DNA of 64,000 nt from an uncultured Lachnospiraceae bacterium (lineage in GTDB: Bacteria; Bacillota; Clostridia; Lachnospirales; Lachnospiraceae): NCBI GenBank assembly GCA_947564735.1, contig CANOEC010000004.1, positions 124,001 through 188,000 of the forward strand, given 5' to 3'. The position numbers were made by a program, and so were the translations under genes. Shown one piece after another: positions 1 through 64,000 of the stretch (positions are counted from its first letter, which is position 1; each line of letters begins with the position of its first letter). The notes under the pieces are model-generated. The model had not been told where the DNA came from and ran no database searches. It was given only the letters and a program-made list of their open reading frames with translations.

Positions 1-1689
1 TCCGGTCTTGCCGCCAATCATATACCCCGCCGGCCGCGCCGTCTTACCGGTACCATTCTCACCTGTCACCACCGTATTACAGAATTCTATGATGGTATCG
101 CTCGTTGTCCGCGAAACCGTCTGCTTTAAGACTCTCGGTTCGATATTTTCTAACGTCGCGCCGTCCGCTGTCGTAATCTTATCCACAACATGGGGTTCAT
201 AGTAATAGCCGCCGTTAATCAACGAGCAGAATGCCGCCATCGTCTGAATCATCGTCGAGTTATAACCTTGTCCGAAGGAATTGGTGGCAAGCTCCACCAT
301 TCCCATCGTATTTTTGTTGTATACCATGCTTGCCGTTCTGGCTTCTCCTGCCAGATCGATGTTGGTCTTTAATCCAAATCCAAACAGATGCTGATAATCC
401 ACAAATTCACTCTTTCCCAGCTTAAACGCAACATTCATCAGCACCACATTGCAGGAGCGTTCAATACCCTCCTGCACGGAAAGATAGCCGTCACCGTACT
501 TGTTGTGGCATTTGATGGGCTTTGGCCAATCCGCCACCTGCAGTCCGCCCTCACAGTTAAAGGATTCCGTACCGGTAATCGCCCCGCTCTCAAGCGCCGC
601 CGCCACCGTAAAGGGCTTCGACACCGAACCCGGCTCATAGGCATTGACAATACAGAAATTCTTCCACAGGGAATCCAGCTGCCTGTATATCTCCTCGTCA
701 TTCATGCCCCTGATATCTTCCTTCGTCACAGCTTCACCCGTTCTGTTGCCCTTTTCATCCACCAGCGGCATTCCGATTAAATTATCGGTATTCCTTACAT
801 CATTCAAATCATATGCCGGGTAATTTGCCATCGCAAGCACCCTGCCCGTGTCTACCTCCATGATGATGCAGCCCACATTCTCCGCGCCGTTGCCGGGTCT
901 GAAACTGTCTTTATACTCCTCATTATAGTCTACTAAATACTTTTCTACGATACTTTGCAGATTCGCATCGATTGACGTCTGGATATTGCAGCCATCCACC
1001 GCCGGAATGGTTGTCCGCTCCAGGTTGGAATCGTCATTTAAATAACCGTACTCTCTTCCATTCGTTCCGCTCAATATATCGTTGTAATATTCTTCCAGAC
1101 CATAGGTTCCCTGATTATCGTTGGTCGTAAACCCGACAACATCGCAGGCAAGCGAACCGTTCGGGTATTCTCTCTTATACTCATCCTCAAACCAGACACC
1201 TTTGATATTCTTACCGTTCTCCGGGTCTTTTGCCATCTCCTGAAACGCATTCATCTTCTCATATTCCACACGTCTTGCCATCACATAATATGAAGAATTG
1301 GGATGCTCCGCGATATATGTTCTGACCTCGTTTGTGTCAATCGAGAAGCATTTGCGGAGCGCGTTCAGTGTAGGCTCTAAGTTTGCCTCGTCGTTCATCA
1401 ATATCTTTGTGTCCAGAATCACATTGTATACTTTGTTGCTGACCGCCAGAATCGTGCCGTTGGAATCTACGATATTGCCTCTCTTAAAGGGAATCGTCGT
1501 CGAGTCATATTCCTGCTGTGACAATACGTTTTTCTTATATTCCTCTCCATTGTCTCTGGTAATCAGAAACATCTGGACGCTTAACCCCACAAAAGCTATC
1601 AGTATAAAAAGAAATAATACCAATAGCTTCTTCTGCATTTTAATTGTAAATCTGTTAACAGGACTACCTGCTTTCGTTTGCCTTTTCAA
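1..1689 (-). CDS. Class B penicillin-binding protein, FtsI/SpoVD type (3' end outside window)
   Basis: Peptidoglycan transpeptidase that cross-links septal or spore-cortex peptidoglycan outside the membrane. The visible 563 codons hold a short cytoplasmic N-terminus, one membrane anchor (about residues 20-38), a PBP dimerisation region, and the transpeptidase domain. The three penicillin-binding motifs are visible: SVSK with catalytic Ser355, SCN at 412-414, and KTG at 561-563, the last codons before the window edge. I start it at a TTG at 1689 because AGGTGAG lies five bases upstream; an in-frame ATG at 1638 would drop 17 residues but has no clear ribosome site. It follows ftsL in the dcw cluster, which fits FtsI or SpoVD. 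The presence of a C-terminal PASTA domain, which would favour SpoVD, cannot be seen here. Confidence 0.93.
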   Translation of the reverse strand, partial: MKRQTKAGSPVNRFTIKMQKKLLVLFLFILIAFVGLSVQMFLITRDNGEEYKKNVLSQQEYDSTTIPFKRGNIVDSNGTILAVSNKVYNVILDTKILMNDEANLEPTLNALRKCFSIDTNEVRTYIAEHPNSSYYVMARRVEYEKMNAFQEMAKDPENGKNIKGVWFEDEYKREYPNGSLACDVVGFTTNDNQGTYGLEEYYNDILSGTNGREYGYLNDDSNLERTTIPAVDGCNIQTSIDANLQSIVEKYLVDYNEEYKDSFRPGNGAENVGCIIMEVDTGRVLAMANYPAYDLNDVRNTDNLIGMPLVDEKGNRTGEAVTKEDIRGMNDEEIYRQLDSLWKNFCIVNAYEPGSVSKPFTVAAALESGAITGTESFNCEGGLQVADWPKPIKCHNKYGDGYLSVQEGIERSCNVVLMNVAFKLGKSEFVDYQHLFGFGLKTNIDLAGEARTASMVYNKNTMGMVELATNSFGQGYNSTMIQTMAAFCSLINGGYYYEPHVVDKITTADGATLENIEPRVLKQTVSRTTSDTIIEFCNTVVTGENGTGKTARPAGYMIGGKTG

Positions 1690-1716
1690 CTGCTCACCTG
1701 CTTAAATCTGTTGCCA

Positions 1717-2229
1717 TTATTGCGGAATATCAGACATCTGCTTGACATAATCATGGTCTTCACTGGCAAACGATACTATCTGCCCCTCTTCCGCATAACG
1801 CATACCTAATTCCTGAATCGCAATTCTCTTAATCTCTTCCAAGTCGATATTACTTGTTATTCTACTATATTCCTCATCATTTGCAAGTTTTATATCATTC
1901 AGTTCTTTCTCCAATGTGGAAATATGTTTTACACTGTTGGTAATATCAGCCTGTAAACCGATATATTTCACCAGAATGATTCCGGTTGCCATAAGCGCCA
2001 TACATAAAAAAATAACATATCCGGCATTCATATGCTTTGCACGCTCTCTATTCTTGCGCGTCGCATTGCTTATCTTCTTCTGCGGCTGTCTCTCAATCTC
2101 CTTGGTAACATCCAATCTTCTGACAACATTACCCTGTACGTAATAGTGGTTTCCTGCGCCTGTCATACGGCTGCGGCTTCCCGCATTTGTTGTCCGATTA
2201 CGATTTACTGTCCTTTCTGTTGACGCCAT
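1717..2229 (-). CDS. ftsL: FtsL-like septum protein
   Basis: Small bitopic division protein of the FtsL/DivIC type, part of the FtsQLB subcomplex that activates septal peptidoglycan synthesis. The 170 residues show a long basic Arg/Asn/Lys-rich cytoplasmic tail (1-70), one membrane span (about 71-91), then a heptad-like coiled-coil stretch (about 95-125). The C-terminal part keeps the pattern seen in FtsL, with hydrophobic residues around an LGM turn. Family sequence identity is low, so assignment rests on topology and on its place between rsmH and the penicillin-binding protein, where ftsL sits in Firmicutes. Spacing to both neighbours is short, indicating one transcript. Confidence 0.8.
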   Translation of the reverse strand: MASTERTVNRNRTTNAGSRSRMTGAGNHYYVQGNVVRRLDVTKEIERQPQKKISNATRKNRERAKHMNAGYVIFLCMALMATGIILVKYIGLQADITNSVKHISTLEKELNDIKLANDEEYSRITSNIDLEEIKRIAIQELGMRYAEEGQIVSFASEDHDYVKQMSDIPQ

Positions 2230-2256
2230 AACTTTGCTTTCCCTTCATTATTTCTG

Positions 2257-3219
2257 TCAGCTTCTCTCAAATACTCTGAGTTTCGCGCTTTTCGACCTTT
2301 TATTGACTGCCAGCTCCTCAGCGGACGGCAGAACCGGTCTTCTGGTAATCACTCTGCCCTTGGATACTTGTCCACATACGCAGACCGGAAAGTCCGGCGG
2401 ACAGGTACAAGGATTCTCATTCTTCCGAAAAGATGTCTTCACGATTCTGTCTTCCAGTGAGTGGAATGTGATAATACAAATCCTTCCGCCCGGTTTTAAC
2501 AGTTCAATGAAATCATCCAGCGATTCCTTCAATACTTCCAATTCACGATTACATTCAATTCTGATTGCCTGAAAAGTCCTTTTGGATGGATGACCTCCCG
2601 TTGCCCTCATCTTCGCCGGGATTGCTGCTTTGATAATCTCATTCAACTCTCCCGTCGTCTCTATCGGCTTGTCCTTTCTGGCATTCACAATATGTTTTGC
2701 TATATTTTGTGCAAACTGCTCTTCTCCATAGTCTTTTATAACGTGGTAGAGCTGTGCCTGCGTATACCCGTTGACAATATCCATCGCACTCAGCGACTGC
2801 CTTTGGTCCATGCGCATATCAAGCGCCGTATCATACTTATAGGAAAATCCTCTCTCCGCATTGTCAAGCTGGAAAGAAGACACTCCCAAATCAAGCACAA
2901 TACCATCTATTTTCTCTATTCCAAGTTGTTCCAGAATCCGGCGTACATTGCGGTAATTATCCCGGACAAGGGTCACCCTTTCCGCATAAGAGAGCAGTCT
3001 TGCTCCTGCCGCTCTGATTGCCGCCTCATCCTGATCAATACCGATTAGTCTGCCCGTCCCAGTCAGCTTAGATGCGATACGGAAGGAATGTCCGCCGCCG
3101 CCCAGCGTGCCGTCCACGTAGATTCCTTCCGGTCTGATACTTAAATAATCTATTGTCTCTTCCAAGAGAACTGATGTGTGTTTAAATTCCATTCCTATAC
3201 CCGTGCTGCGAATCCGCAT
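2257..3219 (-). CDS. rsmH: 16S rRNA (cytosine-1402-N4)-methyltransferase
   Basis: RsmH (MraW) methylates N4 of C1402 in 16S rRNA using S-adenosylmethionine. The protein opens with the typical H-T-SVLLEE segment, followed by the SAM-binding motif [10 protein letters not shown], a second core motif [13 protein letters not shown], and the C-terminal [10 protein letters not shown] motif. At 320 residues it is close to the usual 310-320. I keep the upstream ATG at 3219, which has AAGGA just ahead and lies 16 bases after mraZ; an ATG nine codons further in is the other possible start. It is the second gene of the dcw operon. Confidence 0.95.
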
Positions 3220-3235
3220 TGTTCCTTAATCCGGC

Positions 3236-3667
3236 TCAGATTCCGAGCCCGAGTTGTGCCATGTGCTCCGCTATCTCATCCATGTCCTCGTAGGCTGCCA
3301 TGCCGTCGAACCGTTCCTTACTCCAGATTTCTATTCTGCTCGCAACACCTATCAGGACAACATCTTTGTTAATCTGCGCAAAATCCCTCAAGATATTCGG
3401 CACCAAAATCCTGCCCTGCTTATCCACTTCAACTTCCGCTGCTCCTGCCAGAAAAAATCTCACAAACTGTCTGGCTTCTTTATTGGTAATCGGCAATGAT
3501 TTCAGTTTCTCTTCAAATGCGTTCCACTCCTCGTTGTCATAAACAAACAGACAGCCATCCAACCCTTTCGTCACCACGAAGGTATCCCCTAACGCCTCTC
3601 TGAATTTTGAGGGGATAATCAGCCTGCCCTTAGCGTCGATTGTGTGATTGTATTCTCCCATGAACAT
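3236..3667 (-). CDS. mraZ: Transcriptional regulator MraZ
   Basis: MraZ is an AbrB-fold DNA-binding protein that binds direct repeats in its own promoter and regulates the dcw operon. Two SpoVT/AbrB-like repeats are visible: an N-terminal block with [20 protein letters not shown] and a second with [11 protein letters not shown] near the middle. Length is about 143 residues, normal for the family. The ATG at 3667 is chosen because GGGGTGA lies about seven bases upstream; a nearby TTG and a second ATG are less well placed. It heads the cluster and is preceded by a four-copy repeat array that fits its operator. Confidence 0.95.
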
Positions 3668-3780
3668 CATCAATCACCCCGCCCAAGTGTCTGTCCGCAT
3701 CTGCCGCCTTCGTCCATACATGCCCGACAAACAAGTGGTCTGCCACGGAAAACAGTATCTTGCTGTGGATTTGGTGCTTT

Positions 3781-3820
3781 TCCACCACTTTCATCCACTT
3801 CATACCACTTTCCACCACTT
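3781..3820 (-). promoter_or_regulatory. MraZ-box array, four 10-bp direct repeats
   Basis: On the minus strand the six bases AAGTGG recur four times at exactly 10-bp spacing (3815-3820, 3805-3810, 3795-3800, 3785-3790). The four intervening bases vary. MraZ of other bacteria binds short G-rich direct repeats spaced one helical turn apart upstream of mraZ, so this is very probably the autoregulatory operator. It lies just downstream of the predicted -10 element. Confidence 0.85.
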
Positions 3821-3828
3821 TTAACCTA

Positions 3829-3857
3829 ATTTTATACTATTGATGGATAGATTGCAA
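3829..3857 (-). promoter_or_regulatory. Predicted mraZ/dcw promoter
   Basis: Reading the minus strand, TTGCAA at 3852-3857 and TAAAAT at 3829-3834 are separated by 17 bases, a sigma-A-like arrangement. A TATAAA overlaps the -10 in a second register. Transcription would begin at the edge of the MraZ boxes, so bound MraZ could block initiation or early elongation. Confidence 0.55.
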
Positions 3858-3894
3858 GGATAAATTGGGCTTTTTGGAAAATCTTTTGCAGGAC

Positions 3895-3940
3895 AAAAAA
3901 AGAACTCTCAAACAGCTTTTCTGCTGTTCAAAAGTTCTTT
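3895..3940 (-). terminator. Intrinsic terminator after lgt
   Basis: The minus strand forms an AAAGAAC...GTTCTTT outer stem around an AACAGC/GCTGTT inner stem, followed by a run of seven T residues. It lies directly after the lgt stop and separates the ychF-lgt transcript from the dcw promoter. Confidence 0.85.
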
Positions 3941-3957
3941 CTGACTGCTCTATCATT

Positions 3958-4872
3958 TTATTGTTGATTTGTCTCTTTTACCGACATCGTCGCGGCAGGA
4001 GTACCACTTCCCCGCTTCATACGCATCCGGATAAACAAATCTGCTATAAGCGCCAACACAAAAAGCACAATCGCCAACACCTGTGACACCGCTATCGTCG
4101 TATGCGGAATAAACAATGTATCCGTGCGGATTCCTTCAATCCATGCTCTGCCAAGTCCGTAGCCGCCCAGATACAGAAGCCACATCTCCCCTTCAAATTT
4201 CTTATGCTGTCTGTATCCTATCATGACAAAAAGCAGTATCAGATTCCACAGACTCTCATAAAGAAAAGTTGGGTGTACCTGTATATAGTTTGTTCCTTCT
4301 ACAATATGCTGCGCCACATTTTCCGAAATGTCAATGCTCCTCACCGACTCAATCGGCAGTCTCATGGCAAGCAGATTATCCGTATACTCGCCGAACACTT
4401 CCCTGTTCGTGAAATTACCCCAGCGTCCGATTACCTGTCCAAGCACAAGCCCCGGAACACAGATATCCGCAATCTGCAAAAAACTTTGTTTCTTCACCTT
4501 ACAATATACCCACAGCGTCGTAAACGCCGCGATGACTGCGCCGTAAATCGCCAGCCCGCCGTTTCGCAGATTGAAGATATGCAGCAGGTTATCTTTGTAC
4601 ATATCCCATTGGAATACCACATAATAGATTCTTGCGCCTATAATAGAAAAAATAATCGCGTAGATGGCAAAATCCCATATAATTTCCGAATCAAGATTTT
4701 CCTTTTTCGCGATATACGACGCCATCAGCACACCGCACAATACGCCGATTCCAATAATCACACCGTAAAGTGCAATCTGAAAACCAAAGACACTGAAGCT
4801 TTTGGGCACATCATTCAAATAAATTCCCAGATGTGGAAACGATATATCCGTTACATTCATGATATCCTGCAC
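3958..4872 (-). CDS. lgt: Prolipoprotein diacylglyceryl transferase
   Basis: Lgt transfers diacylglycerol from phosphatidylglycerol to the lipobox cysteine of prelipoproteins in the membrane. The 304-residue protein has about seven hydrophobic segments and the family signature GRWGNFTNREVFG, with the conserved Arg and Asn of the active region. A GTG start is chosen because AAGGAG lies eight bases upstream; an ATG four codons later has no such site. It is 12 bases after ychF and shares its promoter. Likely clients in this window include the solute-binding protein at 45,253 and the lipoprotein at 57,977. Confidence 0.95.
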   Translation of the reverse strand: MQDIMNVTDISFPHLGIYLNDVPKSFSVFGFQIALYGVIIGIGVLCGVLMASYIAKKENLDSEIIWDFAIYAIIFSIIGARIYYVVFQWDMYKDNLLHIFNLRNGGLAIYGAVIAAFTTLWVYCKVKKQSFLQIADICVPGLVLGQVIGRWGNFTNREVFGEYTDNLLAMRLPIESVRSIDISENVAQHIVEGTNYIQVHPTFLYESLWNLILLFVMIGYRQHKKFEGEMWLLYLGGYGLGRAWIEGIRTDTLFIPHTTIAVSQVLAIVLFVLALIADLFIRMRMKRGSGTPAATMSVKETNQQ

Positions 4873-4884
4873 GACTACTACTCC

Positions 4885-5982
4885 TTATACGTTAAACCTG
4901 AACAAAATCACATCGCCGTCCTGCACGACATAATCCTTGCCTTCCATACCGACCAGTCCCTTTTCCCGCGCTGCGGCAAGCGAACCCTGTTCCAGTAAAT
5001 CCTTGTAATTGACTACCTCTGCCTTGATAAAACCGCGCTCGAAATCGGTATGTATCTTACCCGCCGCCTGCGGCGCTTTCGTACCGATTTTAATTGTCCA
5101 CGCCCTCGTCTCATCCTCTCCTGCAGTCAGAAAACTCATCAGCCCCAAAATATGATAGCTTGCCTTTATCAGTTTCTGCAGACCGGACTCTTTCAATCCA
5201 AGGTCTTCTAAAAACATTGCGGTTTCTTCTTCGTCCAGCTCCGCAATCTCCTGCTCAATCTGTGCACAGATAACAAATACTTCACTGTCGTTTGCCGCTG
5301 CAAATTCTTTCACCTTTGCCACGCCCTCGTTAGAGGCACCGTCGTCCGCCAGATCGTCCTCCGCCACATTCGCCGCAAAGATAACCGGCTTGTATGTCAG
5401 CAGATTGTAAGAGGCAAGAAGTGCCGCCTCGTCCTCATCCTCCGTCTCAAAACCTTTCGCCAGTTTTCCTTCTTCCAGATGCGCCTTTATACGCTCAAGA
5501 AGTGCATATTCTTTTGCCACCGTCTTATCCATCTTTGCCACTTTGGCAGTCTTGGCAATTCTCCGCTCCAGAATCTCGATATCAGAAAAAATAAGTTCCA
5601 GATTGATTGTCTCAATATCCCGAAGCGGATCGATCGAGCCGTCCACATGCACGATATTGCTGTCCTCAAAGCATCTTACCACATGTACGACCGCATCCAC
5701 CTCCCGTATATTGCTGAGGAACTGGTTCCCCAGACCTTCTCCTTTGGACGCGCCCTTCACAAGTCCCGCAATATCCACAAATTCAATCGTCGCAGGCGTT
5801 ACCTTCTTGGAATGGTACATATCGCCCAGCAGCTTCAGCCGTTCGTCGGGCACCGTCACGATACCGATGTTCGGGTCTATGGTACAGAACGGGTAATTCG
5901 CCGATTCCGCTCCTGCCTTTGTCAAAGAATTAAAAAGGGTGCTTTTCCCCACGTTCGGAAGCCCCAGTATGCCTAGTTTCAT
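4885..5982 (-). CDS. ychF: Redox-regulated ATPase YchF (Obg family)
   Basis: YchF is a ribosome-associated member of the Obg GTPase family that prefers ATP. The P-loop GLPNVGKSTLFNSL is at the N-terminus, followed by DIAGLVKGAS, the switch II DxxG element, and a C-terminal TGS-like domain after an alpha-helical coiled insert. Length 365 residues is the family norm. AAAGGAG lies eight bases before the ATG. A promoter at 6,082-6,110 drives it, with lgt downstream. Confidence 0.95.
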   Translation of the reverse strand: MKLGILGLPNVGKSTLFNSLTKAGAESANYPFCTIDPNIGIVTVPDERLKLLGDMYHSKKVTPATIEFVDIAGLVKGASKGEGLGNQFLSNIREVDAVVHVVRCFEDSNIVHVDGSIDPLRDIETINLELIFSDIEILERRIAKTAKVAKMDKTVAKEYALLERIKAHLEEGKLAKGFETEDEDEAALLASYNLLTYKPVIFAANVAEDDLADDGASNEGVAKVKEFAAANDSEVFVICAQIEQEIAELDEEETAMFLEDLGLKESGLQKLIKASYHILGLMSFLTAGEDETRAWTIKIGTKAPQAAGKIHTDFERGFIKAEVVNYKDLLEQGSLAAAREKGLVGMEGKDYVVQDGDVILFRFNV

Positions 5983-6000
5983 TTTTCTATCTCCTTTATC

Positions 6001-6054
6001 TTAAACTCCTTGATTTCTTAGGTTTTGGCGTTGCTGCCATTGTTCAAATGCCAT
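6001..6054 (-). CDS. Possible 17-residue leader peptide before ychF
   Basis: Between the ychF promoter and ychF there is a small open frame, MAFEQWQQRQNLRNQGV, with TTGGAG seven bases ahead of its ATG. It ends ten bases before the ychF ribosome site. I recognise no homology. Three of its 17 residues are Gln in a cluster. It could be a translated leader or chance; the good start signal is the only support. Confidence 0.25.
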   Translation of the reverse strand: MAFEQWQQRQNLRNQGV

Positions 6055-6081
6055 AAAAAAAGCTCCAATACAGCAACATAG

Positions 6082-6110
6082 ATTCTACCATATTAAGGCT
6101 TAAATGTCTA
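6082..6110 (-). promoter_or_regulatory. Predicted ychF-lgt promoter
   Basis: On the minus strand TAGACA (6105-6110) and TAGAAT (6082-6087) are separated by 17 bases, with TGG directly before the -10 giving an extended -10. The 278 bp between ychF and rsgA hold this promoter and the small leader frame; no clear terminator for the upstream rsgA operon was found. Confidence 0.65.
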
Positions 6111-6260
6111 TATTTTGTTAAAGACCATGCGCCAGTTTGCTTCTTGATTCTTATTATAAAACAGGAACCTGCCCAAAACACCAGATTGCAATAATTAGCC
6201 TGCGGTGTATAGAAACAAATCAAAAGAAGGACAAGCCGACTCTGACTTATCCCTCTCATC

Positions 6261-7154
6261 TCAATACCGTTTAAGCTCCTTTAATTCCTGATACAACACT
6301 TTGTAATTCTCATAGCGCACTCTGCTGATTCTTCCTTCCGCCACCGCATCCTTAACCCCGCAGGAAGGCTCATTGATATGTGCGCAGCCTCTGAATTTGC
6401 AGTATGGCTCATACTTGATAAATTCCGGATAATACTGTCCCAGTTCCTCTTTCGTAATCTCGGAAATATCCAGCGACGTAAATCCGGGCGTATCCACAAT
6501 ATAGGTTTCTTCACCCAGCGCGATGATTTCCGAATGCCTCGTCGTGTGTTTTCCCCTTTCAATCTTGGCGCTGATTTCACCAGTCTGCATATTTGCTCCG
6601 GGCGCAAGCTTGTTAATCAGAGAAGATTTCCCCACGCCACTGGGACCAGCCACGGTCGTCGTTCTGCCCTTTAACAGTTCTCTGACCTGCTCTACCCCTT
6701 CGTTTTCAAGGGCGCTGATAAACAACACCTGATAGCCGCATGTTTCATAGGAACGACGCAGCATTTCTTTCTCCTGTCCGGACGCGATATCCTGCTTATT
6801 AAAGCAGATCATGGTCGGAAGCTTCTGCCGCTCCATACGGATTAAAAATCTGTCCAAAAGGTTAAAATTCGGATTGGGTTTCACAATCGCAAAGATGACG
6901 AGCGCCTGATCCACATTGGCGACCGCCGGACGGATGAGTGCGCTGCGCCGGGGCAGAATCTGACGGATATTGCCTGTCATTGCACCCGCATCGAGCACAT
7001 CCATTATCACGTCATCCCCCACAAGGGGCTTCACATGGTTTTTCCTGAAAATCCCCTTTGCCTTGCACTCGTATATTCCATTTCCTTCTACATAAACATA
7101 ATAAAAACCCGCTATTCCTTTGATGATTTTACCCTGCATACACTTTGATTGCAT
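6261..7154 (-). CDS. rsgA: Ribosome small subunit-dependent GTPase A
   Basis: RsgA (YjeQ) is a circularly permuted GTPase that proofreads and releases assembly factors from the 30S subunit. An N-terminal OB-fold (1-65) precedes the permuted GTPase motifs: FNKQD, then the P-loop GPSGVGKSSLIN, then DTPGF. The C-terminal zinc knuckle is visible as C-x-x-x-x-C-x-H followed by a Cys about six residues on. Length 297 is normal. The start could be five codons later. It follows prkC by 13 bases, a common Firmicute arrangement in which the kinase phosphorylates RsgA. Confidence 0.95.
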   Translation of the reverse strand: MQSKCMQGKIIKGIAGFYYVYVEGNGIYECKAKGIFRKNHVKPLVGDDVIMDVLDAGAMTGNIRQILPRRSALIRPAVANVDQALVIFAIVKPNPNFNLLDRFLIRMERQKLPTMICFNKQDIASGQEKEMLRRSYETCGYQVLFISALENEGVEQVRELLKGRTTTVAGPSGVGKSSLINKLAPGANMQTGEISAKIERGKHTTRHSEIIALGEETYIVDTPGFTSLDISEITKEELGQYYPEFIKYEPYCKFRGCAHINEPSCGVKDAVAEGRISRVRYENYKVLYQELKELKRY

Positions 7155-7167
7155 TCCCGTCCGAAAA

Positions 7168-9267
7168 TTATTCCTGTGTGAACGTGATGTCTCTCCTCAC
7201 CGTTTTCTCCTCCGTAACCGGATCTGCCGTAATCGTCTCTCCCGTCTCCGGATTCGTGGTGGTAGCGCCTTCCCGCTGTACCGTAAAGCGGAACGTAATC
7301 ACGCCGCTTGCCGACTTGATACCGGTATAATTAACCGAAACGGGAAATGAAGTCGCTTTCGTACTGAGAAGCTGCGTGCCGTCCGCAGTCGTGACCGTGA
7401 CGTCAACCTCCATACCGCCACGGTAATCCGGGTCTTCCGTGGGCGCAGTAATCCCTTCGGAATAACGGTATGTCACATCGGAAGGACCTGTGCTGATTCT
7501 GATATCGACGGCTGTCCCTTTATCAACATAGGAACCTGCTGAATAACTTTGATAACATACATATCCGGCTTCCACTTCTTCACTGGTCATCTCCGTAATT
7601 GTCCCCACGGAAAGACCGCTTTCAGTCAGATTCACCGTGGCGTCCATCTCAGTCAGCTTATAGACATCCGGCACTCTGACTTTGTTATCATCCGCCCCCT
7701 GACTCACCCGGATTGAGACAGAAGAACCTTCCGGCGCCGTCGTATCGGCATCCGGCGACTGGGAAATGACATACCCATTCTCGACCGTACTGTCATAGCT
7801 CTCCGTCGCGTTAACTACAAATCCTTCTTTTTCCAGAATTGCGGTTGCCTCCGACTTGGACTTACCCGTTACAGACGGAACCTTCACCCCCTCCGTTCCC
7901 TGTGCCACGGTCATGACAACCACCGTATTCTTGTCAATCATGATACCGTCCTGCACACTCGCACGCAGAACCGTTCCCACGGGATAAGCGCTGTTTACCT
8001 CATACTGAATCTCCGGTGTCAGCCCCAGAGCCAACAGCTCACGCTTTGCCTCTTCAATGTTCATGCCGACTACCCGGATCATTTTTACCTGTTCAACTTC
8101 TTCCTGCACCGTTTTCTCCTCCGGTTCTTCCCCGAACTGAAAGACTCCGAAAGACTTTCCTACGAAAAAGAGCACAATACATCCAATCAACAGTGCAGCT
8201 ACAACGGCAAGGATAGTGGTTATCTTCTCCATCTTGGGATCGTAATCTTCTTCGTCATCCTCCCAATCCTCATCATCTTCATCCTCGTCATCCTCATAAT
8301 AACGTTCTCTGGACTTCCTAAGGCGCATAGCCTCATCCATAGAATCTCTGCGATCGGACTGTCTCTTAATCTGAACCATATCCCTGTCAGTAATCATTCT
8401 GGTGGATGCCTCTTCGTCTGGGTCTATCACTTTCACAAAATCTTCATCGGGATTGATTAGCGACTGCTTCAAATCGGTAATCAGTTCCGCCATCGACTGA
8501 TATCTTCTGTCCGGACTCTTCTGGCAGCATTTACATACAATCTGTTCCACGCTGATAGGGATTTCCGACACATATTCTCTGGGTGAAGGCATCTCTTCCT
8601 GTATATGCTTGATGGCGATTGCCACCGTAGTCTCTCCGTTGAAAGGCACCCTGCCTGTCAGCATCTCAAACATCGTAATGCCAAGAGAATAAATATCGCT
8701 CTTCTCGTCGCTGTATCCGCCCCGTGCCTGTTCCGGCGAAGTATAGTGTACGGAACCCATGACATTCGACGTGATCGTATTGCTGGTGGCAGCTTTGGCT
8801 ATCCCGAAATCCGTCACCTTCACTTTTCCCTCTTTGGAAATAATAATATTCTGCGGCTTGATATCACGGTGTATGATATGGTTATTGTGCGCCGCTTCAA
8901 TTCCCATGGAGACCTGAATTGCAATACTGATCGCCTCTTTTACGGACAGCCGGGCTTTTTTCTCAATATATTTTTTGAGGGTAATGCCTTCCACCAGTTC
9001 CATGACGATGTAATAAATACCGCCTTCTTCCCCGACATCGTACACGTTAACGATATTCGGGTGCATAAGCCCTGCTGCTGCCTGCGCTTCCACTCTGAAT
9101 TTGGATACAAAATTCGCGTTTTCGCTGAACTCCTGCTTCAATACCTTGACCGCGACAAAACGGTTCAGTTTATGATCCTTTGCTTTATACACATCTGACA
9201 TGCCGCCGGTACCGATTTTTTCCAAAATCTCATACCGGTCTCCTATCATCATTCCTATCTTAATCAT
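7168..9267 (-). CDS. prkC: Ser/Thr protein kinase PrkC with three PASTA domains
   Basis: Transmembrane eukaryotic-type kinase that senses muropeptides or lipid II through extracellular PASTA domains. The kinase domain (about 12-270) has GTGGMSDVYKA, Lys41 in VAVKVLK, HRDIKPQN with Asp135 and Asn140, and DFG at 153-155. A very acidic juxtamembrane segment (Glu/Asp-rich, about 315-345) precedes one membrane span (about 350-372). Three PASTA repeats follow, then a Thr-rich C-terminal domain of about 100 residues. Only three repeats and the acidic linker are notable. The start codon overlaps the end of prpC by eight bases, so kinase and phosphatase are translationally coupled. Confidence 0.95.
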   Translation of the reverse strand: MIKIGMMIGDRYEILEKIGTGGMSDVYKAKDHKLNRFVAVKVLKQEFSENANFVSKFRVEAQAAAGLMHPNIVNVYDVGEEGGIYYIVMELVEGITLKKYIEKKARLSVKEAISIAIQVSMGIEAAHNNHIIHRDIKPQNIIISKEGKVKVTDFGIAKAATSNTITSNVMGSVHYTSPEQARGGYSDEKSDIYSLGITMFEMLTGRVPFNGETTVAIAIKHIQEEMPSPREYVSEIPISVEQIVCKCCQKSPDRRYQSMAELITDLKQSLINPDEDFVKVIDPDEEASTRMITDRDMVQIKRQSDRRDSMDEAMRLRKSRERYYEDDEDEDDEDWEDDEEDYDPKMEKITTILAVVAALLIGCIVLFFVGKSFGVFQFGEEPEEKTVQEEVEQVKMIRVVGMNIEEAKRELLALGLTPEIQYEVNSAYPVGTVLRASVQDGIMIDKNTVVVMTVAQGTEGVKVPSVTGKSKSEATAILEKEGFVVNATESYDSTVENGYVISQSPDADTTAPEGSSVSIRVSQGADDNKVRVPDVYKLTEMDATVNLTESGLSVGTITEMTSEEVEAGYVCYQSYSAGSYVDKGTAVDIRISTGPSDVTYRYSEGITAPTEDPDYRGGMEVDVTVTTADGTQLLSTKATSFPVSVNYTGIKSASGVITFRFTVQREGATTTNPETGETITADPVTEEKTVRRDITFTQE

Positions 9268-10006
9268 GTTCCACCTCGTCTGCTAACGGTTCAATCACTA
9301 TTGCGGAAATATTATCTTTTCCGCCATTCTGATTTGCAGTCCTCACCAATTCTTCTACCCTGTCCTTAAGACTTCCCCTGCATGTCAGTATCTGACGTAT
9401 CATCTCGTCATCCACCATATTTGTCAAACCGTCGGAACAAAGTAAAACCATATCTCCTGTATGCAGTTCCAAATCAAAAAAATCCGCCTCTATATTGTCC
9501 TGGGCTCCGATTGCTCTCGTAATAATATTTTTATCCGGATGATTTCTGGCTGACGCCTTGTCTATGCCGCCCATCCGTACCATTTCCTCCACGAGAGAGT
9601 GATCTACCGTAATCTGTCTGATTTGATCCCCCACAACATAAAGTCTGCTGTCGCCCACATTTGCCACTTCCAGATATCTGCCGATACAGGTGGCTATAAC
9701 CATCGTGGTACCCATACCGTTATATGCCGCCTCTTCCCGCGCCCTCTGCCGAATCAGCGCATTTGCCTTCTCTATCGCCCTGCCCAGAATCCTGACCGGA
9801 CTCTTCTCAAAAGAATTACCGATTTCTTCCACCACAGTCTCGACCGCATAGCGGGACGCATAATCGCCGGCATTATGACCGCCCATGCCGTCCGCCACGA
9901 TAAATACATTTGGCAGATTGCCGATGGGCGTCTCCGACAGATAGATAAAATCCTGATTCAATTTTCTCTTCCGCCCGATATCCGTTATCGCATAGGACCT
10001 AAGCAC
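9260..10006 (-). CDS. prpC: PP2C-type Ser/Thr phosphatase, partner of PrkC
   Basis: Metal-dependent phosphatase that reverses PrkC phosphorylation. The 248-residue protein shows PP2C metal-binding motifs: N-Q-D near the N-terminus, VADGMGGHNAGD, LCSDGLTNMVDD, and GGKDNIS at the C-terminus. It starts with GTG, with AGGAGG eight bases upstream. It overlaps prkC. The pair with rlmN, rsmB, fmt and def upstream is the standard Firmicute order. Confidence 0.95.
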   Translation of the reverse strand: MLRSYAITDIGRKRKLNQDFIYLSETPIGNLPNVFIVADGMGGHNAGDYASRYAVETVVEEIGNSFEKSPVRILGRAIEKANALIRQRAREEAAYNGMGTTMVIATCIGRYLEVANVGDSRLYVVGDQIRQITVDHSLVEEMVRMGGIDKASARNHPDKNIITRAIGAQDNIEADFFDLELHTGDMVLLCSDGLTNMVDDEMIRQILTCRGSLKDRVEELVRTANQNGGKDNISAIVIEPLADEVEHD

Positions 10007-10055
10007 TGTGTTTTCCTCCTCGCTTACCAGTTGATTGTATCTTACCTTCTCTGCC

Positions 10056-11111
10056 TTACAATGCAGGCTGACGCTCCATATATCTGCGTCTCAACTGCCC
10101 GCAGGCGCCATCTATATCCCTTCCCATTTCCCTTCTAATAGTAACATTTATTCCATTTTTTTCAAGTTTATTTTTAAACGCTTCCACCGCGCGCCTATCA
10201 GATTGCACGTAACTGCGTTCTTTCACCGGATTAACGGGAATCAGGTTGACATGACAATTCTGTCTGCCAAGCCGCCCAATCAACCTGTCCGCATCCTCGT
10301 CCGTATCATTGACGCCCTTCACCAGACTATATTCATAGGTAATCCTTCTTCCTGTCTTTTCAAAATAATATGCACAGGCTTTCATCACCTCGTCCAGAGA
10401 ATATCTGTCGGCAATCGGCATAAGCTGTCTTCTCTTTTCGTCCGTCGCGGCATGAAGGGAAATCGCCAGTGTAATTTGTAATCCTTTCTCTGCAAGTGCT
10501 CTCATCTTCGGTACGATTCCACAGGTGGACACCGTCACATTTCTCTGGCTGATGTGCAGTCCGTTTTCATCTGTCAACAGCGCAATAAACTTAAGCAGAT
10601 TGTCATAATTGTCCATCGGCTCTCCGCTTCCCATCACGACCACATTAGCCACCCGCTCTCCGGTATGTCTGATAATGGCATAAATCTGGTCCAGCATTTC
10701 AGAGGGGAGCAGATTGCGCTCCAATCCGTCTATCGTGGAAGCGCAGAACTTACAGCCCATGCGGCAGCCAACCTGTGAGGAGATGCATACGCTGTTGCCA
10801 TGCTTATACTGCATCCAGACACTCTCCACCATATTGCCGTCCGCCAGCTCAAACAGATATTTCCGCGTGCCGTCCACACGGGACTGCTGCACACGAATCG
10901 GTTTCAGCAAGGTGTAATCGTACTTCTCCCTGCACCGGTCTATAAGCGTTTTCGGAATATTTGTCATCTCCTCATATCCTGCCGCCTGTTTTTTGTGCAT
11001 CCATTCATACAACTGTTTTGCCCGGAAGGCTTTCTCTCCCATTGCTTCCATCTCTTCCTTCAGTTCTTCCAGTGTGTATGATTTGATATCTCTCATCTTC
11101 TCAGTTTCCAT
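10056..11111 (-). CDS. rlmN: Dual-specificity rRNA/tRNA adenine-C2 methyltransferase
   Basis: RlmN is a radical SAM enzyme that methylates C2 of A2503 in 23S rRNA and A37 of some tRNAs. The 351 residues contain the cluster motif CRMGCKFC (C-x3-C-x2-C), the GEPMDNYDN segment that contacts SAM, and the conserved catalytic cysteine region SVCISSQVGC and, near the C-terminus, MGRDIDGACGQL. It lies between rsmB and prpC with short gaps, as part of the same operon. Confidence 0.96.
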   Translation of the reverse strand: METEKMRDIKSYTLEELKEEMEAMGEKAFRAKQLYEWMHKKQAAGYEEMTNIPKTLIDRCREKYDYTLLKPIRVQQSRVDGTRKYLFELADGNMVESVWMQYKHGNSVCISSQVGCRMGCKFCASTIDGLERNLLPSEMLDQIYAIIRHTGERVANVVVMGSGEPMDNYDNLLKFIALLTDENGLHISQRNVTVSTCGIVPKMRALAEKGLQITLAISLHAATDEKRRQLMPIADRYSLDEVMKACAYYFEKTGRRITYEYSLVKGVNDTDEDADRLIGRLGRQNCHVNLIPVNPVKERSYVQSDRRAVEAFKNKLEKNGINVTIRREMGRDIDGACGQLRRRYMERQPAL

Positions 11112-11147
11112 AGATTACCTGTCATATGCCCGCATTCGCCTGATTCA

Positions 11148-12509
11148 TCAACTTCCTTGTTTTCTTCGCAGTCTGGCAATAAAAAAACCATCTGTTTCAT
11201 GGATGCCGGGTAATAGCTGCATATATCCTTTCTGCGCTGTCATACTTAATTCTTCCGGCATTGCCTGCGCCATGCTCTCCGGCTCCATGCCGCACTCTTC
11301 ACAAATCCATCCGACCATTTCTTCATTTTCCGCCGGATTCATGGTACAAGTGCTGTATATCATCACACCGTCCTTTTTCAGATATGCAGTCACATTGGCG
11401 ACAATCTCTTTTTGCAGCCCAACAAGTTCCCCCATGGCTTCTTCTGTTATACGGTACTTGATATCCTGCTTTTTACCGATTACGCCAAGTCCGGAACAGG
11501 GAACGTCGGCAATCAGGACGTCCGCCTGCCCCACCAGCGCCTCGTCCCTGACACGGGCATCCCGCTCTCTGACGGACACATTCGTCATATGCAGTCTTTC
11601 CATATTCTCTCTGATTCTATCGGTCTTATAAGTCGATACGTCACAGGCAATCACCCGTCCCGTACCCGCAAGCTTTGCCGCGGCATGTAATGCCTTTCCT
11701 CCGGGCGCGGCACATACATCAATCACCGTATCGCCCTGTCTGATGCATGCAGCCTCCACCGCCAGCATGGAACTCACATCCTGCACCGCAAAAAGTCCTT
11801 CCCCGAAACCGGCAAGCTTCTGAATCCCATCCGTCTTTTGCACCTTTACCGCATAAGGCAGATAAGGATGACTGTATACCTGTACGCCTGCCTGACGCCA
11901 TGACTCCAGCAGTTCTTCACGCTGCCGCAGGCTAAGCGTCTCCTGCAGGCGGATTCCCACCGCTTCCTCCTGCATATAGGACTGCAGAATCCGTTCGCAA
12001 TTCTCTCGACCGTACGCATTACAAAAATGCTCCACCAGCCACATCGGCATCGAGTAGCAGACCGATAAATATTCCACATATGACGTCTGTCTGTCCGGAT
12101 ATGCAATCTGCTCCTTCTGTCTTGCAATCGTGCGCAGTACGCCGTTTACATAGCCCTGCAGCGATTGGAACTTATGCTTTTTCGCCAGCTTGACCGCCTC
12201 GTTGCAGACGGCGGCATCGGGTATCTTATCCATAAAAAGAAGCTGATAGACGCTCATCCGCATCAGTTCTCTGATAAAAGGCTTCATCTTTTTGACCGGA
12301 ACCTTGGAATACCGGTCAAGCACATAATCAATCTGTATCCTGCGCTCTATCGCACCTTCGCTCACCCGTTTGATAAATGCCTTCTGTCTGCCGTCCAGAT
12401 AGTCATACTTGGACAAAACCGAGGTAATCAAAACATTGCTGTATTCAGTTTGTCCGGACAACTCCAGCATGATGTCCAGAACCACTTCACGCACATTTAT
12501 TTCTGCCAA
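11148..12509 (-). CDS. rsmB: 16S rRNA (cytosine-967-C5)-methyltransferase
   Basis: RsmB (Sun/Fmu) makes m5C967 in 16S rRNA. An N-terminal NusB-like RNA-binding domain (about 1-135) precedes a Rossmann methyltransferase domain with VIDVCAAPGGKALHAA, the catalytic DVPCSGLGV, and YSTCTMNPAENE with the second conserved Cys. A TTG start at 12509 is favoured because AAGGAG stands seven bases upstream; a longer frame starting at 12527 would place the ribosome site inside the gene. Length is about 453 residues, typical. Confidence 0.95.
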   Translation of the reverse strand: MAEINVREVVLDIMLELSGQTEYSNVLITSVLSKYDYLDGRQKAFIKRVSEGAIERRIQIDYVLDRYSKVPVKKMKPFIRELMRMSVYQLLFMDKIPDAAVCNEAVKLAKKHKFQSLQGYVNGVLRTIARQKEQIAYPDRQTSYVEYLSVCYSMPMWLVEHFCNAYGRENCERILQSYMQEEAVGIRLQETLSLRQREELLESWRQAGVQVYSHPYLPYAVKVQKTDGIQKLAGFGEGLFAVQDVSSMLAVEAACIRQGDTVIDVCAAPGGKALHAAAKLAGTGRVIACDVSTYKTDRIRENMERLHMTNVSVRERDARVRDEALVGQADVLIADVPCSGLGVIGKKQDIKYRITEEAMGELVGLQKEIVANVTAYLKKDGVMIYSTCTMNPAENEEMVGWICEECGMEPESMAQAMPEELSMTAQKGYMQLLPGIHETDGFFIARLRRKQGS

Positions 12510-12564
12510 TCTGCGACTCCTTATCAAATCTATCGTTTCTTTTTCCAGCTGCAGCTATACAGCC

Positions 12565-13278
12565 TTAATCCCGTCTCCTGTCATTGCCAAACAGAAGAAT
12601 CAGTCTGAGAAGCTGCAGGATTGCTGATGCGGCTGCCGCCACATAGGTGAGCGCTGCGGCAGACAGAACTTTTCGGCACCCTCTTGTCTCGTCCTGCTCC
12701 AACATTCCGTAATCCCCCAGCATTGCCAATGCACGCCCGGAAGCATTAAATTCTACCGGAAGCGTCACCACTTGAAAAAGCACTGCCAGCGCAAACACCC
12801 AGATGCCAATCTGTATCAGCATCTGATTCATGCCTAGTATCGCGCCCAGAATGATAATCGGGATGCCTGCTTTGGAACCGATATTTGCCGCCGGCACCAG
12901 CGCAGTCCTTATCGACAGTGGTCCATATCCTTTATCATGCTGTACCGCATGTCCGCATTCATGTGCCGCCACCCCGATTGCCGCTATCGAATCGGAACCG
13001 TACACGGAATCCGACAACCGCAGCACTTTGTTGGAAGGATCGTAATGATCCGTCAGCTCTCCTCTCATATGCTCGATGCGCACATCATATATCCCCGACA
13101 ACTGCAGGATTCTCTGTGCCGCCTGTGCGCCGGTCAGACCGCTCCTGCTTCTGACCCGCGCATATTTCTTATACGTGGAATTGACGCGCATCTGCGCCCA
13201 GATGCATAAAACTGCCCCAATCAGCACCAACAGATAAGTCGGGTCAAAATAGTACCCGTAATAACCGTAACGTCCCAT
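12565..13278 (-). CDS. Membrane zinc metallopeptidase, YugP family
   Basis: Integral membrane protein of about 237 residues with a single HECGH zinc-peptidase motif in GVAAHECGHAVQH. Hydrophobic segments flank it: one at the N-terminus after GYYFDPTYLLV and two or three in the C-terminal half. This is the pattern of the Bacillus YugP neutral zinc metallopeptidase family, whose substrates are unknown. The ATG at 13278 is preferred, with AAAGGA nine bases upstream; an upstream TTG adds 11 residues. It sits between fmt and rsmB, a conserved place in Clostridia. Confidence 0.9.
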   Translation of the reverse strand: MGRYGYYGYYFDPTYLLVLIGAVLCIWAQMRVNSTYKKYARVRSRSGLTGAQAAQRILQLSGIYDVRIEHMRGELTDHYDPSNKVLRLSDSVYGSDSIAAIGVAAHECGHAVQHDKGYGPLSIRTALVPAANIGSKAGIPIIILGAILGMNQMLIQIGIWVFALAVLFQVVTLPVEFNASGRALAMLGDYGMLEQDETRGCRKVLSAAALTYVAAAASAILQLLRLILLFGNDRRRD

Positions 13279-13345
13279 ACTGCTCATTCCTTTCCATGCT
13301 TGCATATCCAACTAAAGCGTCCCTAGTCTTCTGTCCTCCACTGTG

Positions 13346-14350
13346 TCAGCTCAGTCTTTCCCCGGCTTTCACCGGATATCCCAAGAGAAAATCCTTGACC
13401 GCCATACGCTTTTTACCCTCCGGCTGTACAGCCGTCACTCTTAAGAAGCCGCTGCCCGTCTGCACGTAGAAGGCTTCTTTCTCCACACATACCACCGTTC
13501 CCGGCTCGCTGTCCCTCAACCATTTCACCGGCTGCTTATCCTCCGGTTTTACGCATGCGGCTTTTGCGCCTGCCTCCTTTGCCTCCATCGCCTCGGCGGC
13601 AACTGCCTCTTCCTCCCAGATTTTAAGCGTCTTGCCATGGTACATGCATGACGCGCCGGGCCATGATATCAACCCACGGATGGTACAGTCCAATTTTTCC
13701 GCACTCTGCCGCCAGTCAATCCTACTCATTGACTTTTGCAGCATCTTGGCATAGCAGCTTTCTTCCTCGTTCTGTTTTACCGGCACAATCTCGCCGTCTG
13801 CAATCTTAGGAAGCGCTTCCACAATCAGCTTTGCGCCAGCCTGCGCCAGCTTGTCATGCAGACTGTCCGCAGTTTCCCCCGCAGCAATCGGCACCTCAGC
13901 CTTCATCAGCATATCCCCGGTATCTATCCCCCGGTCCATCTGCATAATCGTCACGCCCGTCGTCGTCTCTCCGTTTATGATTGCCCATTGAATCGGCGCG
14001 GCACCTCTGTATTTGGGCAAAAGCGAAGCGTGGATATTCACACAGCCGTACCTAGGCATCGTCAGAATCTCTTCCGACAAAATCTGCCCGAAAGCCGCCA
14101 CTACAAACACATCCGCCCCATACCCGCGCAGTTTATCCACCGCCTCCGGCTCCTTAACCTTCACCGGCTGAAACACCGGAATCCCGTGCGCCACGGCACA
14201 TGCCTTGACCGGCGTCATCTGCATTTCTTTGCCCCTGCCCTTGGGCTTATCCGGCTGTGTCACGACCGCTGCCACGTCATGCCCTGCCTGTATGAGTGCC
14301 GAAAGTGCATCTACCGCAAAATCCGGCGTTCCCATAAATACTACTCTCAT
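13346..14350 (-). CDS. fmt: Methionyl-tRNA formyltransferase
   Basis: Fmt formylates the initiator Met-tRNA from 10-formyl-tetrahydrofolate. The N-terminal formyltransferase domain has MGTPDFAV, the catalytic NIHASLLPKYRGAAPI with the Asn-His pair, and GVTIMQMDRGIDTGDML. The C-terminal OB-like domain carries an Ala/Glu-rich insertion (about residues 250-270) that looks like a low-complexity linker. Length is 334, slightly long because of this insertion. It follows def, so the formyl-adding and formyl-removing enzymes are co-transcribed. Confidence 0.96.
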   Translation of the reverse strand: MRVVFMGTPDFAVDALSALIQAGHDVAAVVTQPDKPKGRGKEMQMTPVKACAVAHGIPVFQPVKVKEPEAVDKLRGYGADVFVVAAFGQILSEEILTMPRYGCVNIHASLLPKYRGAAPIQWAIINGETTTGVTIMQMDRGIDTGDMLMKAEVPIAAGETADSLHDKLAQAGAKLIVEALPKIADGEIVPVKQNEEESCYAKMLQKSMSRIDWRQSAEKLDCTIRGLISWPGASCMYHGKTLKIWEEEAVAAEAMEAKEAGAKAACVKPEDKQPVKWLRDSEPGTVVCVEKEAFYVQTGSGFLRVTAVQPEGKKRMAVKDFLLGYPVKAGERLS

Positions 14351-14405
14351 GTATCCTCCGCTCTCCTTTCCCGGATGTTATGAACTACTGTCAATGCCTT
14401 TCCCT

Positions 14406-14885
14406 CTACTCTTCTTCCGCCAAGTCCGCCGCATTTACCAGCGGTCCCTCCACCTTTTCCACATACAAATGCCCATCCAGATGATCCAGCTCATGACAGA
14501 TAGCCCTTGCAAGCAGTTCCGTGCCTTCCAGCTCAAAGGCGTTCATATTCTCGTCGTAAGCAAGCACTTTCGCATAATTGGGTCTTGTCACCTTACCGCT
14601 TTTCCCCGGTACGCTCAGACAGCCCTCATAGCCTTCCTGTTCCCCGCTGGTCTCCAGCAGTCTCGGATTGATGAGCAGAATCGGATCTTCCCCGGTGACG
14701 TCAATCACTACAATCCTTTTCAAAATGCCCACCTGCGGCGCCGCAAGACCTACGCCTTCCGCCTCGTACAATGTTTCAAACATGTCGTCAATCAAATCCT
14801 GTATGCGGGGCGTAATCTCCGTCACTTCCTTACATTTCTTATTTAAAACCGGATCCCCCATCTCTCTGATTTTTCTAATTGCCAT
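14406..14885 (-). CDS. def: Peptide deformylase
   Basis: Metallohydrolase that removes the formyl group from nascent chains. All three family motifs are present: GVGLAAPQVG, EGCLSVPG with the Cys ligand, and CHELDHLDG with the two His ligands and catalytic Glu. I start it at the ATG giving MAIRKIREMGDPVL (160 residues), with AAGGAGG about eleven bases upstream. A longer frame would run into the preceding hairpin. It lies between priA and fmt. Confidence 0.96.
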   Translation of the reverse strand: MAIRKIREMGDPVLNKKCKEVTEITPRIQDLIDDMFETLYEAEGVGLAAPQVGILKRIVVIDVTGEDPILLINPRLLETSGEQEGYEGCLSVPGKSGKVTRPNYAKVLAYDENMNAFELEGTELLARAICHELDHLDGHLYVEKVEGPLVNAADLAEEE

Positions 14886-14911
14886 CTTTAACCATGCCTC
14901 CTTCTCAACTT

Positions 14912-14969
14912 GCAAGTTTGTCGCCGTAAGGTACAAACTTGCGGTTGAAAGAATGCAATTCTTTCAACC
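14912..14969. repeat. Two adjacent perfect hairpins between priA and def
   Basis: GCAAGTTTGT (14912-14921) pairs with ACAAACTTGC (14933-14942) around an 11-base loop. Directly next to it GGTTGAAAGAAT (14943-14954) pairs with ATTCTTTCAACC (14958-14969) around a three-base loop. Neither is followed by a T-run on the minus strand, so they are not classical terminators. They could be an mRNA processing or stability element, or a dispersed palindrome. Confidence 0.75.
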
Positions 14970-14997
14970 TTTTATCCTCTCCTCTTGTTTCTCATAT

Positions 14998-17247
14998 TCA
15001 ATATGTATTCATAGGATCAAAATCATACTGTACCGTCTGATTTTTTAGCTCCTGTTCCTTACAAAATAGTTCCAGCATATCTTTGATTTCCACCAATACC
15101 TGATAGTCCTCGTGCTTTATATAAAAAATATGCCGGTACAAATCGTTGATTTTACCGATTGACGCCTCTGCCGGTCCTATCAGCTGGATATCTTCATACT
15201 GCTTTTCCCCCTGCACACGCCTTTTATTTACTGCGTCAGCCATTGCTTTACCAAGCCTTTCGCCGTCTTCCCCGCTCCGTGAAGTAATTAACACCGCCAG
15301 CATGTGCGCCGTCGGCGGATACCGCATGAAATCCCGGAAGGCTATCTCCTCTTCATAAAAGCCCCTGTAATCCTGCTTTGCCGCATGTACAATGCTGTAA
15401 TGCTCCGGCTGATAAGTCTGAATCACCACTTCCCCCGGTTTGTCGCCTCTGCCGGCGCGCCCGGCTGCCTGCGTAACTAATTGGAAGGTCCGCTCCCCGG
15501 CACGGTAATCATTCTGGTTCAATGATAAATCCGCCGCCAGAATTCCCACCAGCGTCACATTCGGGAAATCATGTCCCTTGACAATCATCTGGGTGCCCAC
15601 AAGGATATCTGCTTTCTCGTCCGCAAAAGCCGACAAAATCTTCTCATAGCTGTCCTTTGTTCTGGTCGTGTCCGCATCCATACGCAGCACCCTTGCCGCA
15701 GGAAATTCTTTGTGCAGAGCCTCCTCAATCTGCTCGGTGCCTGCCTTAAACCCAAGCAGATATTTGGATCCGCATTCCGGACAGTTCTTTTGTCTGGCTT
15801 CTTCATAGCCGCAATAATGACATATTAACATACCATTCCTGTGTTCGGAAAGGGAAACATCACAGTGCGGACATTTCATCACATGCCCGCATTCCCTGCA
15901 GGAGACAAACCCTGCATACCCCCTCCTGTTGAGAAACAGCATCGTCTGTTCGCCCGCCTGCAGTCTCTGCTCGATCAGTTCGTGCAATTTCCTGCTAAAA
16001 ACAGATCGGTTTCCCTTCTTTAATTCTTCCCTTAAATCTATCGTATATACTTCCGGCAGCATACTGCCTCCATGTCTTCCCGTCATTTCATACAGCTTAT
16101 AGGCACCCTGTTTCGCACGGTAATATGCCTCTAACGAGGGCGTCGCCGAGCCCAGCACTACACATGCCTTATGCATTGATGCAATCTGGACTGCCGTCTC
16201 TCTCGCATGGTATTTCGGCATGGATTCGCTTTTGTAGCTGCCCTCATGCTCCTCGTCTACGACAATCACGCCCAGATTCGGAAAAGGTGTAAACAGCGCC
16301 GACCGCGGTCCGATAATCACATCAATCCCGCCGGCTTTCGCCCTTCGTATCTGGTCGTACTTCTCTCCCTGCGAAAGTGTGGAATTCATCACGGAAACCC
16401 TGTCGCCGAACCGCTTGTAAAATCGAAGAAGCGTCTGATAAGTAAGCGCAATCTCTGGTATGAGTACGATTGCCTGTTTTCCCATCGCAATTATCTGCTC
16501 TATGATGCCCAGATATACTTCCGTCTTACCGCTCCCCGTCACCCCATGCAAAAGATATGTGCCGGGATTCCCCGACCGGTAATCGCTTATCACCTCTTCT
16601 ATGATGCGCTTCTGGACATCGCTCAATACCACCCGCTTTTCATTCCCGTCCATATGTTTCACCGGATTGCGGTACAGACTTTCCGTCTCTATCTTCAGAT
16701 ATCCCTGCTTCTCCAAAGACAGCAGCGATGCCGGCGCCACGTTTAGTTTCCGGCTTAACAGTTCATAGGGAAGCACTTCCTCCTCCGCCAGCGCATAAAG
16801 CGCCCTCGCCCTCGCCGCCTGATGTTTCTTGCTGCACACTTTAGCCGCCTGAAGCAGCTCTGCAGGCAAAACACACCGCGTAACCTTCTTCCTCTCCAAC
16901 TGCTTCAGCTTCTGTTTGACGGGAAGCACAGTCTTTAGCGCCGCAATCATCGTGGAACCGTACTGCCGCTTCAGCCAGTAAGCTATCTGAATCTGATTTC
17001 CTTCCACGGTGATTCCCTTATCATCCACCGCAGCGATCGTCTTTAACTTATCGACCGGATAAGCAGCCTCGTCAGATAAGTCGATTACATATCCGGTTTT
17101 GACACGGTTCCCATTACCGAATGGCACATGTACGCGCACTCCCGGACAGACACTGTCTGACAGCTCCTGCGGAATGATATATTGAAAAGGTCTGTCTACT
17201 TTTTCATGGGAAATATCTATGATAACATCCGCATACTTTGCTGCCAT
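14998..17247 (-). CDS. priA: Primosomal replication restart helicase PriA
   Basis: PriA (also called N') reloads the replisome at stalled forks. An N-terminal DNA-binding region (1-200) is followed by a helicase core with Walker A GVTGSGKTEVYL, DEEH at the Walker B, and GSATPSLEAYY. A zinc-binding block contains eight cysteines in four CxxC pairs (about residues 450-490). Motifs V and VI are seen as VGTQMIVKGHDFPNV and QAAGRAGRG. Length 749 is normal. It is seven bases after murE. Confidence 0.96.
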   Translation of the reverse strand: MAAKYADVIIDISHEKVDRPFQYIIPQELSDSVCPGVRVHVPFGNGNRVKTGYVIDLSDEAAYPVDKLKTIAAVDDKGITVEGNQIQIAYWLKRQYGSTMIAALKTVLPVKQKLKQLERKKVTRCVLPAELLQAAKVCSKKHQAARARALYALAEEEVLPYELLSRKLNVAPASLLSLEKQGYLKIETESLYRNPVKHMDGNEKRVVLSDVQKRIIEEVISDYRSGNPGTYLLHGVTGSGKTEVYLGIIEQIIAMGKQAIVLIPEIALTYQTLLRFYKRFGDRVSVMNSTLSQGEKYDQIRRAKAGGIDVIIGPRSALFTPFPNLGVIVVDEEHEGSYKSESMPKYHARETAVQIASMHKACVVLGSATPSLEAYYRAKQGAYKLYEMTGRHGGSMLPEVYTIDLREELKKGNRSVFSRKLHELIEQRLQAGEQTMLFLNRRGYAGFVSCRECGHVMKCPHCDVSLSEHRNGMLICHYCGYEEARQKNCPECGSKYLLGFKAGTEQIEEALHKEFPAARVLRMDADTTRTKDSYEKILSAFADEKADILVGTQMIVKGHDFPNVTLVGILAADLSLNQNDYRAGERTFQLVTQAAGRAGRGDKPGEVVIQTYQPEHYSIVHAAKQDYRGFYEEEIAFRDFMRYPPTAHMLAVLITSRSGEDGERLGKAMADAVNKRRVQGEKQYEDIQLIGPAEASIGKINDLYRHIFYIKHEDYQVLVEIKDMLELFCKEQELKNQTVQYDFDPMNTY

Positions 17248-17254
17248 TCCCTTT

Positions 17255-18721
17255 CTACCTTCCTTCGAGTATCTCCTGAATCAGCACGCGCTCATCCATA
17301 GGATATTTCACACCGTTAATCTCCTGATAATCTTCATGCCCTTTGCCAGCAAGAACGATGATATCGCCCGGCTCCCCGTGGGATATTGCGTAGGCAATCG
17401 CTTCCTTCCTGTCACAGATTTCCACATATTTACCCTCGGTTCTTCCAATACCGGTTTTGATATCTTCAATAATCGCCTGCGGTTCCTCGCTTCTCGGATT
17501 ATCTGAAGTGATGATTGTCAGATCCGCCATTGTACCGCTGACCTCACCCATCTCATATCTTCTGGACTTCGCCCGGTTGCCCCCGCAGCCAAAAAGACAT
17601 ACCAGCCTGTGCGGCTCATATGCCCTCAGCGTGGTCAGCAGACTCTTTAGCGCCATGGCATTGTGCGCATAATCTATAATCAATGTAAATTCATCGGATA
17701 CTTTGACCGGCTCAATCCTGCCCTTCACCTTGGCGGTAAGAAGTGCCTCTTTCATATGCTCCTGTGTCACCTTAAAGTGCCGGCAGATTGCAATTGCCGT
17801 CAGCGCATTGTATACGCTGAATCTGCCGGGCGTCGCAATTTTTGCATGAAAATCCATAAGACCCGCCACATCAAATTCCATGCCGAGATTTCCTGCTTCT
17901 CTGATAAACGCAATATTTTTCGCGCACAAATCCGCTTCCGTGTCGATTCCGTATGTCTCCAAGGTGCATGTATGACCCTTTGTGACCGCTTCCCAGTGTT
18001 CGTCGTCGCGGTTGACGATTCCCACACGGCACTGTTTAAACAAAAGTCCCTTGCAGTGCAGATAATCATTGAAATCTTTATGCTCGCCCTTACCGATGTG
18101 ATCCGGTTCCAGATTGGTAAAGATACCGAAATCAAACGTAAACCCCTGTGTCCTGTGAAGCATCAGACCCTGCGAAGACACCTCCATCACCACCGTATCG
18201 CACCCGGCATCCGCCATCTGTCTGAAATATTTCTGTATCAGATACGATTCCGGCGTCGTGTGATCCGCATGAATATGCGTATCTCCTATAATAATCTCTA
18301 TCGTGCCAATCAGTCCGACCTTCCTTCCCGCCTTCTCCAATATGGATTTCACCAGATAGGTCGTAGTCGTCTTGCCTTTTGTGCCCGTAATACCGATAAT
18401 TTTCATCTCTTCAGCCGGATTGTCAAAAAAGGCTGCAGACACAAATGCCATGGCATAATGGGTATCCTTTACCTTAATCACCGTAACATTGCCCTGCTCC
18501 GGCAGTTCCACTTCTTTTTCCACCAAAAGCACTCCTGCGCCTGCTGAAACGGCATCGGCTGCAAACTCATGTCCGTCCCTAACTGCACCCGGAATACAGA
18601 CAAACATACTGTCCGGAACTACCTTGCGTGAATCATAGATAATGTCCGTCACTTCCTTATCAAGCGTACCCCCGATACATTCGTAATCAATCTTCGCCAA
18701 CAAATTTTTCAGCGCTGCCAT
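17255..18721 (-). CDS. murE: UDP-MurNAc-tripeptide ligase (meso-DAP adding)
   Basis: MurE adds the third residue of the peptidoglycan stem peptide with ATP. The protein has the ATP-binding GITGTKGKTTTTYL, the central Mur-ligase motifs including MEVSSQG and EPDHIG, and DNPRSEEP in the C-terminal domain. DNPR is the motif that selects meso-diaminopimelate rather than lysine, so this cell wall is probably DAP-type. Length 488 is normal. It is the first gene after the promoter at 18,757 and is co-transcribed with priA. Confidence 0.95.
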   Translation of the reverse strand: MAALKNLLAKIDYECIGGTLDKEVTDIIYDSRKVVPDSMFVCIPGAVRDGHEFAADAVSAGAGVLLVEKEVELPEQGNVTVIKVKDTHYAMAFVSAAFFDNPAEEMKIIGITGTKGKTTTTYLVKSILEKAGRKVGLIGTIEIIIGDTHIHADHTTPESYLIQKYFRQMADAGCDTVVMEVSSQGLMLHRTQGFTFDFGIFTNLEPDHIGKGEHKDFNDYLHCKGLLFKQCRVGIVNRDDEHWEAVTKGHTCTLETYGIDTEADLCAKNIAFIREAGNLGMEFDVAGLMDFHAKIATPGRFSVYNALTAIAICRHFKVTQEHMKEALLTAKVKGRIEPVKVSDEFTLIIDYAHNAMALKSLLTTLRAYEPHRLVCLFGCGGNRAKSRRYEMGEVSGTMADLTIITSDNPRSEEPQAIIEDIKTGIGRTEGKYVEICDRKEAIAYAISHGEPGDIIVLAGKGHEDYQEINGVKYPMDERVLIQEILEGR

Positions 18722-18756
18722 CTGATACCTCCTGCTTGCTCGAGTTTATTTTCATT

Positions 18757-18765
18757 ATTATACCA
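18757..18765 (-). promoter_or_regulatory. Extended -10 promoter for the murE operon
   Basis: The minus strand reads TGGTATAAT, a perfect -10 hexamer with the extended TGn element, about 30 bases before the murE ribosome site. No good -35 is present at 17 bases, as expected for an extended -10 promoter. Confidence 0.6.
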
Positions 18766-18779
18766 TAGCACGAAAACCG

Positions 18780-19019
18780 CCGTTTTTCAACTTGCGATAC
18801 TTCTTTGTTTCTTCCGGGTTATGGGACTGCAGACGTGTCCGTACCGGCGTTTTCACAATGTTCGTAAACACCCCTTCTTTTTTTACGTTTTTTAACTTTC
18901 TCTTAATGTATTTTTATTTTTTTATAACAAACTAAACACATTTTAGACACAAATACACCTTATGATATTAATCAAGATAGTTGATGAACTCACTATCTCC
19001 CCCCTCATAAGAAAATGCG
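18780..19019. other. Intergenic stretch between murE and recJ
   Basis: About 340 bp separate murE from recJ. Outside the murE promoter and the recJ terminator the stretch is AT-rich with poly-T tracts. It contains a weak inverted repeat GATAGT/ACTATC (18976-18997). On the minus strand a 16-codon frame, MSSSTILINIIRCICV, begins with GTG just after GGGGGGAG. I cannot assign a function to any of it. Confidence 0.3.
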
Positions 19020-19046
19020 AAAAAGTCCGGGTCAACCGGACTTTTT
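19020..19046 (-). terminator. Terminator after recJ
   Basis: AAAAAGTCCGG and CCGGACTTTTT form a perfect 11-bp stem with a five-base loop and T residues on both strands, so it can act in either direction. It lies directly after the recJ stop codon. Confidence 0.9.
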
Positions 19047-19064
19047 TGTTGCATTGTCCGCGTC

Positions 19065-20840
19065 TTACACACAATAATCCTGCATAATCATCTGCAGACT
19101 CTCTTTTCCCTGATATACATTCAGATCCGGATAATAAATCACATGGATGCAGATGCTGCAGCCTGTTCCCCGGTACAGCCCGTCATACGCTTCCTGCCCG
19201 AACCTGTCAATTAGAAACATATGCCACGTCTCCATATCGCCAAAGTACATCATCTCATACCGTCCGCCCTGTTCATCTTCTACAGTATATTTCCCCACAT
19301 TGCTATTCTTTCCGAGTATCCTTCCTTTTATCAGTCTGATATTCTTCTGGGCGAAAACCGGTTTCGGATTCCCGTTGCCGAAGGGCTCTAACACAGACAA
19401 CTGCCGCACAAAACCGTTTGTCACATAGGACATGGGCATGGGGACGTCAATATGTATCTTTTTCTCCAAATCGTCCTCTGTCAGTTCACAGTGTTCATTC
19501 AGATAAGCGCGGAATTTATCCACATTTTCTTCCGGCATGGATACGCCTGCCGCCATCTTATGTCCGCCGTATTTTGTATACAGATCCTTACACTCACTCA
19601 TCTTATCATACATATGATATGCTTCTATGGAACGTCCGGAACCTTTGACCCCCTCCTCCGACTTCGTCAGCACAAACACCGGCTTATCATACCGTTCCCT
19701 AAGCCGTCCGGCGATAATGCCCGCAAGACTCTCATGACAGTCCGGCAGATACACGACGAGCACTTTGTCATTTGCAAATGTCCCCGCTTCTATCAGTTCG
19801 ATTGCCTGCTTTGTCCCCTGCAGTGTCATGTTCTTCCTGCTGTCATTTAACTCCTTTAATTCGCCCGCAATGATTGCTGCCTCCGCCTGTTCTTTTGTCC
19901 TGAACATCCGCAGTGCGCGGCTTGCCGTATCAAGCCTTCCCGTCGCATTCAGGCAGGGACCCAGCACAAAGCCGATATGATATGCCGTAAGTGGTCTGCC
20001 GCGCAGTCCGTTTACCTCGATGAGCGCCCGCAGTCCGGGGTTCGTCGTATCTCTGATAAGGGGCAGACCGTATCTGACGATAATACGGTTTTCATCGATC
20101 AGCTCCATCACATCCCCCACCGTTGCAAACGCCGCAAACGCCAGCAACTCCCGGAGCTTTATGCCCTCCTTATCGACCGCCATGAGTTCAAACAACACCT
20201 GCATCAGCTTATAGGCAGTCACCGCGCCGCAAATGCCGTCAAAGGGATAGGTACAGTCGCTCTGCTTCGGGTCTACGACCGCATCCGCCGGCGGCGGACA
20301 TTCTATCCTTACGCCCTCCGCATTCACCTCATACGGCACCTCATGGTGATCCGTCACCACCACGGTCAGTCCAAGCGACTTCGCACAGGCAATCTGGTCT
20401 TTCGCCGCAATGCCGTTATCACATGTCAGTATCGTCTCGACTCCGTCCTCATGCGCCTTGGTTATCATCTCGTCATTCAGCCCGTATCCGTCCAGAATAC
20501 GGTGGGGTATCACGACATCCGCCTGCGCACCGCACAGCTCCAGACCTGTAATAAGAATATATGCGGCGCAGACGCCGTCAATATCATAATCTCCTATCAC
20601 GCGGATTTTCTTCCCGCCCTCAATCTTATCCCGCAAAATATGTGCTGCGCGCTCCACATCCTTTAGCAGATACGGAGAATGCATATCTTTCAATGTGCCA
20701 TGAAGAAACCGTCCGATTTCCTCATCCGTCACGATATCCCTGTTACGGATAATCCGCGCAATCACCGGATCGATCTGAAATGTTTCCGCTATCTTTGCAA
20801 AATCCGCTCTTTTTGCGGATACCATCCACTTCGCCATTTC
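19065..20840 (-). CDS. recJ: Single-stranded-DNA exonuclease RecJ
   Basis: RecJ degrades single-stranded DNA 5' to 3' in recombination and repair. DHH-family motifs are present: GDYDIDGVCAAYIL, TCDNGIA, TDHHEV, and the DHHA1-type GHKMAAGVSM near the C-terminus. The start is taken at the ATG giving MAKWMVSAKRADF, the usual RecJ beginning; an ATG eight codons upstream has its ribosome site too close. Length is about 591 residues. It is followed by a strong terminator. Confidence 0.94.
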   Translation of the reverse strand, partial: EMAKWMVSAKRADFAKIAETFQIDPVIARIIRNRDIVTDEEIGRFLHGTLKDMHSPYLLKDVERAAHILRDKIEGGKKIRVIGDYDIDGVCAAYILITGLELCGAQADVVIPHRILDGYGLNDEMITKAHEDGVETILTCDNGIAAKDQIACAKSLGLTVVVTDHHEVPYEVNAEGVRIECPPPADAVVDPKQSDCTYPFDGICGAVTAYKLMQVLFELMAVDKEGIKLRELLAFAAFATVGDVMELIDENRIIVRYGLPLIRDTTNPGLRALIEVNGLRGRPLTAYHIGFVLGPCLNATGRLDTASRALRMFRTKEQAEAAIIAGELKELNDSRKNMTLQGTKQAIELIEAGTFANDKVLVVYLPDCHESLAGIIAGRLRERYDKPVFVLTKSEEGVKGSGRSIEAYHMYDKMSECKDLYTKYGGHKMAAGVSMPEENVDKFRAYLNEHCELTEDDLEKKIHIDVPMPMSYVTNGFVRQLSVLEPFGNGNPKPVFAQKNIRLIKGRILGKNSNVGKYTVEDEQGGRYEMMYFGDMETWHMFLIDRFGQEAYDGLYRGTGCSICIHVIYYPDLNVYQGKESLQMIMQDYCV

Positions 20841-20883
20841 TTTTCCATACCTTTCACGTTTCATTTCCTGTTACATAAAACAT

Positions 20884-20916
20884 AGGCGCCCTGTTTACCG
20901 CAGAACGCCTTTTTTA
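20884..20916 (-). terminator. Probable terminator or attenuator after secDF
   Basis: On the minus strand GGCGTTCTG pairs with CAGGGCGCC (two G-U pairs) around a seven-base loop. The following T-run is weak, so read-through into recJ is likely. Confidence 0.45.
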
Positions 20917-20949
20917 TTACCATATACTTATCGCCTTATCCAAACAATC

Positions 20950-23217
20950 CTATTTCGCCGCTTCCTTCTTCACAAGCTTAGTGCGCAGCACATACCAGAA
21001 CGCGCTCGCAAGACAGATGGAAGAATACGTACCGCAAAGAATACCTGCAATCAGCGGCAGTGCAAATTCCTTGATGGAGGACACGCCGAACACCTCAAGG
21101 GACGCCACCATAAAGAACGTCGTCAGAGAAGTAAAAATACTTCTGGACAAGGTCTGTGAAATACTCTTGTTGACCACGTCATCCAGACTTTCTCTGTCAC
21201 GTTTGTCCCTTAAATTCTCACGGATACGGTCAAAGATAACAATGGTCGCATTGATGGAATAACCAATAATCGTCAACATACATGCAATAAAGGTATTGCC
21301 CACCGAAATCTTCACGATTGCATAGAACGCAAGCACTACCAATACATCATGAACCAGTGCAAGCACGGAGCTTGCGCCGAAACGGATATCTTTGAACCTG
21401 AACCAGATATATAACAGCATGAGTATGGTGGAGACAAGAATTGCCTTAATGGCATCCGCCTGCATCTCGGAACTGACCGTTGCGCTGATTGTCTCAGCCG
21501 TGATACTGTTCCCATCTACGCCAAAATTCGCCGTCATCGTATCGGCAAACTGCTGTCTCTCTTCCACATTCAAGGTTCTTGTCTTAATAATAACCTGATT
21601 GGAACCTGCCACCTTCGTTGTCTGTACATTTCCGTCACCCGTAATATCCTCAATCAGCGGAACAATCTGCGCATCAATCTGCTCAATGCTCATATCCTCG
21701 TTCAATGTCATGGTCGTGGATGTGCCACCCACAAAATCAAGACTGTAATTTAAGGGCATATCCATTTGCGCCTTGTTGATTCCCATCACTACAAAGCCGA
21801 TGACAATCACCGCTGCCGACAAAGCGAAGAACGCATTCTTTTTGGATAAAAAGTTGATTGTCTTCTTCTCCTTGCCTATACCGTATGCCTTCTCGCTCTG
21901 AACGCCAAGCCCATAAAATACATTGAGAAGGTATTTCGTAACAAACAGCGCCGTAAACATGGACAATACGATACCAAGCATCAAAGTAATCGCAAATCCC
22001 TTGATGGTGCCGCTTCCCATCATAACAAGCACAATTGCCGCAATAAACGTTGTGATATTACCGTCTATAATAGCCGATAACGCTTTGCTGAAGCCAATCT
22101 TCACGGAGGACTGTACCGTCTTGCCGGTAGCAAGCTCTTCCCTGATACGCGCAAAAATAATGACATTGGCATCGACTGCCATACCTACCGACAGGATAAT
22201 ACCTGCAATACCCGGAAGTGTAAGCGTCACTTCAAAGGCATACAACAGAATCACCATAAGCTCTGTATACAGACACAATGCAAGTGAGGCAACCAGACCG
22301 GGAACATAATATACCGCAATCATAAACAGAACAACCAGTGCAAAACCAACCGCCGCCGCAATCAGACTGGAACGGATTGCCTCGGAACCAAGCTGTGCGC
22401 CCACCACATTAGAACGCAGCTCCTCTAACTCCAGCTTCAATCCGCCGATACGGATTGTGGACGCGATCCGCTCTGCCTCCGCCGCGCCGGACGGCACCGT
22501 AATCACCGCGTTACCATCGGTAATCACAGCATTTACACTCGGTACGCTGACAAACTGGTCATCATAATAAATCGCAATGGATTCACCGTTATCAAATGCC
22601 TTTTGCGTCGCTTGGGCAAATGCAGCCTTACCGGATTCGTTCAATGTCAGCGTAACCACATTTTCCACATTTCCCATGGAATCCTGCTGCGCTCTCGCCT
22701 GTGCATCTTCCACTTCCGTTCCCGTCAGGACAATGGAACCGTCCGCTGTCAGCTCATCTATCGTTTTGGTCAGAATGTATTGAATCTCTATATTGCCATC
22801 TGCATCCATACCGTAGGTGCCGCCGTAATTCGGATTACCCGCGCTGTCCGTCTGCGCAATAAAATACAGGCTGCCGGGCTTACCTAACTCTTCCAGAATC
22901 GCATTGGCGTCGGACACGCCGGGAATCTCAATATTAATCCGGTCCGTTCCCTCTTTATATACCTGCGCCTCCGTACTGTAATTTTCTACACGCTGCTGCA
23001 GCTTATAAATCGTATCGCTCATATCCTCATCGCTCGGTTTGCCGTCGCCGACCACCTGATAAGTGATGCTGACGCCTCCCGCCAAATCCAAGCCCAGCTT
23101 AATGCTGGACGCCGCGCCGGACTTGTCCGACCCAACACCAAATACTGCCGTGTAGCCAAGCAGTCCGAGTATCAAAACAAATACAATCAGACTGACCACC
23201 GCTCTGCTCTTTTTCAT
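20950..23217 (-). CDS. secDF: Fused protein translocase subunit SecDF
   Basis: SecD and SecF use the proton gradient to pull secreted proteins across the membrane after SecYEG/SecA. Both halves are fused here in 755 residues. The SecD half (about 1-440) has LGLDLAGGVSITYQV, a large extracellular P1 domain, and a membrane bundle with VGMAVDANVIIFARIREEL. The SecF half (about 450-755) has LDFVGGTSTTMTL and ATIVIFDRIRENLRD. Fusion is common in Firmicutes. It overlaps scfB by four bases. A yajC gene, often nearby, is not present. Confidence 0.95.
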   Translation of the reverse strand: MKKSRAVVSLIVFVLILGLLGYTAVFGVGSDKSGAASSIKLGLDLAGGVSITYQVVGDGKPSDEDMSDTIYKLQQRVENYSTEAQVYKEGTDRINIEIPGVSDANAILEELGKPGSLYFIAQTDSAGNPNYGGTYGMDADGNIEIQYILTKTIDELTADGSIVLTGTEVEDAQARAQQDSMGNVENVVTLTLNESGKAAFAQATQKAFDNGESIAIYYDDQFVSVPSVNAVITDGNAVITVPSGAAEAERIASTIRIGGLKLELEELRSNVVGAQLGSEAIRSSLIAAAVGFALVVLFMIAVYYVPGLVASLALCLYTELMVILLYAFEVTLTLPGIAGIILSVGMAVDANVIIFARIREELATGKTVQSSVKIGFSKALSAIIDGNITTFIAAIVLVMMGSGTIKGFAITLMLGIVLSMFTALFVTKYLLNVFYGLGVQSEKAYGIGKEKKTINFLSKKNAFFALSAAVIVIGFVVMGINKAQMDMPLNYSLDFVGGTSTTMTLNEDMSIEQIDAQIVPLIEDITGDGNVQTTKVAGSNQVIIKTRTLNVEERQQFADTMTANFGVDGNSITAETISATVSSEMQADAIKAILVSTILMLLYIWFRFKDIRFGASSVLALVHDVLVVLAFYAIVKISVGNTFIACMLTIIGYSINATIVIFDRIRENLRDKRDRESLDDVVNKSISQTLSRSIFTSLTTFFMVASLEVFGVSSIKEFALPLIAGILCGTYSSICLASAFWYVLRTKLVKKEAAK

Positions 23218-24647
23218 AATGCTTTCTCCTTTTCCTCATCGGCAAGCGCCGCTTTTATCATGATTGCGCACTCCACGCGCTTTCTCTGCAATTCACAGCC
23301 AAGGTCATAAACACCGTTGATATTACCGCTGAAATTATACGCATTGGCTGCACAGCCGCCGCTGCAATAGAACTTGGCAAAACAATCCTTACATTTCTCC
23401 TTCGCATAGACATTACATGCTTTAAAAGTATCCCTGATATCCGTGCGGACAATCCCTTCTTCCACGTTCCCCATCAGAAATTCCTCCTGCCCGACAAACT
23501 GATGGCACGGATAGAAATCTCCCCAAGGCGTCACCGCAAGATACTCCGTTCCCGATCCGCAGCCCGACAATCTCTTTGCCACACAGGGACCACCTTCTAA
23601 ATCTATCATAAAATGAAAGAAATTAAAACCTTTTCCTTCCTTTTTTCTGCGAATATATTCCAAAGCCAGTTTATCATACTCTGCAAGAATTGCCGGAACA
23701 TCTTCCTGCCGCAGCGCATAATCTTCCGTCTCAGCCGCAACCACGGGTTCCACGGAAATCTGCTCAAACCCTTCGTCCGCAAGGTGTTTGACATCCTCGG
23801 CAAAATCCAGATTATTTCTTGTAAAAGTTCCCCTCACATAGTAATTCATCTGATTTCTGCTCTCGGCAACCCTCTTATACTTCGGAACCACCTCGTCATA
23901 GCTCCCCTGCCCGCCTCTGTGGGGACGCATCAAATCGTGAATCTCCTTGCGCCCGTCAATGCTTAAGACAATGTTTGCCATCTCCTTATTGGCGAACTCC
24001 AGTACCTCATCATCAAGCAGTACCCCGTTCGTCGTCAACGTGAAACGGAATTTCTTATTGTGCGGCTCTTCAAGGCTTCTGCCGTATGACACCAGATCCT
24101 TGACCACCTGCCAGTTCATCAAAGGCTCTCCCCCAAAAAAATCCACTTCCAGATTCACCCTGTTCCCCGAGTTTGCCACCAGAAAATCAAGCGCCTTCTT
24201 TCCCACTTCATAGCTCATGAGCGCTCTTCTCCCGTGATATTCTCCTTCCTCGGCAAAACAGTATCTGCAGGCAAGGTTACAATCATGCGCAATATGAAGG
24301 CACAGCGCCTTTACCACAGTCTGCCGATTCTGAAATCCGTCAATATAATTCTCATAGACGTCCTCTGTATACAACATCCCCGCCTTGTATAATTCGAGAA
24401 TCTCCCCAACCGTCTCATGTACTTCGTCGCCGCTAAACGATGCGCTGTCTGAAACAGACCGTCCCTTTTCCTCTTCCAGTCTGCCGGAAACATACGCTGC
24501 AACCTCTTCTTTGTCCTCTATCTTTTGCGCCAGCGCCTCTTCCACAACCGGAATGATGCGGTATGCCGCTTCATCTACTACATGTACGCTACCGCTGTTG
24601 ACATCCAGCACAATATGATATCCGTTACTTATATATTGATGTATCAC
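23214..24647 (-). CDS. scfB: Thioether cross-link-forming SCIFF peptide maturase (radical SAM/SPASM)
   Basis: Radical SAM enzyme that installs thioether bonds on the SCIFF precursor peptide to make a ranthipeptide. An N-terminal region resembling a peptide-recognition (RRE) domain (1-90) precedes the cluster motif CNLACRYCF. A C-terminal SPASM domain has many cysteines, including CKDCFAKFYCSGGC, for two auxiliary iron-sulphur clusters. The 477-residue length is usual. It starts with GTG, AAGGAG seven bases upstream. Its substrate gene lies 214 bases upstream on the same strand, and the enzyme overlaps secDF. Confidence 0.95.
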   Translation of the reverse strand: MIHQYISNGYHIVLDVNSGSVHVVDEAAYRIIPVVEEALAQKIEDKEEVAAYVSGRLEEEKGRSVSDSASFSGDEVHETVGEILELYKAGMLYTEDVYENYIDGFQNRQTVVKALCLHIAHDCNLACRYCFAEEGEYHGRRALMSYEVGKKALDFLVANSGNRVNLEVDFFGGEPLMNWQVVKDLVSYGRSLEEPHNKKFRFTLTTNGVLLDDEVLEFANKEMANIVLSIDGRKEIHDLMRPHRGGQGSYDEVVPKYKRVAESRNQMNYYVRGTFTRNNLDFAEDVKHLADEGFEQISVEPVVAAETEDYALRQEDVPAILAEYDKLALEYIRRKKEGKGFNFFHFMIDLEGGPCVAKRLSGCGSGTEYLAVTPWGDFYPCHQFVGQEEFLMGNVEEGIVRTDIRDTFKACNVYAKEKCKDCFAKFYCSGGCAANAYNFSGNINGVYDLGCELQRKRVECAIMIKAALADEEKEKAL

Positions 24648-24673
24648 TGTTGTTCTCCTTGTTTATTTACAGA

Positions 24674-24829
24674 TGTATAAGCAGACTTTAGACGCCCTAT
24701 TTTCTAAGTTCGCATTGCGCATCCTAAGACATACCAGCCATGCTGACATGGAAGCACGGCATATGACTTACAAGACTTCTGATTCTGCTTATACACGCAT
24801 AATAAGCAGCGACTCCTAATCGCTGCTTA
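24674..24829 (-). ncRNA. Structured RNA segment between scfA and scfB
   Basis: On the minus strand a 10-bp perfect hairpin (TAAGCAGCGA/TCGCTGCTTA, 24803-24829) follows the scfA stop. It is followed by a segment closed by a 12-bp perfect inverted repeat, TGTATAAGCAGA at 24674-24685 with TCTGCTTATACA at 24784-24795. The 98-base interior holds a smaller CCATG/CATGG hairpin. The whole lies in the transcript between the peptide and its maturase and ends about 25 bases before scfB. The first hairpin could be an attenuator that lets scfA be made in excess. A separate folded RNA or a protein-bound leader for scfB is also possible. Confidence 0.5.
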
Positions 24830-24861
24830 CATTTCCTATCTCGTGCATAGCCCAAAATGAA

Positions 24862-25005
24862 TTATCTTGCCTTCTCGCAACTCTGGTTTCCTACCGTGCA
24901 GGATGTCTTGCAGGCTGACTGACAAGATGTCTGGCACTCGCCGCATCCGCCCTTCTTCATGGACTCTTTCAAATCTCTTGTGCTCAATGTCTTAATATGT
25001 TTCAT
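24862..25005 (-). CDS. scfA: SCIFF ranthipeptide precursor
   Basis: A 47-residue peptide with six cysteines at positions 21, 24, 28, 32, 36 and 43, the hallmark of the six-cysteines-in-forty-five (SCIFF) family found across Clostridia. The leader part begins MKHIKTLSTRDLKESMKKG and has no cysteine. Threonine or serine residues next to the cysteines are plausible acceptors for thioether bonds. The ATG has AAGGAGG eight bases upstream, a strong site. It lies upstream of its maturase scfB. The mature function is unsettled; a role in quorum sensing or metabolism has been proposed for related peptides. Confidence 0.95.
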   Translation of the reverse strand: MKHIKTLSTRDLKESMKKGGCGECQTSCQSACKTSCTVGNQSCEKAR

Positions 25006-25101
25006 AACCGTATCCTCCTTCATATATTATCAAGTTATTCTCCGTATCCGATATGTATGGCAGCAATCACAAAAACCGCTCCACACCTATAAACTTTATG
25101 T

Positions 25102-25110
25102 AGTATATCA
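25102..25110 (-). promoter_or_regulatory. Extended -10 promoter before scfA
   Basis: The minus strand reads TGATATACT, a good extended -10, about 75 bases ahead of the scfA ribosome site, with no clear -35 hexamer. The preceding bases are A/T-rich, which could serve as an UP element. Confidence 0.5.
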
Positions 25111-25188
25111 TAGTTTTCCGGATACGAAAAGTATTTTTTGTATTTTTTCTTGTTCTCTGCATCACATCAGACGCGTCCCATCCTTTTC

Positions 25189-25563
25189 CTAACTTATCAT
25201 TCCGCCCAGCATACCGCTTCCCGCACACAAAAAGAACACCGTAATCATATTTCCCGCGACATCCTGCGGACCTCTGTTGACAATTAGGGATACGATTACC
25301 AAAATGGCATAATACACACATCCCATGGCAAGTCCCCACAAATATTTTTTCCTGCCGGCACGCTTTCCCGCCAGAACCCCCGCCGCAAACGTAACCACTA
25401 TGTAAACCCCGATGATGCAAATCGACACCACTTTCTCAGAAAGTCCGAACCGATACAGCATAAATGCCAAGAGAAGCAGCAACCCCGCAGTCAGGATATA
25501 TGCCGCCAACATACACTTTGTAACAAATATCGCTTTCTCCGCATACATTTCCTTTTTTCCCAT
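25189..25563 (-). CDS. TIGR04086-type four-helix membrane protein
   Basis: Protein of about 124 residues with four hydrophobic segments (about 15-35, 45-65, 75-95 and 100-120) and short basic loops, including GKRAGRKK. It resembles the TIGR04086 membrane proteins that often precede the SCIFF gene in Clostridia; the family has no known function. The ATG at 25563 is chosen because GGAGGG stands five bases ahead; the open frame extends seven codons further upstream. It has the same orientation as scfA, about 180 bases away. Confidence 0.75.
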   Translation of the reverse strand: MGKKEMYAEKAIFVTKCMLAAYILTAGLLLLLAFMLYRFGLSEKVVSICIIGVYIVVTFAAGVLAGKRAGRKKYLWGLAMGCVYYAILVIVSLIVNRGPQDVAGNMITVFFLCAGSGMLGGMIS

Positions 25564-25629
25564 GTTTCCCTCCATTTGCGTCAATTCACTATAAAGATAC
25601 TAAATATATATTCTTGTCACCAGAAAAAC

Positions 25630-25659
25630 TTGACACATTCTTATATTCCATAGTAATAT
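25630..25659 (+). promoter_or_regulatory. Predicted promoter of the CorC/HlyC gene
   Basis: TTGACA (25630-25635) and TAATAT (25654-25659) are separated by 18 bases, upstream of the plus-strand transporter gene. Confidence 0.6.
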
Positions 25660-25734
25660 TTCTGTAACTGTCAAAAGACGTCTGCATGTCTCATGACACG
25701 GAATATATCAACATAACAAGGAGTGAACATTTCA

Positions 25735-27027
25735 TTGGATACCACAGGTGTCATACAAATCGTAACATTGCTGCTCTTAGTTTTACTATCAGCATTCTTT
25801 TCTTCTGCCGAAACAGCGTTTTCGACAGTCAACCGTGTACGCCTTCGTACACTCGCCGAGGAAGGGCATAAAGGAGCCATCCGGGTACTTGGCATTCTGG
25901 ACCGGTACGGTAAGATGCTAAGCGCCATCCTGATTGGCAACAATATCGTAAATCTCTCTGCTTCTTCCGTTGCCACCACTTTTGCCATCCGAACATGGGG
26001 CAGCAAGGCTGTCGGTATCGTGACCGGTGTGTTAACGTTCGTCGTTTTGATGTTTGGCGAAATCATACCGAAAACATGGGCGATGCAGCGCGCCGAAGCC
26101 ATTACGCTGGTATACAGCCATATCATCAGCCTTTTGATGACTGTGCTGACGCCGGTTATTTACCTGATTGACAAATTATCCAACTGGATACTGCGTTTCC
26201 TACATATCAGCTCCGACGGCAACAACTTCAGTATTACGGAAAAAGAGTTAAAGACCTATGTGGACGTCAGTCATGAAGGCGGCGTCATTGAAACCGAGGA
26301 ACGTGAATTAATCTACAATGTATTTGATTTCGGCGATACCGTCGCCAAGGATATCATGATCCCCCGTATCCAGATGACTACCCTTCCTATTGATGCATCT
26401 TATCAGGAACTGTTGTCCACCTTTCAGGCTTCCATGTTTACCAGAATACCTATCTACGATGACGACCCTGACCACATCATCGGCGTGGTCAATATCAAGG
26501 ATTTCATTCTGGTCAAGGAAAAGGAAAAGTTCCAGATTAAAAAAATACTGCGGGAAGCATACTATACTTATGAATATAAAAGCGTATCAGACCTGCTTAT
26601 GGAAGTCCGTGAAAAATCGCTCAGCATCGCTTTCGTCTTAAGCGAATACGGCGCAACAGTCGGTATGATAACCATGGAAGATATGATTGAGGAACTGGTC
26701 GGTGAAATCCGTGATGAATATGATGCCGACGAAGAAGAATTGATTCAGCAGCTCGATGACAACAAGTATCTGGTGGAAGGCAGCATGAAGCTGAACGACA
26801 TCAACGACGCGCTTGACATCGAACTTGTTTCCGAAGATTACGATTCCATCGGCGGACTCATCATTGAAAAACTGGCGCGTCTGCCGCAGGATCAGGAGAA
26901 CATCACACTGGACAATGGTATTTCCCTGCTGGCAGACGGCATCAAAGACAATCGTATCGTCAAGGTACTGATTACCCTGCCAGATTCAGACGGTCAAGAA
27001 GAGGTAAAAGCTCCCGAGGAGTCGTAA
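25735..27027 (+). CDS. CNNM/CorC-HlyC family membrane protein
   Basis: Member of the DUF21-CBS-CorC_HlyC family, implicated in magnesium or other cation efflux. The N-terminal DUF21 domain (about 1-150) has three or four membrane segments and starts with the small-residue pattern LLSAFFSSAETAFSTVN. A pair of CBS domains (about 200-320) and a C-terminal CorC_HlyC domain (about 340-420) follow. I use the TTG start because AAGGAG stands eleven bases ahead; an upstream GTG would overlap that site. It is one of only two plus-strand genes in the window. Its 3' end overlaps the convergent HAD gene by 56 bases. Confidence 0.88.
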   Translation: MDTTGVIQIVTLLLLVLLSAFFSSAETAFSTVNRVRLRTLAEEGHKGAIRVLGILDRYGKMLSAILIGNNIVNLSASSVATTFAIRTWGSKAVGIVTGVLTFVVLMFGEIIPKTWAMQRAEAITLVYSHIISLLMTVLTPVIYLIDKLSNWILRFLHISSDGNNFSITEKELKTYVDVSHEGGVIETEERELIYNVFDFGDTVAKDIMIPRIQMTTLPIDASYQELLSTFQASMFTRIPIYDDDPDHIIGVVNIKDFILVKEKEKFQIKKILREAYYTYEYKSVSDLLMEVREKSLSIAFVLSEYGATVGMITMEDMIEELVGEIRDEYDADEEELIQQLDDNKYLVEGSMKLNDINDALDIELVSEDYDSIGGLIIEKLARLPQDQENITLDNGISLLADGIKDNRIVKVLITLPDSDGQEEVKAPEES

Positions 27028-27643
27028 TCATGCGCTCCTTTTTTGTACCTGCCAAAAGCAGCTGTTCCTTCGTTCTGAATCCCCACATGACGCTGACGCA
27101 TGGCATCGGTACATTCGCAGCAGTCATGACATCCACTTCCGAATCTCCAACATAAACTGCATGGGATTTATCCGAAGATAATTGTGCCAGCGCCTGATAT
27201 ACCATATCGGGCGCCGGTTTCCTTTGAATCCCTTCGCTCTCTCCGACTGCCACATCCACATACGCTTGAAAATATTTTCGGTAAAGCTGTTTCACCGCCC
27301 GGTCCGGCTTGTTGGATACGATTGCCAACCGGTATCCTGCCTGCTTTAATGCTTCTAACAACTCCATAATCCCCACATAGGGCGCCGCCTTATCTTCGCA
27401 GTGCATCGCATAATGCTCCCTGTACATCGCAAGCATTTCCTCGTAAAAGGGATTCTCTTTCCCCTGCGGTACGGCGCGCTCTATTAGTTTCGCCGCACCG
27501 TTTCCCACATAATTCCTGACATCTTCTACCCTGTGCATTGGCAGATGATACTGTTCCATCACATAGTTTACGCTGTCTGTCAAATCCTCCAGCGTATTAA
27601 GAAGTGTTCCGTCCAAATCAAAAACAATCGTATCAATCATCAT
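26972..27643 (-). CDS. HAD-superfamily phosphatase, phosphoglycolate phosphatase-like
   Basis: HAD hydrolase of 223 residues with all four motifs: DLDGTLLNT (nucleophile Asp9), VSNKPD, Lys in IQRKPAPDM, and VGDSEVDV. The cap domain of about 65 residues is type C1, as in phosphoglycolate or pyrophosphate phosphatases (Gph/PpaX). The substrate cannot be told from sequence. It overlaps the histidine kinase upstream by four bases (ATGA) and the transporter downstream by 56 bases in convergent orientation. Confidence 0.9.
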   Translation of the reverse strand: MMIDTIVFDLDGTLLNTLEDLTDSVNYVMEQYHLPMHRVEDVRNYVGNGAAKLIERAVPQGKENPFYEEMLAMYREHYAMHCEDKAAPYVGIMELLEALKQAGYRLAIVSNKPDRAVKQLYRKYFQAYVDVAVGESEGIQRKPAPDMVYQALAQLSSDKSHAVYVGDSEVDVMTAANVPMPCVSVMWGFRTKEQLLLAGTKKERMITTPRELLPLLDRLNLAG

Positions 27644-29883
27644 TCTACCGCTGTCCTATTCCTGTTCTCCATTTTTTCTATGTATTCCTTCGGAATGTAT
27701 CGCATCAAAAGACGCTCCAGCACCGTACCTTCTATCGGTTTTGCCAGATAATCATCAAACCCTTTGGCAAGATACATCTCCCTGACGCCTGCCATCGCAT
27801 TTGCCGTCAGCGCAATTACCGCTGCATCCTTGCTCTGATTATCCGGCATTTGTTTAAGCGCCTCCAACGTTTCAATCCCGTCCATTCCCGGCATCATATG
27901 GTCGAGTAAAATCATGTCATAACGCTCTCTGGCTGCGCATTCCAGACATTCTTTTCCGTTCTCCACACAAGTGACCTGCACCTTCGTCTTGCGAAGCAAA
28001 CCTCTGATAACCGTCAGATTCACTTTATTGTCATCGACTGCCAGTATTTTCGCCTGCGGTGCAACAAACAAAGGAAGGTTCTTACCGCGTCCTTCATGCT
28101 TCTTCTCATCCAACAGGCACCCGACCGTCTCCGTTCCGCTCATCTGCTGGTGAAGGCACACCGTAAAGGTTGACCCTTTTCCAAACACACTCTCTACCGT
28201 CACCGTGCCATGCATCAGCTTCACGAGTCTGTCCACTATGCTAAGCCCAAGCCCGCTGCCCTCAATCGCGTGTACCTGTTCCTCGTCAATCCGGTCAAAC
28301 TTCCCGAACAGCCTGCCTATATTTTCTTCCTTTATACCGATTCCCGTATCCGTCACTTGAAAAGTAATCTCAATTTCCTGCTCTTTTATCTGACGATAAG
28401 CAACCTTCATTGTCACACTGCCCTTCATCGTGTATTTGATTGCATTGGTCAGAATGTTGAGCAGTATCTGACGTACTCTTACTTCATCGCCTAAGAGGGT
28501 ATCCGGTGTATCCGGCGGCACCTCAAATCTCAGTTCAAGGCCTTTGTCCTCGGCGCGCATACTGCACTCCGTCATAAGCGCTTTTAAAAGCGCCTTTAAA
28601 GAATAAGCCTCCTCTATCACTTCCAACATACCGGACTCAATCTTGGAAAAATCCAGAATGTCATTGATTAACACTAATAACGTTCTGCTTGCCTCCTGTA
28701 TATTTTCAGCATACTCCACTATCATCTCATCTTCGCACTCCCTGAGAATCATCTCATTCATCCCCATAACCGCATTGATCGGGGTCCTGATTTCATGGGA
28801 CATATTTGCCAGAAAAGCGCCCTTTGCCTCATTCGCTTTATCCGCACGCTGCTTTTCCTGTTCAAGACGCTCCAGCATACGTACACGCTCCGTCACGTCA
28901 TGCACAATTACGATATAGCCGATAATATCATGATAATCATCGTAAATCTTATCAATGCTGATGCTGCAGATATTGTTATTCTGCCAGCAGCGCGCCTCAA
29001 CCCGGTTCTTATTTCCCTGAAAACGGAACACATCACGGTCCAGCACAAAAATATCATTCAGCCGCAGCGTGCAGCATTCTTTTGCACTCATTCCGAGAAA
29101 AACAGTCGCGCCGTTATTGACGATACTAAGCTTCTCCGCCTCATCAAACAAAAAAACCGGCTCGTCCACGGAGTAATATACAAACTCCGACATATTTTCT
29201 AACGTCACCCGGGATTTATTGTAGAACTGATAGATTCTGTACAACACCATCTGCGCAACAAACTGTCCGATTGCGCTGATTGGAAACGCCGCAACCCCTG
29301 CCATCTGCATCGTCGTATCAAGCACACAGCCGAACCCCACGATAAACACACACAATAGCAGCATAGATGCAATGATTTTCTCCCGCTTACGGATGCTCCT
29401 GCGCATCATATACCCAATCAGCAGCAGCATGTCTATCGCCGCCATCACGCAGAACACCGCATATACGATACTCCAGATACCCGCTTTGAACCGAAAGGAC
29501 ATGCCATATGCCGTCAATTCAAAAATCACATTTTTCCGCTGAATCACAAAAGGATATAAGAGTGCGCCAACCCGCACAAAACTCACACTCCACCGTTTTT
29601 TTCTGCCTCTCACATCCGACCAGTAAACCAACAAATCTGTAACGCATATCAGTTGTCCGAATATATGAAGCATACCGATGGCTCGCATCAATGACGCCCT
29701 GTCCGTATCTGGCTGAATCAGGACAGCGCCGATAAACAGACTCCAACCGGCGCTGAATAGAGAAGACATAAAGAACAGCCGGTCAATCCTGTTTCTGCCG
29801 CTGCCCCTCTGCAATACGGTAAAACCAATGAAATAGGTGATTACAGAAAAAGCAAATATAAGATAGAACAATAACTCCCTCAT
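27640..29883 (-). CDS. Hybrid sensor histidine kinase with 7TM sensor and receiver
   Basis: Two-component hybrid kinase of 747 residues. The first 215 residues contain about seven hydrophobic segments, resembling the 7TM sensor domain of histidine kinases. A PAS domain (about 225-330) follows. Then comes the dimerisation/phosphoacceptor helix MSHEIRTPINAV with His363 and an HATPase with DTGIGI and GSGLGLSI. The C-terminal receiver has phosphorylatable Asp661 in LLDHMMPGMDG. No separate output regulator is adjacent, so the final target is unknown. It is coupled to the HAD gene and preceded by the SseB-like gene by 11 bases. Confidence 0.93.
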   Translation of the reverse strand: MRELLFYLIFAFSVITYFIGFTVLQRGSGRNRIDRLFFMSSLFSAGWSLFIGAVLIQPDTDRASLMRAIGMLHIFGQLICVTDLLVYWSDVRGRKKRWSVSFVRVGALLYPFVIQRKNVIFELTAYGMSFRFKAGIWSIVYAVFCVMAAIDMLLLIGYMMRRSIRKREKIIASMLLLCVFIVGFGCVLDTTMQMAGVAAFPISAIGQFVAQMVLYRIYQFYNKSRVTLENMSEFVYYSVDEPVFLFDEAEKLSIVNNGATVFLGMSAKECCTLRLNDIFVLDRDVFRFQGNKNRVEARCWQNNNICSISIDKIYDDYHDIIGYIVIVHDVTERVRMLERLEQEKQRADKANEAKGAFLANMSHEIRTPINAVMGMNEMILRECEDEMIVEYAENIQEASRTLLVLINDILDFSKIESGMLEVIEEAYSLKALLKALMTECSMRAEDKGLELRFEVPPDTPDTLLGDEVRVRQILLNILTNAIKYTMKGSVTMKVAYRQIKEQEIEITFQVTDTGIGIKEENIGRLFGKFDRIDEEQVHAIEGSGLGLSIVDRLVKLMHGTVTVESVFGKGSTFTVCLHQQMSGTETVGCLLDEKKHEGRGKNLPLFVAPQAKILAVDDNKVNLTVIRGLLRKTKVQVTCVENGKECLECAARERYDMILLDHMMPGMDGIETLEALKQMPDNQSKDAAVIALTANAMAGVREMYLAKGFDDYLAKPIEGTVLERLLMRYIPKEYIEKMENRNRTAVE

Positions 29884-29894
29884 CCTCTATCCCC

Positions 29895-30830
29895 CTACGT
29901 GCGGGTAACCAGATTCATGACTGCCTCGATTTCCGCACCGTTATCCGGTACCGGCTCCACCATAATATGTTCTCCACTGGATGTAATCTGACCGATATAG
30001 TTTCCCTCCTCCGTCTTCTCCAGCACATAATAAATGATTTCCTGCGACTTATGCAGCCACACAACATACACCCTGTAGCACATGCCTTTCTTCATCGTCC
30101 CGTCCGGCATATCCACTCTCGTAATCTGCATGTCTTCCGTAATATTTAACGGCATAACCGAAAACTCCTCCGGCAATACGTTGACGGATATCTTTCCATT
30201 CTCGGGATAGGATTCTTTATAAAATTGCAGCAGGAACATGCCTTCCTCACGCTGCAGCTTTTTCAGCCCCTCCTCTTTGTGCTCAAACAAATATCTGGGA
30301 AGCAGATAAAGCGCCGTTCTGTTGTGCACCAGATTGTGAAACTGCTTTTCAGACACTTTGATGGTCTTCTGCTGCTTTACCGCCTCCATCCGCTTCCTCG
30401 CGACTTCCAGTATATCCTTCGTCAAGATCATATTATGGGTAAACGGGTTGAGCGCCATCATCTCCACCTGCCCCATATTCGCCATCACCATCGATAAACA
30501 CGCCTGAAAAGGCACGGCGAGTAACGCCGGACTCTTCTTGTCCTGCGGAATCTGTGACGACGATGTAAAAATCGGAAGAATCTGCTCTCCGCTCTCTTTG
30601 CGCAAAAGACACGGGAGAATCTTCGCTTCCTTCGGAAGCTGCACCGGTTTTCCTTCCTTCATCTGTTCCTGCAGTTCCCCGCTTATTCCCTGTGGCGGCA
30701 GCGCCGGCATAAGCACCACCGATTTCTCCAGAATTTCCATTACCTTAGCATAATACTCTTTCTGCCTGTTTTGCGCAAACGCTTCCACCGCCGCTTCCAG
30801 CTTTGCATTATCCCATTGATTGTCCGCCAT
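29895..30830 (-). CDS. SseB-like protein
   Basis: Protein of about 311 residues with two regions resembling the N- and C-terminal domains of the SseB family (enhanced serine sensitivity). It is soluble, with no signal peptide or membrane segment. The N-terminal domain contains MPALPPQG and a long sheet-rich stretch; the C-terminal part covers about residues 210-300. SseB function is poorly defined. The ATG giving MADNQWDNAKLE is used because GAGGAG stands seven bases upstream. It is upstream of the hybrid kinase and may form one operon with it. Confidence 0.7.
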   Translation of the reverse strand: MADNQWDNAKLEAAVEAFAQNRQKEYYAKVMEILEKSVVLMPALPPQGISGELQEQMKEGKPVQLPKEAKILPCLLRKESGEQILPIFTSSSQIPQDKKSPALLAVPFQACLSMVMANMGQVEMMALNPFTHNMILTKDILEVARKRMEAVKQQKTIKVSEKQFHNLVHNRTALYLLPRYLFEHKEEGLKKLQREEGMFLLQFYKESYPENGKISVNVLPEEFSVMPLNITEDMQITRVDMPDGTMKKGMCYRVYVVWLHKSQEIIYYVLEKTEEGNYIGQITSSGEHIMVEPVPDNGAEIEAVMNLVTRT

Positions 30831-30917
30831 ACATACACTCCTCTTGTTCTTCATCTTTTCCTGCATCCGCACTTTTGCCTCGGCTGCTCAATCTTTCAAT
30901 TCATGCAGGACCCCCTG

Positions 30918-31841
30918 CTAATCTTCCTCTATCATACACTGTCCGGTGCGATTCGGCAACTGTGCCAGCACAATCGCTACCACCATCAGCAGACAGCCCA
31001 GCAATTCTCTTCTGCTCATCGTCTGATGCAGGATCAAAAAACCTGCCACCACGGAAACCACCGATTCCAGACTTAAGATGAGTGACGCAACCGTAGGATT
31101 CATACCCTTTTGCCCTACAATCTGCAGCGTGTAGGCTACGCCACAGGACATGATACCGCCATAGCAGACCGGCTGCCATGCGGCTTTGATGCTGCCGAAA
31201 CTGGGATTCTCAAACATAAATCCACACAGCAGCGATAAAACCCCACACACCCAGAACTGGATACATGACATCCTCACGCCGTCCACTCTCGGTGAAAAAT
31301 AGTCGATCACCAGTATGTGCAGAGCAAAAATAAATGCACAGACAAGTACCATCATGTCTCCCTTTTCCAGTTTTAATCCCTTTGTCATGCACAAAAGATA
31401 GAGTCCGCAAACGGCAAACGCAACGCCAATCCATACCTTGACGCCAGCCTTTTTATGTACAAAAAGTCCCATAAGCGGTACGAGAAGAATGTACATCGCC
31501 GTAATAAATCCTGCCTTGCCGACAGAGGTATACTGAATCCCGAACTGCTGAAAATTACTCGCCGCAAAAAGAATCACGCCGCAGCATATGCCGCCCCGAA
31601 AAAGCTCTCTTTTCTGTCCTTTGACATCTGTCCGGTCATTGTCCACCTTTTTGCCCCCCTGCAGAACATCAAGGAGTATAATGCATGGCAGTAAAACCAG
31701 CCCTCCCAGAATACATCTTGTTCCGTTGTAGGTAAAGGGTCCTACATAATTCATGCCTGCACTCTGCGCCACAAACGCAACGCCCCAGATAACCGCCGTC
31801 AGAAACAACAGCAAAGACTGCCTCAATATCAATTTATTCAT
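30918..31841 (-). CDS. EamA-family (DMT) transporter
   Basis: Ten-helix drug/metabolite transporter made of two EamA repeats (about 5-145 and 160-295). Visible marks are AVIWGVAFVAQS in the first helix and SLILSLESVVSVVAGF in the second repeat, both typical. Substrates of this family are metabolites or amino acids and cannot be predicted here. The ATG giving MNKLILRQS is the likely start; the frame is open nine codons further. It is separated from the SseB-like gene by 87 bases. Confidence 0.9.
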   Translation of the reverse strand: MNKLILRQSLLLFLTAVIWGVAFVAQSAGMNYVGPFTYNGTRCILGGLVLLPCIILLDVLQGGKKVDNDRTDVKGQKRELFRGGICCGVILFAASNFQQFGIQYTSVGKAGFITAMYILLVPLMGLFVHKKAGVKVWIGVAFAVCGLYLLCMTKGLKLEKGDMMVLVCAFIFALHILVIDYFSPRVDGVRMSCIQFWVCGVLSLLCGFMFENPSFGSIKAAWQPVCYGGIMSCGVAYTLQIVGQKGMNPTVASLILSLESVVSVVAGFLILHQTMSRRELLGCLLMVVAIVLAQLPNRTGQCMIEED

Positions 31842-32015
31842 CTCTAATTTCCATCCTGTTGTCAACATTTTCGCATCAACTGCCGTATTGTCAACACGTT
31901 ACCAAATTCGATGCACACGGAAATAAAAGTCACCTCTCAGGTATTTGAAATCATCCAATCTCCCAAAAGGCAACTTTCCTTCCCGGTTTTGCCGTATTTT
32001 CACTATGCCCCGCCG

Positions 32016-32261
32016 CTACCGGTCAAGCGATAAATTCTTAATCTGCTCTATCATTTCCATATCATCCGCATTGACCTTTAAATTAGAATCAAAGCTCTCG
32101 CCATCCGCAGTAGTCACTTTGATTTCAATGATACTGCCCTCTTTGATACCGTCTCTTGCCACCGCCGATAAAAACTTCGGGAACTTGGGGTGGTTATTCT
32201 GAAATCGGCTCCATAAATTCATCAACTGCAAAATCGACGCCGGATTCTGTATATTCATCAT
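32016..32261 (-). CDS. Small conserved-looking protein of unknown function, coupled to aspS
   Basis: An 81-residue soluble protein. The first half is helical with NPASILQLMNLWSRF and basic residues; the second half looks beta-rich with EIKVTTADGESF and an acidic tail. I recognise no family. Its start overlaps the aspS stop codon by four bases (ATGA), so the two are translationally coupled, which argues that it is a real gene. The next gene downstream is 175 bases away. Confidence 0.75.
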   Translation of the reverse strand: MMNIQNPASILQLMNLWSRFQNNHPKFPKFLSAVARDGIKEGSIIEIKVTTADGESFDSNLKVNADDMEMIEQIKNLSLDR

Positions 32262-34051
32262 GCTTCCTCCCCCGGTACTACTGCAATCTGTAATTCCGCA
32301 AGCTGTTTCTCATCGACCGTGCCGGGCGCCTCCGTCATCAGGCAGGAGGCATCCTTCATCTTCGGGAATGCAATGACCTCACGGATATTGTCCGCACCCA
32401 CAAGCAGCATCACGAACCGGTCAAGACCATACGCTAACCCCGCATGAGGCGGTACGCCATATTTGAATGCGCTAAGCAGGAAGCCGAACTGCTCCCATGC
32501 CTGCTCCTTCGTAAAGCCAAGTACCTCAAACATCTTCTCCTGAATCTCATCCTGATGGATTCTGACCGAACCGCCGCCAAGCTCCACCCCGTTTAATACA
32601 ATGTCATACGCCTTGGCACGGACGCGCCCCGGATCGGAGTCAATATACTGCCAGTCTTCCTCCATCGGCATCGTAAACGGATGATGCATCGCCATGAAGC
32701 GGTCCTCTTCCTCGCTCCACTCCAAGAGCGGGAACTCCACTACCCACAGGAAATGGAACTTCGATTCGTCAATCAGTCCCAGCTGCTTTCCTAACTCCAC
32801 ACGCAGCGCGCCGAGCACGCTGTATACAATATCTTTCTTATCGGCGGCAAAAAGAAGTAAATCGCCCTTCTCTCCCTGCATTGCCCCCACCAGCTTATCC
32901 AGTTCCTCTTCCGTCATAAATTTTGCAAAAGAAGATTTGTAAGTCCCGTCCTCCTGCACGCTTAAATATGCCAGTCCTTTTGCACCGTAGCCTTTGGCGA
33001 AATCAACCAGCGCGTCAATCTTCTTACGGGGCATAGCCGCCTGTCCTTTCACGTTCAGTCCGCGGACAGAACCGCCGCTTTCCAGCGCCGACGTAAATAC
33101 GCCGAAGCCACAGCCGGCAACTACATCGGACACATCAGTAAGCTCCATCGCAAAACGGGTATCCGGCTTGTCGGAGCCGTAACGGTCCATTGCCTCCTGC
33201 CATGTGATACGCGGCAGCGGAATCTGCACATCAAGCCCAATCGCTTCCCTGCACACATGCTGAATCAGCCTTTCATTGACTTCTATGACATCATCAACGT
33301 CCACAAAAGATAATTCCATATCTGCCTGCGTAAATTCCGGCTGCCTGTCGGCACGCAAATCCTCGTCCCTAAAGCAGCGTGCAATCTGGAAATATCTGTC
33401 ATACCCGGAACACATCAAAAGCTGCTTATAAAGCTGCGGCGACTGCGGCAGCGCATAGAAACTGCCCGGATGCACACGGCTGGGCACCAGATAGTCCCTT
33501 GCCCCTTCCGGTGTGGACTTACACAGAATCGGCGTCTCGATCTCCAGAAATCCCTCTTTTGCCATAAACGCACGCATCTCTGACGCAATCTTGCTTCTTA
33601 GCATAATCTTATCCTGCAAATCGGGTCTTCTCAAATCCAGATACCTGTATTTTAAACGAATCTCTTCCTTCGTCTTAGAATCTGCTTCCACCGGAAACGG
33701 AGGCGTCTCGGATTCGGACAGAATACGCACCTGCGCAGCACGAATCTCAATCTCTCCTGTTTTCAGATTCTCATTGACCGCACCGGAACGTTTCTCCACC
33801 TTACCGACTACGGCGATGACAAACTCGCTGCGCATTTTCTCCGCCTTGGCAAACGCCTCTGCACCGCAGTCATTTTCCTCAAAAATAATCTGTAAAATAC
33901 CGGAACGGTCTCTCAAATCCACAAATATGATACCGCCCTTATTTCTCTGTTTCTGCACCCATCCCATGACGGTCACTTCTTCTCCCACATTCCGTATGGA
34001 AAGCTCCGCACAACGGTGCGAACGTTTCCAGCCTTTCATAGACTCTGCCAT
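32258..34051 (-). CDS. aspS: Aspartyl-tRNA synthetase
   Basis: Class IIb aminoacyl-tRNA synthetase. An N-terminal OB-fold anticodon-binding domain (about 1-110) precedes the catalytic core with motif 2 (FRDEDLRADRQPEFTQ) and motif 3 (GLAYGLDRFVMLL), and the bacterial GAD insertion (about 300-420). The start giving MAESMKGWKRSHRCAEL is used, AGGAGG eight bases upstream; 597 residues is usual for the bacterial enzyme. hisS lies 100 bases upstream. I found no T-box leader. Confidence 0.96.
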   Translation of the reverse strand: MAESMKGWKRSHRCAELSIRNVGEEVTVMGWVQKQRNKGGIIFVDLRDRSGILQIIFEENDCGAEAFAKAEKMRSEFVIAVVGKVEKRSGAVNENLKTGEIEIRAAQVRILSESETPPFPVEADSKTKEEIRLKYRYLDLRRPDLQDKIMLRSKIASEMRAFMAKEGFLEIETPILCKSTPEGARDYLVPSRVHPGSFYALPQSPQLYKQLLMCSGYDRYFQIARCFRDEDLRADRQPEFTQADMELSFVDVDDVIEVNERLIQHVCREAIGLDVQIPLPRITWQEAMDRYGSDKPDTRFAMELTDVSDVVAGCGFGVFTSALESGGSVRGLNVKGQAAMPRKKIDALVDFAKGYGAKGLAYLSVQEDGTYKSSFAKFMTEEELDKLVGAMQGEKGDLLLFAADKKDIVYSVLGALRVELGKQLGLIDESKFHFLWVVEFPLLEWSEEEDRFMAMHHPFTMPMEEDWQYIDSDPGRVRAKAYDIVLNGVELGGGSVRIHQDEIQEKMFEVLGFTKEQAWEQFGFLLSAFKYGVPPHAGLAYGLDRFVMLLVGADNIREVIAFPKMKDASCLMTEAPGTVDEKQLAELQIAVVPGEEA

Positions 34052-34151
34052 TTCTTCATCCTCCTCAGACGTACTCTCTGCTCTATTATGCTCTATTTTT
34101 CTTTCTCTTCCAAGTGCAAATCTGTGAAACAAATCTCACGCTCAAGGTTAC

Positions 34152-35414
34152 TCAATTCTTCAAAGCCTCTTTGTAGAACTCTTTAAATTCCTCGTACCCC
34201 TGCGCAGTAAGCTGCTCCTTCTGGAACTTCTTATTCTTGTTCATGCGCGCCACCAAAATCTGGTTGCCCGTTTCCCGCTCCGCCTGCGCCTGCGCCATCA
34301 CTTCACACAGCTTATCAGACGACAAGCCTTTCTCCATCAGATAGGCAATCTTCTTACCCGCCTTTGGCACCTTGAAGCCGCTCTCTAAAAGCAATAAGAT
34401 AATCCGCTCAAAACCGATGGAAAATCCACACGCCGGCACGTCGTTTCCGGTAAACTTGCCCACCATCTTATCGTATCGTCCGCCACCGCCGCAGCTTCCT
34501 CCAAACTCCGGCATATCAATCTCAAATATCGTGCCGGTATAGTAGGACATGCCCCGCACAAGCGTAGGATCGAATACCAGCTTAAAGAAATCGCCCTTAG
34601 TCGCTTCCACGCTGTCGATAATCTCTTTGAAGCTCTCCATGATTTCCGCAGACAGAACGTCTGACAGCCTGTCTGCAAGATAGGCAACCTTGTCATCCCT
34701 ATCCTGCAGTCCTCTGTAAAGCTCCATGTATTTGTTTACGCACGCTTCATCATATCCGGCTTCAAGCAGTTCAGCCTCCACACCTTCTATGCCGATTTTG
34801 TCCATCTTGTCCAGAATGATAAATACCTGATCGTAATCAGCTTCTGCAAATCCGCTGTAAGCCGCCATCGCTTTGAGAATCTGCCTGTCATTGATGCGGA
34901 TATTAAAATTTTTGAAGCCAAGTCTGCCAAGCGTCGTTGTCGTCGCCAGAATCAGTTCGATTTCCGCCAGATTCCCAGCCTCGCCCAGAATATCAATATC
35001 GCATTGCATAAACTGGCGGTAACGCCCTCTCTGGGGTCTGTCCGCACGCCACACGTTTCCCATCTGCAATGCCTTAAAAGGCGAGGGCAGTTCATTCGCA
35101 TGGTTGGAATAGTATCTGACAAGCGGAACTGTCAAATCATAACGCAGTCCACCGTCCACAAGGTCGTCTTCCTTCTGCGCTTCCGCCAGACGAAGCTTCT
35201 CGCCCCGCTTTAAAATCTTAAAAATCAACTTCTCATTCTCGCCGCCCGCCTTACAGTTTAAGTTCGCTATGTTCTCCACACAGGGCGTCTCGATTGACGT
35301 AAATCCAAAATTTCCGTAGGTTTCCTTGATGACGCCGATGACATAGTCACGGATTTCCATCTCCTCCGGAAGAATATCCTTCATGCCGGTAACCGGCTTC
35401 TTACTGAGTGCCAT
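34152..35414 (-). CDS. hisS: Histidyl-tRNA synthetase
   Basis: Class IIa synthetase of about 420 residues. Motif 1 is in the N-terminal region after VTGMKDILPEEM. Motif 2 appears as WRADRPQRGRYRQFMQCD, and the histidine-specific LVRGMSYYTGTIFE is present. Motif 3 is at CGFSIGFERI. The C-terminal anticodon-binding domain follows. The ATG giving MALSKKPVTGMKD is chosen, with GGGAGA four bases upstream. The gene has its own promoter at 35,453-35,481 and is followed by aspS. Confidence 0.95.
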   Translation of the reverse strand: MALSKKPVTGMKDILPEEMEIRDYVIGVIKETYGNFGFTSIETPCVENIANLNCKAGGENEKLIFKILKRGEKLRLAEAQKEDDLVDGGLRYDLTVPLVRYYSNHANELPSPFKALQMGNVWRADRPQRGRYRQFMQCDIDILGEAGNLAEIELILATTTTLGRLGFKNFNIRINDRQILKAMAAYSGFAEADYDQVFIILDKMDKIGIEGVEAELLEAGYDEACVNKYMELYRGLQDRDDKVAYLADRLSDVLSAEIMESFKEIIDSVEATKGDFFKLVFDPTLVRGMSYYTGTIFEIDMPEFGGSCGGGGRYDKMVGKFTGNDVPACGFSIGFERIILLLLESGFKVPKAGKKIAYLMEKGLSSDKLCEVMAQAQAERETGNQILVARMNKNKKFQKEQLTAQGYEEFKEFYKEALKN

Positions 35415-35452
35415 AATTTCTCCCATCTTCCATATATTAGTTTACTGCTACG

Positions 35453-35481
35453 ATTCTACACTGTTTCGTGGGGATTTTCAA
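35453..35481 (-). promoter_or_regulatory. Predicted hisS-aspS promoter
   Basis: On the minus strand TTGAAA (35476-35481) and TAGAAT (35453-35458) are spaced by 17 bases, about 40 bases before the hisS start. No T-box antiterminator sequence lies between promoter and gene. Confidence 0.7.
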
Positions 35482-35517
35482 GGATTATCAGTTGGCTTTC
35501 CAATCTGAAAGAATTTT

Positions 35518-35922
35518 TCATGATAAAGAAATCATATAATCTTCCGTCTCGGTTGATATTTTCCGAAAATCACTTTTTTCATTATCATTTAGTACATCAC
35601 TTTCAAACAGAAAATCAAATTTATTGTACATAAGCTGAATCAGCTTACATATTTTGCTGCGTGTTTCCTAAAAAGTAGTTTCCTTAATATCCGCAAAGCT
35701 TAAGAAAATAACCGGATGAGCGCCCTGCATCGTCTGGCGAAAAGAATTTCTCTACCATACTCATATTCAACGTTTTGCCGAAACATCACGGACGGATAAT
35801 CAGAGTCACGCTGTCACCGCACTCCCACCATTCCTTTATGAATTTGTTTTTATCAATATAAAAAAATCATTCATCTTGACTTTTTCAAAATCCTAATTGC
35901 CAATGCCTATCGTTCTTGCCAT
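35518..35922 (-). pseudogene. Remnant of an AAA-ATPase-like gene (N-terminal part, multiply broken)
   Basis: Read on the minus strand, the stretch encodes pieces recalling the start of the AAA-ATPase-like/PD-(D/E)XK proteins that are abundant in gut Clostridia. In order they are MARTIGIGN, then DFEKVKMNDFF, then KFIKEWWECGDSVTLIIRP, then CFGKTLNMSMVEKFFSPDD, then MQGAHPVIFLSFADIKETTF, and finally a run into FDFLFESDVLNDNEKSDF. Breaks seen are a TAG at 35893-35895, a one-base frameshift near 35858-35866, and a TGA at 35786-35788 where the Walker A arginine would be. There is also a deletion with a frame change near 35730 and a TAG at 35668-35670. A -10 TATAAT (35973-35978) and a ribosome site remain. 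Intact relatives are about 550 residues, so most of the gene is gone. Confidence 0.8.
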
Positions 35923-36117
35923 AACACGGTTTCCTTCTGTATCATCCGATTAACATCCCGGCTGTTCCTGCAATTATAGTATATCCGTTGTGCCTACCAA
36001 AAGCAATAAATTATAACTTCACAAATACTCCATATCAAGACTCATTCCGTTCCCGTTTATTGTGGTGGCGTGTCGCCCGCCCAGCGAATAGCTGTAAGTA
36101 AAGTCATAAGCAGATGC
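35923..36117. other. Intergenic stretch between pseudogene and MATE gene
   Basis: Besides the promoter and ribosome site of the broken gene, I see nothing I can assign in these 195 bases. Confidence 0.4.
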
Positions 36118-37521
36118 TCAACTCCCTGCCCCCGCAAGCGGATTCCACACACCCCGCACATAACAGATTAAGAACAGCACAAACAAAAGCAGATTATGGG
36201 TAATCATACACGCCCATGCAGAAATCAAACCAAGACCAAGAACCTGCGTGCAGATAAATGTCCCTATAATGCGGACAACCCACATCCCGATAATATTGTA
36301 TACAAAAGGTTCTTTCGTCTTTCCCACACCCATCATGAAGCCTTCGATAATGATGGAAAAACCGTAAAACGGCTCCGATACCGCCACCATGCGCAACACT
36401 GCCGCGCCCAATGAAATCACCGCATCATGCACGGAAAAGAGCCGCATCAGTGCCTGAGATACAAGAAAAAGACATGCCCCGGAACCCGTCATCAAAAGCA
36501 GTTCCAGCGGAATAAAAATAGACGCAAGCTGCTTCATGCGTTTACCGTCTTTTGCACCATAGGCATTGCCCGCCAAGGTAGCCGCCGCCGTCTGCATTCC
36601 ATATCCCGGAATATAGAACGCCGACTCCACCGTATTGGCAATGGTATGCGCCGCCGTAGACACCTCACCTAGAGAATTGATCATTGCCGCAAACGCCACA
36701 TACCCAAGGGACGTCCCGAAACGCTGCAGCATATTTGGAAATGCCACCCGCAGACAGGGCTTTAAAATCTGCATATCCGGAACAAATTTCTGTCCCCGCG
36801 GAGAAATCGTCTTATGTCTCCAAAGTACGACCGTGATACAGATTCCGCCAATGGTAAACGCGATGGCGCTGGCGACTGCCGCTCCGATAACGCCAAGCCC
36901 TGCGCCCCACATCGTAAAACGCCATGAAAACACTGCCATATCACGGGCAGGATAAATCAACAGGAAATTCAGCGCCACATTAATCAGATTCACCAGCAGT
37001 CCAATTTTCATCGGGGATTTCGTATCCTTCGCCGCACGCAGCACTGTACCGAAGATAATACTCGCCGTCCTTGGCAGCATGGGCAGATACAAAATCATGA
37101 AATACGTGGATGCCATTTCCCGTATGCCCGGCTCCACCTGCATCCAGACGGGTATCATACCGCTCAAAGCAACTGTCAGCGCCGTGAAGAAGACGCCCAG
37201 AATGCACGTGAGCAGGACCGCCTGCGCAACTGCGCGTTTTGCGGCGGTCTGTTCGTTTGCTCCGTATGCTTTTGCGATATAAGACAGAAATCCTACGCCA
37301 ACTGCGGAAATCGTACTGCCAATCAGCCAGTTGACGGTTCCTGTAGAACCTACCGCCGCAGTTGCCTGTGTTCCCAGCGACCCCACCATCGCCGTATCAA
37401 TATACTGGACAGCAGTCTGCATCAGCTGCTCCAGCATCGTCGGCCACGCGAGCGCGAGAATTGTAAGAAGCATACTGCGGTCAGCCAGCCGGTCTGTTGA
37501 TTTTCTATGCAATCGTTCCAT
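36118..37521 (-). CDS. MATE family efflux transporter
   Basis: Multidrug and toxin extrusion protein of 467 residues with about twelve membrane segments in two halves. Typical MATE patterns are visible: the first helix after LAWPTMLEQLMQTAVQYIDTAMVGSLG, and the matching NMLQRFGTSLGYVAFAAMIN in the second half. The family exports organic cations by sodium or proton exchange. It follows the GH127 gene by 36 bases and may be the last gene of the carbohydrate operon, though a role there is only suggested by position. Confidence 0.92.
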   Translation of the reverse strand: MERLHRKSTDRLADRSMLLTILALAWPTMLEQLMQTAVQYIDTAMVGSLGTQATAAVGSTGTVNWLIGSTISAVGVGFLSYIAKAYGANEQTAAKRAVAQAVLLTCILGVFFTALTVALSGMIPVWMQVEPGIREMASTYFMILYLPMLPRTASIIFGTVLRAAKDTKSPMKIGLLVNLINVALNFLLIYPARDMAVFSWRFTMWGAGLGVIGAAVASAIAFTIGGICITVVLWRHKTISPRGQKFVPDMQILKPCLRVAFPNMLQRFGTSLGYVAFAAMINSLGEVSTAAHTIANTVESAFYIPGYGMQTAAATLAGNAYGAKDGKRMKQLASIFIPLELLLMTGSGACLFLVSQALMRLFSVHDAVISLGAAVLRMVAVSEPFYGFSIIIEGFMMGVGKTKEPFVYNIIGMWVVRIIGTFICTQVLGLGLISAWACMITHNLLLFVLFLICYVRGVWNPLAGAGS

Positions 37522-37556
37522 TTACCGCTCCCACCATGCGAATCAATCCATTGTTT

Positions 37557-39386
37557 CTATCCATCTTTTCTGCTAACTTTAAAATAAATCTGATACGGTT
37601 TCCTTACAATCTCATTCAACTTGCAGAAACTGATACCGGGGTCTTGATTCTCCGTCTTATAGAACGTACGGAAAGTTCCCCATTCCCGTTCCGTATCAAC
37701 AGAGAGCTCCTCCTCCGGTGTTTCCGTTATCAGCTTTAGAATCCTTTCCTGCTCCGTGATACCTGCCAGCACGTCCGGTCCGTAGCGGAAGGCGCCCATA
37801 CTCGCATCATCCGGCAGTGGAACAAAGGTAAGACCGATGGGAAAAGTCACTACAATCTCGTCCTTATCCGCCCATGTTCTTTCAATCCTTGCAAAATGCG
37901 CGGTATCGGCTGTCGCCATTTCCAGAGCGCCATTCACATATATTTGAGCCTGTTCCTTCACCCAGTCGGGAATCCGCAGCAGCAATGCAAAAGAAGCCTC
38001 CCCTTCCAGCTCCATGGTAAACACAAATTTGCGAAAATCGGGCTTCTCTGCAAACGCAGATGCCGTTTCAGTAATACTCTGTGCTGCGTTGTTCTCGCTG
38101 GAGCTCTGTAAACTTCCGTTCATATAATCCTGTCTGAGCTTCATACAGATTTCTTTTCCTGCCGCCGTAAAATATACCTCGGAATCCGCATACTGGGTCA
38201 CGTATAACTCCTGCCCCTCCTGATAATACAGCAGACGGTTCCAAGCGGCATTTGCCTGAACCATCGTTCCATGGCAGCAGAAGAAGCTGTCCATTTCCCC
38301 TGCCCAGTCCTTTCTGCTTCCTGCCTTCATGGGCAGGAAATAAGTGAGGAGTCCATCGCCGCAATAGGCCTGCGCCATAATCCCATTTTGTATATTATAT
38401 TCGATGTAATGCATATACTTCGGATCCTTTGTATGCCGAAACAAAAATTCCGCCAGACGAATCATATTATATACCGTACAGTGTTCTTGATTCTTATCGC
38501 CCAGCCTGCGTTTCAGCCGTTGCATTGGCGTCCAGATTTCCCCTTGGGTCTGTCCTCCCGTGACGAAATAGCCTCTGTCTGTCACCGCACATTTCCAATA
38601 GCTTTCTACAATGGCAAGCCACTTTTCTTCTCCCGTTGCCTCATAAGCCCTCGCACATCCCAGCACCTCCGGAATGGTGGTGTTGGCGTGCATATTCGTA
38701 AGCACATCTTTTCCCTCAAGAAGCGGCTCAAACAGCCTTCTCCTGTAATAACGTTCCATCAAAATCTGATATTTTTTCTCATGGGTCAACTGGTAGAGCT
38801 GTACCCAGATTTCCATCATTCCCCCGGTCTCCACATCCATGATATCATCAAACTGCTCTCTTTCATAGCCGCCGCTCCACCTATAGAACCAGTCCGCCAG
38901 TTTTTCCGCAATCTCCAGAGCAGGCTTTAATTCCATATACTGCCAGACATCTAAAAGACCCATAAACAGTTTATGAATGGTATACTGGGGCGCCCAGACC
39001 GGTTTGCCCTTTCCAATCCAGTACAGATATTTTTCCGGAATGGAGCACACCCACTCTCCGCCGTTATCCTCTTGACACAGAGAAAGCTCTTTTAAGATTG
39101 CAGACGTCTTTGCCTTCAATTCCTCATCCTGCGTCTCCTCATAGTGCATCGCAGCCGCCGACAGCCAGTGTCCCAGAAAATGTCCCCGCAACTGACAGGT
39201 CGGGTCCTCCCAGCCACCCATAAAATCTGTATCTTTCCCCCTTGATGAATATCTTCCTGCCTCCAGCTGGAAATTCCTCAGAAGCTGTCCATTCTTCAAT
39301 TTCATCAGATATTCCCTGTTTGCCGCTTCTCTCCGAAGAAGTTCTCCTTCTCTTAGCACTACCTTTTTTCCCTTTAACTGTTCCAT
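37557..39386 (-). CDS. GH127-like beta-L-arabinofuranosidase (DUF1680)
   Basis: Glycoside hydrolase of about 609 residues without a signal peptide, so probably cytoplasmic. The alpha/alpha barrel covers about 1-420, followed by beta-sandwich domains. The zinc-cysteine active site known in GH127 can be traced: Glu301 and Cys303 in NQEHCTVYN, and Cys370-Cys371 in FFCCHGT, where one of the paired cysteines acts as nucleophile. The substrate is expected to be an L-arabinofuranosyl disaccharide or oligosaccharide taken up by the ABC system upstream. GH146 is the closest alternative. The start at 39386 has AAGGAG nine bases upstream. Confidence 0.85.
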   Translation of the reverse strand: MEQLKGKKVVLREGELLRREAANREYLMKLKNGQLLRNFQLEAGRYSSRGKDTDFMGGWEDPTCQLRGHFLGHWLSAAAMHYEETQDEELKAKTSAILKELSLCQEDNGGEWVCSIPEKYLYWIGKGKPVWAPQYTIHKLFMGLLDVWQYMELKPALEIAEKLADWFYRWSGGYEREQFDDIMDVETGGMMEIWVQLYQLTHEKKYQILMERYYRRRLFEPLLEGKDVLTNMHANTTIPEVLGCARAYEATGEEKWLAIVESYWKCAVTDRGYFVTGGQTQGEIWTPMQRLKRRLGDKNQEHCTVYNMIRLAEFLFRHTKDPKYMHYIEYNIQNGIMAQAYCGDGLLTYFLPMKAGSRKDWAGEMDSFFCCHGTMVQANAAWNRLLYYQEGQELYVTQYADSEVYFTAAGKEICMKLRQDYMNGSLQSSSENNAAQSITETASAFAEKPDFRKFVFTMELEGEASFALLLRIPDWVKEQAQIYVNGALEMATADTAHFARIERTWADKDEIVVTFPIGLTFVPLPDDASMGAFRYGPDVLAGITEQERILKLITETPEEELSVDTEREWGTFRTFYKTENQDPGISFCKLNEIVRKPYQIYFKVSRKDG

Positions 39387-39421
39387 ATCATGCCTCTCCT
39401 TTTTGCTTTTCCATTCCATCA

Positions 39422-41167
39422 TCACGCCAAATGAACGGTTCTGTCCTTCGGCAAATCCTTCTCCTCTGTCACATCCAACATAGGCTCTCCATCAATATCA
39501 AAATGTACCCTGCGGGCGCAGGCAGACCTTACTCCCTGCACACCCGGTCTTGCATGATAAAAATTCCATGTCAGTCCATTTTCGTCCGTCACATAAGAAT
39601 TGTGTCCGGGACCGTATTCTCCCGGCACGCTTCTGGAAGACAGCAGGGGGAAGTTATTCTTTCTCCAATTGGCAGGGTTCAACAGGTCGCTTCCCATCAC
39701 CGGTTTTAACAGACCTACCGCATAAGTAGCGTCCACTGCTGCCCCGGAGTACGTTATCATCAACTGCCCGTCATGCCAAAGCGCATAAGGTCCTTCCACG
39801 ACAAAAGTATGGTTATTTTCCCAGCCATATTCCGGCAAAGCCACGCAGACGGGAGTCGTCAGAAGCTTCCACGGCTCCTTCTCATCAATTTTTGCAAGGT
39901 ACAAAAACGCCCCCTGGTCTACCGGAATAAACTGCCTCTGGGACCACATGGCATAAACGCTTCCTTCATAGACAAAAGTCGTCATATCCAGCGAAATTAC
40001 TTTTCCCGCTTCGCAAAGGGGTGTTCCATCCTGCTTTACTACCATATGCGGCTTAGACCAATCCTCTCTGCACATCGGGTCGCCTCCCTCCCGAAGCTGC
40101 ATAACTCTGGACTCTTCATAGTAAAATTCCCCTTCCGTTGCCCCATGGAAAATATAAAGCCTGCCGCCAATCTCATGAAACTCCGGCGCCCACAGCAGAC
40201 CGCCGATACCGGGATAAGTGACAGAATCCAAAAGCAGCACCTCCGGCGCCGTAATGATTCCTTCCAGCGTATCCGCACATCTTATATACAAGGTATGATT
40301 ATTATCTGCATCATTGGTGGCTATAAAGTAATATTTCCCATGCCAATACATGCAGCATGGGTCAGCACGGTTTTCTGCAAAAGGAAAGGGGAAATGTTCT
40401 TGATGTATTCTTCCTGACCTGCCGTCAGGCTCCCAGTCGATTTTCCGTTTTACCACCTGCCCGTCACTATAAAAAGCCTGCGCACAGCGTTCCCTAAAAG
40501 AGCTGTCCTCCGTAATCTCTATCTGCTCACAAACGGGAACCATCAGCTTCTTTATCAGATATTCTCCCAGTTCATCAGGAATAACCATGCAATTGCCGTC
40601 CCGGCAGCCCTCAATTTCTACAAGGCTTTCTTCCGTCGCGCCACTTTTCCAAATTTCGTCTGTCCCTTTCTGTATTTCCTGCCCTTCTCCTATCTGTCCG
40701 CCAAAAGGATTACCCCACGTCTCCATGGTTTTCCCGTCCCCGCACTCCCAGACAATTCTATAGCTGTCTTTCTCATAGTTGTATTCACAACCTACCTGTT
40801 GAATCAAAACATCCTTCTCAAGCCTGCACAACCCAATCTCCCGATAGTGCACCAAATCCCTGCTTTCCCAAAAAAGCACGCTTCCTTTACTTTCCTCATC
40901 CGGTTCCCCATCAGCTTCTGTCCGCACTGCGACCACACCGTAACCGTCGTCTTTCTTCTGAAATATCCGGGGATTTCGCAGACTTTTGGCAACGAGCGTC
41001 CCGTCTTGTCTCTGCACGGCTTTCGCATACAGCAGTCCTTCGTTATGATGGAACGGAATAAATTTATCTCCCGCTTCCTTTCTCCATGCCAGATGCATAC
41101 TAAAGGCAAGCCGCCCTGCATAAATCATATCTTCCATGGGCTTTCTTGTATAGCATAAAATTTCCAT
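39422..41167 (-). CDS. GH43-like glycosidase with duplicated propeller part
   Basis: Protein of 581 residues with no signal peptide. The C-terminal 320 residues look like a GH43 five-bladed propeller. Candidate catalytic residues are Asp269 in ADPCC, the WAPE block with Glu329, and the general acid Glu458 in VEGPY. The N-terminal 250 residues contain NPRIFQKKDDGYGVVAV and LFWESRDLVHY, which resemble propeller blades again, so the protein may carry a degenerate second propeller. Arabinofuranosidase or xylosidase activity would fit the locus. It overlaps nothing and is followed by the GH127 gene. Confidence 0.75.
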   Translation of the reverse strand: MEILCYTRKPMEDMIYAGRLAFSMHLAWRKEAGDKFIPFHHNEGLLYAKAVQRQDGTLVAKSLRNPRIFQKKDDGYGVVAVRTEADGEPDEESKGSVLFWESRDLVHYREIGLCRLEKDVLIQQVGCEYNYEKDSYRIVWECGDGKTMETWGNPFGGQIGEGQEIQKGTDEIWKSGATEESLVEIEGCRDGNCMVIPDELGEYLIKKLMVPVCEQIEITEDSSFRERCAQAFYSDGQVVKRKIDWEPDGRSGRIHQEHFPFPFAENRADPCCMYWHGKYYFIATNDADNNHTLYIRCADTLEGIITAPEVLLLDSVTYPGIGGLLWAPEFHEIGGRLYIFHGATEGEFYYEESRVMQLREGGDPMCREDWSKPHMVVKQDGTPLCEAGKVISLDMTTFVYEGSVYAMWSQRQFIPVDQGAFLYLAKIDEKEPWKLLTTPVCVALPEYGWENNHTFVVEGPYALWHDGQLMITYSGAAVDATYAVGLLKPVMGSDLLNPANWRKNNFPLLSSRSVPGEYGPGHNSYVTDENGLTWNFYHARPGVQGVRSACARRVHFDIDGEPMLDVTEEKDLPKDRTVHLA

Positions 41168-41195
41168 ATCCTTTTCTCCTCCTTAAGTTCTGTTT

Positions 41196-43208
41196 TTACT
41201 TCACAACGTTGTCACAACTAAATTCCCATACCTCTCCTGCCATTCCTTCCATAATACTTGCCCCTGCCCATGGCATCAGAGCAAACCATGTGGAAGACAG
41301 GCTGTTGTCCGGATAAGTTTCTTTTAAAAGTCCCTGACTATAACAAAACCGCTCCGACATCCAGCCCTTTTTCCCATAATCAAATTCTCTGTCATAGTGG
41401 TTATAGGTCTGGCTTCCCCAAAGAAGTACATCCCTAAGCCGTGATTTGATATAATCGTCTTTTGTCTGCTTTACATAGTACAGAAGCTCGTCCACAATGG
41501 TGCTGGACATGGGATGGATATGGGGGTTGACTACCGATGTGATAGAACCGCCACAGCTGCACCAGCCTGTTTTGCTAAGGGGCGGCACCTTGATAGGCGA
41601 ATGGTAACAGAACTTAAAGGTCAGCTCATAGTCGATGCCGTCTCTTAAATGCCGCAGATATTTTTCTTCCCCTGTCATCTTATGCAGGAATACCACCGCC
41701 CGTATATACGCTAATATCCCTTCGGAATCTATTCCTTTTGAAATATCCAAAGGTCCGCCATAGCACTCGCACTTTTTTACAAATGCCTGATAGTAATGTT
41801 CCTCACTTTCCCGAACGCCGTCAAGCCATACCCTTTCCCCGGACGCTTCCATATAGGCAAGCACTGCCGTCATACACCATACGCTTCCGAAAGAATCGTA
41901 TTCCAATCCTGCTCCCGTGTCAACCGATAAAATATAAGGATACTCCTTATCATAATTTTTCTGTATCTCCAGCTTTTCCACAATGGGTTTTGCAAAAGCA
42001 AGCCATTCCGGATGCTCTTCCTTTCTTGTATCTTTCAGAAACTGATATGCTTTCATCAGATAATAGACCCCTTGTCCTGCCAAATACCCCGTATGTCCCG
42101 GCGTCTTTATCCCGTCAAACCACCAGCCGCGCTGAGTCCACTCTCCATCCATATACCCGTCATAAGGCAGACCGGAACGCTCATTCATGCAATTTTCTAC
42201 AATGTTACTGATGCAGCACATCGCCTGTTCCTTCATGTCTGAATCCGAAAGCCGCACCGCTGCCATCAGCATCGGAACAGCCACCGAAAGACCGTTTGTC
42301 CATGAAAAGCTCCCCAGCTCCCGAAAGCTTACTTCATCGCTCTCCGGCGCATTAAAAACAAAGAGGGAATATGCCTTTCTTTCCGGCAGCCATGCATTTT
42401 CCTTGACCGCCTCCGCCAAATCCCTGACCGTTTCCTCCAAAGAGGCGCCACACCGGGGCGCTTCATGATAAAAACCATAAACCTCTTCTAAGACCCGATG
42501 GATTTCCAAGACTTCCTCTGCTTCAAAATCATACACATAGAGAAAAAATTCGATTGCTTCGTCCTCTTCCAGCAAAAAACATTGTCCCTCAAGACCTCTT
42601 CTTTCCCTAACGTCTGCAGAATCTACAAAAAGCCATGGGGCATTCTCATACCCAAGGGTATATCCCACCTGACTGATATTCCCCCTCTCATCCTGCAAAT
42701 AGGCATTACAAGTGAACCCCGCATACTGAAAAAACGTTTCCTCTCTTCCTATTACATCCTGCTTTTTACCATCTGTGATTGTCCAATAAGGGCTTGCATG
42801 AAATCCATAAATCCTGCCCGTATCCCATACAAGAACCGCCGGGTGTGACAACCTGTCTCCACGCACCATCCACCATGGCGACGCGGGAAGCCGCTGCTCC
42901 CTGCGGATTCTTGGATACAGTCTCTGCCCTTCCATAGGGGTATCTCCCCGATTGGTTCCATACATAAAACCGGGCATAAAAATCCGGGGGTTTTCCCTTT
43001 TCCTTTCTATCCCTATATGAATCACACCTTCCCATGGTTTTCCACTTTCATTCGCAATGATAACCTTATAGAGAAATGGATCTTTGGGTACTCCTGTGCC
43101 TTTGCAGACCTGCGCCTCCCCTTTCAGTCCATGTTCCGCCATTTCAAGGTATTCTGCTGTTTCCTGCTCTTTTGCTCTTGCCAAAAAGCGGATTTTTCTT
43201 TCTTCCAT
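41196..43208 (-). CDS. Large protein of unknown family, sugar-locus associated
   Basis: About 670 residues, no signal peptide or membrane segment. I do not recognise the family. The first 250 residues look beta-rich, with NPRIFMPGFMYGTNRGDTP and DSADVRERRGLEGQ. The remainder looks like an alpha/alpha barrel with repeating helix pairs, including SFSWTNGLSVAVPMLMAA, WWFDGIKTPGHTGYLAGQG, and GWCSCGGSITSVVNPHIHP. An N-terminal beta-sandwich with a C-terminal six-hairpin barrel is the layout of several glycosidases and lyases, so a carbohydrate-active enzyme is plausible. Position between the permeases and two glycosidases supports this. The start at 43208 has AGAGGA seven bases upstream. Confidence 0.6.
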   Translation of the reverse strand: MEERKIRFLARAKEQETAEYLEMAEHGLKGEAQVCKGTGVPKDPFLYKVIIANESGKPWEGVIHIGIERKRENPRIFMPGFMYGTNRGDTPMEGQRLYPRIRREQRLPASPWWMVRGDRLSHPAVLVWDTGRIYGFHASPYWTITDGKKQDVIGREETFFQYAGFTCNAYLQDERGNISQVGYTLGYENAPWLFVDSADVRERRGLEGQCFLLEEDEAIEFFLYVYDFEAEEVLEIHRVLEEVYGFYHEAPRCGASLEETVRDLAEAVKENAWLPERKAYSLFVFNAPESDEVSFRELGSFSWTNGLSVAVPMLMAAVRLSDSDMKEQAMCCISNIVENCMNERSGLPYDGYMDGEWTQRGWWFDGIKTPGHTGYLAGQGVYYLMKAYQFLKDTRKEEHPEWLAFAKPIVEKLEIQKNYDKEYPYILSVDTGAGLEYDSFGSVWCMTAVLAYMEASGERVWLDGVRESEEHYYQAFVKKCECYGGPLDISKGIDSEGILAYIRAVVFLHKMTGEEKYLRHLRDGIDYELTFKFCYHSPIKVPPLSKTGWCSCGGSITSVVNPHIHPMSSTIVDELLYYVKQTKDDYIKSRLRDVLLWGSQTYNHYDREFDYGKKGWMSERFCYSQGLLKETYPDNSLSSTWFALMPWAGASIMEGMAGEVWEFSCDNVVK

Positions 43209-43342
43209 AAACTTTTCCTCTACTTTCTTAGATATACGCCGATAAAAGACAGCGTCGGTACCACAAGGCACACACAGAAAAAAACCGCCCGCAGCCTTCC
43301 TGCCGCCAGCGGTTTCCTTTCCGGCAAAAACCTGCCTTTTCA

Positions 43343-44263
43343 TTAACCTTTTACAGCCCCCAGTGTAACACCTTTTACAAAATACTTCTGTAAGAAAGGA
43401 TACACTACCAGAATCGGGACGGAGGCAACAATCGTAACTGCCGCCCGGATAGAAGTCGGGGTAATCGTATTCGCTACTTGTGATTCCTGTCCGAACATAC
43501 TGGAATTATCACGCCCGGACTGCATTGCAGAAGACAAAAGCTTCATCATTTCATATTGCAGTGTGGTCAGATTATCTTTGCTGGAGGCATACAAGAATGT
43601 ATCAAACCACTGGTTCCATGCACCTACTGCACACCAGAGGGCAACGGTTGCAAGCACCGGCTTACTGCAAGGTATCACAATCTGCCAAAAACAACGGAAA
43701 TATCCTGCCCCGTCCACCATAGCCGCCTCTGTCAGACTTTCCGGAATCTGCTGCATAAAAGACTTGATTACAATCACATTATAAACACTCAACAGACCGG
43801 GAATCACGTACACCGCAAAGTTATTCAGCAGCTTTAAGTCCTTCATTAAGAAATAGGTAGGAATCAATCCCGCTGAAACATACATTGTAATAATAAAGTA
43901 AGCGGTAATAAACTTTTTCCCCACCAAATCCTTCCGGGAGAGTACATAGGCAACCAAAGAACTGATGGCGACACCTAACACCGTAGATAAAACCGTCCTC
44001 AGTATAGAATTGAATGCCGCCGTCGCCATGAGCTTATTCTTAAACACCGTCTGATAGCTGTAAAGGGAAAAGACCCTTGGAAACAAAGTGATTCCACCAC
44101 GCAAAGTATCCTGCGCGTCGTTAAAGGAAACAGCGATGGTATTCCAGAAGGGATACAGCATGACCACGATTACAAAAACCATGATGACACCGTTGACAAT
44201 ATTAAAAATCATATCATGCCATCGAATGTTTTTATGTTTTTTATTTACCATTTCATTTGACAT
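43343..44263 (-). CDS. Carbohydrate ABC transporter permease, LplC/YtcP type
   Basis: Inner membrane subunit of a CUT1-type sugar importer. Six hydrophobic segments are seen in 306 residues. The cytoplasmic EAA loop that contacts the ATPase reads ESLTEAAMVDGAGYF. It pairs with the permease directly upstream (13 bases). No ATPase gene is present in the locus, so the complex probably uses a shared MsmX-like ATPase encoded elsewhere, as is usual for this family. Confidence 0.94.
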   Translation of the reverse strand: MSNEMVNKKHKNIRWHDMIFNIVNGVIMVFVIVVMLYPFWNTIAVSFNDAQDTLRGGITLFPRVFSLYSYQTVFKNKLMATAAFNSILRTVLSTVLGVAISSLVAYVLSRKDLVGKKFITAYFIITMYVSAGLIPTYFLMKDLKLLNNFAVYVIPGLLSVYNVIVIKSFMQQIPESLTEAAMVDGAGYFRCFWQIVIPCSKPVLATVALWCAVGAWNQWFDTFLYASSKDNLTTLQYEMMKLLSSAMQSGRDNSSMFGQESQVANTITPTSIRAAVTIVASVPILVVYPFLQKYFVKGVTLGAVKG

Positions 44264-44276
44264 CTTCCTTTCCTCC

Positions 44277-45185
44277 TTACATCAGGCTGTTTTCATCGAA
44301 TTTATTTGCTATGGCATTGGTGCCAAAAACGAGAATCAAGGAAATCACGGACTTAAAAATACCCGCCGCTGTAGCTAAGGAATAATTTCCGATATTCATA
44401 CCATATTTCAGTACGTAAATATCCAGTGTCTGGGATACATCCTGTAAAAGACCGCCACCTAACAGGTAAGGCACTTCAAAAGCAGTATTCAGAATCCATC
44501 CAAGATTCATGATGGTAAGTACCACGATCGTAGATTTGATTCCCGGCAGCGTCACATGCCACATCCTCTTAAAACGACCTGCACCATCGAGCTGTGCCGC
44601 CTCATACAAATCCTGATCGATTCCCGCAATCGCCGCAATGTAGATAATGGAATTCCACCCTGTTTCTTTCCATATGCTTGCAAATGTGGCAACCCACCAG
44701 AAATATTTCTGTTCACCGAGAAACAGTACCGGCTTATCAATAATATGTAACGCCATCAGAAACTCATTTAACATGCCATCGCTCGCCAGCATATTGGAAA
44801 CCAGAGAAGTAACGATAATCCAGCTTAAAAAGTGAGGCAGATAGGATACCGTCTGCGTTACTTTCTTAAAGCCCACCGATTTGATTTCATTCAAAAGCAA
44901 GGCGAATACAATGGCAAACACGGTGCCAAACACCAGATTCATGACCGACATGCCCAGCGTATTGCGCATGCTTCTCCAGAATTCCGCATCACCAAAAAGG
45001 AATTTAAACTGGGAAAGTCCCACAAAATCAGACCCGGCATAACCTTTTGCCGGTTTAAAATTCTGAAAAGCCATAATCCATCCCTTTAAAGGATAGTAGG
45101 AAAAGATAAAAGTATAAATCATACAGGGAATAATCATGAAATACAATACTCTCTGCCCTGCAATTTTTTTCATTTTTTTCTTCAC
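44277..45185 (-). CDS. Carbohydrate ABC transporter permease, LplB/YteP type
   Basis: Second membrane subunit of the same importer, 302 residues and six membrane segments. The EAA loop reads DLYEAAQLDGAGRF. It begins with GTG, AAGGAGG seven bases upstream. The N-terminus is very basic (MKKKMKKIAGQR). The solute-binding protein precedes it by 67 bases. LplB/LplC/LipO-type systems import large oligosaccharides of plant polymers. Confidence 0.94.
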   Translation of the reverse strand: MKKKMKKIAGQRVLYFMIIPCMIYTFIFSYYPLKGWIMAFQNFKPAKGYAGSDFVGLSQFKFLFGDAEFWRSMRNTLGMSVMNLVFGTVFAIVFALLLNEIKSVGFKKVTQTVSYLPHFLSWIIVTSLVSNMLASDGMLNEFLMALHIIDKPVLFLGEQKYFWWVATFASIWKETGWNSIIYIAAIAGIDQDLYEAAQLDGAGRFKRMWHVTLPGIKSTIVVLTIMNLGWILNTAFEVPYLLGGGLLQDVSQTLDIYVLKYGMNIGNYSLATAAGIFKSVISLILVFGTNAIANKFDENSLM

Positions 45186-45252
45186 AGCAGCACCTCCTTA
45201 TGAAAACGGCAGGAGAGCAAAAATCCCTCCTGCCTGCTTCGCTCAAAAACTA

Positions 45253-47049
45253 TTATTTTGCCATTTTCTCGGCGATCTGTCTGTCAATTTCTGTCTGATA
45301 GGATGCAAGATCAAGGCTCGTGAACTCATTTGTAAATTCTTCCCAAAGAGATTCGTATTCCGCATCGCTGGATGCAATAATCAGTCTCGGGAAATATCTG
45401 CTGCAGACATCCACAATTTTCTCATTGGTAACTGCCGCCGCACTTCCATCCTCCAAAGACATGCCCCAAACAGGATAATAAGCGCCACGTTTCACAGGTT
45501 CGGAATGCATCTGTGCGGGATATTCAATGCCATATCCTGTCAAAAACGCCTGATCAGACTCACTCTGGGCTGCCAGATACTCTGCTGCAGAGTCGTCCGT
45601 ACCAGCAGGCATGCCATCCTCTTTGTAGACACCATCATAAGCCGGGCAGTAATTTACCAGTGTGCTGCCGGTCTGGTCACGGCTCTTTTCCGTATCCTGA
45701 ACAATCGCACGTCTCTCAGGCTTCAGCGCTCTATCCGTACCGTCTTCCGTGAACTCCCAATCAACACCTTCTTCACCCCATTGCAGATAATCCTGAACCT
45801 CTCTCTGCAGCATCCAGTCAAAGTAAGCAAGGATACGGTCCGGATTTTCACAGTTAACGGAAATCATAACCGAATTATTAGTTGCAGGCAGTCCGTTTGC
45901 CGCATCAATATAGCCATCCTTTACGCCCGGATTCGTAACCGGCACGCTTACATAAGTACGCTCAAATTTGCCGTCAGCTTTCAGAAGGTTGTTGGCGCTC
46001 TGGAAGTTCCAGTTCTGGTCAAAGAAACCAAGAACGGCTCCTGTCGTGATATTTGCAATATAGGAATCATAATCCTGCGTCAAGGATTCTGCGCGAATCA
46101 CGCCCTTCTGGTATTCTTCGTTCAGTTTCTTATAAAAATCATGCGCTGTTTCGCTGCTCTGATAGAAAGAAGTCTCTAATGTCTCCTGATCTACGAAAAT
46201 ATTACCTTCATTGCTGACACCCATCAGGTTCTGTGCCGGATTCAATAAAGACCAGTTACGCCAGCCGTCCGCCAGCATTTCATATCCCATGGTCTTAACG
46301 CCGTCAATTTCAGGGTGATTTGCCATGTAATCTTCAATCAGCTTAAAATAATCGTCCAAGGTGCGAACCTCCGGATATCCCGCTTCCGCCAGAACATCTT
46401 TCTGGATATAGAAACCGATACCTGCCTCAAAGATAGGCGGCTCATCCACAACATCATTGTTGAACCATCCGTAGATAGGCAGACCATAGACATGACCATC
46501 CGCCTGCTCCAGATATTTCAATGACTGACCATACCATTTCTGCAGATTGGGATACTTAGGAATATAATCCTCCAAAGGAATTGCCGCCCCTGCATCCATA
46601 AACTTGGGTGCCGCATCGCCTGCGAAAATAAGATCGGGATAATCACCGCCGGCAATCATAACACCGATTTTCTGGTCAAGGTCGCCCACCAGAAATTCAA
46701 TATCCAGCGTCACGCCCGTCAATTCCTGAATTTTATTAATCACCGGATTATCATCCGCCGGATCTACACCGGGGTCACGTACAAAATAGGTATAAGTAAT
46801 AGGGTCACCCGCGTCCGCCATAGGAGCAAGTCCGCCGTAATTGCCGTCAGACGAGGCGCCTGCGTCCGCTGCCGGAGCTTCTGCATCATCCTCTCCCGCT
46901 GCCGGGGTCTGGGCTTCTTCCTCCGTAGCCTCACTTCCTGCTGTCTCATTAGCGCCATCATTGGATGAATCGTTTCCCCCGCCACATGCTGTCGCAGAAA
47001 CTGCCATACAGGCCGCCAATAGAACCGCAAGCATTTTCTTTCTTTTCAT
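45253..47049 (-). CDS. Extracellular solute-binding lipoprotein, sugar type
   Basis: Substrate-binding lipoprotein of 598 residues. A signal peptide ends in a lipobox AVSATACGGG with the lipidated Cys at about residue 22. A low-complexity Ala/Glu/Asp linker (about 30-70) follows, then the cluster 1 binding domain. Such 550-600-residue binding proteins go with LplB/LplC permeases and bind plant oligosaccharides. It is the first gene of the sugar operon and the most likely target of the direct-repeat operator at 47,181-47,214. Confidence 0.93.
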   Translation of the reverse strand: MKRKKMLAVLLAACMAVSATACGGGNDSSNDGANETAGSEATEEEAQTPAAGEDDAEAPAADAGASSDGNYGGLAPMADAGDPITYTYFVRDPGVDPADDNPVINKIQELTGVTLDIEFLVGDLDQKIGVMIAGGDYPDLIFAGDAAPKFMDAGAAIPLEDYIPKYPNLQKWYGQSLKYLEQADGHVYGLPIYGWFNNDVVDEPPIFEAGIGFYIQKDVLAEAGYPEVRTLDDYFKLIEDYMANHPEIDGVKTMGYEMLADGWRNWSLLNPAQNLMGVSNEGNIFVDQETLETSFYQSSETAHDFYKKLNEEYQKGVIRAESLTQDYDSYIANITTGAVLGFFDQNWNFQSANNLLKADGKFERTYVSVPVTNPGVKDGYIDAANGLPATNNSVMISVNCENPDRILAYFDWMLQREVQDYLQWGEEGVDWEFTEDGTDRALKPERRAIVQDTEKSRDQTGSTLVNYCPAYDGVYKEDGMPAGTDDSAAEYLAAQSESDQAFLTGYGIEYPAQMHSEPVKRGAYYPVWGMSLEDGSAAAVTNEKIVDVCSRYFPRLIIASSDAEYESLWEEFTNEFTSLDLASYQTEIDRQIAEKMAK

Positions 47050-47180
47050 ATATTGCTCTCCTTTCTGGGAATCCTACCCAAATTATTGTCTATGAATTGC
47101 TTCATATACGTATTTTAATAAAAAAAATTTCGGGTATCATTCCATAAAAGAGATTAAATATTCCTTTTTCTGTACATCTT

Positions 47181-47214
47181 TTTGTGCAAATATTGCCCTT
47201 TGTGCAAATATTGC
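47181..47214. promoter_or_regulatory. Perfect 16-bp direct repeat, candidate AraC operator
   Basis: TTTGTGCAAATATTGC occurs twice without mismatch (47181-47196 and 47199-47214), an 18-bp period, between the divergent araC-type gene and the binding-protein operon. AraC-family proteins bind direct half-site repeats, so this is a probable operator. Two bases separate the copies, so they lie on nearly the same helical face. Confidence 0.65.
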
Positions 47215-47267
47215 GATTTACGAATAAATGGAGTCAAAAGCGTGCGCAGAAATGAGGAATAACATGA

Positions 47268-47296
47268 TTGACCTTGTTCAAACAATGATGTATACT
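47268..47296 (+). promoter_or_regulatory. Predicted promoter of the AraC-type regulator
   Basis: TTGACC (47268-47273) and TATACT (47291-47296) are separated by exactly 17 bases, 39 bases before the ATG. Confidence 0.7.
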
Positions 47297-47334
47297 CATG
47301 AAAAATTACTAACAATACCAGAAAGGAACGATCC

Positions 47335-48282
47335 ATGAACCCCAGACATTTATACACTCTGACACCTGCCTGCAAAAAACAGTATCAGGTACAGCCTGAT
47401 GAATTTCCCGGATATGAACGGGACAAATCAATGGAATATGAACTTCCCCCTTACCTTCCCAAATCCACTCTCCGCTTCTGGTATAACACCCAGACTGTCG
47501 GATTCCAGACACATTGGCATGACGCACAGGAAATCATAATTCCTTTAGAAGATAACTATTCCGTTACGGTTCAAGGACAGGAATATCTTTTAGAACCCGG
47601 AGATATTCTCCTGATTCCGCCCGGTGACCTGCATTCCATATGCGCTCCTGAGTCGGGCTCCCGCTTTATTTTCCTTTTGGGACTGGATTTATTCTGCCAC
47701 CTTGAGGATTTTTTCTATACCCGTTCGCTGCTTTCTAAGCCGATTCATATGACTGCGGACACGCATCCCGAAATTTATGAAGAAGAAATATCACTGATTA
47801 TGCAGACTGCTTCCCATTACTTTAGTAACAGCCCTTCCAGACAGCTCTATGTTTATGCATGCATGATGAACTTTTATGCCCGTTACACCGATTTCCATGT
47901 AAAAAGCAGTCATACACCCGCAGACAAAACCCTTGCCCTGCATTCCAAAAATCCGACCCAGAAGCTAAACCAACTTCTGGAATATCTGCAGGAACACTAT
48001 GCGGAAAATATTTCCCTTGATAAAGCTTCTGCACTGACCGGTATCTCAAAATTCTATCTCTCCAGAATCTTCCGCCAGTATACCGGACAGAGTTATTCTG
48101 AATACTTAAGCTTTCTCCGCATCCAGAAGGCAGAAAACCTGCTCAAAGACACCAATATCCACATTTCAGATATTTCTGCAGCCTGTGGATATTCCAGTAT
48201 CTCATCTTTCAACAGGGCTTTCCGCCAGCTCAAAGGCTGCAGTCCTTCTGAATACAGAAAATATCACGGACATGGCACGTAA
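47335..48282 (+). CDS. AraC-family regulator with cupin sensor
   Basis: Transcription regulator of 315 residues. The N-terminal cupin (about 40-130) includes HWHDAQEIIIP and PGDILLIPPGDLHSI, typical of sugar-sensing AraC proteins. The C-terminal double helix-turn-helix (about 210-310) includes SKFYLSRIFRQYTGQSYSEY and the conserved ISDISAACGYSS. It is transcribed divergently from the sugar uptake and hydrolysis operon and most likely activates it when a pentose or oligosaccharide binds. It ends one base before the response regulator in convergent orientation. Confidence 0.92.
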   Translation: MNPRHLYTLTPACKKQYQVQPDEFPGYERDKSMEYELPPYLPKSTLRFWYNTQTVGFQTHWHDAQEIIIPLEDNYSVTVQGQEYLLEPGDILLIPPGDLHSICAPESGSRFIFLLGLDLFCHLEDFFYTRSLLSKPIHMTADTHPEIYEEEISLIMQTASHYFSNSPSRQLYVYACMMNFYARYTDFHVKSSHTPADKTLALHSKNPTQKLNQLLEYLQEHYAENISLDKASALTGISKFYLSRIFRQYTGQSYSEYLSFLRIQKAENLLKDTNIHISDISAACGYSSISSFNRAFRQLKGCSPSEYRKYHGHGT

Positions 48283-48283
48283 A

Positions 48284-49825
48284 TCAATCAGATTTACCCT
48301 CCCCCTTTCCTGTTTCATTTCTCCTGTACTCCGCAGGAGGACATCCTACCTGCGCCGTAAATTTAGTTACCATGTATTTGCTTTCCCCAAATCCCACCTC
48401 CTCTGCAATTTCATAAATCCGCTTATCCGTCTGTAAAAGAAGGCGCTTTGCCTCCTCTATCCTCAACTGATTCAAATATTGCTTCAGGCTGACTCCGGCG
48501 GCTTTCTGGAAACTCCTGCCCAAATATGCAGGTGTCACAAAATACTTATCCGCCACATCCTTTAACGTAATCGGTTCCTTAAAATGCATACGGACGTATG
48601 CTAAGGCTTCTTCTCCGATGCCGGTTCTTTTATTCTTTTTTAAATCCACAATACTTAGAAATACACTGGAAATCTGCCCCCACATTTTTTCTTTCCATAT
48701 TTCATAACGCGGAAACGTTTCGGCATCCCGCCAGTCAAAGGGGGAAAATTCCGAATTATCACCGCCCGCTTCTGTTAATATATCCATCAGCAGATAATGA
48801 ATCCGGTAACAAATCTCCTGTAAATAAACAATGTTTAAACGGCTTTCCCGCACAGCTTCCTCCAGCTTATGGTATGCTGCCCGTACCCCTTCTTCATCCA
48901 GTTCCCGTACTGCGCTTTTCAACTGTGCCAGATAAGTTTCTTCATTTTCCAGCCTCTGCTCTGACAAAGACGCGGTATCTGGTCTCCCCACAATCAACGA
49001 TTCTGTTCCCCAGAAAATTTCCGTTTCCATCTGGTAAAGGCGGTTGTCATAATCACTGCGGAATGTACCTTCCTCTTCCTTGAAAATACTTTCATCAAGA
49101 AGCAGCGCACATTCATACCCGTTCTGTTTCATCCAGTGCAGAAAATGACGTGCAAACAGAGTAACACTGTACTGATAGTCTTCCAGTCCCACAGGCTGTA
49201 ACAGATAAGAATAGACGCTGCCCCTGTTCCTTAAAAAAGCAGCCCCGCCTCCGGGAATCCGTTCTTCGATATTCTTCCTCAAACTGCAGCTTTTATTTCC
49301 CTTTTCTTCTTCTGTTGCCAAAAGCAGGCAATGCATCACAAAACAGCCCCGAAAGGGTTCTCTGTTTCCATTGCCGCTATGGTACATCTCCCTGATTTTC
49401 CCAGTCCATACTCCAATATCTGCCTTAACCTGTCTTCTCGCGTTTTCATCCAGCGTCTCTTTCAATTCGGACAAAATCTGCCCCACTTCCTCCTCGTCCA
49501 CCGGTTTTGTCAGATAGGCTTTGACGCCATAGCGGATAGCCGTCCTCGCATACTCAAAATCACTATAGCCGGACAGCATAATAACATACGGCATTTTCAG
49601 TTCTTTTTTTATAGAAAGCTCCTTTAGGAAGCCAAGACCATCCATCACCGGCATACATATATCCAAAAAAACAATGTCTACCGGAGTCTCAAGAAATTTC
49701 TCCAAAGCATCCTTCCCATTTTTTGCAACCGAAAATACCCTGAACCCATGTCCTTCAAAGTCCACTGCATGAGGGAGATTTTCCCTGATTGCTTTTTCAT
49801 CGTCCACAATCATGACTGAATACAT
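48284..49825 (-). CDS. YesN-type response regulator with AraC output domain
   Basis: Response regulator of 513 residues. A receiver domain (1-120) has the phosphoacceptor Asp55 in FLDICMPVMDG. A long middle segment of about 280 residues has no clear domain. The C-terminal AraC-type helix-turn-helix (about 410-505) includes TPAYLGRSFQKAAGVSLKQY and IYEIAEEVGFGESKY. The start at 49825 is set by AAGGAGG eight bases upstream; the gene begins within the end of the kinase gene. It pairs with that kinase and belongs to the YesM/YesN class that controls sugar-uptake operons. Confidence 0.92.
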   Translation of the reverse strand: MYSVMIVDDEKAIRENLPHAVDFEGHGFRVFSVAKNGKDALEKFLETPVDIVFLDICMPVMDGLGFLKELSIKKELKMPYVIMLSGYSDFEYARTAIRYGVKAYLTKPVDEEEVGQILSELKETLDENARRQVKADIGVWTGKIREMYHSGNGNREPFRGCFVMHCLLLATEEEKGNKSCSLRKNIEERIPGGGAAFLRNRGSVYSYLLQPVGLEDYQYSVTLFARHFLHWMKQNGYECALLLDESIFKEEEGTFRSDYDNRLYQMETEIFWGTESLIVGRPDTASLSEQRLENEETYLAQLKSAVRELDEEGVRAAYHKLEEAVRESRLNIVYLQEICYRIHYLLMDILTEAGGDNSEFSPFDWRDAETFPRYEIWKEKMWGQISSVFLSIVDLKKNKRTGIGEEALAYVRMHFKEPITLKDVADKYFVTPAYLGRSFQKAAGVSLKQYLNQLRIEEAKRLLLQTDKRIYEIAEEVGFGESKYMVTKFTAQVGCPPAEYRRNETGKGEGKSD

Positions 49826-51621
49826 AGCGTTTCCTCCTTTACCGGAATCCTCAATCTGCAAACCGTCCCCTGTCCCGGATAACTGTCAATCGTAAACTGA
49901 AAATCTTCTCCGTAGTATAACACCAGTCTGCGGTATGCATTGAGCACCCCGACGCTCTTCGTTTCCCTTCCGTTTCCCGACAGTACCTCTCTGATTTCCG
50001 AAAGCTTTTCAGACGACATCCCGCCACCGTTATCACGAACGGTAAGTACCAGTCCTTCCTCCTTAAGCGCCCCTTCTACTCTTACCCATCTGTCTTCTGA
50101 AACAGCTTCCACGCCATGGACACACGCATTTTCTACCAAAGGCTGCAATATCATCTTTGGAACAAGACAACCATAAGCCTGCTCTTCAATCTCTATTTCA
50201 TAAAAAAATTCATCGTCAAACCTGTAATTCTGGATATGGAGAAACTCATCCAGAAAACGGATTTCCTCTCGCAAAGTAATGATATTATCCTCCCAGCTTA
50301 TCAGATTACGAAACATCCTCGCCATGTATTTTATCACATCTGCCGTCTCTTTTTCTCCTTTTGCCAGTGCTTTCAGTCGGATGCTCTCTAGGGCATTAAA
50401 CATAAAATGAGGGTTCACCTGCGCCTGAAGCGCCAGAAGCTTTGCCTGATTTGTCTCTTTTTCCAGCTCTATTTTCTGAATTTCCGCCTTATATTCCTTC
50501 TCAATCAGCTCCTGAAGCTGTGCGCTCATCCTGTTGATACTTCTCTCCAGAATCCCAAACTCATCCCTGTTGCTATCTTCGTCCTTGGTCCGGACAAAAT
50601 TCCCCCTTGCAATTTCACCTGACTGCTCCACCAGACGGCGCAGACGCCTGTTGATTCCGCTGGTAATAAAATAGACGCAGACGGAAGCAAACAGCAGGCA
50701 TAAAACCGTAATTCCCATAGACAGTTTTCTGCTCTGCTGAAATTCTTCCGAAATCATCCCCGAATCATAAATTCCATACAGCGTCAATGGAAACTCGCCC
50801 ACTTTTCTTTCCAACAATACCTGTCCTTTTTCCTCTCCGTTCAGGCTTACGTCAAAAACGTCCGGCTCGCCCCTGTTGCTGTAGCCGGATGCTGCCGCAA
50901 TCACATGTCCCTGCGAATCCGTAAGCAGCATATTTTCAAATAAACTGCTTTCTTTCAGAATGTCCTCCAGGTAATCCATATTAATGTCCACCCTCAGAAG
51001 TTTTTTGTATTTTGAAAACTGCTTATAATAATTCATCCTGCAGAGAATACTTACGCTCCTGCTGTCCTGTACTCCTTGAAATTTTCCCTCCTCATGGGCT
51101 ACCCGGAAATAAATGCCATCCTTTCCTTCTAATGGATCCATATTCAGATAAGTCAGATGTTCTCCCAGCTCTCCCTCTTCCCTGCCATCCATTCTCCTGA
51201 CATAGAAACTGTCAAACATGGTCAGATTTTCAGTATAAACACTGATTCTCCTGATTTGTACGGAAGAAGCGATTCTGTCGGAAAAAAGCGTCTGGAATAG
51301 TTCCTGATACTTGACCAGAAATTCCATATCCCCTCCATATTCATAATCCAGACCCCGGTACAAATCTTCGTTCTTGTCACAACTTCTTGCATAAGAAAGA
51401 ATTTCCGCCAGCGTACTATTTATTTTGTCCGCCTTATCATCCATGCCCTCATTTACTTTCTCCAATAATTCTCCCTGTATTTTCCTTTCTGTCTGCCAGT
51501 AATAAACCACATTCTGAACCGCCAATGGAATCACTGCGCCACAGAAAAAAAGCAACAGACACTTTTTTGCAAAAATCAGACTGTTGAAAAAAGAATCGAT
51601 TCTGTGCAGCAATATCTTCAT
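49810..51621 (-). CDS. YesM-type sensor histidine kinase
   Basis: Two-component kinase of 604 residues with membrane segments at about 20-40 and 295-320 flanking a large extracellular sensor region. A HAMP-like segment follows, then the short His_kinase domain with His405 in QVNPHFMFNALESI, then an HATPase with a GGGMSSEKL turn. YesM-type kinases sense extracellular oligosaccharides or binding proteins. The ATG giving MKILLHRIDSFFN is used, AAGGGGG about nine bases upstream; an open extension of 48 codons is not supported. It overlaps the regulator gene by 16 bases. Confidence 0.92.
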   Translation of the reverse strand: MKILLHRIDSFFNSLIFAKKCLLLFFCGAVIPLAVQNVVYYWQTERKIQGELLEKVNEGMDDKADKINSTLAEILSYARSCDKNEDLYRGLDYEYGGDMEFLVKYQELFQTLFSDRIASSVQIRRISVYTENLTMFDSFYVRRMDGREEGELGEHLTYLNMDPLEGKDGIYFRVAHEEGKFQGVQDSRSVSILCRMNYYKQFSKYKKLLRVDINMDYLEDILKESSLFENMLLTDSQGHVIAAASGYSNRGEPDVFDVSLNGEEKGQVLLERKVGEFPLTLYGIYDSGMISEEFQQSRKLSMGITVLCLLFASVCVYFITSGINRRLRRLVEQSGEIARGNFVRTKDEDSNRDEFGILERSINRMSAQLQELIEKEYKAEIQKIELEKETNQAKLLALQAQVNPHFMFNALESIRLKALAKGEKETADVIKYMARMFRNLISWEDNIITLREEIRFLDEFLHIQNYRFDDEFFYEIEIEEQAYGCLVPKMILQPLVENACVHGVEAVSEDRWVRVEGALKEEGLVLTVRDNGGGMSSEKLSEIREVLSGNGRETKSVGVLNAYRRLVLYYGEDFQFTIDSYPGQGTVCRLRIPVKEETLCIQS

Positions 51622-51642
51622 AGTCCAAGTCCCCCTTATAAC

Positions 51643-51676
51643 AAGGAGCGTTTCGATTACTCTCAAAACGCTCCTT
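51643..51676. terminator. Perfect 11-bp hairpin between hemZ and the YesM gene
   Basis: AAGGAGCGTTT (51643-51653) pairs with AAACGCTCCTT (51666-51676) around a 12-base loop. It lies after the hemZ stop and 22 bases ahead of the kinase start. T residues after it are few (TTGTTAT on the minus strand). Probably a hemZ terminator; it could also fold in the kinase leader. Confidence 0.5.
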
Positions 51677-51757
51677 AGGCATCCGTCAATTCGCACTGTT
51701 TTTTGATTGTACACAACCCGCGGCTTGCCAGATAACAATACGACGGATTTTGAATAT

Positions 51758-53278
51758 TCATTCACTTAACAAGAAACGCTTTCTTTCTATCATTTCCTCA
51801 ATCCTGTCGATATACTGCGCAACTTCTTTCACATTATCGCACCGCTCGATGCGCCCGTCCGGAAATACCCTCTTCGTAATCGAACCCGCGCCGAGTGCAA
51901 CAATCGTCTGCATCTCCTCCATAATCAGGATATTATAGATTCCGTACTTGTCTTTCACGGAGTATCCGACATTCTCAAAATTTCCGGACATATTCTTCTG
52001 GCGATACAGATAGTACGGCTCCATCGCCATTGCCCTTGCCCCGTCCGCCGCAATCCGCATCGTCTCCTCCGTATTATTATAGGCGGTAATGCCGTTTTCC
52101 TCAATCCACTTATGCAGACCGGAAGCCCGTTTTACCGCAAGTGAATGTACAGTCAGAGAATCCGGCGTCATGGCAAGGATGGATTCAATCGTCGCTTCCA
52201 CATCCTCCTTTGTCTCTCCGGGCAAGCCTAAGATAATGTCCATGTTAATATTATCAAATCCGACTTTACGTGCCATCCGAAAGGCATCAACCACCTGTTC
52301 CACCGTGTGCTGCCTGCCAATCAGCTTAAGCGTCTCCTGCTTCATCGTCTGCGGATTAACAGAAATTCTCGTGACTCCGTGTCTGTATAGTACGCGCAGC
52401 TTATCCTCCGTAATACTGTCCGCACGTCCGGCTTCCACCGTAAATTCCTGCACTGAACGAAAATCAAAAGTACTCTTAAGCTTTGTAAACAGTCTGTCCA
52501 GTTCCTCTGCCGAAAGTGAGGTAGGCGTCCCGCCGCCGATATAAACGGTGTCAAGTATCTTATCACGGTACATTTCCGCCATCGCCTCCATCTCCCGCTC
52601 CAACGCCGTTAAATAATCCGACACCCGCTCTCTCCATACACCAATCGGATAGGATGTGAAGGAACAATACAAGCATGTTGTCGGACAGAAAGGAATCCCG
52701 ATATAAAGGCTGTAACCATCCTCATAATGAAGCCTGCTTAAAATCACCCGCTCCCGCTGTGCAATTTCTATCCCCAGCTCAATTTTTTCCTCACTGACAA
52801 AATGCTTTTCCCGCAAATAAGCCGCCACTTCACGCTCGTTTGCTCCGTTTTCTAACATCGTCATGGCAATCTTTGTCGGACGTATGCCCGTCAGATTCCC
52901 CCAAGGAAGCGAAATGCCCATCTCTTCCTGCAGTGCCGTATACAGAAAGCGCTTAAACGCATTCTTATACTCCGCCGGCTCTGTCTGTTCCGTATTGCAC
53001 CATGTGTAAATCTGAGCCTCGTCTGCCGCATCATTGTTTTCTTCCCGTTGGATGCTTTCATGAGTGTTTTTCAACTTATGTAAACTTGAAAAGATTGTTA
53101 ACTTTACCTCGTTATCCCTAAATTCCAATTCCATCACCGGCGCAGTTTCCCGTATTTTTTTATCTCTCACTACGGATTCCGGCGTCAGGACTTTCCATTC
53201 CCATTCCGGATAAAATGCTTTCACAAGTGCATGGATATCATATTCATATTGCGCCTTATTACTTTTTATAATCTGCAC
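51758..53278 (-). CDS. hemZ: HemZ-like coproporphyrinogen dehydrogenase (radical SAM)
   Basis: Radical SAM protein of 506 residues. The cluster motif is CPTTCLYCSF (C-x3-C-x2-C), followed by YIGGGTPTSL and LGLPGETKEDVEATI. It carries the N-terminal extension of about 170 residues that sets the clostridial HemZ group apart from HemN. HemZ proteins are annotated as oxygen-independent coproporphyrinogen oxidases, but many relatives (HemW type) act as haem chaperones, so function is uncertain. It starts with GTG, with a weak ribosome site. Confidence 0.85.
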   Translation of the reverse strand: MQIIKSNKAQYEYDIHALVKAFYPEWEWKVLTPESVVRDKKIRETAPVMELEFRDNEVKLTIFSSLHKLKNTHESIQREENNDAADEAQIYTWCNTEQTEPAEYKNAFKRFLYTALQEEMGISLPWGNLTGIRPTKIAMTMLENGANEREVAAYLREKHFVSEEKIELGIEIAQRERVILSRLHYEDGYSLYIGIPFCPTTCLYCSFTSYPIGVWRERVSDYLTALEREMEAMAEMYRDKILDTVYIGGGTPTSLSAEELDRLFTKLKSTFDFRSVQEFTVEAGRADSITEDKLRVLYRHGVTRISVNPQTMKQETLKLIGRQHTVEQVVDAFRMARKVGFDNINMDIILGLPGETKEDVEATIESILAMTPDSLTVHSLAVKRASGLHKWIEENGITAYNNTEETMRIAADGARAMAMEPYYLYRQKNMSGNFENVGYSVKDKYGIYNILIMEEMQTIVALGAGSITKRVFPDGRIERCDNVKEVAQYIDRIEEMIERKRFLLSE

Positions 53279-53314
53279 GATGCTGCCATACCTTTCTGAA
53301 TGAATGATGTGATT

Positions 53315-54760
53315 CTATAAAGCTCTGATTAACCGAATATAAAAAGCAACTGTCTTATACATCGTCTCCACCGGAACCCTTTCGTTATTACCGTGAATCA
53401 TACCTCGCTCTTCTTTTGACAACGCCATCGCTGAGAATTTATAAATCCGGTCGGTAATCCTGCTATAATGTCTGGAATCAGAACATGCCATCATCAGATA
53501 CGGAGACACAATCGCATCCTGCCATGTGGTATGAATCGCCTTCTTGAGCGTCTGCCACTCCTCGCACTGCGTGTCTGAATAACCGGAAGCCTCCATTGCA
53601 TGTTGAATCTTAATTTCAATCTTATCGTTACCAATCACCTTTCGCAGATATTCCACTGCATGCTCCGGCGTATCATCTCCGAGAAGCCTTAGGTTCATCC
53701 CCACAGACGCTGCCGGCGGAAGCACATTGAATGCTTTGCTTCCTTCCATCTTAGTCACTGCACAGGTGGTACGCATCATGGCATTTAACTCACCGCCTGA
53801 CCTTTTACAGACCGCATTTAACAAGGGCAGAAAACACCACAGGTTGGCGAAAATCATCTTCATGCCAAAACCAGAGTGCCTTCCGAGCGTGTCAAACATT
53901 TCTCTGACCGGTTTGGTAAACTGCGCCTTGAAAGGATGTTTCTCTATTTTCACCACAGCCTCGGAAAGCTGTCCTAATATCGTGTGCGGCGGCGGTGTGG
54001 ACGCATGACCGCCCTCGCTCTTCATGACAAGCTCCACGTTCATCCCGACTTTTTCACCGATGCCAACCACGGCGCACGGTTTATTCACTCCGGGGAATAC
54101 TTTCTCCACCACGGCGCCGCCTTCATCCAGTACAAACGCCGGCTTAATTTTCTTTTCCTCCAGATAGGAAACAATCGCCGGACAGCTTCTGCCCTCCACT
54201 TCCTCGTCTCCGGAAAAGGACAGATACAAATCGTGCTCCGGACAGAAGCCTTCCGACAAAAGCTGCTCCATCGCCTCCATCACACCGCATAGCGTGCCCT
54301 TCGTGTCAAGGGTACCTCTTCCCCATATGCAGCCCTCTTCCACAAGCCCTTCAAATGCCGGCTTGTCCCAGTCCTTTTCCTCCACCGGAACCACATCGTA
54401 ATGTGACATCAATACTCTGGGACTATCGCTGCGCTTTCCCTTCATATGGTATAACAGCCCGGTATCACCTATCTTTTCCAAGGTAAACGCCTGATGTACT
54501 TTCGGAAACCGTTCTTTCAAAAGCGCTTGAAATTTCTCAAACTCCTTCCAGTCAATCAGTGATTTATCTTGATACGAGACTGTCCTGCACCGAATCATGT
54601 CGGACATGTCCTTCACAATCTTCTCCTCATTCAAACTGACTTTCTCTTCCACCATCTCCGGTTCCGGATAGGGTGAAAAGAGCGCCGTTCTGATTAAAAT
54701 CACCGCGATAAACGCTGCGATAAGCAATAAGATAATCGTCAAAATTGTTACCCCCGTCAT
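53315..54760 (-). CDS. M20-family metallopeptidase with N-terminal membrane anchor
   Basis: Metallopeptidase of 481 residues with one N-terminal hydrophobic segment (about 5-25) and an M20 catalytic domain. Metal-binding and catalytic motifs visible are [23 protein letters not shown], and SGDEEVEG. Its domain order and membrane anchor resemble PM20D1-like carboxypeptidases and N-acyl amino acid hydrolases. Its ribosome binding site and ATG lie inside one arm of the 78-bp inverted repeat, so expression may be affected. Two membrane proteins upstream are in the same operon. Confidence 0.85.
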
Positions 54761-54937
54761 TTTTCTGCTCCTTTTCTATATACCTGCCAGCAATTCCCGT
54801 CAAATCCAGTTCCTCTTATACATAATCCTTGCCGCCGCCAGAGAAATCAACGCGCCGACCGGCAAGGATTATGTATAAGAGGAACTGGATTTGACGGGAA
54901 TTGCTGGCAGGTATATAGAAAAGGAGCAGAAAAATGA
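54757..54937. repeat. Perfect 78-bp inverted repeat with 25-bp spacer
   Basis: Bases 54757-54834 and 54860-54937 are exact reverse complements with no mismatch; the 25 bases between are unpaired. The left arm holds the ATG, ribosome site (AAAGGAG) and upstream region of the M20 gene, plus the end of an apparent older reading frame of the permease. The right arm is a reversed copy located within the permease reading frame. The single transcript of this operon would fold into a 78-bp stem. Confidence 0.97.
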
Positions 54938-55466
54938 GCGGCGTCAGAGACAGTTTCCAGTTCTTGCTGATATAAACCACGGCAAGCCCGCCGAACAGCG
55001 CCGGAAGGATATTGTCAAACGCCGGCTTTAAGACCGGAGAATTGAGTACCGGTGTGAGGACTGACAAAAGCAGCACACCGACCGCGATGACCAAAGTGGT
55101 GACAATGGAACTGGTCGCAATCGCCAGCGTGGAGATTACCTCCCCCTCTTCCGAGCCCGGCTTCACCTGCGCATTTTCCATAGCATTTAACGCCGCCGGC
55201 GCCTTAATGTTCGTAATGTTGCCCGTGACGAACGCCAGATACGAACCGCCCGTTCCAAGCATGGGACCGTAAGTAAACACCTCGATTACCGCAACCGTCC
55301 AGAAGATAGGCGCCACACCGAGCAACCCTTTTAACACCGCCGTCCCCTCCGGCCACGCGCCATAGTACAGACAGATGACAACCGGCACCGACAACAGCAT
55401 AAATAACGCCGTCAAAATCCAGATGCGTCCGTAAAAATGTGATTTATCATTATATGTTGTATTCAT
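54816..55466 (-). CDS. Membrane transporter subunit, C-terminus altered by inverted repeat
   Basis: Protein of 216 residues with about six membrane segments; no family recognised with confidence. It pairs with the DUF5058-like protein directly upstream (13 bases). The last 45 residues come from the right arm of the inverted repeat, the spacer and eight bases of the left arm, ending in GGGKDYV, and look foreign. In another frame of the same DNA, GTC at 54859 starts VGALISLAAARIMYKRNWI followed by TGA at 54800-54802. That is a plausible native transporter ending, so the gene is probably broken or rearranged near its 3' end. Confidence 0.75.
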   Translation of the reverse strand: MNTTYNDKSHFYGRIWILTALFMLLSVPVVICLYYGAWPEGTAVLKGLLGVAPIFWTVAVIEVFTYGPMLGTGGSYLAFVTGNITNIKAPAALNAMENAQVKPGSEEGEVISTLAIATSSIVTTLVIAVGVLLLSVLTPVLNSPVLKPAFDNILPALFGGLAVVYISKNWKLSLTPLIFLLLFYIPASNSRQIQFLLYIILAGRRVDFSGGGKDYV

Positions 55467-55479
55467 AAAAACTCCTTTC

Positions 55480-56202
55480 TTAACCGATGAGCGGCGTAAT
55501 GATTACAGCAAACACCATCGAAAGTATCATGCTGATTGACAGCGCATATGTCTCCAGCCACTTCATTTTACACACTTTAATCAAAATACCGCAGACTCCC
55601 ATAATCAATGCGGAAAATAAGAGGACAAATATCGGAATCCATCCCGCCAGTCCGTTTCTGACGTCGGTAAAGACCATACCAAGAAATGCCGATATCATTC
55701 CGAGAAACAGCGAGGTCATGAACAAATCGCCCCATTTACCATCCTTATTCTTAATCTTCATGATTCCGCCCTGTATCTTCTTAAGAAACAGCGGAATCAT
55801 AATCATGCCCGGAATAATTCCCAGCGTCATCACCCATGCGATCGCTGTGTATGCCTTCGCATCCGTTATCGTATCCGCCAGCGACAACCCCAGCGCCGTC
55901 GCCGTAGACGTTGCCGCCGGAAGCTCATATGTAATGGCGCCCACAACGCTTAAGCGAATCCACGGAAGCGGAATGCCCAGAAACTTCGACAACGTTAAGA
56001 TTCCAAGCAAGATGGAAACCGCCGGCGCAATCGTAAAGACCGCCGTAGATAAAATCGTCTTCTTAAGCTGCGCCTTGTCCATCCCGATGGCTGCACCGTG
56101 TCTGTATGCGCGCATCAAGAAAAAGACCGACTGCGCCACCACAAAGGCAATGACGATTGCCGCTAAAATAAACAAAAAACTGCTGTTTGGATCAAAACTC
56201 AT
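55480..56202 (-). CDS. DUF5058-like membrane protein
   Basis: Protein of 240 residues with about six hydrophobic segments. It resembles the DUF5058 family of membrane proteins, which are encoded next to a smaller membrane partner and peptidase or amidohydrolase genes. A Pro-containing LPWIRLSVVGAITYELPAATS stretch is a prominent feature. The family is uncharacterised; import or export of an amide-type substrate for the M20 enzyme is a guess. AGGAGG lies five bases before the ATG. Confidence 0.75.
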   Translation of the reverse strand: MSFDPNSSFLFILAAIVIAFVVAQSVFFLMRAYRHGAAIGMDKAQLKKTILSTAVFTIAPAVSILLGILTLSKFLGIPLPWIRLSVVGAITYELPAATSTATALGLSLADTITDAKAYTAIAWVMTLGIIPGMIMIPLFLKKIQGGIMKIKNKDGKWGDLFMTSLFLGMISAFLGMVFTDVRNGLAGWIPIFVLLFSALIMGVCGILIKVCKMKWLETYALSISMILSMVFAVIITPLIG

Positions 56203-56314
56203 AAAAACCTCCTATGTATGATAAAATTTCTTTTTACTGCGCAGATTGATACGGCAGCAAAAACTGTCCATAACAAATATTTTATTCTATAATCAAGTAG
56301 GATGCAATCCAAAA

Positions 56315-56349
56315 TATCCCGCCGCTTTCCATTAAAAAGCTGCGGGATA
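56315..56349 (-). terminator. Terminator after enolase
   Basis: TATCCCGC pairs with GCGGGATA, with AGCTTT/AAAGCG extending the stem, followed by TTTT on the minus strand. It lies 12 bases after the enolase stop. Confidence 0.75.
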
Positions 56350-56361
56350 GAGAAATATTTT

Positions 56362-57852
<1,491 letters not shown>

Positions 57853-57918
57853 TATTTCTTACACCTTTCTCTCCGCATTCTCCCTAAATGATTTACACTG
57901 TCGCAATTTCCTATACCG

Positions 57919-57956
57919 AAAAAAACAGCATCCAAGCCATCTATGGCTTAGATGCT
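57919..57956 (-). terminator. Terminator of the lipoprotein gene
   Basis: AGCATC...GATGCT with inner AAGCCA/TGGCTT form a near-perfect hairpin, followed on the minus strand by a run of seven T residues. It ends the ABC-lipoprotein transcript. Confidence 0.85.
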
Positions 57957-57976
57957 ACACTCTCAAACATATCTAT

Positions 57977-59236
57977 TCACTGCCTATAAAACACTTCCCC
58001 GTTACACCAGAAATAAGCCCCGTCATCCGAGATTCCCAGTATGTACCATGCTAACGGCGCGTCCTTCGTCCCTCGGAAGTAAATGGCAAGCTCCGGGCAT
58101 AAGCCCCTGTCGCTCCTGTCGATAATCTCCCACTCGTAGCTTTCCTCCGCATAGAAATCAACCGCCGGATAATAGACGACCGCCTCGTCTCCGTCAAACC
58201 TGAGCGCCACGTCATACTGATTGTTTTCCCCCTCGCTCTTCGGATGGTGATACCATGTTCCCTGCAGCGCCTCTTTCGTAATCTTGCTCCAGTCACCGAG
58301 CACATAATTATTTTCCACAGCCGACGCATCCGCGTCAAAACGGGGATTGTTCAAAACATTCTCATCAATTAGGCACGCCGGTTCTCCTATCGGTTCTTCC
58401 GACGAAGCCAGAATGCTTCCTTCCGTGATATGATTACTGGTAAACGCCTTCGTGCCACCGGAAATATTCACTCTTGTTACACATCGGCTAATCCAATCAT
58501 CACCTTCAAAACAAAGCGTAACAACGGTGCCTTCCTCATTTATCACGCCGTCCGTACAAGTAAACATACAGTAGTTGGTATCGCCCACTTCAAGACAGAA
58601 GCTTTCTGTCTCCGGATAGTAAATACTATCCATCCCTTGATTTCCCTTCACAACAAGCTCATCGTAAGTAAGTCCTACCTTTTCAAGCAATAAAGAATCC
58701 ACATCCGCCTTATCCATAGCAAAAAAATCGGTGTACAATTCCTCCTGACCATATCGGTCCAAAAGCGCCTGTATCTGTTCCTCGGTGCCTGCATGAGAGA
58801 TGCCAGCCCCGTTATAAAACACCTCAAACAGATTAATCTGGGACGGATTCTCCCAGTCAGATAATAAAAAACCGTAATTCTCCCTTTCCTGCACCCACGC
58901 GGTATATTCCTGCAATTCGGTTTCTGTCAGCTTTCTGCCGCCTTCGGGCACTTCCAGACCGTCTGTCTGTACCGGTTCAGCGTCCTGCACCTGTGACGGT
59001 TCCTCATTCACCGGCATCTGACCATCCTGCATATCCTCTGTCTCTTCCCCGCTCTCCGGCAGGCTCTTATCTACAACTGCATTGTCCGCCCCATCCCCTG
59101 CATTTTCGTCGGAAATATACGCACCGCCCGGAAGCTCCTCTGTCTCCTGTGCATTTCCACAGCCAGTAAACAGAAGCATCGTGACTGCCGCTATTATCGA
59201 AACCGTCGCATGCCTTTTTCTATTTTCATATCTCAT
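57977..59236 (-). CDS. Lipoprotein of unknown function
   Basis: Secreted lipoprotein of 419 residues. A signal peptide ends with the lipobox MLLFTGCGNA, Cys at about residue 26. An acidic Glu/Gln/Asp-rich linker (about 30-95) follows, then an alpha/beta domain with repeated Trp residues and a C-terminal domain with HPKSEGENNQ. I do not recognise a family. It is the last gene of the ABC cluster, eight bases after the permease. Confidence 0.8.
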   Translation of the reverse strand: MRYENRKRHATVSIIAAVTMLLFTGCGNAQETEELPGGAYISDENAGDGADNAVVDKSLPESGEETEDMQDGQMPVNEEPSQVQDAEPVQTDGLEVPEGGRKLTETELQEYTAWVQERENYGFLLSDWENPSQINLFEVFYNGAGISHAGTEEQIQALLDRYGQEELYTDFFAMDKADVDSLLLEKVGLTYDELVVKGNQGMDSIYYPETESFCLEVGDTNYCMFTCTDGVINEEGTVVTLCFEGDDWISRCVTRVNISGGTKAFTSNHITEGSILASSEEPIGEPACLIDENVLNNPRFDADASAVENNYVLGDWSKITKEALQGTWYHHPKSEGENNQYDVALRFDGDEAVVYYPAVDFYAEESYEWEIIDRSDRGLCPELAIYFRGTKDAPLAWYILGISDDGAYFWCNGEVFYRQ

Positions 59237-59243
59237 ATTTCAC

Positions 59244-60581
59244 CTACTCATTCCTAATTGCCGCCAGCGGACTTAATTTCATCGCCCTTCTCGCCGGGAA
59301 GAATCCTGCTATCATGCCTACCAGTATTGCAAAGACAAGGGAAAGCCCCACCAGCCAGAACGGGATATACGATATTCCATTCATATATTCCTCTGACGCC
59401 TGCGCCAGCTTGTTCATTACCGCCGAAATCGTAAAACTTAAAATCAGTCCGATAATCCCCCCTATCAGACCGATGAAGCCGGCTTCCATCAAGAAAAGCG
59501 TGCGTATATTTCTCAAGTCACACCCAAGCACCTTCATGACGCCTATTTCTTTCGTCCGCTCATAGATGGACATCATCATCGTATTGGTAATGCCAATTGC
59601 CGCCACGAACAAAGATACCGCACCGATACCGCCCAGCACAGCCTGTATGGTTGCCATTGTTTTCTGATTGGATTCCACCCACTCGGCGTTACTGTATGCC
59701 TCATAGCCCATATCCGTCAGATAATTCTGTATTTCCATGACATTATCCATGCTGTTTACATTCACGTCCAGTTCGTTGTAAAAGATTTCTTTATAGGGCT
59801 TACCCGTTTTTGTCTGCGGCTGCCCGGGAATCACTTTGTTCTTGAATATTTTCTTAAGCTGAGGTATCAACTGCTCCACATCGCAGAACGTATACCAGCC
59901 GTACTGTGACCAGCTGTCTTCCATAGTTGCCTCTACACCGCACGCTTCAATCATGTATTTCTTCGGCGGCTGTACGGTCTGCCCGTCCTCCGAAGGATAT
60001 TTTGATTCATAGTAGGCGTCCGTATCAAAGATGGTAAAAATCGTATCATTCATCAAATCAATGTCCGGGAGAACTCCTGTCTCCCAATAACTTCCGCCGT
60101 TTCCCTTCGGATTATAAAAATTCTGCAGCACCTCATTCCCATAAAAAAATGTAAGCTGTTCATCTTCACCGGGCAGTCGTCCTTCCCCGACCTCGATATT
60201 CATCTCTGCAAATGCGTCCTTTGGCATCCCTCTGATCTGCAGATACCCTTGGTAACTTCCGTATGTGGCAAGCGCAGACACTTCCAGTATGGGCCAGACA
60301 GATTCCACATTTTCTAATCCTTCTATCTCACGAATCAAATCGTCATCCAGCCGCTTTTCCTCCGTACCGTCACTGTTCCACGGCTCGCGCACCGTAATCT
60401 GCGTCAGGCTTCCGTAAGATTCCATCTGCTCCATCTGCGTGCGGCTCAGTCCCAGCCCCAACGAAATCATGACGACAATAGACGCGACGCCAATTACAAC
60501 ACCCAGAACCGTCAGCACGGTTCTCACTTTTCTTTTCCATAAATTACTGCTGCTCATCCGCAGCAAGTCAAGGAATCTCAT
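59244..60581 (-). CDS. MacB/FtsX-type ABC transporter permease
   Basis: Permease of 445 residues with the MacB layout. There is one membrane segment near the N-terminus (about 19-42), an extracytoplasmic domain of about 240 residues, and three membrane segments at the C-terminus (about 320-430). The segment TKEIGVMKVLGC that precedes the second membrane helix is conserved in the FtsX family. The partner ATPase is the gene at 62,605. Such pairs export peptides, lipoproteins or act in mechanotransmission. Confidence 0.93.
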   Translation of the reverse strand: MRFLDLLRMSSSNLWKRKVRTVLTVLGVVIGVASIVVMISLGLGLSRTQMEQMESYGSLTQITVREPWNSDGTEEKRLDDDLIREIEGLENVESVWPILEVSALATYGSYQGYLQIRGMPKDAFAEMNIEVGEGRLPGEDEQLTFFYGNEVLQNFYNPKGNGGSYWETGVLPDIDLMNDTIFTIFDTDAYYESKYPSEDGQTVQPPKKYMIEACGVEATMEDSWSQYGWYTFCDVEQLIPQLKKIFKNKVIPGQPQTKTGKPYKEIFYNELDVNVNSMDNVMEIQNYLTDMGYEAYSNAEWVESNQKTMATIQAVLGGIGAVSLFVAAIGITNTMMMSIYERTKEIGVMKVLGCDLRNIRTLFLMEAGFIGLIGGIIGLILSFTISAVMNKLAQASEEYMNGISYIPFWLVGLSLVFAILVGMIAGFFPARRAMKLSPLAAIRNE

Positions 60582-60608
60582 ATATCACTCCACTCCTGCC
60601 GCTATCCA

Positions 60609-62513
60609 CTAGTCTTTCTTCTCCGCTTCTGTCTTACCTTCACTGTCAAGCTCCATTTCCAAATCGAGCAGGTCGTCCGCCAGCATTTTTGCCGCCTTCT
60701 CCTTCTTGCGCACCTGCACAATGATGATGACAATCACAATCACTGCAACAATCACGCCGCAGATAATCCCGATGATAAGTCCTTTCTTCGGTCCCTGCTC
60801 TTCTTCCATCATCATATCGTCGCCCATCATCATATCATCACCGACCATCATATCATCAAAGAACTCTTCCGACACATACAATGTAATCGGTTTCTCCGTC
60901 GTCGTCACATTGCCGGCGTCGTCCTCGTAAGAGATTTCCATCATAATCGTACCGTCATCCATCGTCGCCGCAATTCCGGTTAACATCACATCCACATTTC
61001 CGGTTGCGCCGGACTGCAGATTTCCTACAAAGGCTGACGCCTCGTCGATGGAATCCGCTATAAATTTCACCTGCACATTGTAGAGCGTCGTCTTACCCGT
61101 ATTATAAATGCTGAACATCACGTTGGACTGCGCACCCACCGTAATATCAGACGGCACAACCTCCGGAATGCTTGTATCAAACCGGCTCTCCTGCGAAATC
61201 GGGATGGACACACTCGCCTTATCCGTCAAATCAAACATGACGCCCGCGTCATATTTCATATTTACATCCAGCACATACGGCTTCTGCGCCAAATCCGCTT
61301 TTGCCGTCATCTCAATCACGATATCCGCCGACGTATCCGCACTAATCTTGTCCATATACACGGAGCTTGCGCCGGAAGTGGGCAGAAAGGCTGAATAAGT
61401 GTTTGTCTTGTCCTCCCCTTCCGTAGCCGCCTGCATATCAAAAAGAACATTGGTAACCGCCATGTCCTTTGCGGTGTTCTGCACATGTATGGTCAGTGTA
61501 AACGTATCTCCCGCAAATACCTGCGCCGGCTTCGTCTCAAATCCCGTCACCACGATACGGGGCTTTGCACCGGTCGTATCCTGTCCGCTGCCGCCGATAA
61601 TGCCGCTTCCCGGTTTACCGATTGTCTTCACATACACCGTAACCTCCGCTGGCTCTTCGCTCCGCACGCCTGCCTTCGTATAGGAAACATGGAATTTCAA
61701 CGGATAATAACCGCTCATGACATCACTTCTGACTGTAAAATAAAAGGTAAATTCCCTGCGGTTCTCCATTGCCGCTTCTTTCGTCTGATTGCCCGGAATA
61801 TACGGCTCTGTCTGCAAATAATTCGTCATATCCGGCTCAAAGGGCCATTCCGAAACAACATTCGATATTACCGGCTCAATAATCAAGTCATTCAATTCTT
61901 CCGTTCCGAAATTCATGATGGGAAGTACGATTGCCACCTGCTGCCCTGCACTGACCGTCGGCGTCTGCCAGTTGTCAGCTACCTGCAAAAACTCGCTCGT
62001 AGTCATCGTTACCTTGTCAACGGCAGCTGACTCCATATTGGACTTCGTCTGTGCCACAAACGCCCACAACTCCGTGATGGACATCTCTGTATTGGCAATA
62101 TAATAGACCGCACTGTCAAACACTTTGTGAAGGTTCTCCATCACCTTCGCATCCAGATGATAACGCACCTCAAGGCTCTGCATATAATAAAGCATATCCT
62201 CATCCGCTTCCGCCCGGTCGTCATCCGTGATAACCGTATCCGAAGTGCGATTGATGGTATTCGGCGTATTTGTCGTGTTGCTGCTGATATTTTCCGGACG
62301 ATTCTGTTCCGGGTTATTCTGATTCTGGTCAGGGGGTAAAACAGGAATTTCCTGCCCCTCTGTCGCCTCCACGTAAGGCATGCTTCCCGGCAGCTGCATC
62401 ATCCCCGGAAGTGACAATGCCGCCGTCAATGCAAACACCGCCTTAAACAGCCGCTTCGCCGATTTTCTCTTTTCTGTCAATTGTCTTAACGCATTCTGTT
62501 TCCTTTTCTTCAT
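60609..62513 (-). CDS. Surface protein with CARDB-like repeats and Asp-Met tail
   Basis: Exported protein of 634 residues. A signal sequence (about 20-45) is followed by a Pro/Asn-rich linker, a helical domain (about 95-175), and several beta-sandwich repeats (about 185-550). These have the pattern of COG1361/CARDB domains, such as NTAKDMAVTNVLFDM and YNTGKTTLYNVQVKF. Then comes an acidic Asp-Met run (about residues 553-571), one membrane span (about 577-600), and a charged cytoplasmic tail. It sits between ATPase and permease of the same cluster. Similar proteins are seen beside MacB-type ABC systems in Firmicutes. Confidence 0.75.
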   Translation of the reverse strand: MKKRKQNALRQLTEKRKSAKRLFKAVFALTAALSLPGMMQLPGSMPYVEATEGQEIPVLPPDQNQNNPEQNRPENISSNTTNTPNTINRTSDTVITDDDRAEADEDMLYYMQSLEVRYHLDAKVMENLHKVFDSAVYYIANTEMSITELWAFVAQTKSNMESAAVDKVTMTTSEFLQVADNWQTPTVSAGQQVAIVLPIMNFGTEELNDLIIEPVISNVVSEWPFEPDMTNYLQTEPYIPGNQTKEAAMENRREFTFYFTVRSDVMSGYYPLKFHVSYTKAGVRSEEPAEVTVYVKTIGKPGSGIIGGSGQDTTGAKPRIVVTGFETKPAQVFAGDTFTLTIHVQNTAKDMAVTNVLFDMQAATEGEDKTNTYSAFLPTSGASSVYMDKISADTSADIVIEMTAKADLAQKPYVLDVNMKYDAGVMFDLTDKASVSIPISQESRFDTSIPEVVPSDITVGAQSNVMFSIYNTGKTTLYNVQVKFIADSIDEASAFVGNLQSGATGNVDVMLTGIAATMDDGTIMMEISYEDDAGNVTTTEKPITLYVSEEFFDDMMVGDDMMMGDDMMMEEEQGPKKGLIIGIICGVIVAVIVIVIIIVQVRKKEKAAKMLADDLLDLEMELDSEGKTEAEKKD

Positions 62514-62604
62514 CTTCGTTATCCGCTCCCTCTGAATCCTTACCCTTTTCTTGATATGTCCTATATCTCAAACGTATCTTCACCTTAGATATCGGATAAT
62601 TCTC

Positions 62605-63345
62605 CTATGACTTTACCTGAATCTCATCCGGCATCTCCATACCGCGCCTATCCTCAATCTCAATAATCCTGCCGTCCTTGATTCGCAGGACGATATCCGC
62701 AAAACCCGCCAGATAATTATCATGCGTCACCATGACGAGCGTCTGATTTTTCTCCCTCACGACCTTTTTCATCAGATTCATCACCTCTACCGAAGTGTTG
62801 GAATCCAGATTACCCGTAGGCTCGTCTGCAAAAATAATCTCCGGTTCCACCACCAGCGCCCTTGCCACACCGACACGCTGCTGCTGTCCGCCTGACATCT
62901 GATTGGGACGGTGCTTCTTATGCGCAGTCAGCCCGACCAGATGGATCATCTCCTCCGCCCGCGCATTGCGCGTCTTCTTGTCCACTCCTTGGAAAGTCAG
63001 CGGAAGCGCCACATTTTCTATCGCATTCATGGTTCCCATCAGATTAAATGACTGGAAAATAAATCCGATATGCTCCCGTCTGAACGCCACAAGCTGGTTT
63101 TCCGTTTTTGTTTCCATATGTTCCCCTGCAATCACAATCTCCCCTTTGGTCGGCTTCTCTAATCCGGCTAACATATTGAGGAGCGTCGATTTACCGGAAC
63201 CGGATGTCCCAACGATAGAACAGAAATCTCCGCGATTAATGGTAAAGCTCACGCCATTGAGCGCTCTCACCTTCGTCTCGCCGACCCGGTAAATCTTATA
63301 TAAATCTTTCACACTAATTACAGGTTCTCCCTTTCCTGCACTCAT
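62605..63345 (-). CDS. MacB/LolD-type ABC transporter ATP-binding protein
   Basis: ATPase of about 246 residues. Walker A GTSGSGKSTLLN, Q-loop FQSFNL, signature MSGGQQQRV, Walker B IIFADEPTGNLDS, and the switch His in MVTHDN are present. The start giving MSAGKGEPVISVKDL is preferred, with AAAGG seven bases upstream. It is encoded upstream of the CARDB-like protein and permease and presumably energises them. Confidence 0.95.
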   Translation of the reverse strand: MSAGKGEPVISVKDLYKIYRVGETKVRALNGVSFTINRGDFCSIVGTSGSGKSTLLNMLAGLEKPTKGEIVIAGEHMETKTENQLVAFRREHIGFIFQSFNLMGTMNAIENVALPLTFQGVDKKTRNARAEEMIHLVGLTAHKKHRPNQMSGGQQQRVGVARALVVEPEIIFADEPTGNLDSNTSVEVMNLMKKVVREKNQTLVMVTHDNYLAGFADIVLRIKDGRIIEIEDRRGMEMPDEIQVKS

Positions 63346-63383
63346 AAGCATACCTTTCTGCGTCTCTGCTTCCTGCAGACTGT

Positions 63384-64000
63384 CTACTGCGCTTCCTCTG
63401 CGCCGATTGCAGTCGCCTCTACAACAAACTCCGGCGCTTCTCCCGTATAGAATCTATAATATACGCCGAACTGGCTTCTGTCATACGGATACGTCGTATC
63501 TTTCTTAAAAGTAATATAAATATCATAATCGCTGTCCAGTTCATACGGATGGTTCCACGCTGTGGAGAGAAACTCCGGATAAATATGCGGAACAATCTGC
63601 GCAAACTCCTCCTCTGTCGTAAAGGTTTCCGAAATAGTCGGAACACCTTCATAGTCATAACTGGAATTTGACACCCAAGCAGCCTCCGCAACCGTATCAA
63701 CGCTCCCAAGGGGCATGATGCCGTCATCATTTCCGTCACCGTCACCATATATCTCATTATGATAATGTGTAACAGTGATATCCGCAATATCCTCCGGATT
63801 TAATTCTACCGGATAAAATGCCTCCTGTGACTGCAGATAGGCAATGGTATTCTCAAAACTGTCATATACATCCAGCGTGGTACTAAACCAATTCGGGAAA
63901 TTCACGCTAACCCGTCCGCAGGGACGATTGTTGATGACCAGTGAAAAATCAAAGTTTTCCATATCTTTGAGATACGCTTCACGAAGCTTTGGCGAATCTT
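63384..64000 (-). CDS. Protein of unknown function, 5' end outside window
   Basis: The reading frame is open to the window edge, so the gene begins further upstream. I see 205 codons, with no membrane segment. The sequence is rich in Tyr, Asp and Glu, with DGDGNDDGIMPLG and ITFKKDTTYPYDRSQFG. It looks like an extracytoplasmic domain of mixed strands. No family is recognised. It lies 38 bases before the ATPase and is probably part of the same operon. An internal ATG at 63962 exists but has no ribosome site. Confidence 0.7.
   Translation of the reverse strand, partial: DSPKLREAYLKDMENFDFSLVINNRPCGRVSVNFPNWFSTTLDVYDSFENTIAYLQSQEAFYPVELNPEDIADITVTHYHNEIYGDGDGNDDGIMPLGSVDTVAEAAWVSNSSYDYEGVPTISETFTTEEEFAQIVPHIYPEFLSTAWNHPYELDSDYDIYITFKKDTTYPYDRSQFGVYYRFYTGEAPEFVVEATAIGAEEAQ

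What the first reader, a model, noticed from the sequence alone, without database searches (positions are those of the whole stretch)
54757..54937. Perfect 78-bp inverted repeat captures the start signal of the M20 gene and rewrites the end of the upstream permease
Seen directly: two 78-base arms without a mismatch and a 25-base spacer. The left arm contains the ribosome site and ATG of the M20 peptidase. The right arm lies in the permease frame and on the plus strand gives a copy of the same start signal, followed by the short frame MSGVRDSFQFLLI. In another frame the DNA still encodes a plausible native permease ending (VGALISLAAARIMYKRNWI, stop at 54800-54802), so the right arm looks like a later fold-back copy that replaced coding sequence. 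The mRNA hairpin would hide the M20 ribosome site. It could be a real template-switch event, a regulatory switch, or an amplification/assembly artefact.
Basis: partly seen in the sequence, partly recalled or inferred. Interest (0 to 1): 0.8.

Follow-up and report, generated by a model that had tools for sequence, protein, structure and literature searches.

The report
Inverted repeat, probably an assembly artefact
A perfect 78-base mirror copy really is in this contig and overwrites the end of a transporter-like gene, but the same kind of scar turns up repeatedly in this genome assembly and in none of the relatives sampled, so it is most likely a sequencing and assembly error and not a genetic switch.

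Summary
The repeat is exact: 78 of 78 bases, 25-base spacer. Five of five close congeners have an ordinary permease end and no repeat here, so the left arm is native and the right arm is an inverted copy that replaced about 68 bases with 78.

The site is not unique. In 1,992,000 readable bases of this genome (44%) I found seven such repeats: arms 78-120, spacers 12-58, all perfect; none had arms of 26-77. 741,392 bases of congeners and 489,357 bases of related loci had none. In all seven one arm is native and the other overwrites it, with microhomology at the junctions.

Contig ends overlap by at most 55 bases, as in a de Bruijn assembly with k=55. All arms exceed k+1, and false and native paths differ by under 10%, the limit rnaSPAdes uses to collapse bulges. 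Fold-back chimeric reads are a known library artefact.

I favour artefact (0.68) over a recent burst of snap-back template switching in the living lineage (0.25). Nothing supports a regulatory switch. Raw reads would decide.

The parts
54757..54834 (-). Left arm: native source. End of the permease-like gene, intergenic DNA, ribosome site and ATG of the M20 gene
   Evidence: 78 of 78 complementary to the right arm. Aligns in place in five congeners: whole arm in L003, most of it in L007, the permease-end part only in L004, L005 and L006
54835..54859 (-). 25-base spacer, native permease-like coding sequence
   Evidence: Aligned with native sequence in all five congeners
54860..54937 (-). Right arm: inverted copy that replaces about 68 native bases and shifts the frame
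   Evidence: No in-place match in any of five congeners; microhomology TCATTTTT at the outer and TGCCG at the inner junction
54816..55466 (-). Permease-like ORF as assembled (216 aa), with an altered C-terminal end
   Evidence: no Pfam match
53315..54760 (-). M20 peptidase gene (481 aa) whose start lies in the left arm
   Evidence: PF01546, E 1.8e-28
54934..54975 (+). Short frame MSGVRDSFQFLLI; also present in congener G001 without the repeat

Best explanation
The inverted copy is most likely not in the organism's chromosome. During library preparation, single strands snapped back at short natural inverted pairs and were filled in, giving chimeric fold-back reads. Two such pairs matter here: a 5-base pair flanking the 25-base spacer, and an 8-base pair spanning about 170 bases. 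In a de Bruijn assembly with k=55 the two false junctions link through genuine k-mers of the source arm, because the arm is longer than k+1. They form a path of nearly the same length as the true one, and where true coverage was low the assembler kept the false path. Shown: the repeat, the native state in relatives, seven such sites in this assembly, junction microhomology, end overlaps of 55, and the length constraint. Inferred: the fold-back reads, the low coverage and the bulge collapse.
For: Seven perfect repeats in 1,992,000 readable bases of this genome, none in 741,392 bases of eight congener genomes or in 489,357 bases of 80 related loci. No arm of 26-77 bases and no decayed version of the same kind. 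Contig ends share exact overlaps of at most 55 bases, five pairs being exactly 55 and flush. 7 of 7 arms are at least k+1=56, and 7 of 7 path-length differences are 3.0-9.4%; rnaSPAdes collapses bulges with under 10% length difference, and metaSPAdes collapses larger bulges than isolate mode. Library chimeras at natural inverted repeats are described in PMC3946424 and PMC10908179. 5 of 5 congeners are native.
Against: No read data were available. No arm falls in 56-77, which k=55 alone would allow. The congener set alone gives P=0.074 for seeing none, and the assemblers and k of the controls are unknown. Star et al. found terminal palindromes in libraries of contemporary DNA to be generally 3 bases or less, and in one unamplified control library same-strand read pairs were only 0.02%. 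No convincing fold-back scar was seen at contig ends. The native stretch is not found anywhere else in the assembly. That genome-mode SPAdes shares the 10% rule is recalled.
Confidence: 0.68

Rival explanations
1. A real, very recent mutation. A nascent strand folded back at the 5-base pair TGCCG/CGGCA, copied 78 bases of itself, melted, re-paired with its template at the 8-base homology AAAAATGA and went on, losing about 60-68 native bases. At least seven such events struck this genome in a burst.
For: Microhomology at both junctions over the seven sites (matches 40.8 outer and 35.4 inner, null means 14.2 and 13.6, never reached in 20,000 draws) is what two polymerase switches would leave. 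The outcome matches the published four-point template switch with intrastrand fold-back (passages of PMC8794818). The outer homologies, mostly 4-8 bases against relatives, are short for an assembler overlap (recalled).
Against: No arms of 26-77 and no decayed copies, equal copied and replaced lengths, none in the relatives sampled, SbcD intact. The largest pattern in PMC8794818 was 59 bases and failed their quality control.
Confidence: 0.25
2. Both switches happened in one molecule during whole-genome amplification or PCR before sequencing, and that molecule dominated the library.
For: Inverted chimeras rise 10-20 fold in amplified samples (passages of PMC3842359). Same junction evidence.
Against: Needs amplification from very few molecules, which fits poorly with 99.49% completeness. 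Does not explain the missing 26-77 class or the equal lengths.
Confidence: 0.05
3. A functional hairpin or switch that hides the M20 ribosome site.
For: The RNA would fold with z about -21 and pair the M20 start region.
Against: Absent from 5 of 5 close congeners and from all 22 relatives read out of 80 fetched. The same architecture lies in six other places of this genome. No recombinase was looked for.
Confidence: 0.02

Closest known systems
Palindromic / fold-back chimeric read artefacts of Illumina libraries (Star et al. 2014, PMC3946424, passages read; Chen et al. 2024, PMC10908179, abstract and one section read)
   Same: Inverted copies of nearby sequence primed at short natural inverted repeats
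   Different: Described in single reads, not as a path kept in an assembled contig; arms here are 78-120 bases, and palindromes in Star et al. averaged 11 bases in historic DNA
Bulge collapsing in SPAdes-type assemblers (PMC6736328 and PMC8021871, passages read)
   Same: One of two paths of similar length is kept
   Different: Normally removes errors and strain variants; here it would have kept the false path. The assembler itself is not identified, only k=55
Template switch mutations with four switch points (Monttinen and Loytynoja 2022, PMC8794818, passages read)
   Same: A reverse-complement copy next to its source, with a switch out and a return
   Different: Longer (78-120 bases), seven in one genome and no short ones
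Quasipalindrome mutations of E. coli (PMC7202029, search listing only)
   Same: A nascent strand folds on itself and is templated by the opposite arm
   Different: Those start from an existing imperfect palindrome; relatives here show only stems of a few bases

Membership tests
Library fold-back plus de Bruijn bulge artefact | Assembly built on a de Bruijn graph, with arms of at least k+1 | tested here: met
   Maximum exact end overlap 55 among 59 end pieces, two of which read N; 7 of 7 arms are 78 or more
Library fold-back plus de Bruijn bulge artefact | False and native paths of similar length | tested here: met
   3.0-9.4% difference in 7 of 7, with homology lengths read by hand
Library fold-back plus de Bruijn bulge artefact | Single-junction chimeric reads and low native coverage at the locus | not testable with these tools
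   No reads held
Library fold-back plus de Bruijn bulge artefact | Confined to one assembly | tested here: met
   0 in 741,392 and 489,357 control bases; P=0.013 together, 0.074 for the congeners alone
In vivo template switch mutation | Inverted copy in place of native sequence, with microhomology at both switch points | tested here: met
   at single sites the inner match is as low as 0-2 bases (L228), and L125 is unclear because its one relative is distant
In vivo template switch mutation | Present in cellular DNA of the lineage | not testable with these tools
   No second strain or reads held; two junction patterns found nothing in viral contigs, a poor place to look
In vivo template switch mutation | A range of lengths and ages | tested here: not met
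   No arms of 26-77, no decayed versions
Regulatory hairpin or invertible switch | Conserved at the locus in relatives | tested here: not met
   0 of 5 close congeners and 0 of 22 relatives read

The most novel reading that the evidence does not exclude
This gut Lachnospiraceae-like lineage has undergone a recent burst of long snap-back template switching (about 16 per genome if the sampled rate holds), each event writing a perfect 78-120 base inverted copy over native sequence: a bacterial mutator that makes palindromes from nothing.
Probability: 0.22. Interest if true: 0.75.

Novelty: not a real feature. Interest (0 to 1): 0.25.

Why it matters
If it is an artefact, it garbles genes at seven places in the sampled 44% of this genome, among them a trpD and a carB that would be misread as damaged genes, and it suggests a simple screen: perfect inverted repeats longer than k+1 with a short spacer, seen in one assembly only. 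If it is real, it would be an exceptional burst of a mutation type seldom caught in the act in bacteria.

Tried and rejected
Chance: a 78-base perfect repeat is far beyond chance, and no other with arms of 24 or more is reported in the window.

An old or functional element: rejected on the relatives.

The right arm as native permease sequence: considered because tblastn ran past residue 185 in some relatives. Rejected on translation; relatives read FMIVLFLMVPSLAGSVGVLVPVGALISL or close variants there.

The native permease end elsewhere in this genome: a congener query matched only the two flanks of the replaced stretch, besides one 16-base match at E 0.79.

Loss of SbcCD as cause of a burst: SbcD is present and open in this genome. 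SbcC was not searched.

k=77 as the reason for the 78-base lower bound: my idea, refuted by the end overlaps, which give 55. The empty range 56-77 is not explained by k.

Scaffold gap filling: the sampled stretches of this genome hold no N apart from withheld blocks, and the junction overlaps are shorter than the minimum overlaps that I recall for such tools.

Fold-back scars at contig ends: two short inverted repeats (16 and 15 bases) near 59 ends, neither convincing.

A published account of this exact artefact in assemblies: none stood out in the listings of three searches, of which 20, 15 and 15 rows were shown.

Full report
OBSERVATION. The two arms (54757-54834 and 54860-54937) are exact reverse complements over 78 bases with a 25-base spacer. 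No other inverted repeat with arms of 24 or more is reported in the window. As RNA, 54730-54960 folds at -159.7 kcal/mol, z -21. The upstream gene has no Pfam match; its neighbour at 55480-56202 is DUF5058, and the M20 gene matches PF01546.

DIRECTION. The permease-like protein found 110 places, of which 80 loci were kept. I read the gene's end in 22 of those 80, and all 22 have an uninterrupted end such as SLTPLIFMIVLFLMVPSLAGSVGVLVPVGALISLAAARIMYKKNWI. In the genus, 7 of 78 genomes including this one match the gene by DNA. Five are close: L003 (G013), L004 (G001), L005 (G057), L006 (G071, identified by contig number) and L007 (G043). All five show the native end. I did not examine the end in the sixth, G030. 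The left arm aligns in place: wholly in L003, mostly in L007, and over the permease-end part only in L004, L005 and L006, whose intergenic DNA differs or, for L004, is cut by a contig end. The right arm has no in-place match in any of the five. So the right arm is an inverted copy that replaced about 68 bases with 78, and the assembled frame leaves the native one and stops at 54816.

NOT UNIQUE. I sampled this genome in 100 stretches of 20 kb plus the window: 2,064,000 bases, of which 1,992,000 are readable and 72,000 withheld. Seven long perfect repeats were found, arm/spacer: window 78/25; L105 83/58; L125 110/33; L136 88/38; L208 92/33; L215 80/12; L228 120/37. By reading the ORFs, from memory of such proteins and without a family search, I take these as a BlaI-like gene running into an M56-like gene (L105), an AraC-like regulator (L125), a histidine kinase (L136), trpD (L208) and an unnamed membrane protein (L228). 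L215 is carB by family match. Controls: 741,392 readable bases from eight congener genomes (400,000 from G013; the rest from G043, G057, G001, G023, G018, G062 and G077) and 489,357 bases of the 80 related loci. With loops of 8-300, their longest arms were 24 and 18; with loops under 8 there were arms of 38 (L011) and 42 (L077). At 3.5 per Mb the chance of none in both control sets is 0.013, in the congeners alone 0.074. In this genome the arm lengths run 14-25, then nothing from 26 to 77, then the seven. A search allowing mismatches found no decayed version; its one other match was a 61-base, 84% repeat with a 187-base spacer in L134.

ANATOMY. In each of the seven, one arm matches relatives in place and the other does not; five, one, one, three, two, five and two relatives were used, in the order above. 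Copied/replaced lengths are 78/68, 83/72, 110/101, 88/82, 92/88, 80/92 and 120/106. The junctions show microhomology to the relatives' native sequence: here TCATTTTT outside and TGCCG inside. It is weak at some sites (L228 inside, L125 outside). Over the seven, matches in the eight junction positions sum to 40.8 outside and 35.4 inside, against null means of 14.2 and 13.6, never reached in 20,000 draws. Beyond the exact outer boundary 21 of 84 positions match, as by chance, 6 of 12 of them at this site. The carB frame stays open (1,075 aa), but the stretch that encodes GGSGGG in G013 is replaced; a second CarB lies on contig 6. In trpD the stretch for NAGAALYIGG seen in G013 is lost.

WHAT MADE THEM. 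Among 59 contig-end pieces (two of which read N), the longest exact shared end is 55 bases; five pairs are exactly 55 and flush at both ends. That is the mark of a de Bruijn assembly with k=55. Each junction alone is what one snap-back at a short natural inverted pair would give; such chimeric reads are described in passages of PMC3946424 and in the abstract and one section of PMC10908179. If an arm is at least k+1, no (k+1)-mer spans both junctions, so two independent kinds of false read can be linked through genuine k-mers of the source; 7 of 7 arms qualify. The false path then competes with the native one as a bulge. Path lengths differ by 3.0-9.4% in 7 of 7, using homology lengths that I read by hand. 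rnaSPAdes collapses bulges whose edges differ by under 10% in length (passage), and metaSPAdes collapses larger bulges than isolate SPAdes (passage). That genome mode has the same 10% limit is recalled. If the length difference were free within +/-100, seven values within +/-14 would have a probability near 1e-6; this model is mine.

AGAINST THE ARTEFACT. There are no reads. k=55 would allow arms of 56-77 and none is seen. Star et al. report terminal palindromes of generally 3 bases or less in libraries from contemporary DNA, and one unamplified library had only 0.02% same-strand pairs, so this library would have to be unusually rich in fold-backs. The assemblers behind the controls are unknown. 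The native stretch was not found anywhere else in this assembly.

THE LIVING ALTERNATIVE. The same anatomy fits a four-point template switch with intrastrand fold-back (passages of PMC8794818). A nascent plus strand would fold at CGGCA/TGCCG, copy itself and return to its template at AAAAATGA. I cannot exclude it. Against it stand the empty 26-77 range, the absence of decayed copies, the near-equal lengths, the intact SbcD and the need for a burst in this one genome.

FUNCTION. A switch on the M20 ribosome site is contradicted by the relatives and by the same architecture at unrelated places. If the assembly were literally true, the permease would lose its conserved C-terminal segment and the M20 ribosome site would sit in a very stable hairpin; both are predictions.

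VERDICT. The string is real in the contig, and its reading as a copy over native sequence is right. Its most likely cause is technical (0.68), with a recent in vivo burst as the serious rival (0.25).

Noticed in passing
L105:13020-13243, L125:466-718, L136:684-897, L208:2113-2329, L215:11168-11339, L228:13158-13434 (same genome): Six further perfect inverted repeats of the same anatomy (arms 80-120, spacers 12-58), found.
   Followed up: yes
L086:1-19 and the last 19 bases of L089 (contigs C89 and C200 of congener G001): In G001 the contig breaks between the same two genes, both contig ends carrying ATACAATAATATACTATAT.
   Followed up: no
L228:13842-13900: A dispersed element of about 55 bases: 32 of the 37 matches listed in this genome for the query fall in this stretch, several at 93-96% identity.
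   Followed up: no
L107:16951-17178, L121:4410-4640, L162:1473-1702: Three copies of an element with short inverted ends starting GGCAGATTGCACAAA (21-22 bases) about 187 bases apart; L134:10366-10674 has the same spacing with longer imperfect arms.
   Followed up: no
L105:13495-13500: The M56-like gene lacks about 190 bases against congener G021 (matches 3726-4499 and 4694-4994 for adjoining query parts), so this locus looks damaged apart from the repeat.
   Followed up: no
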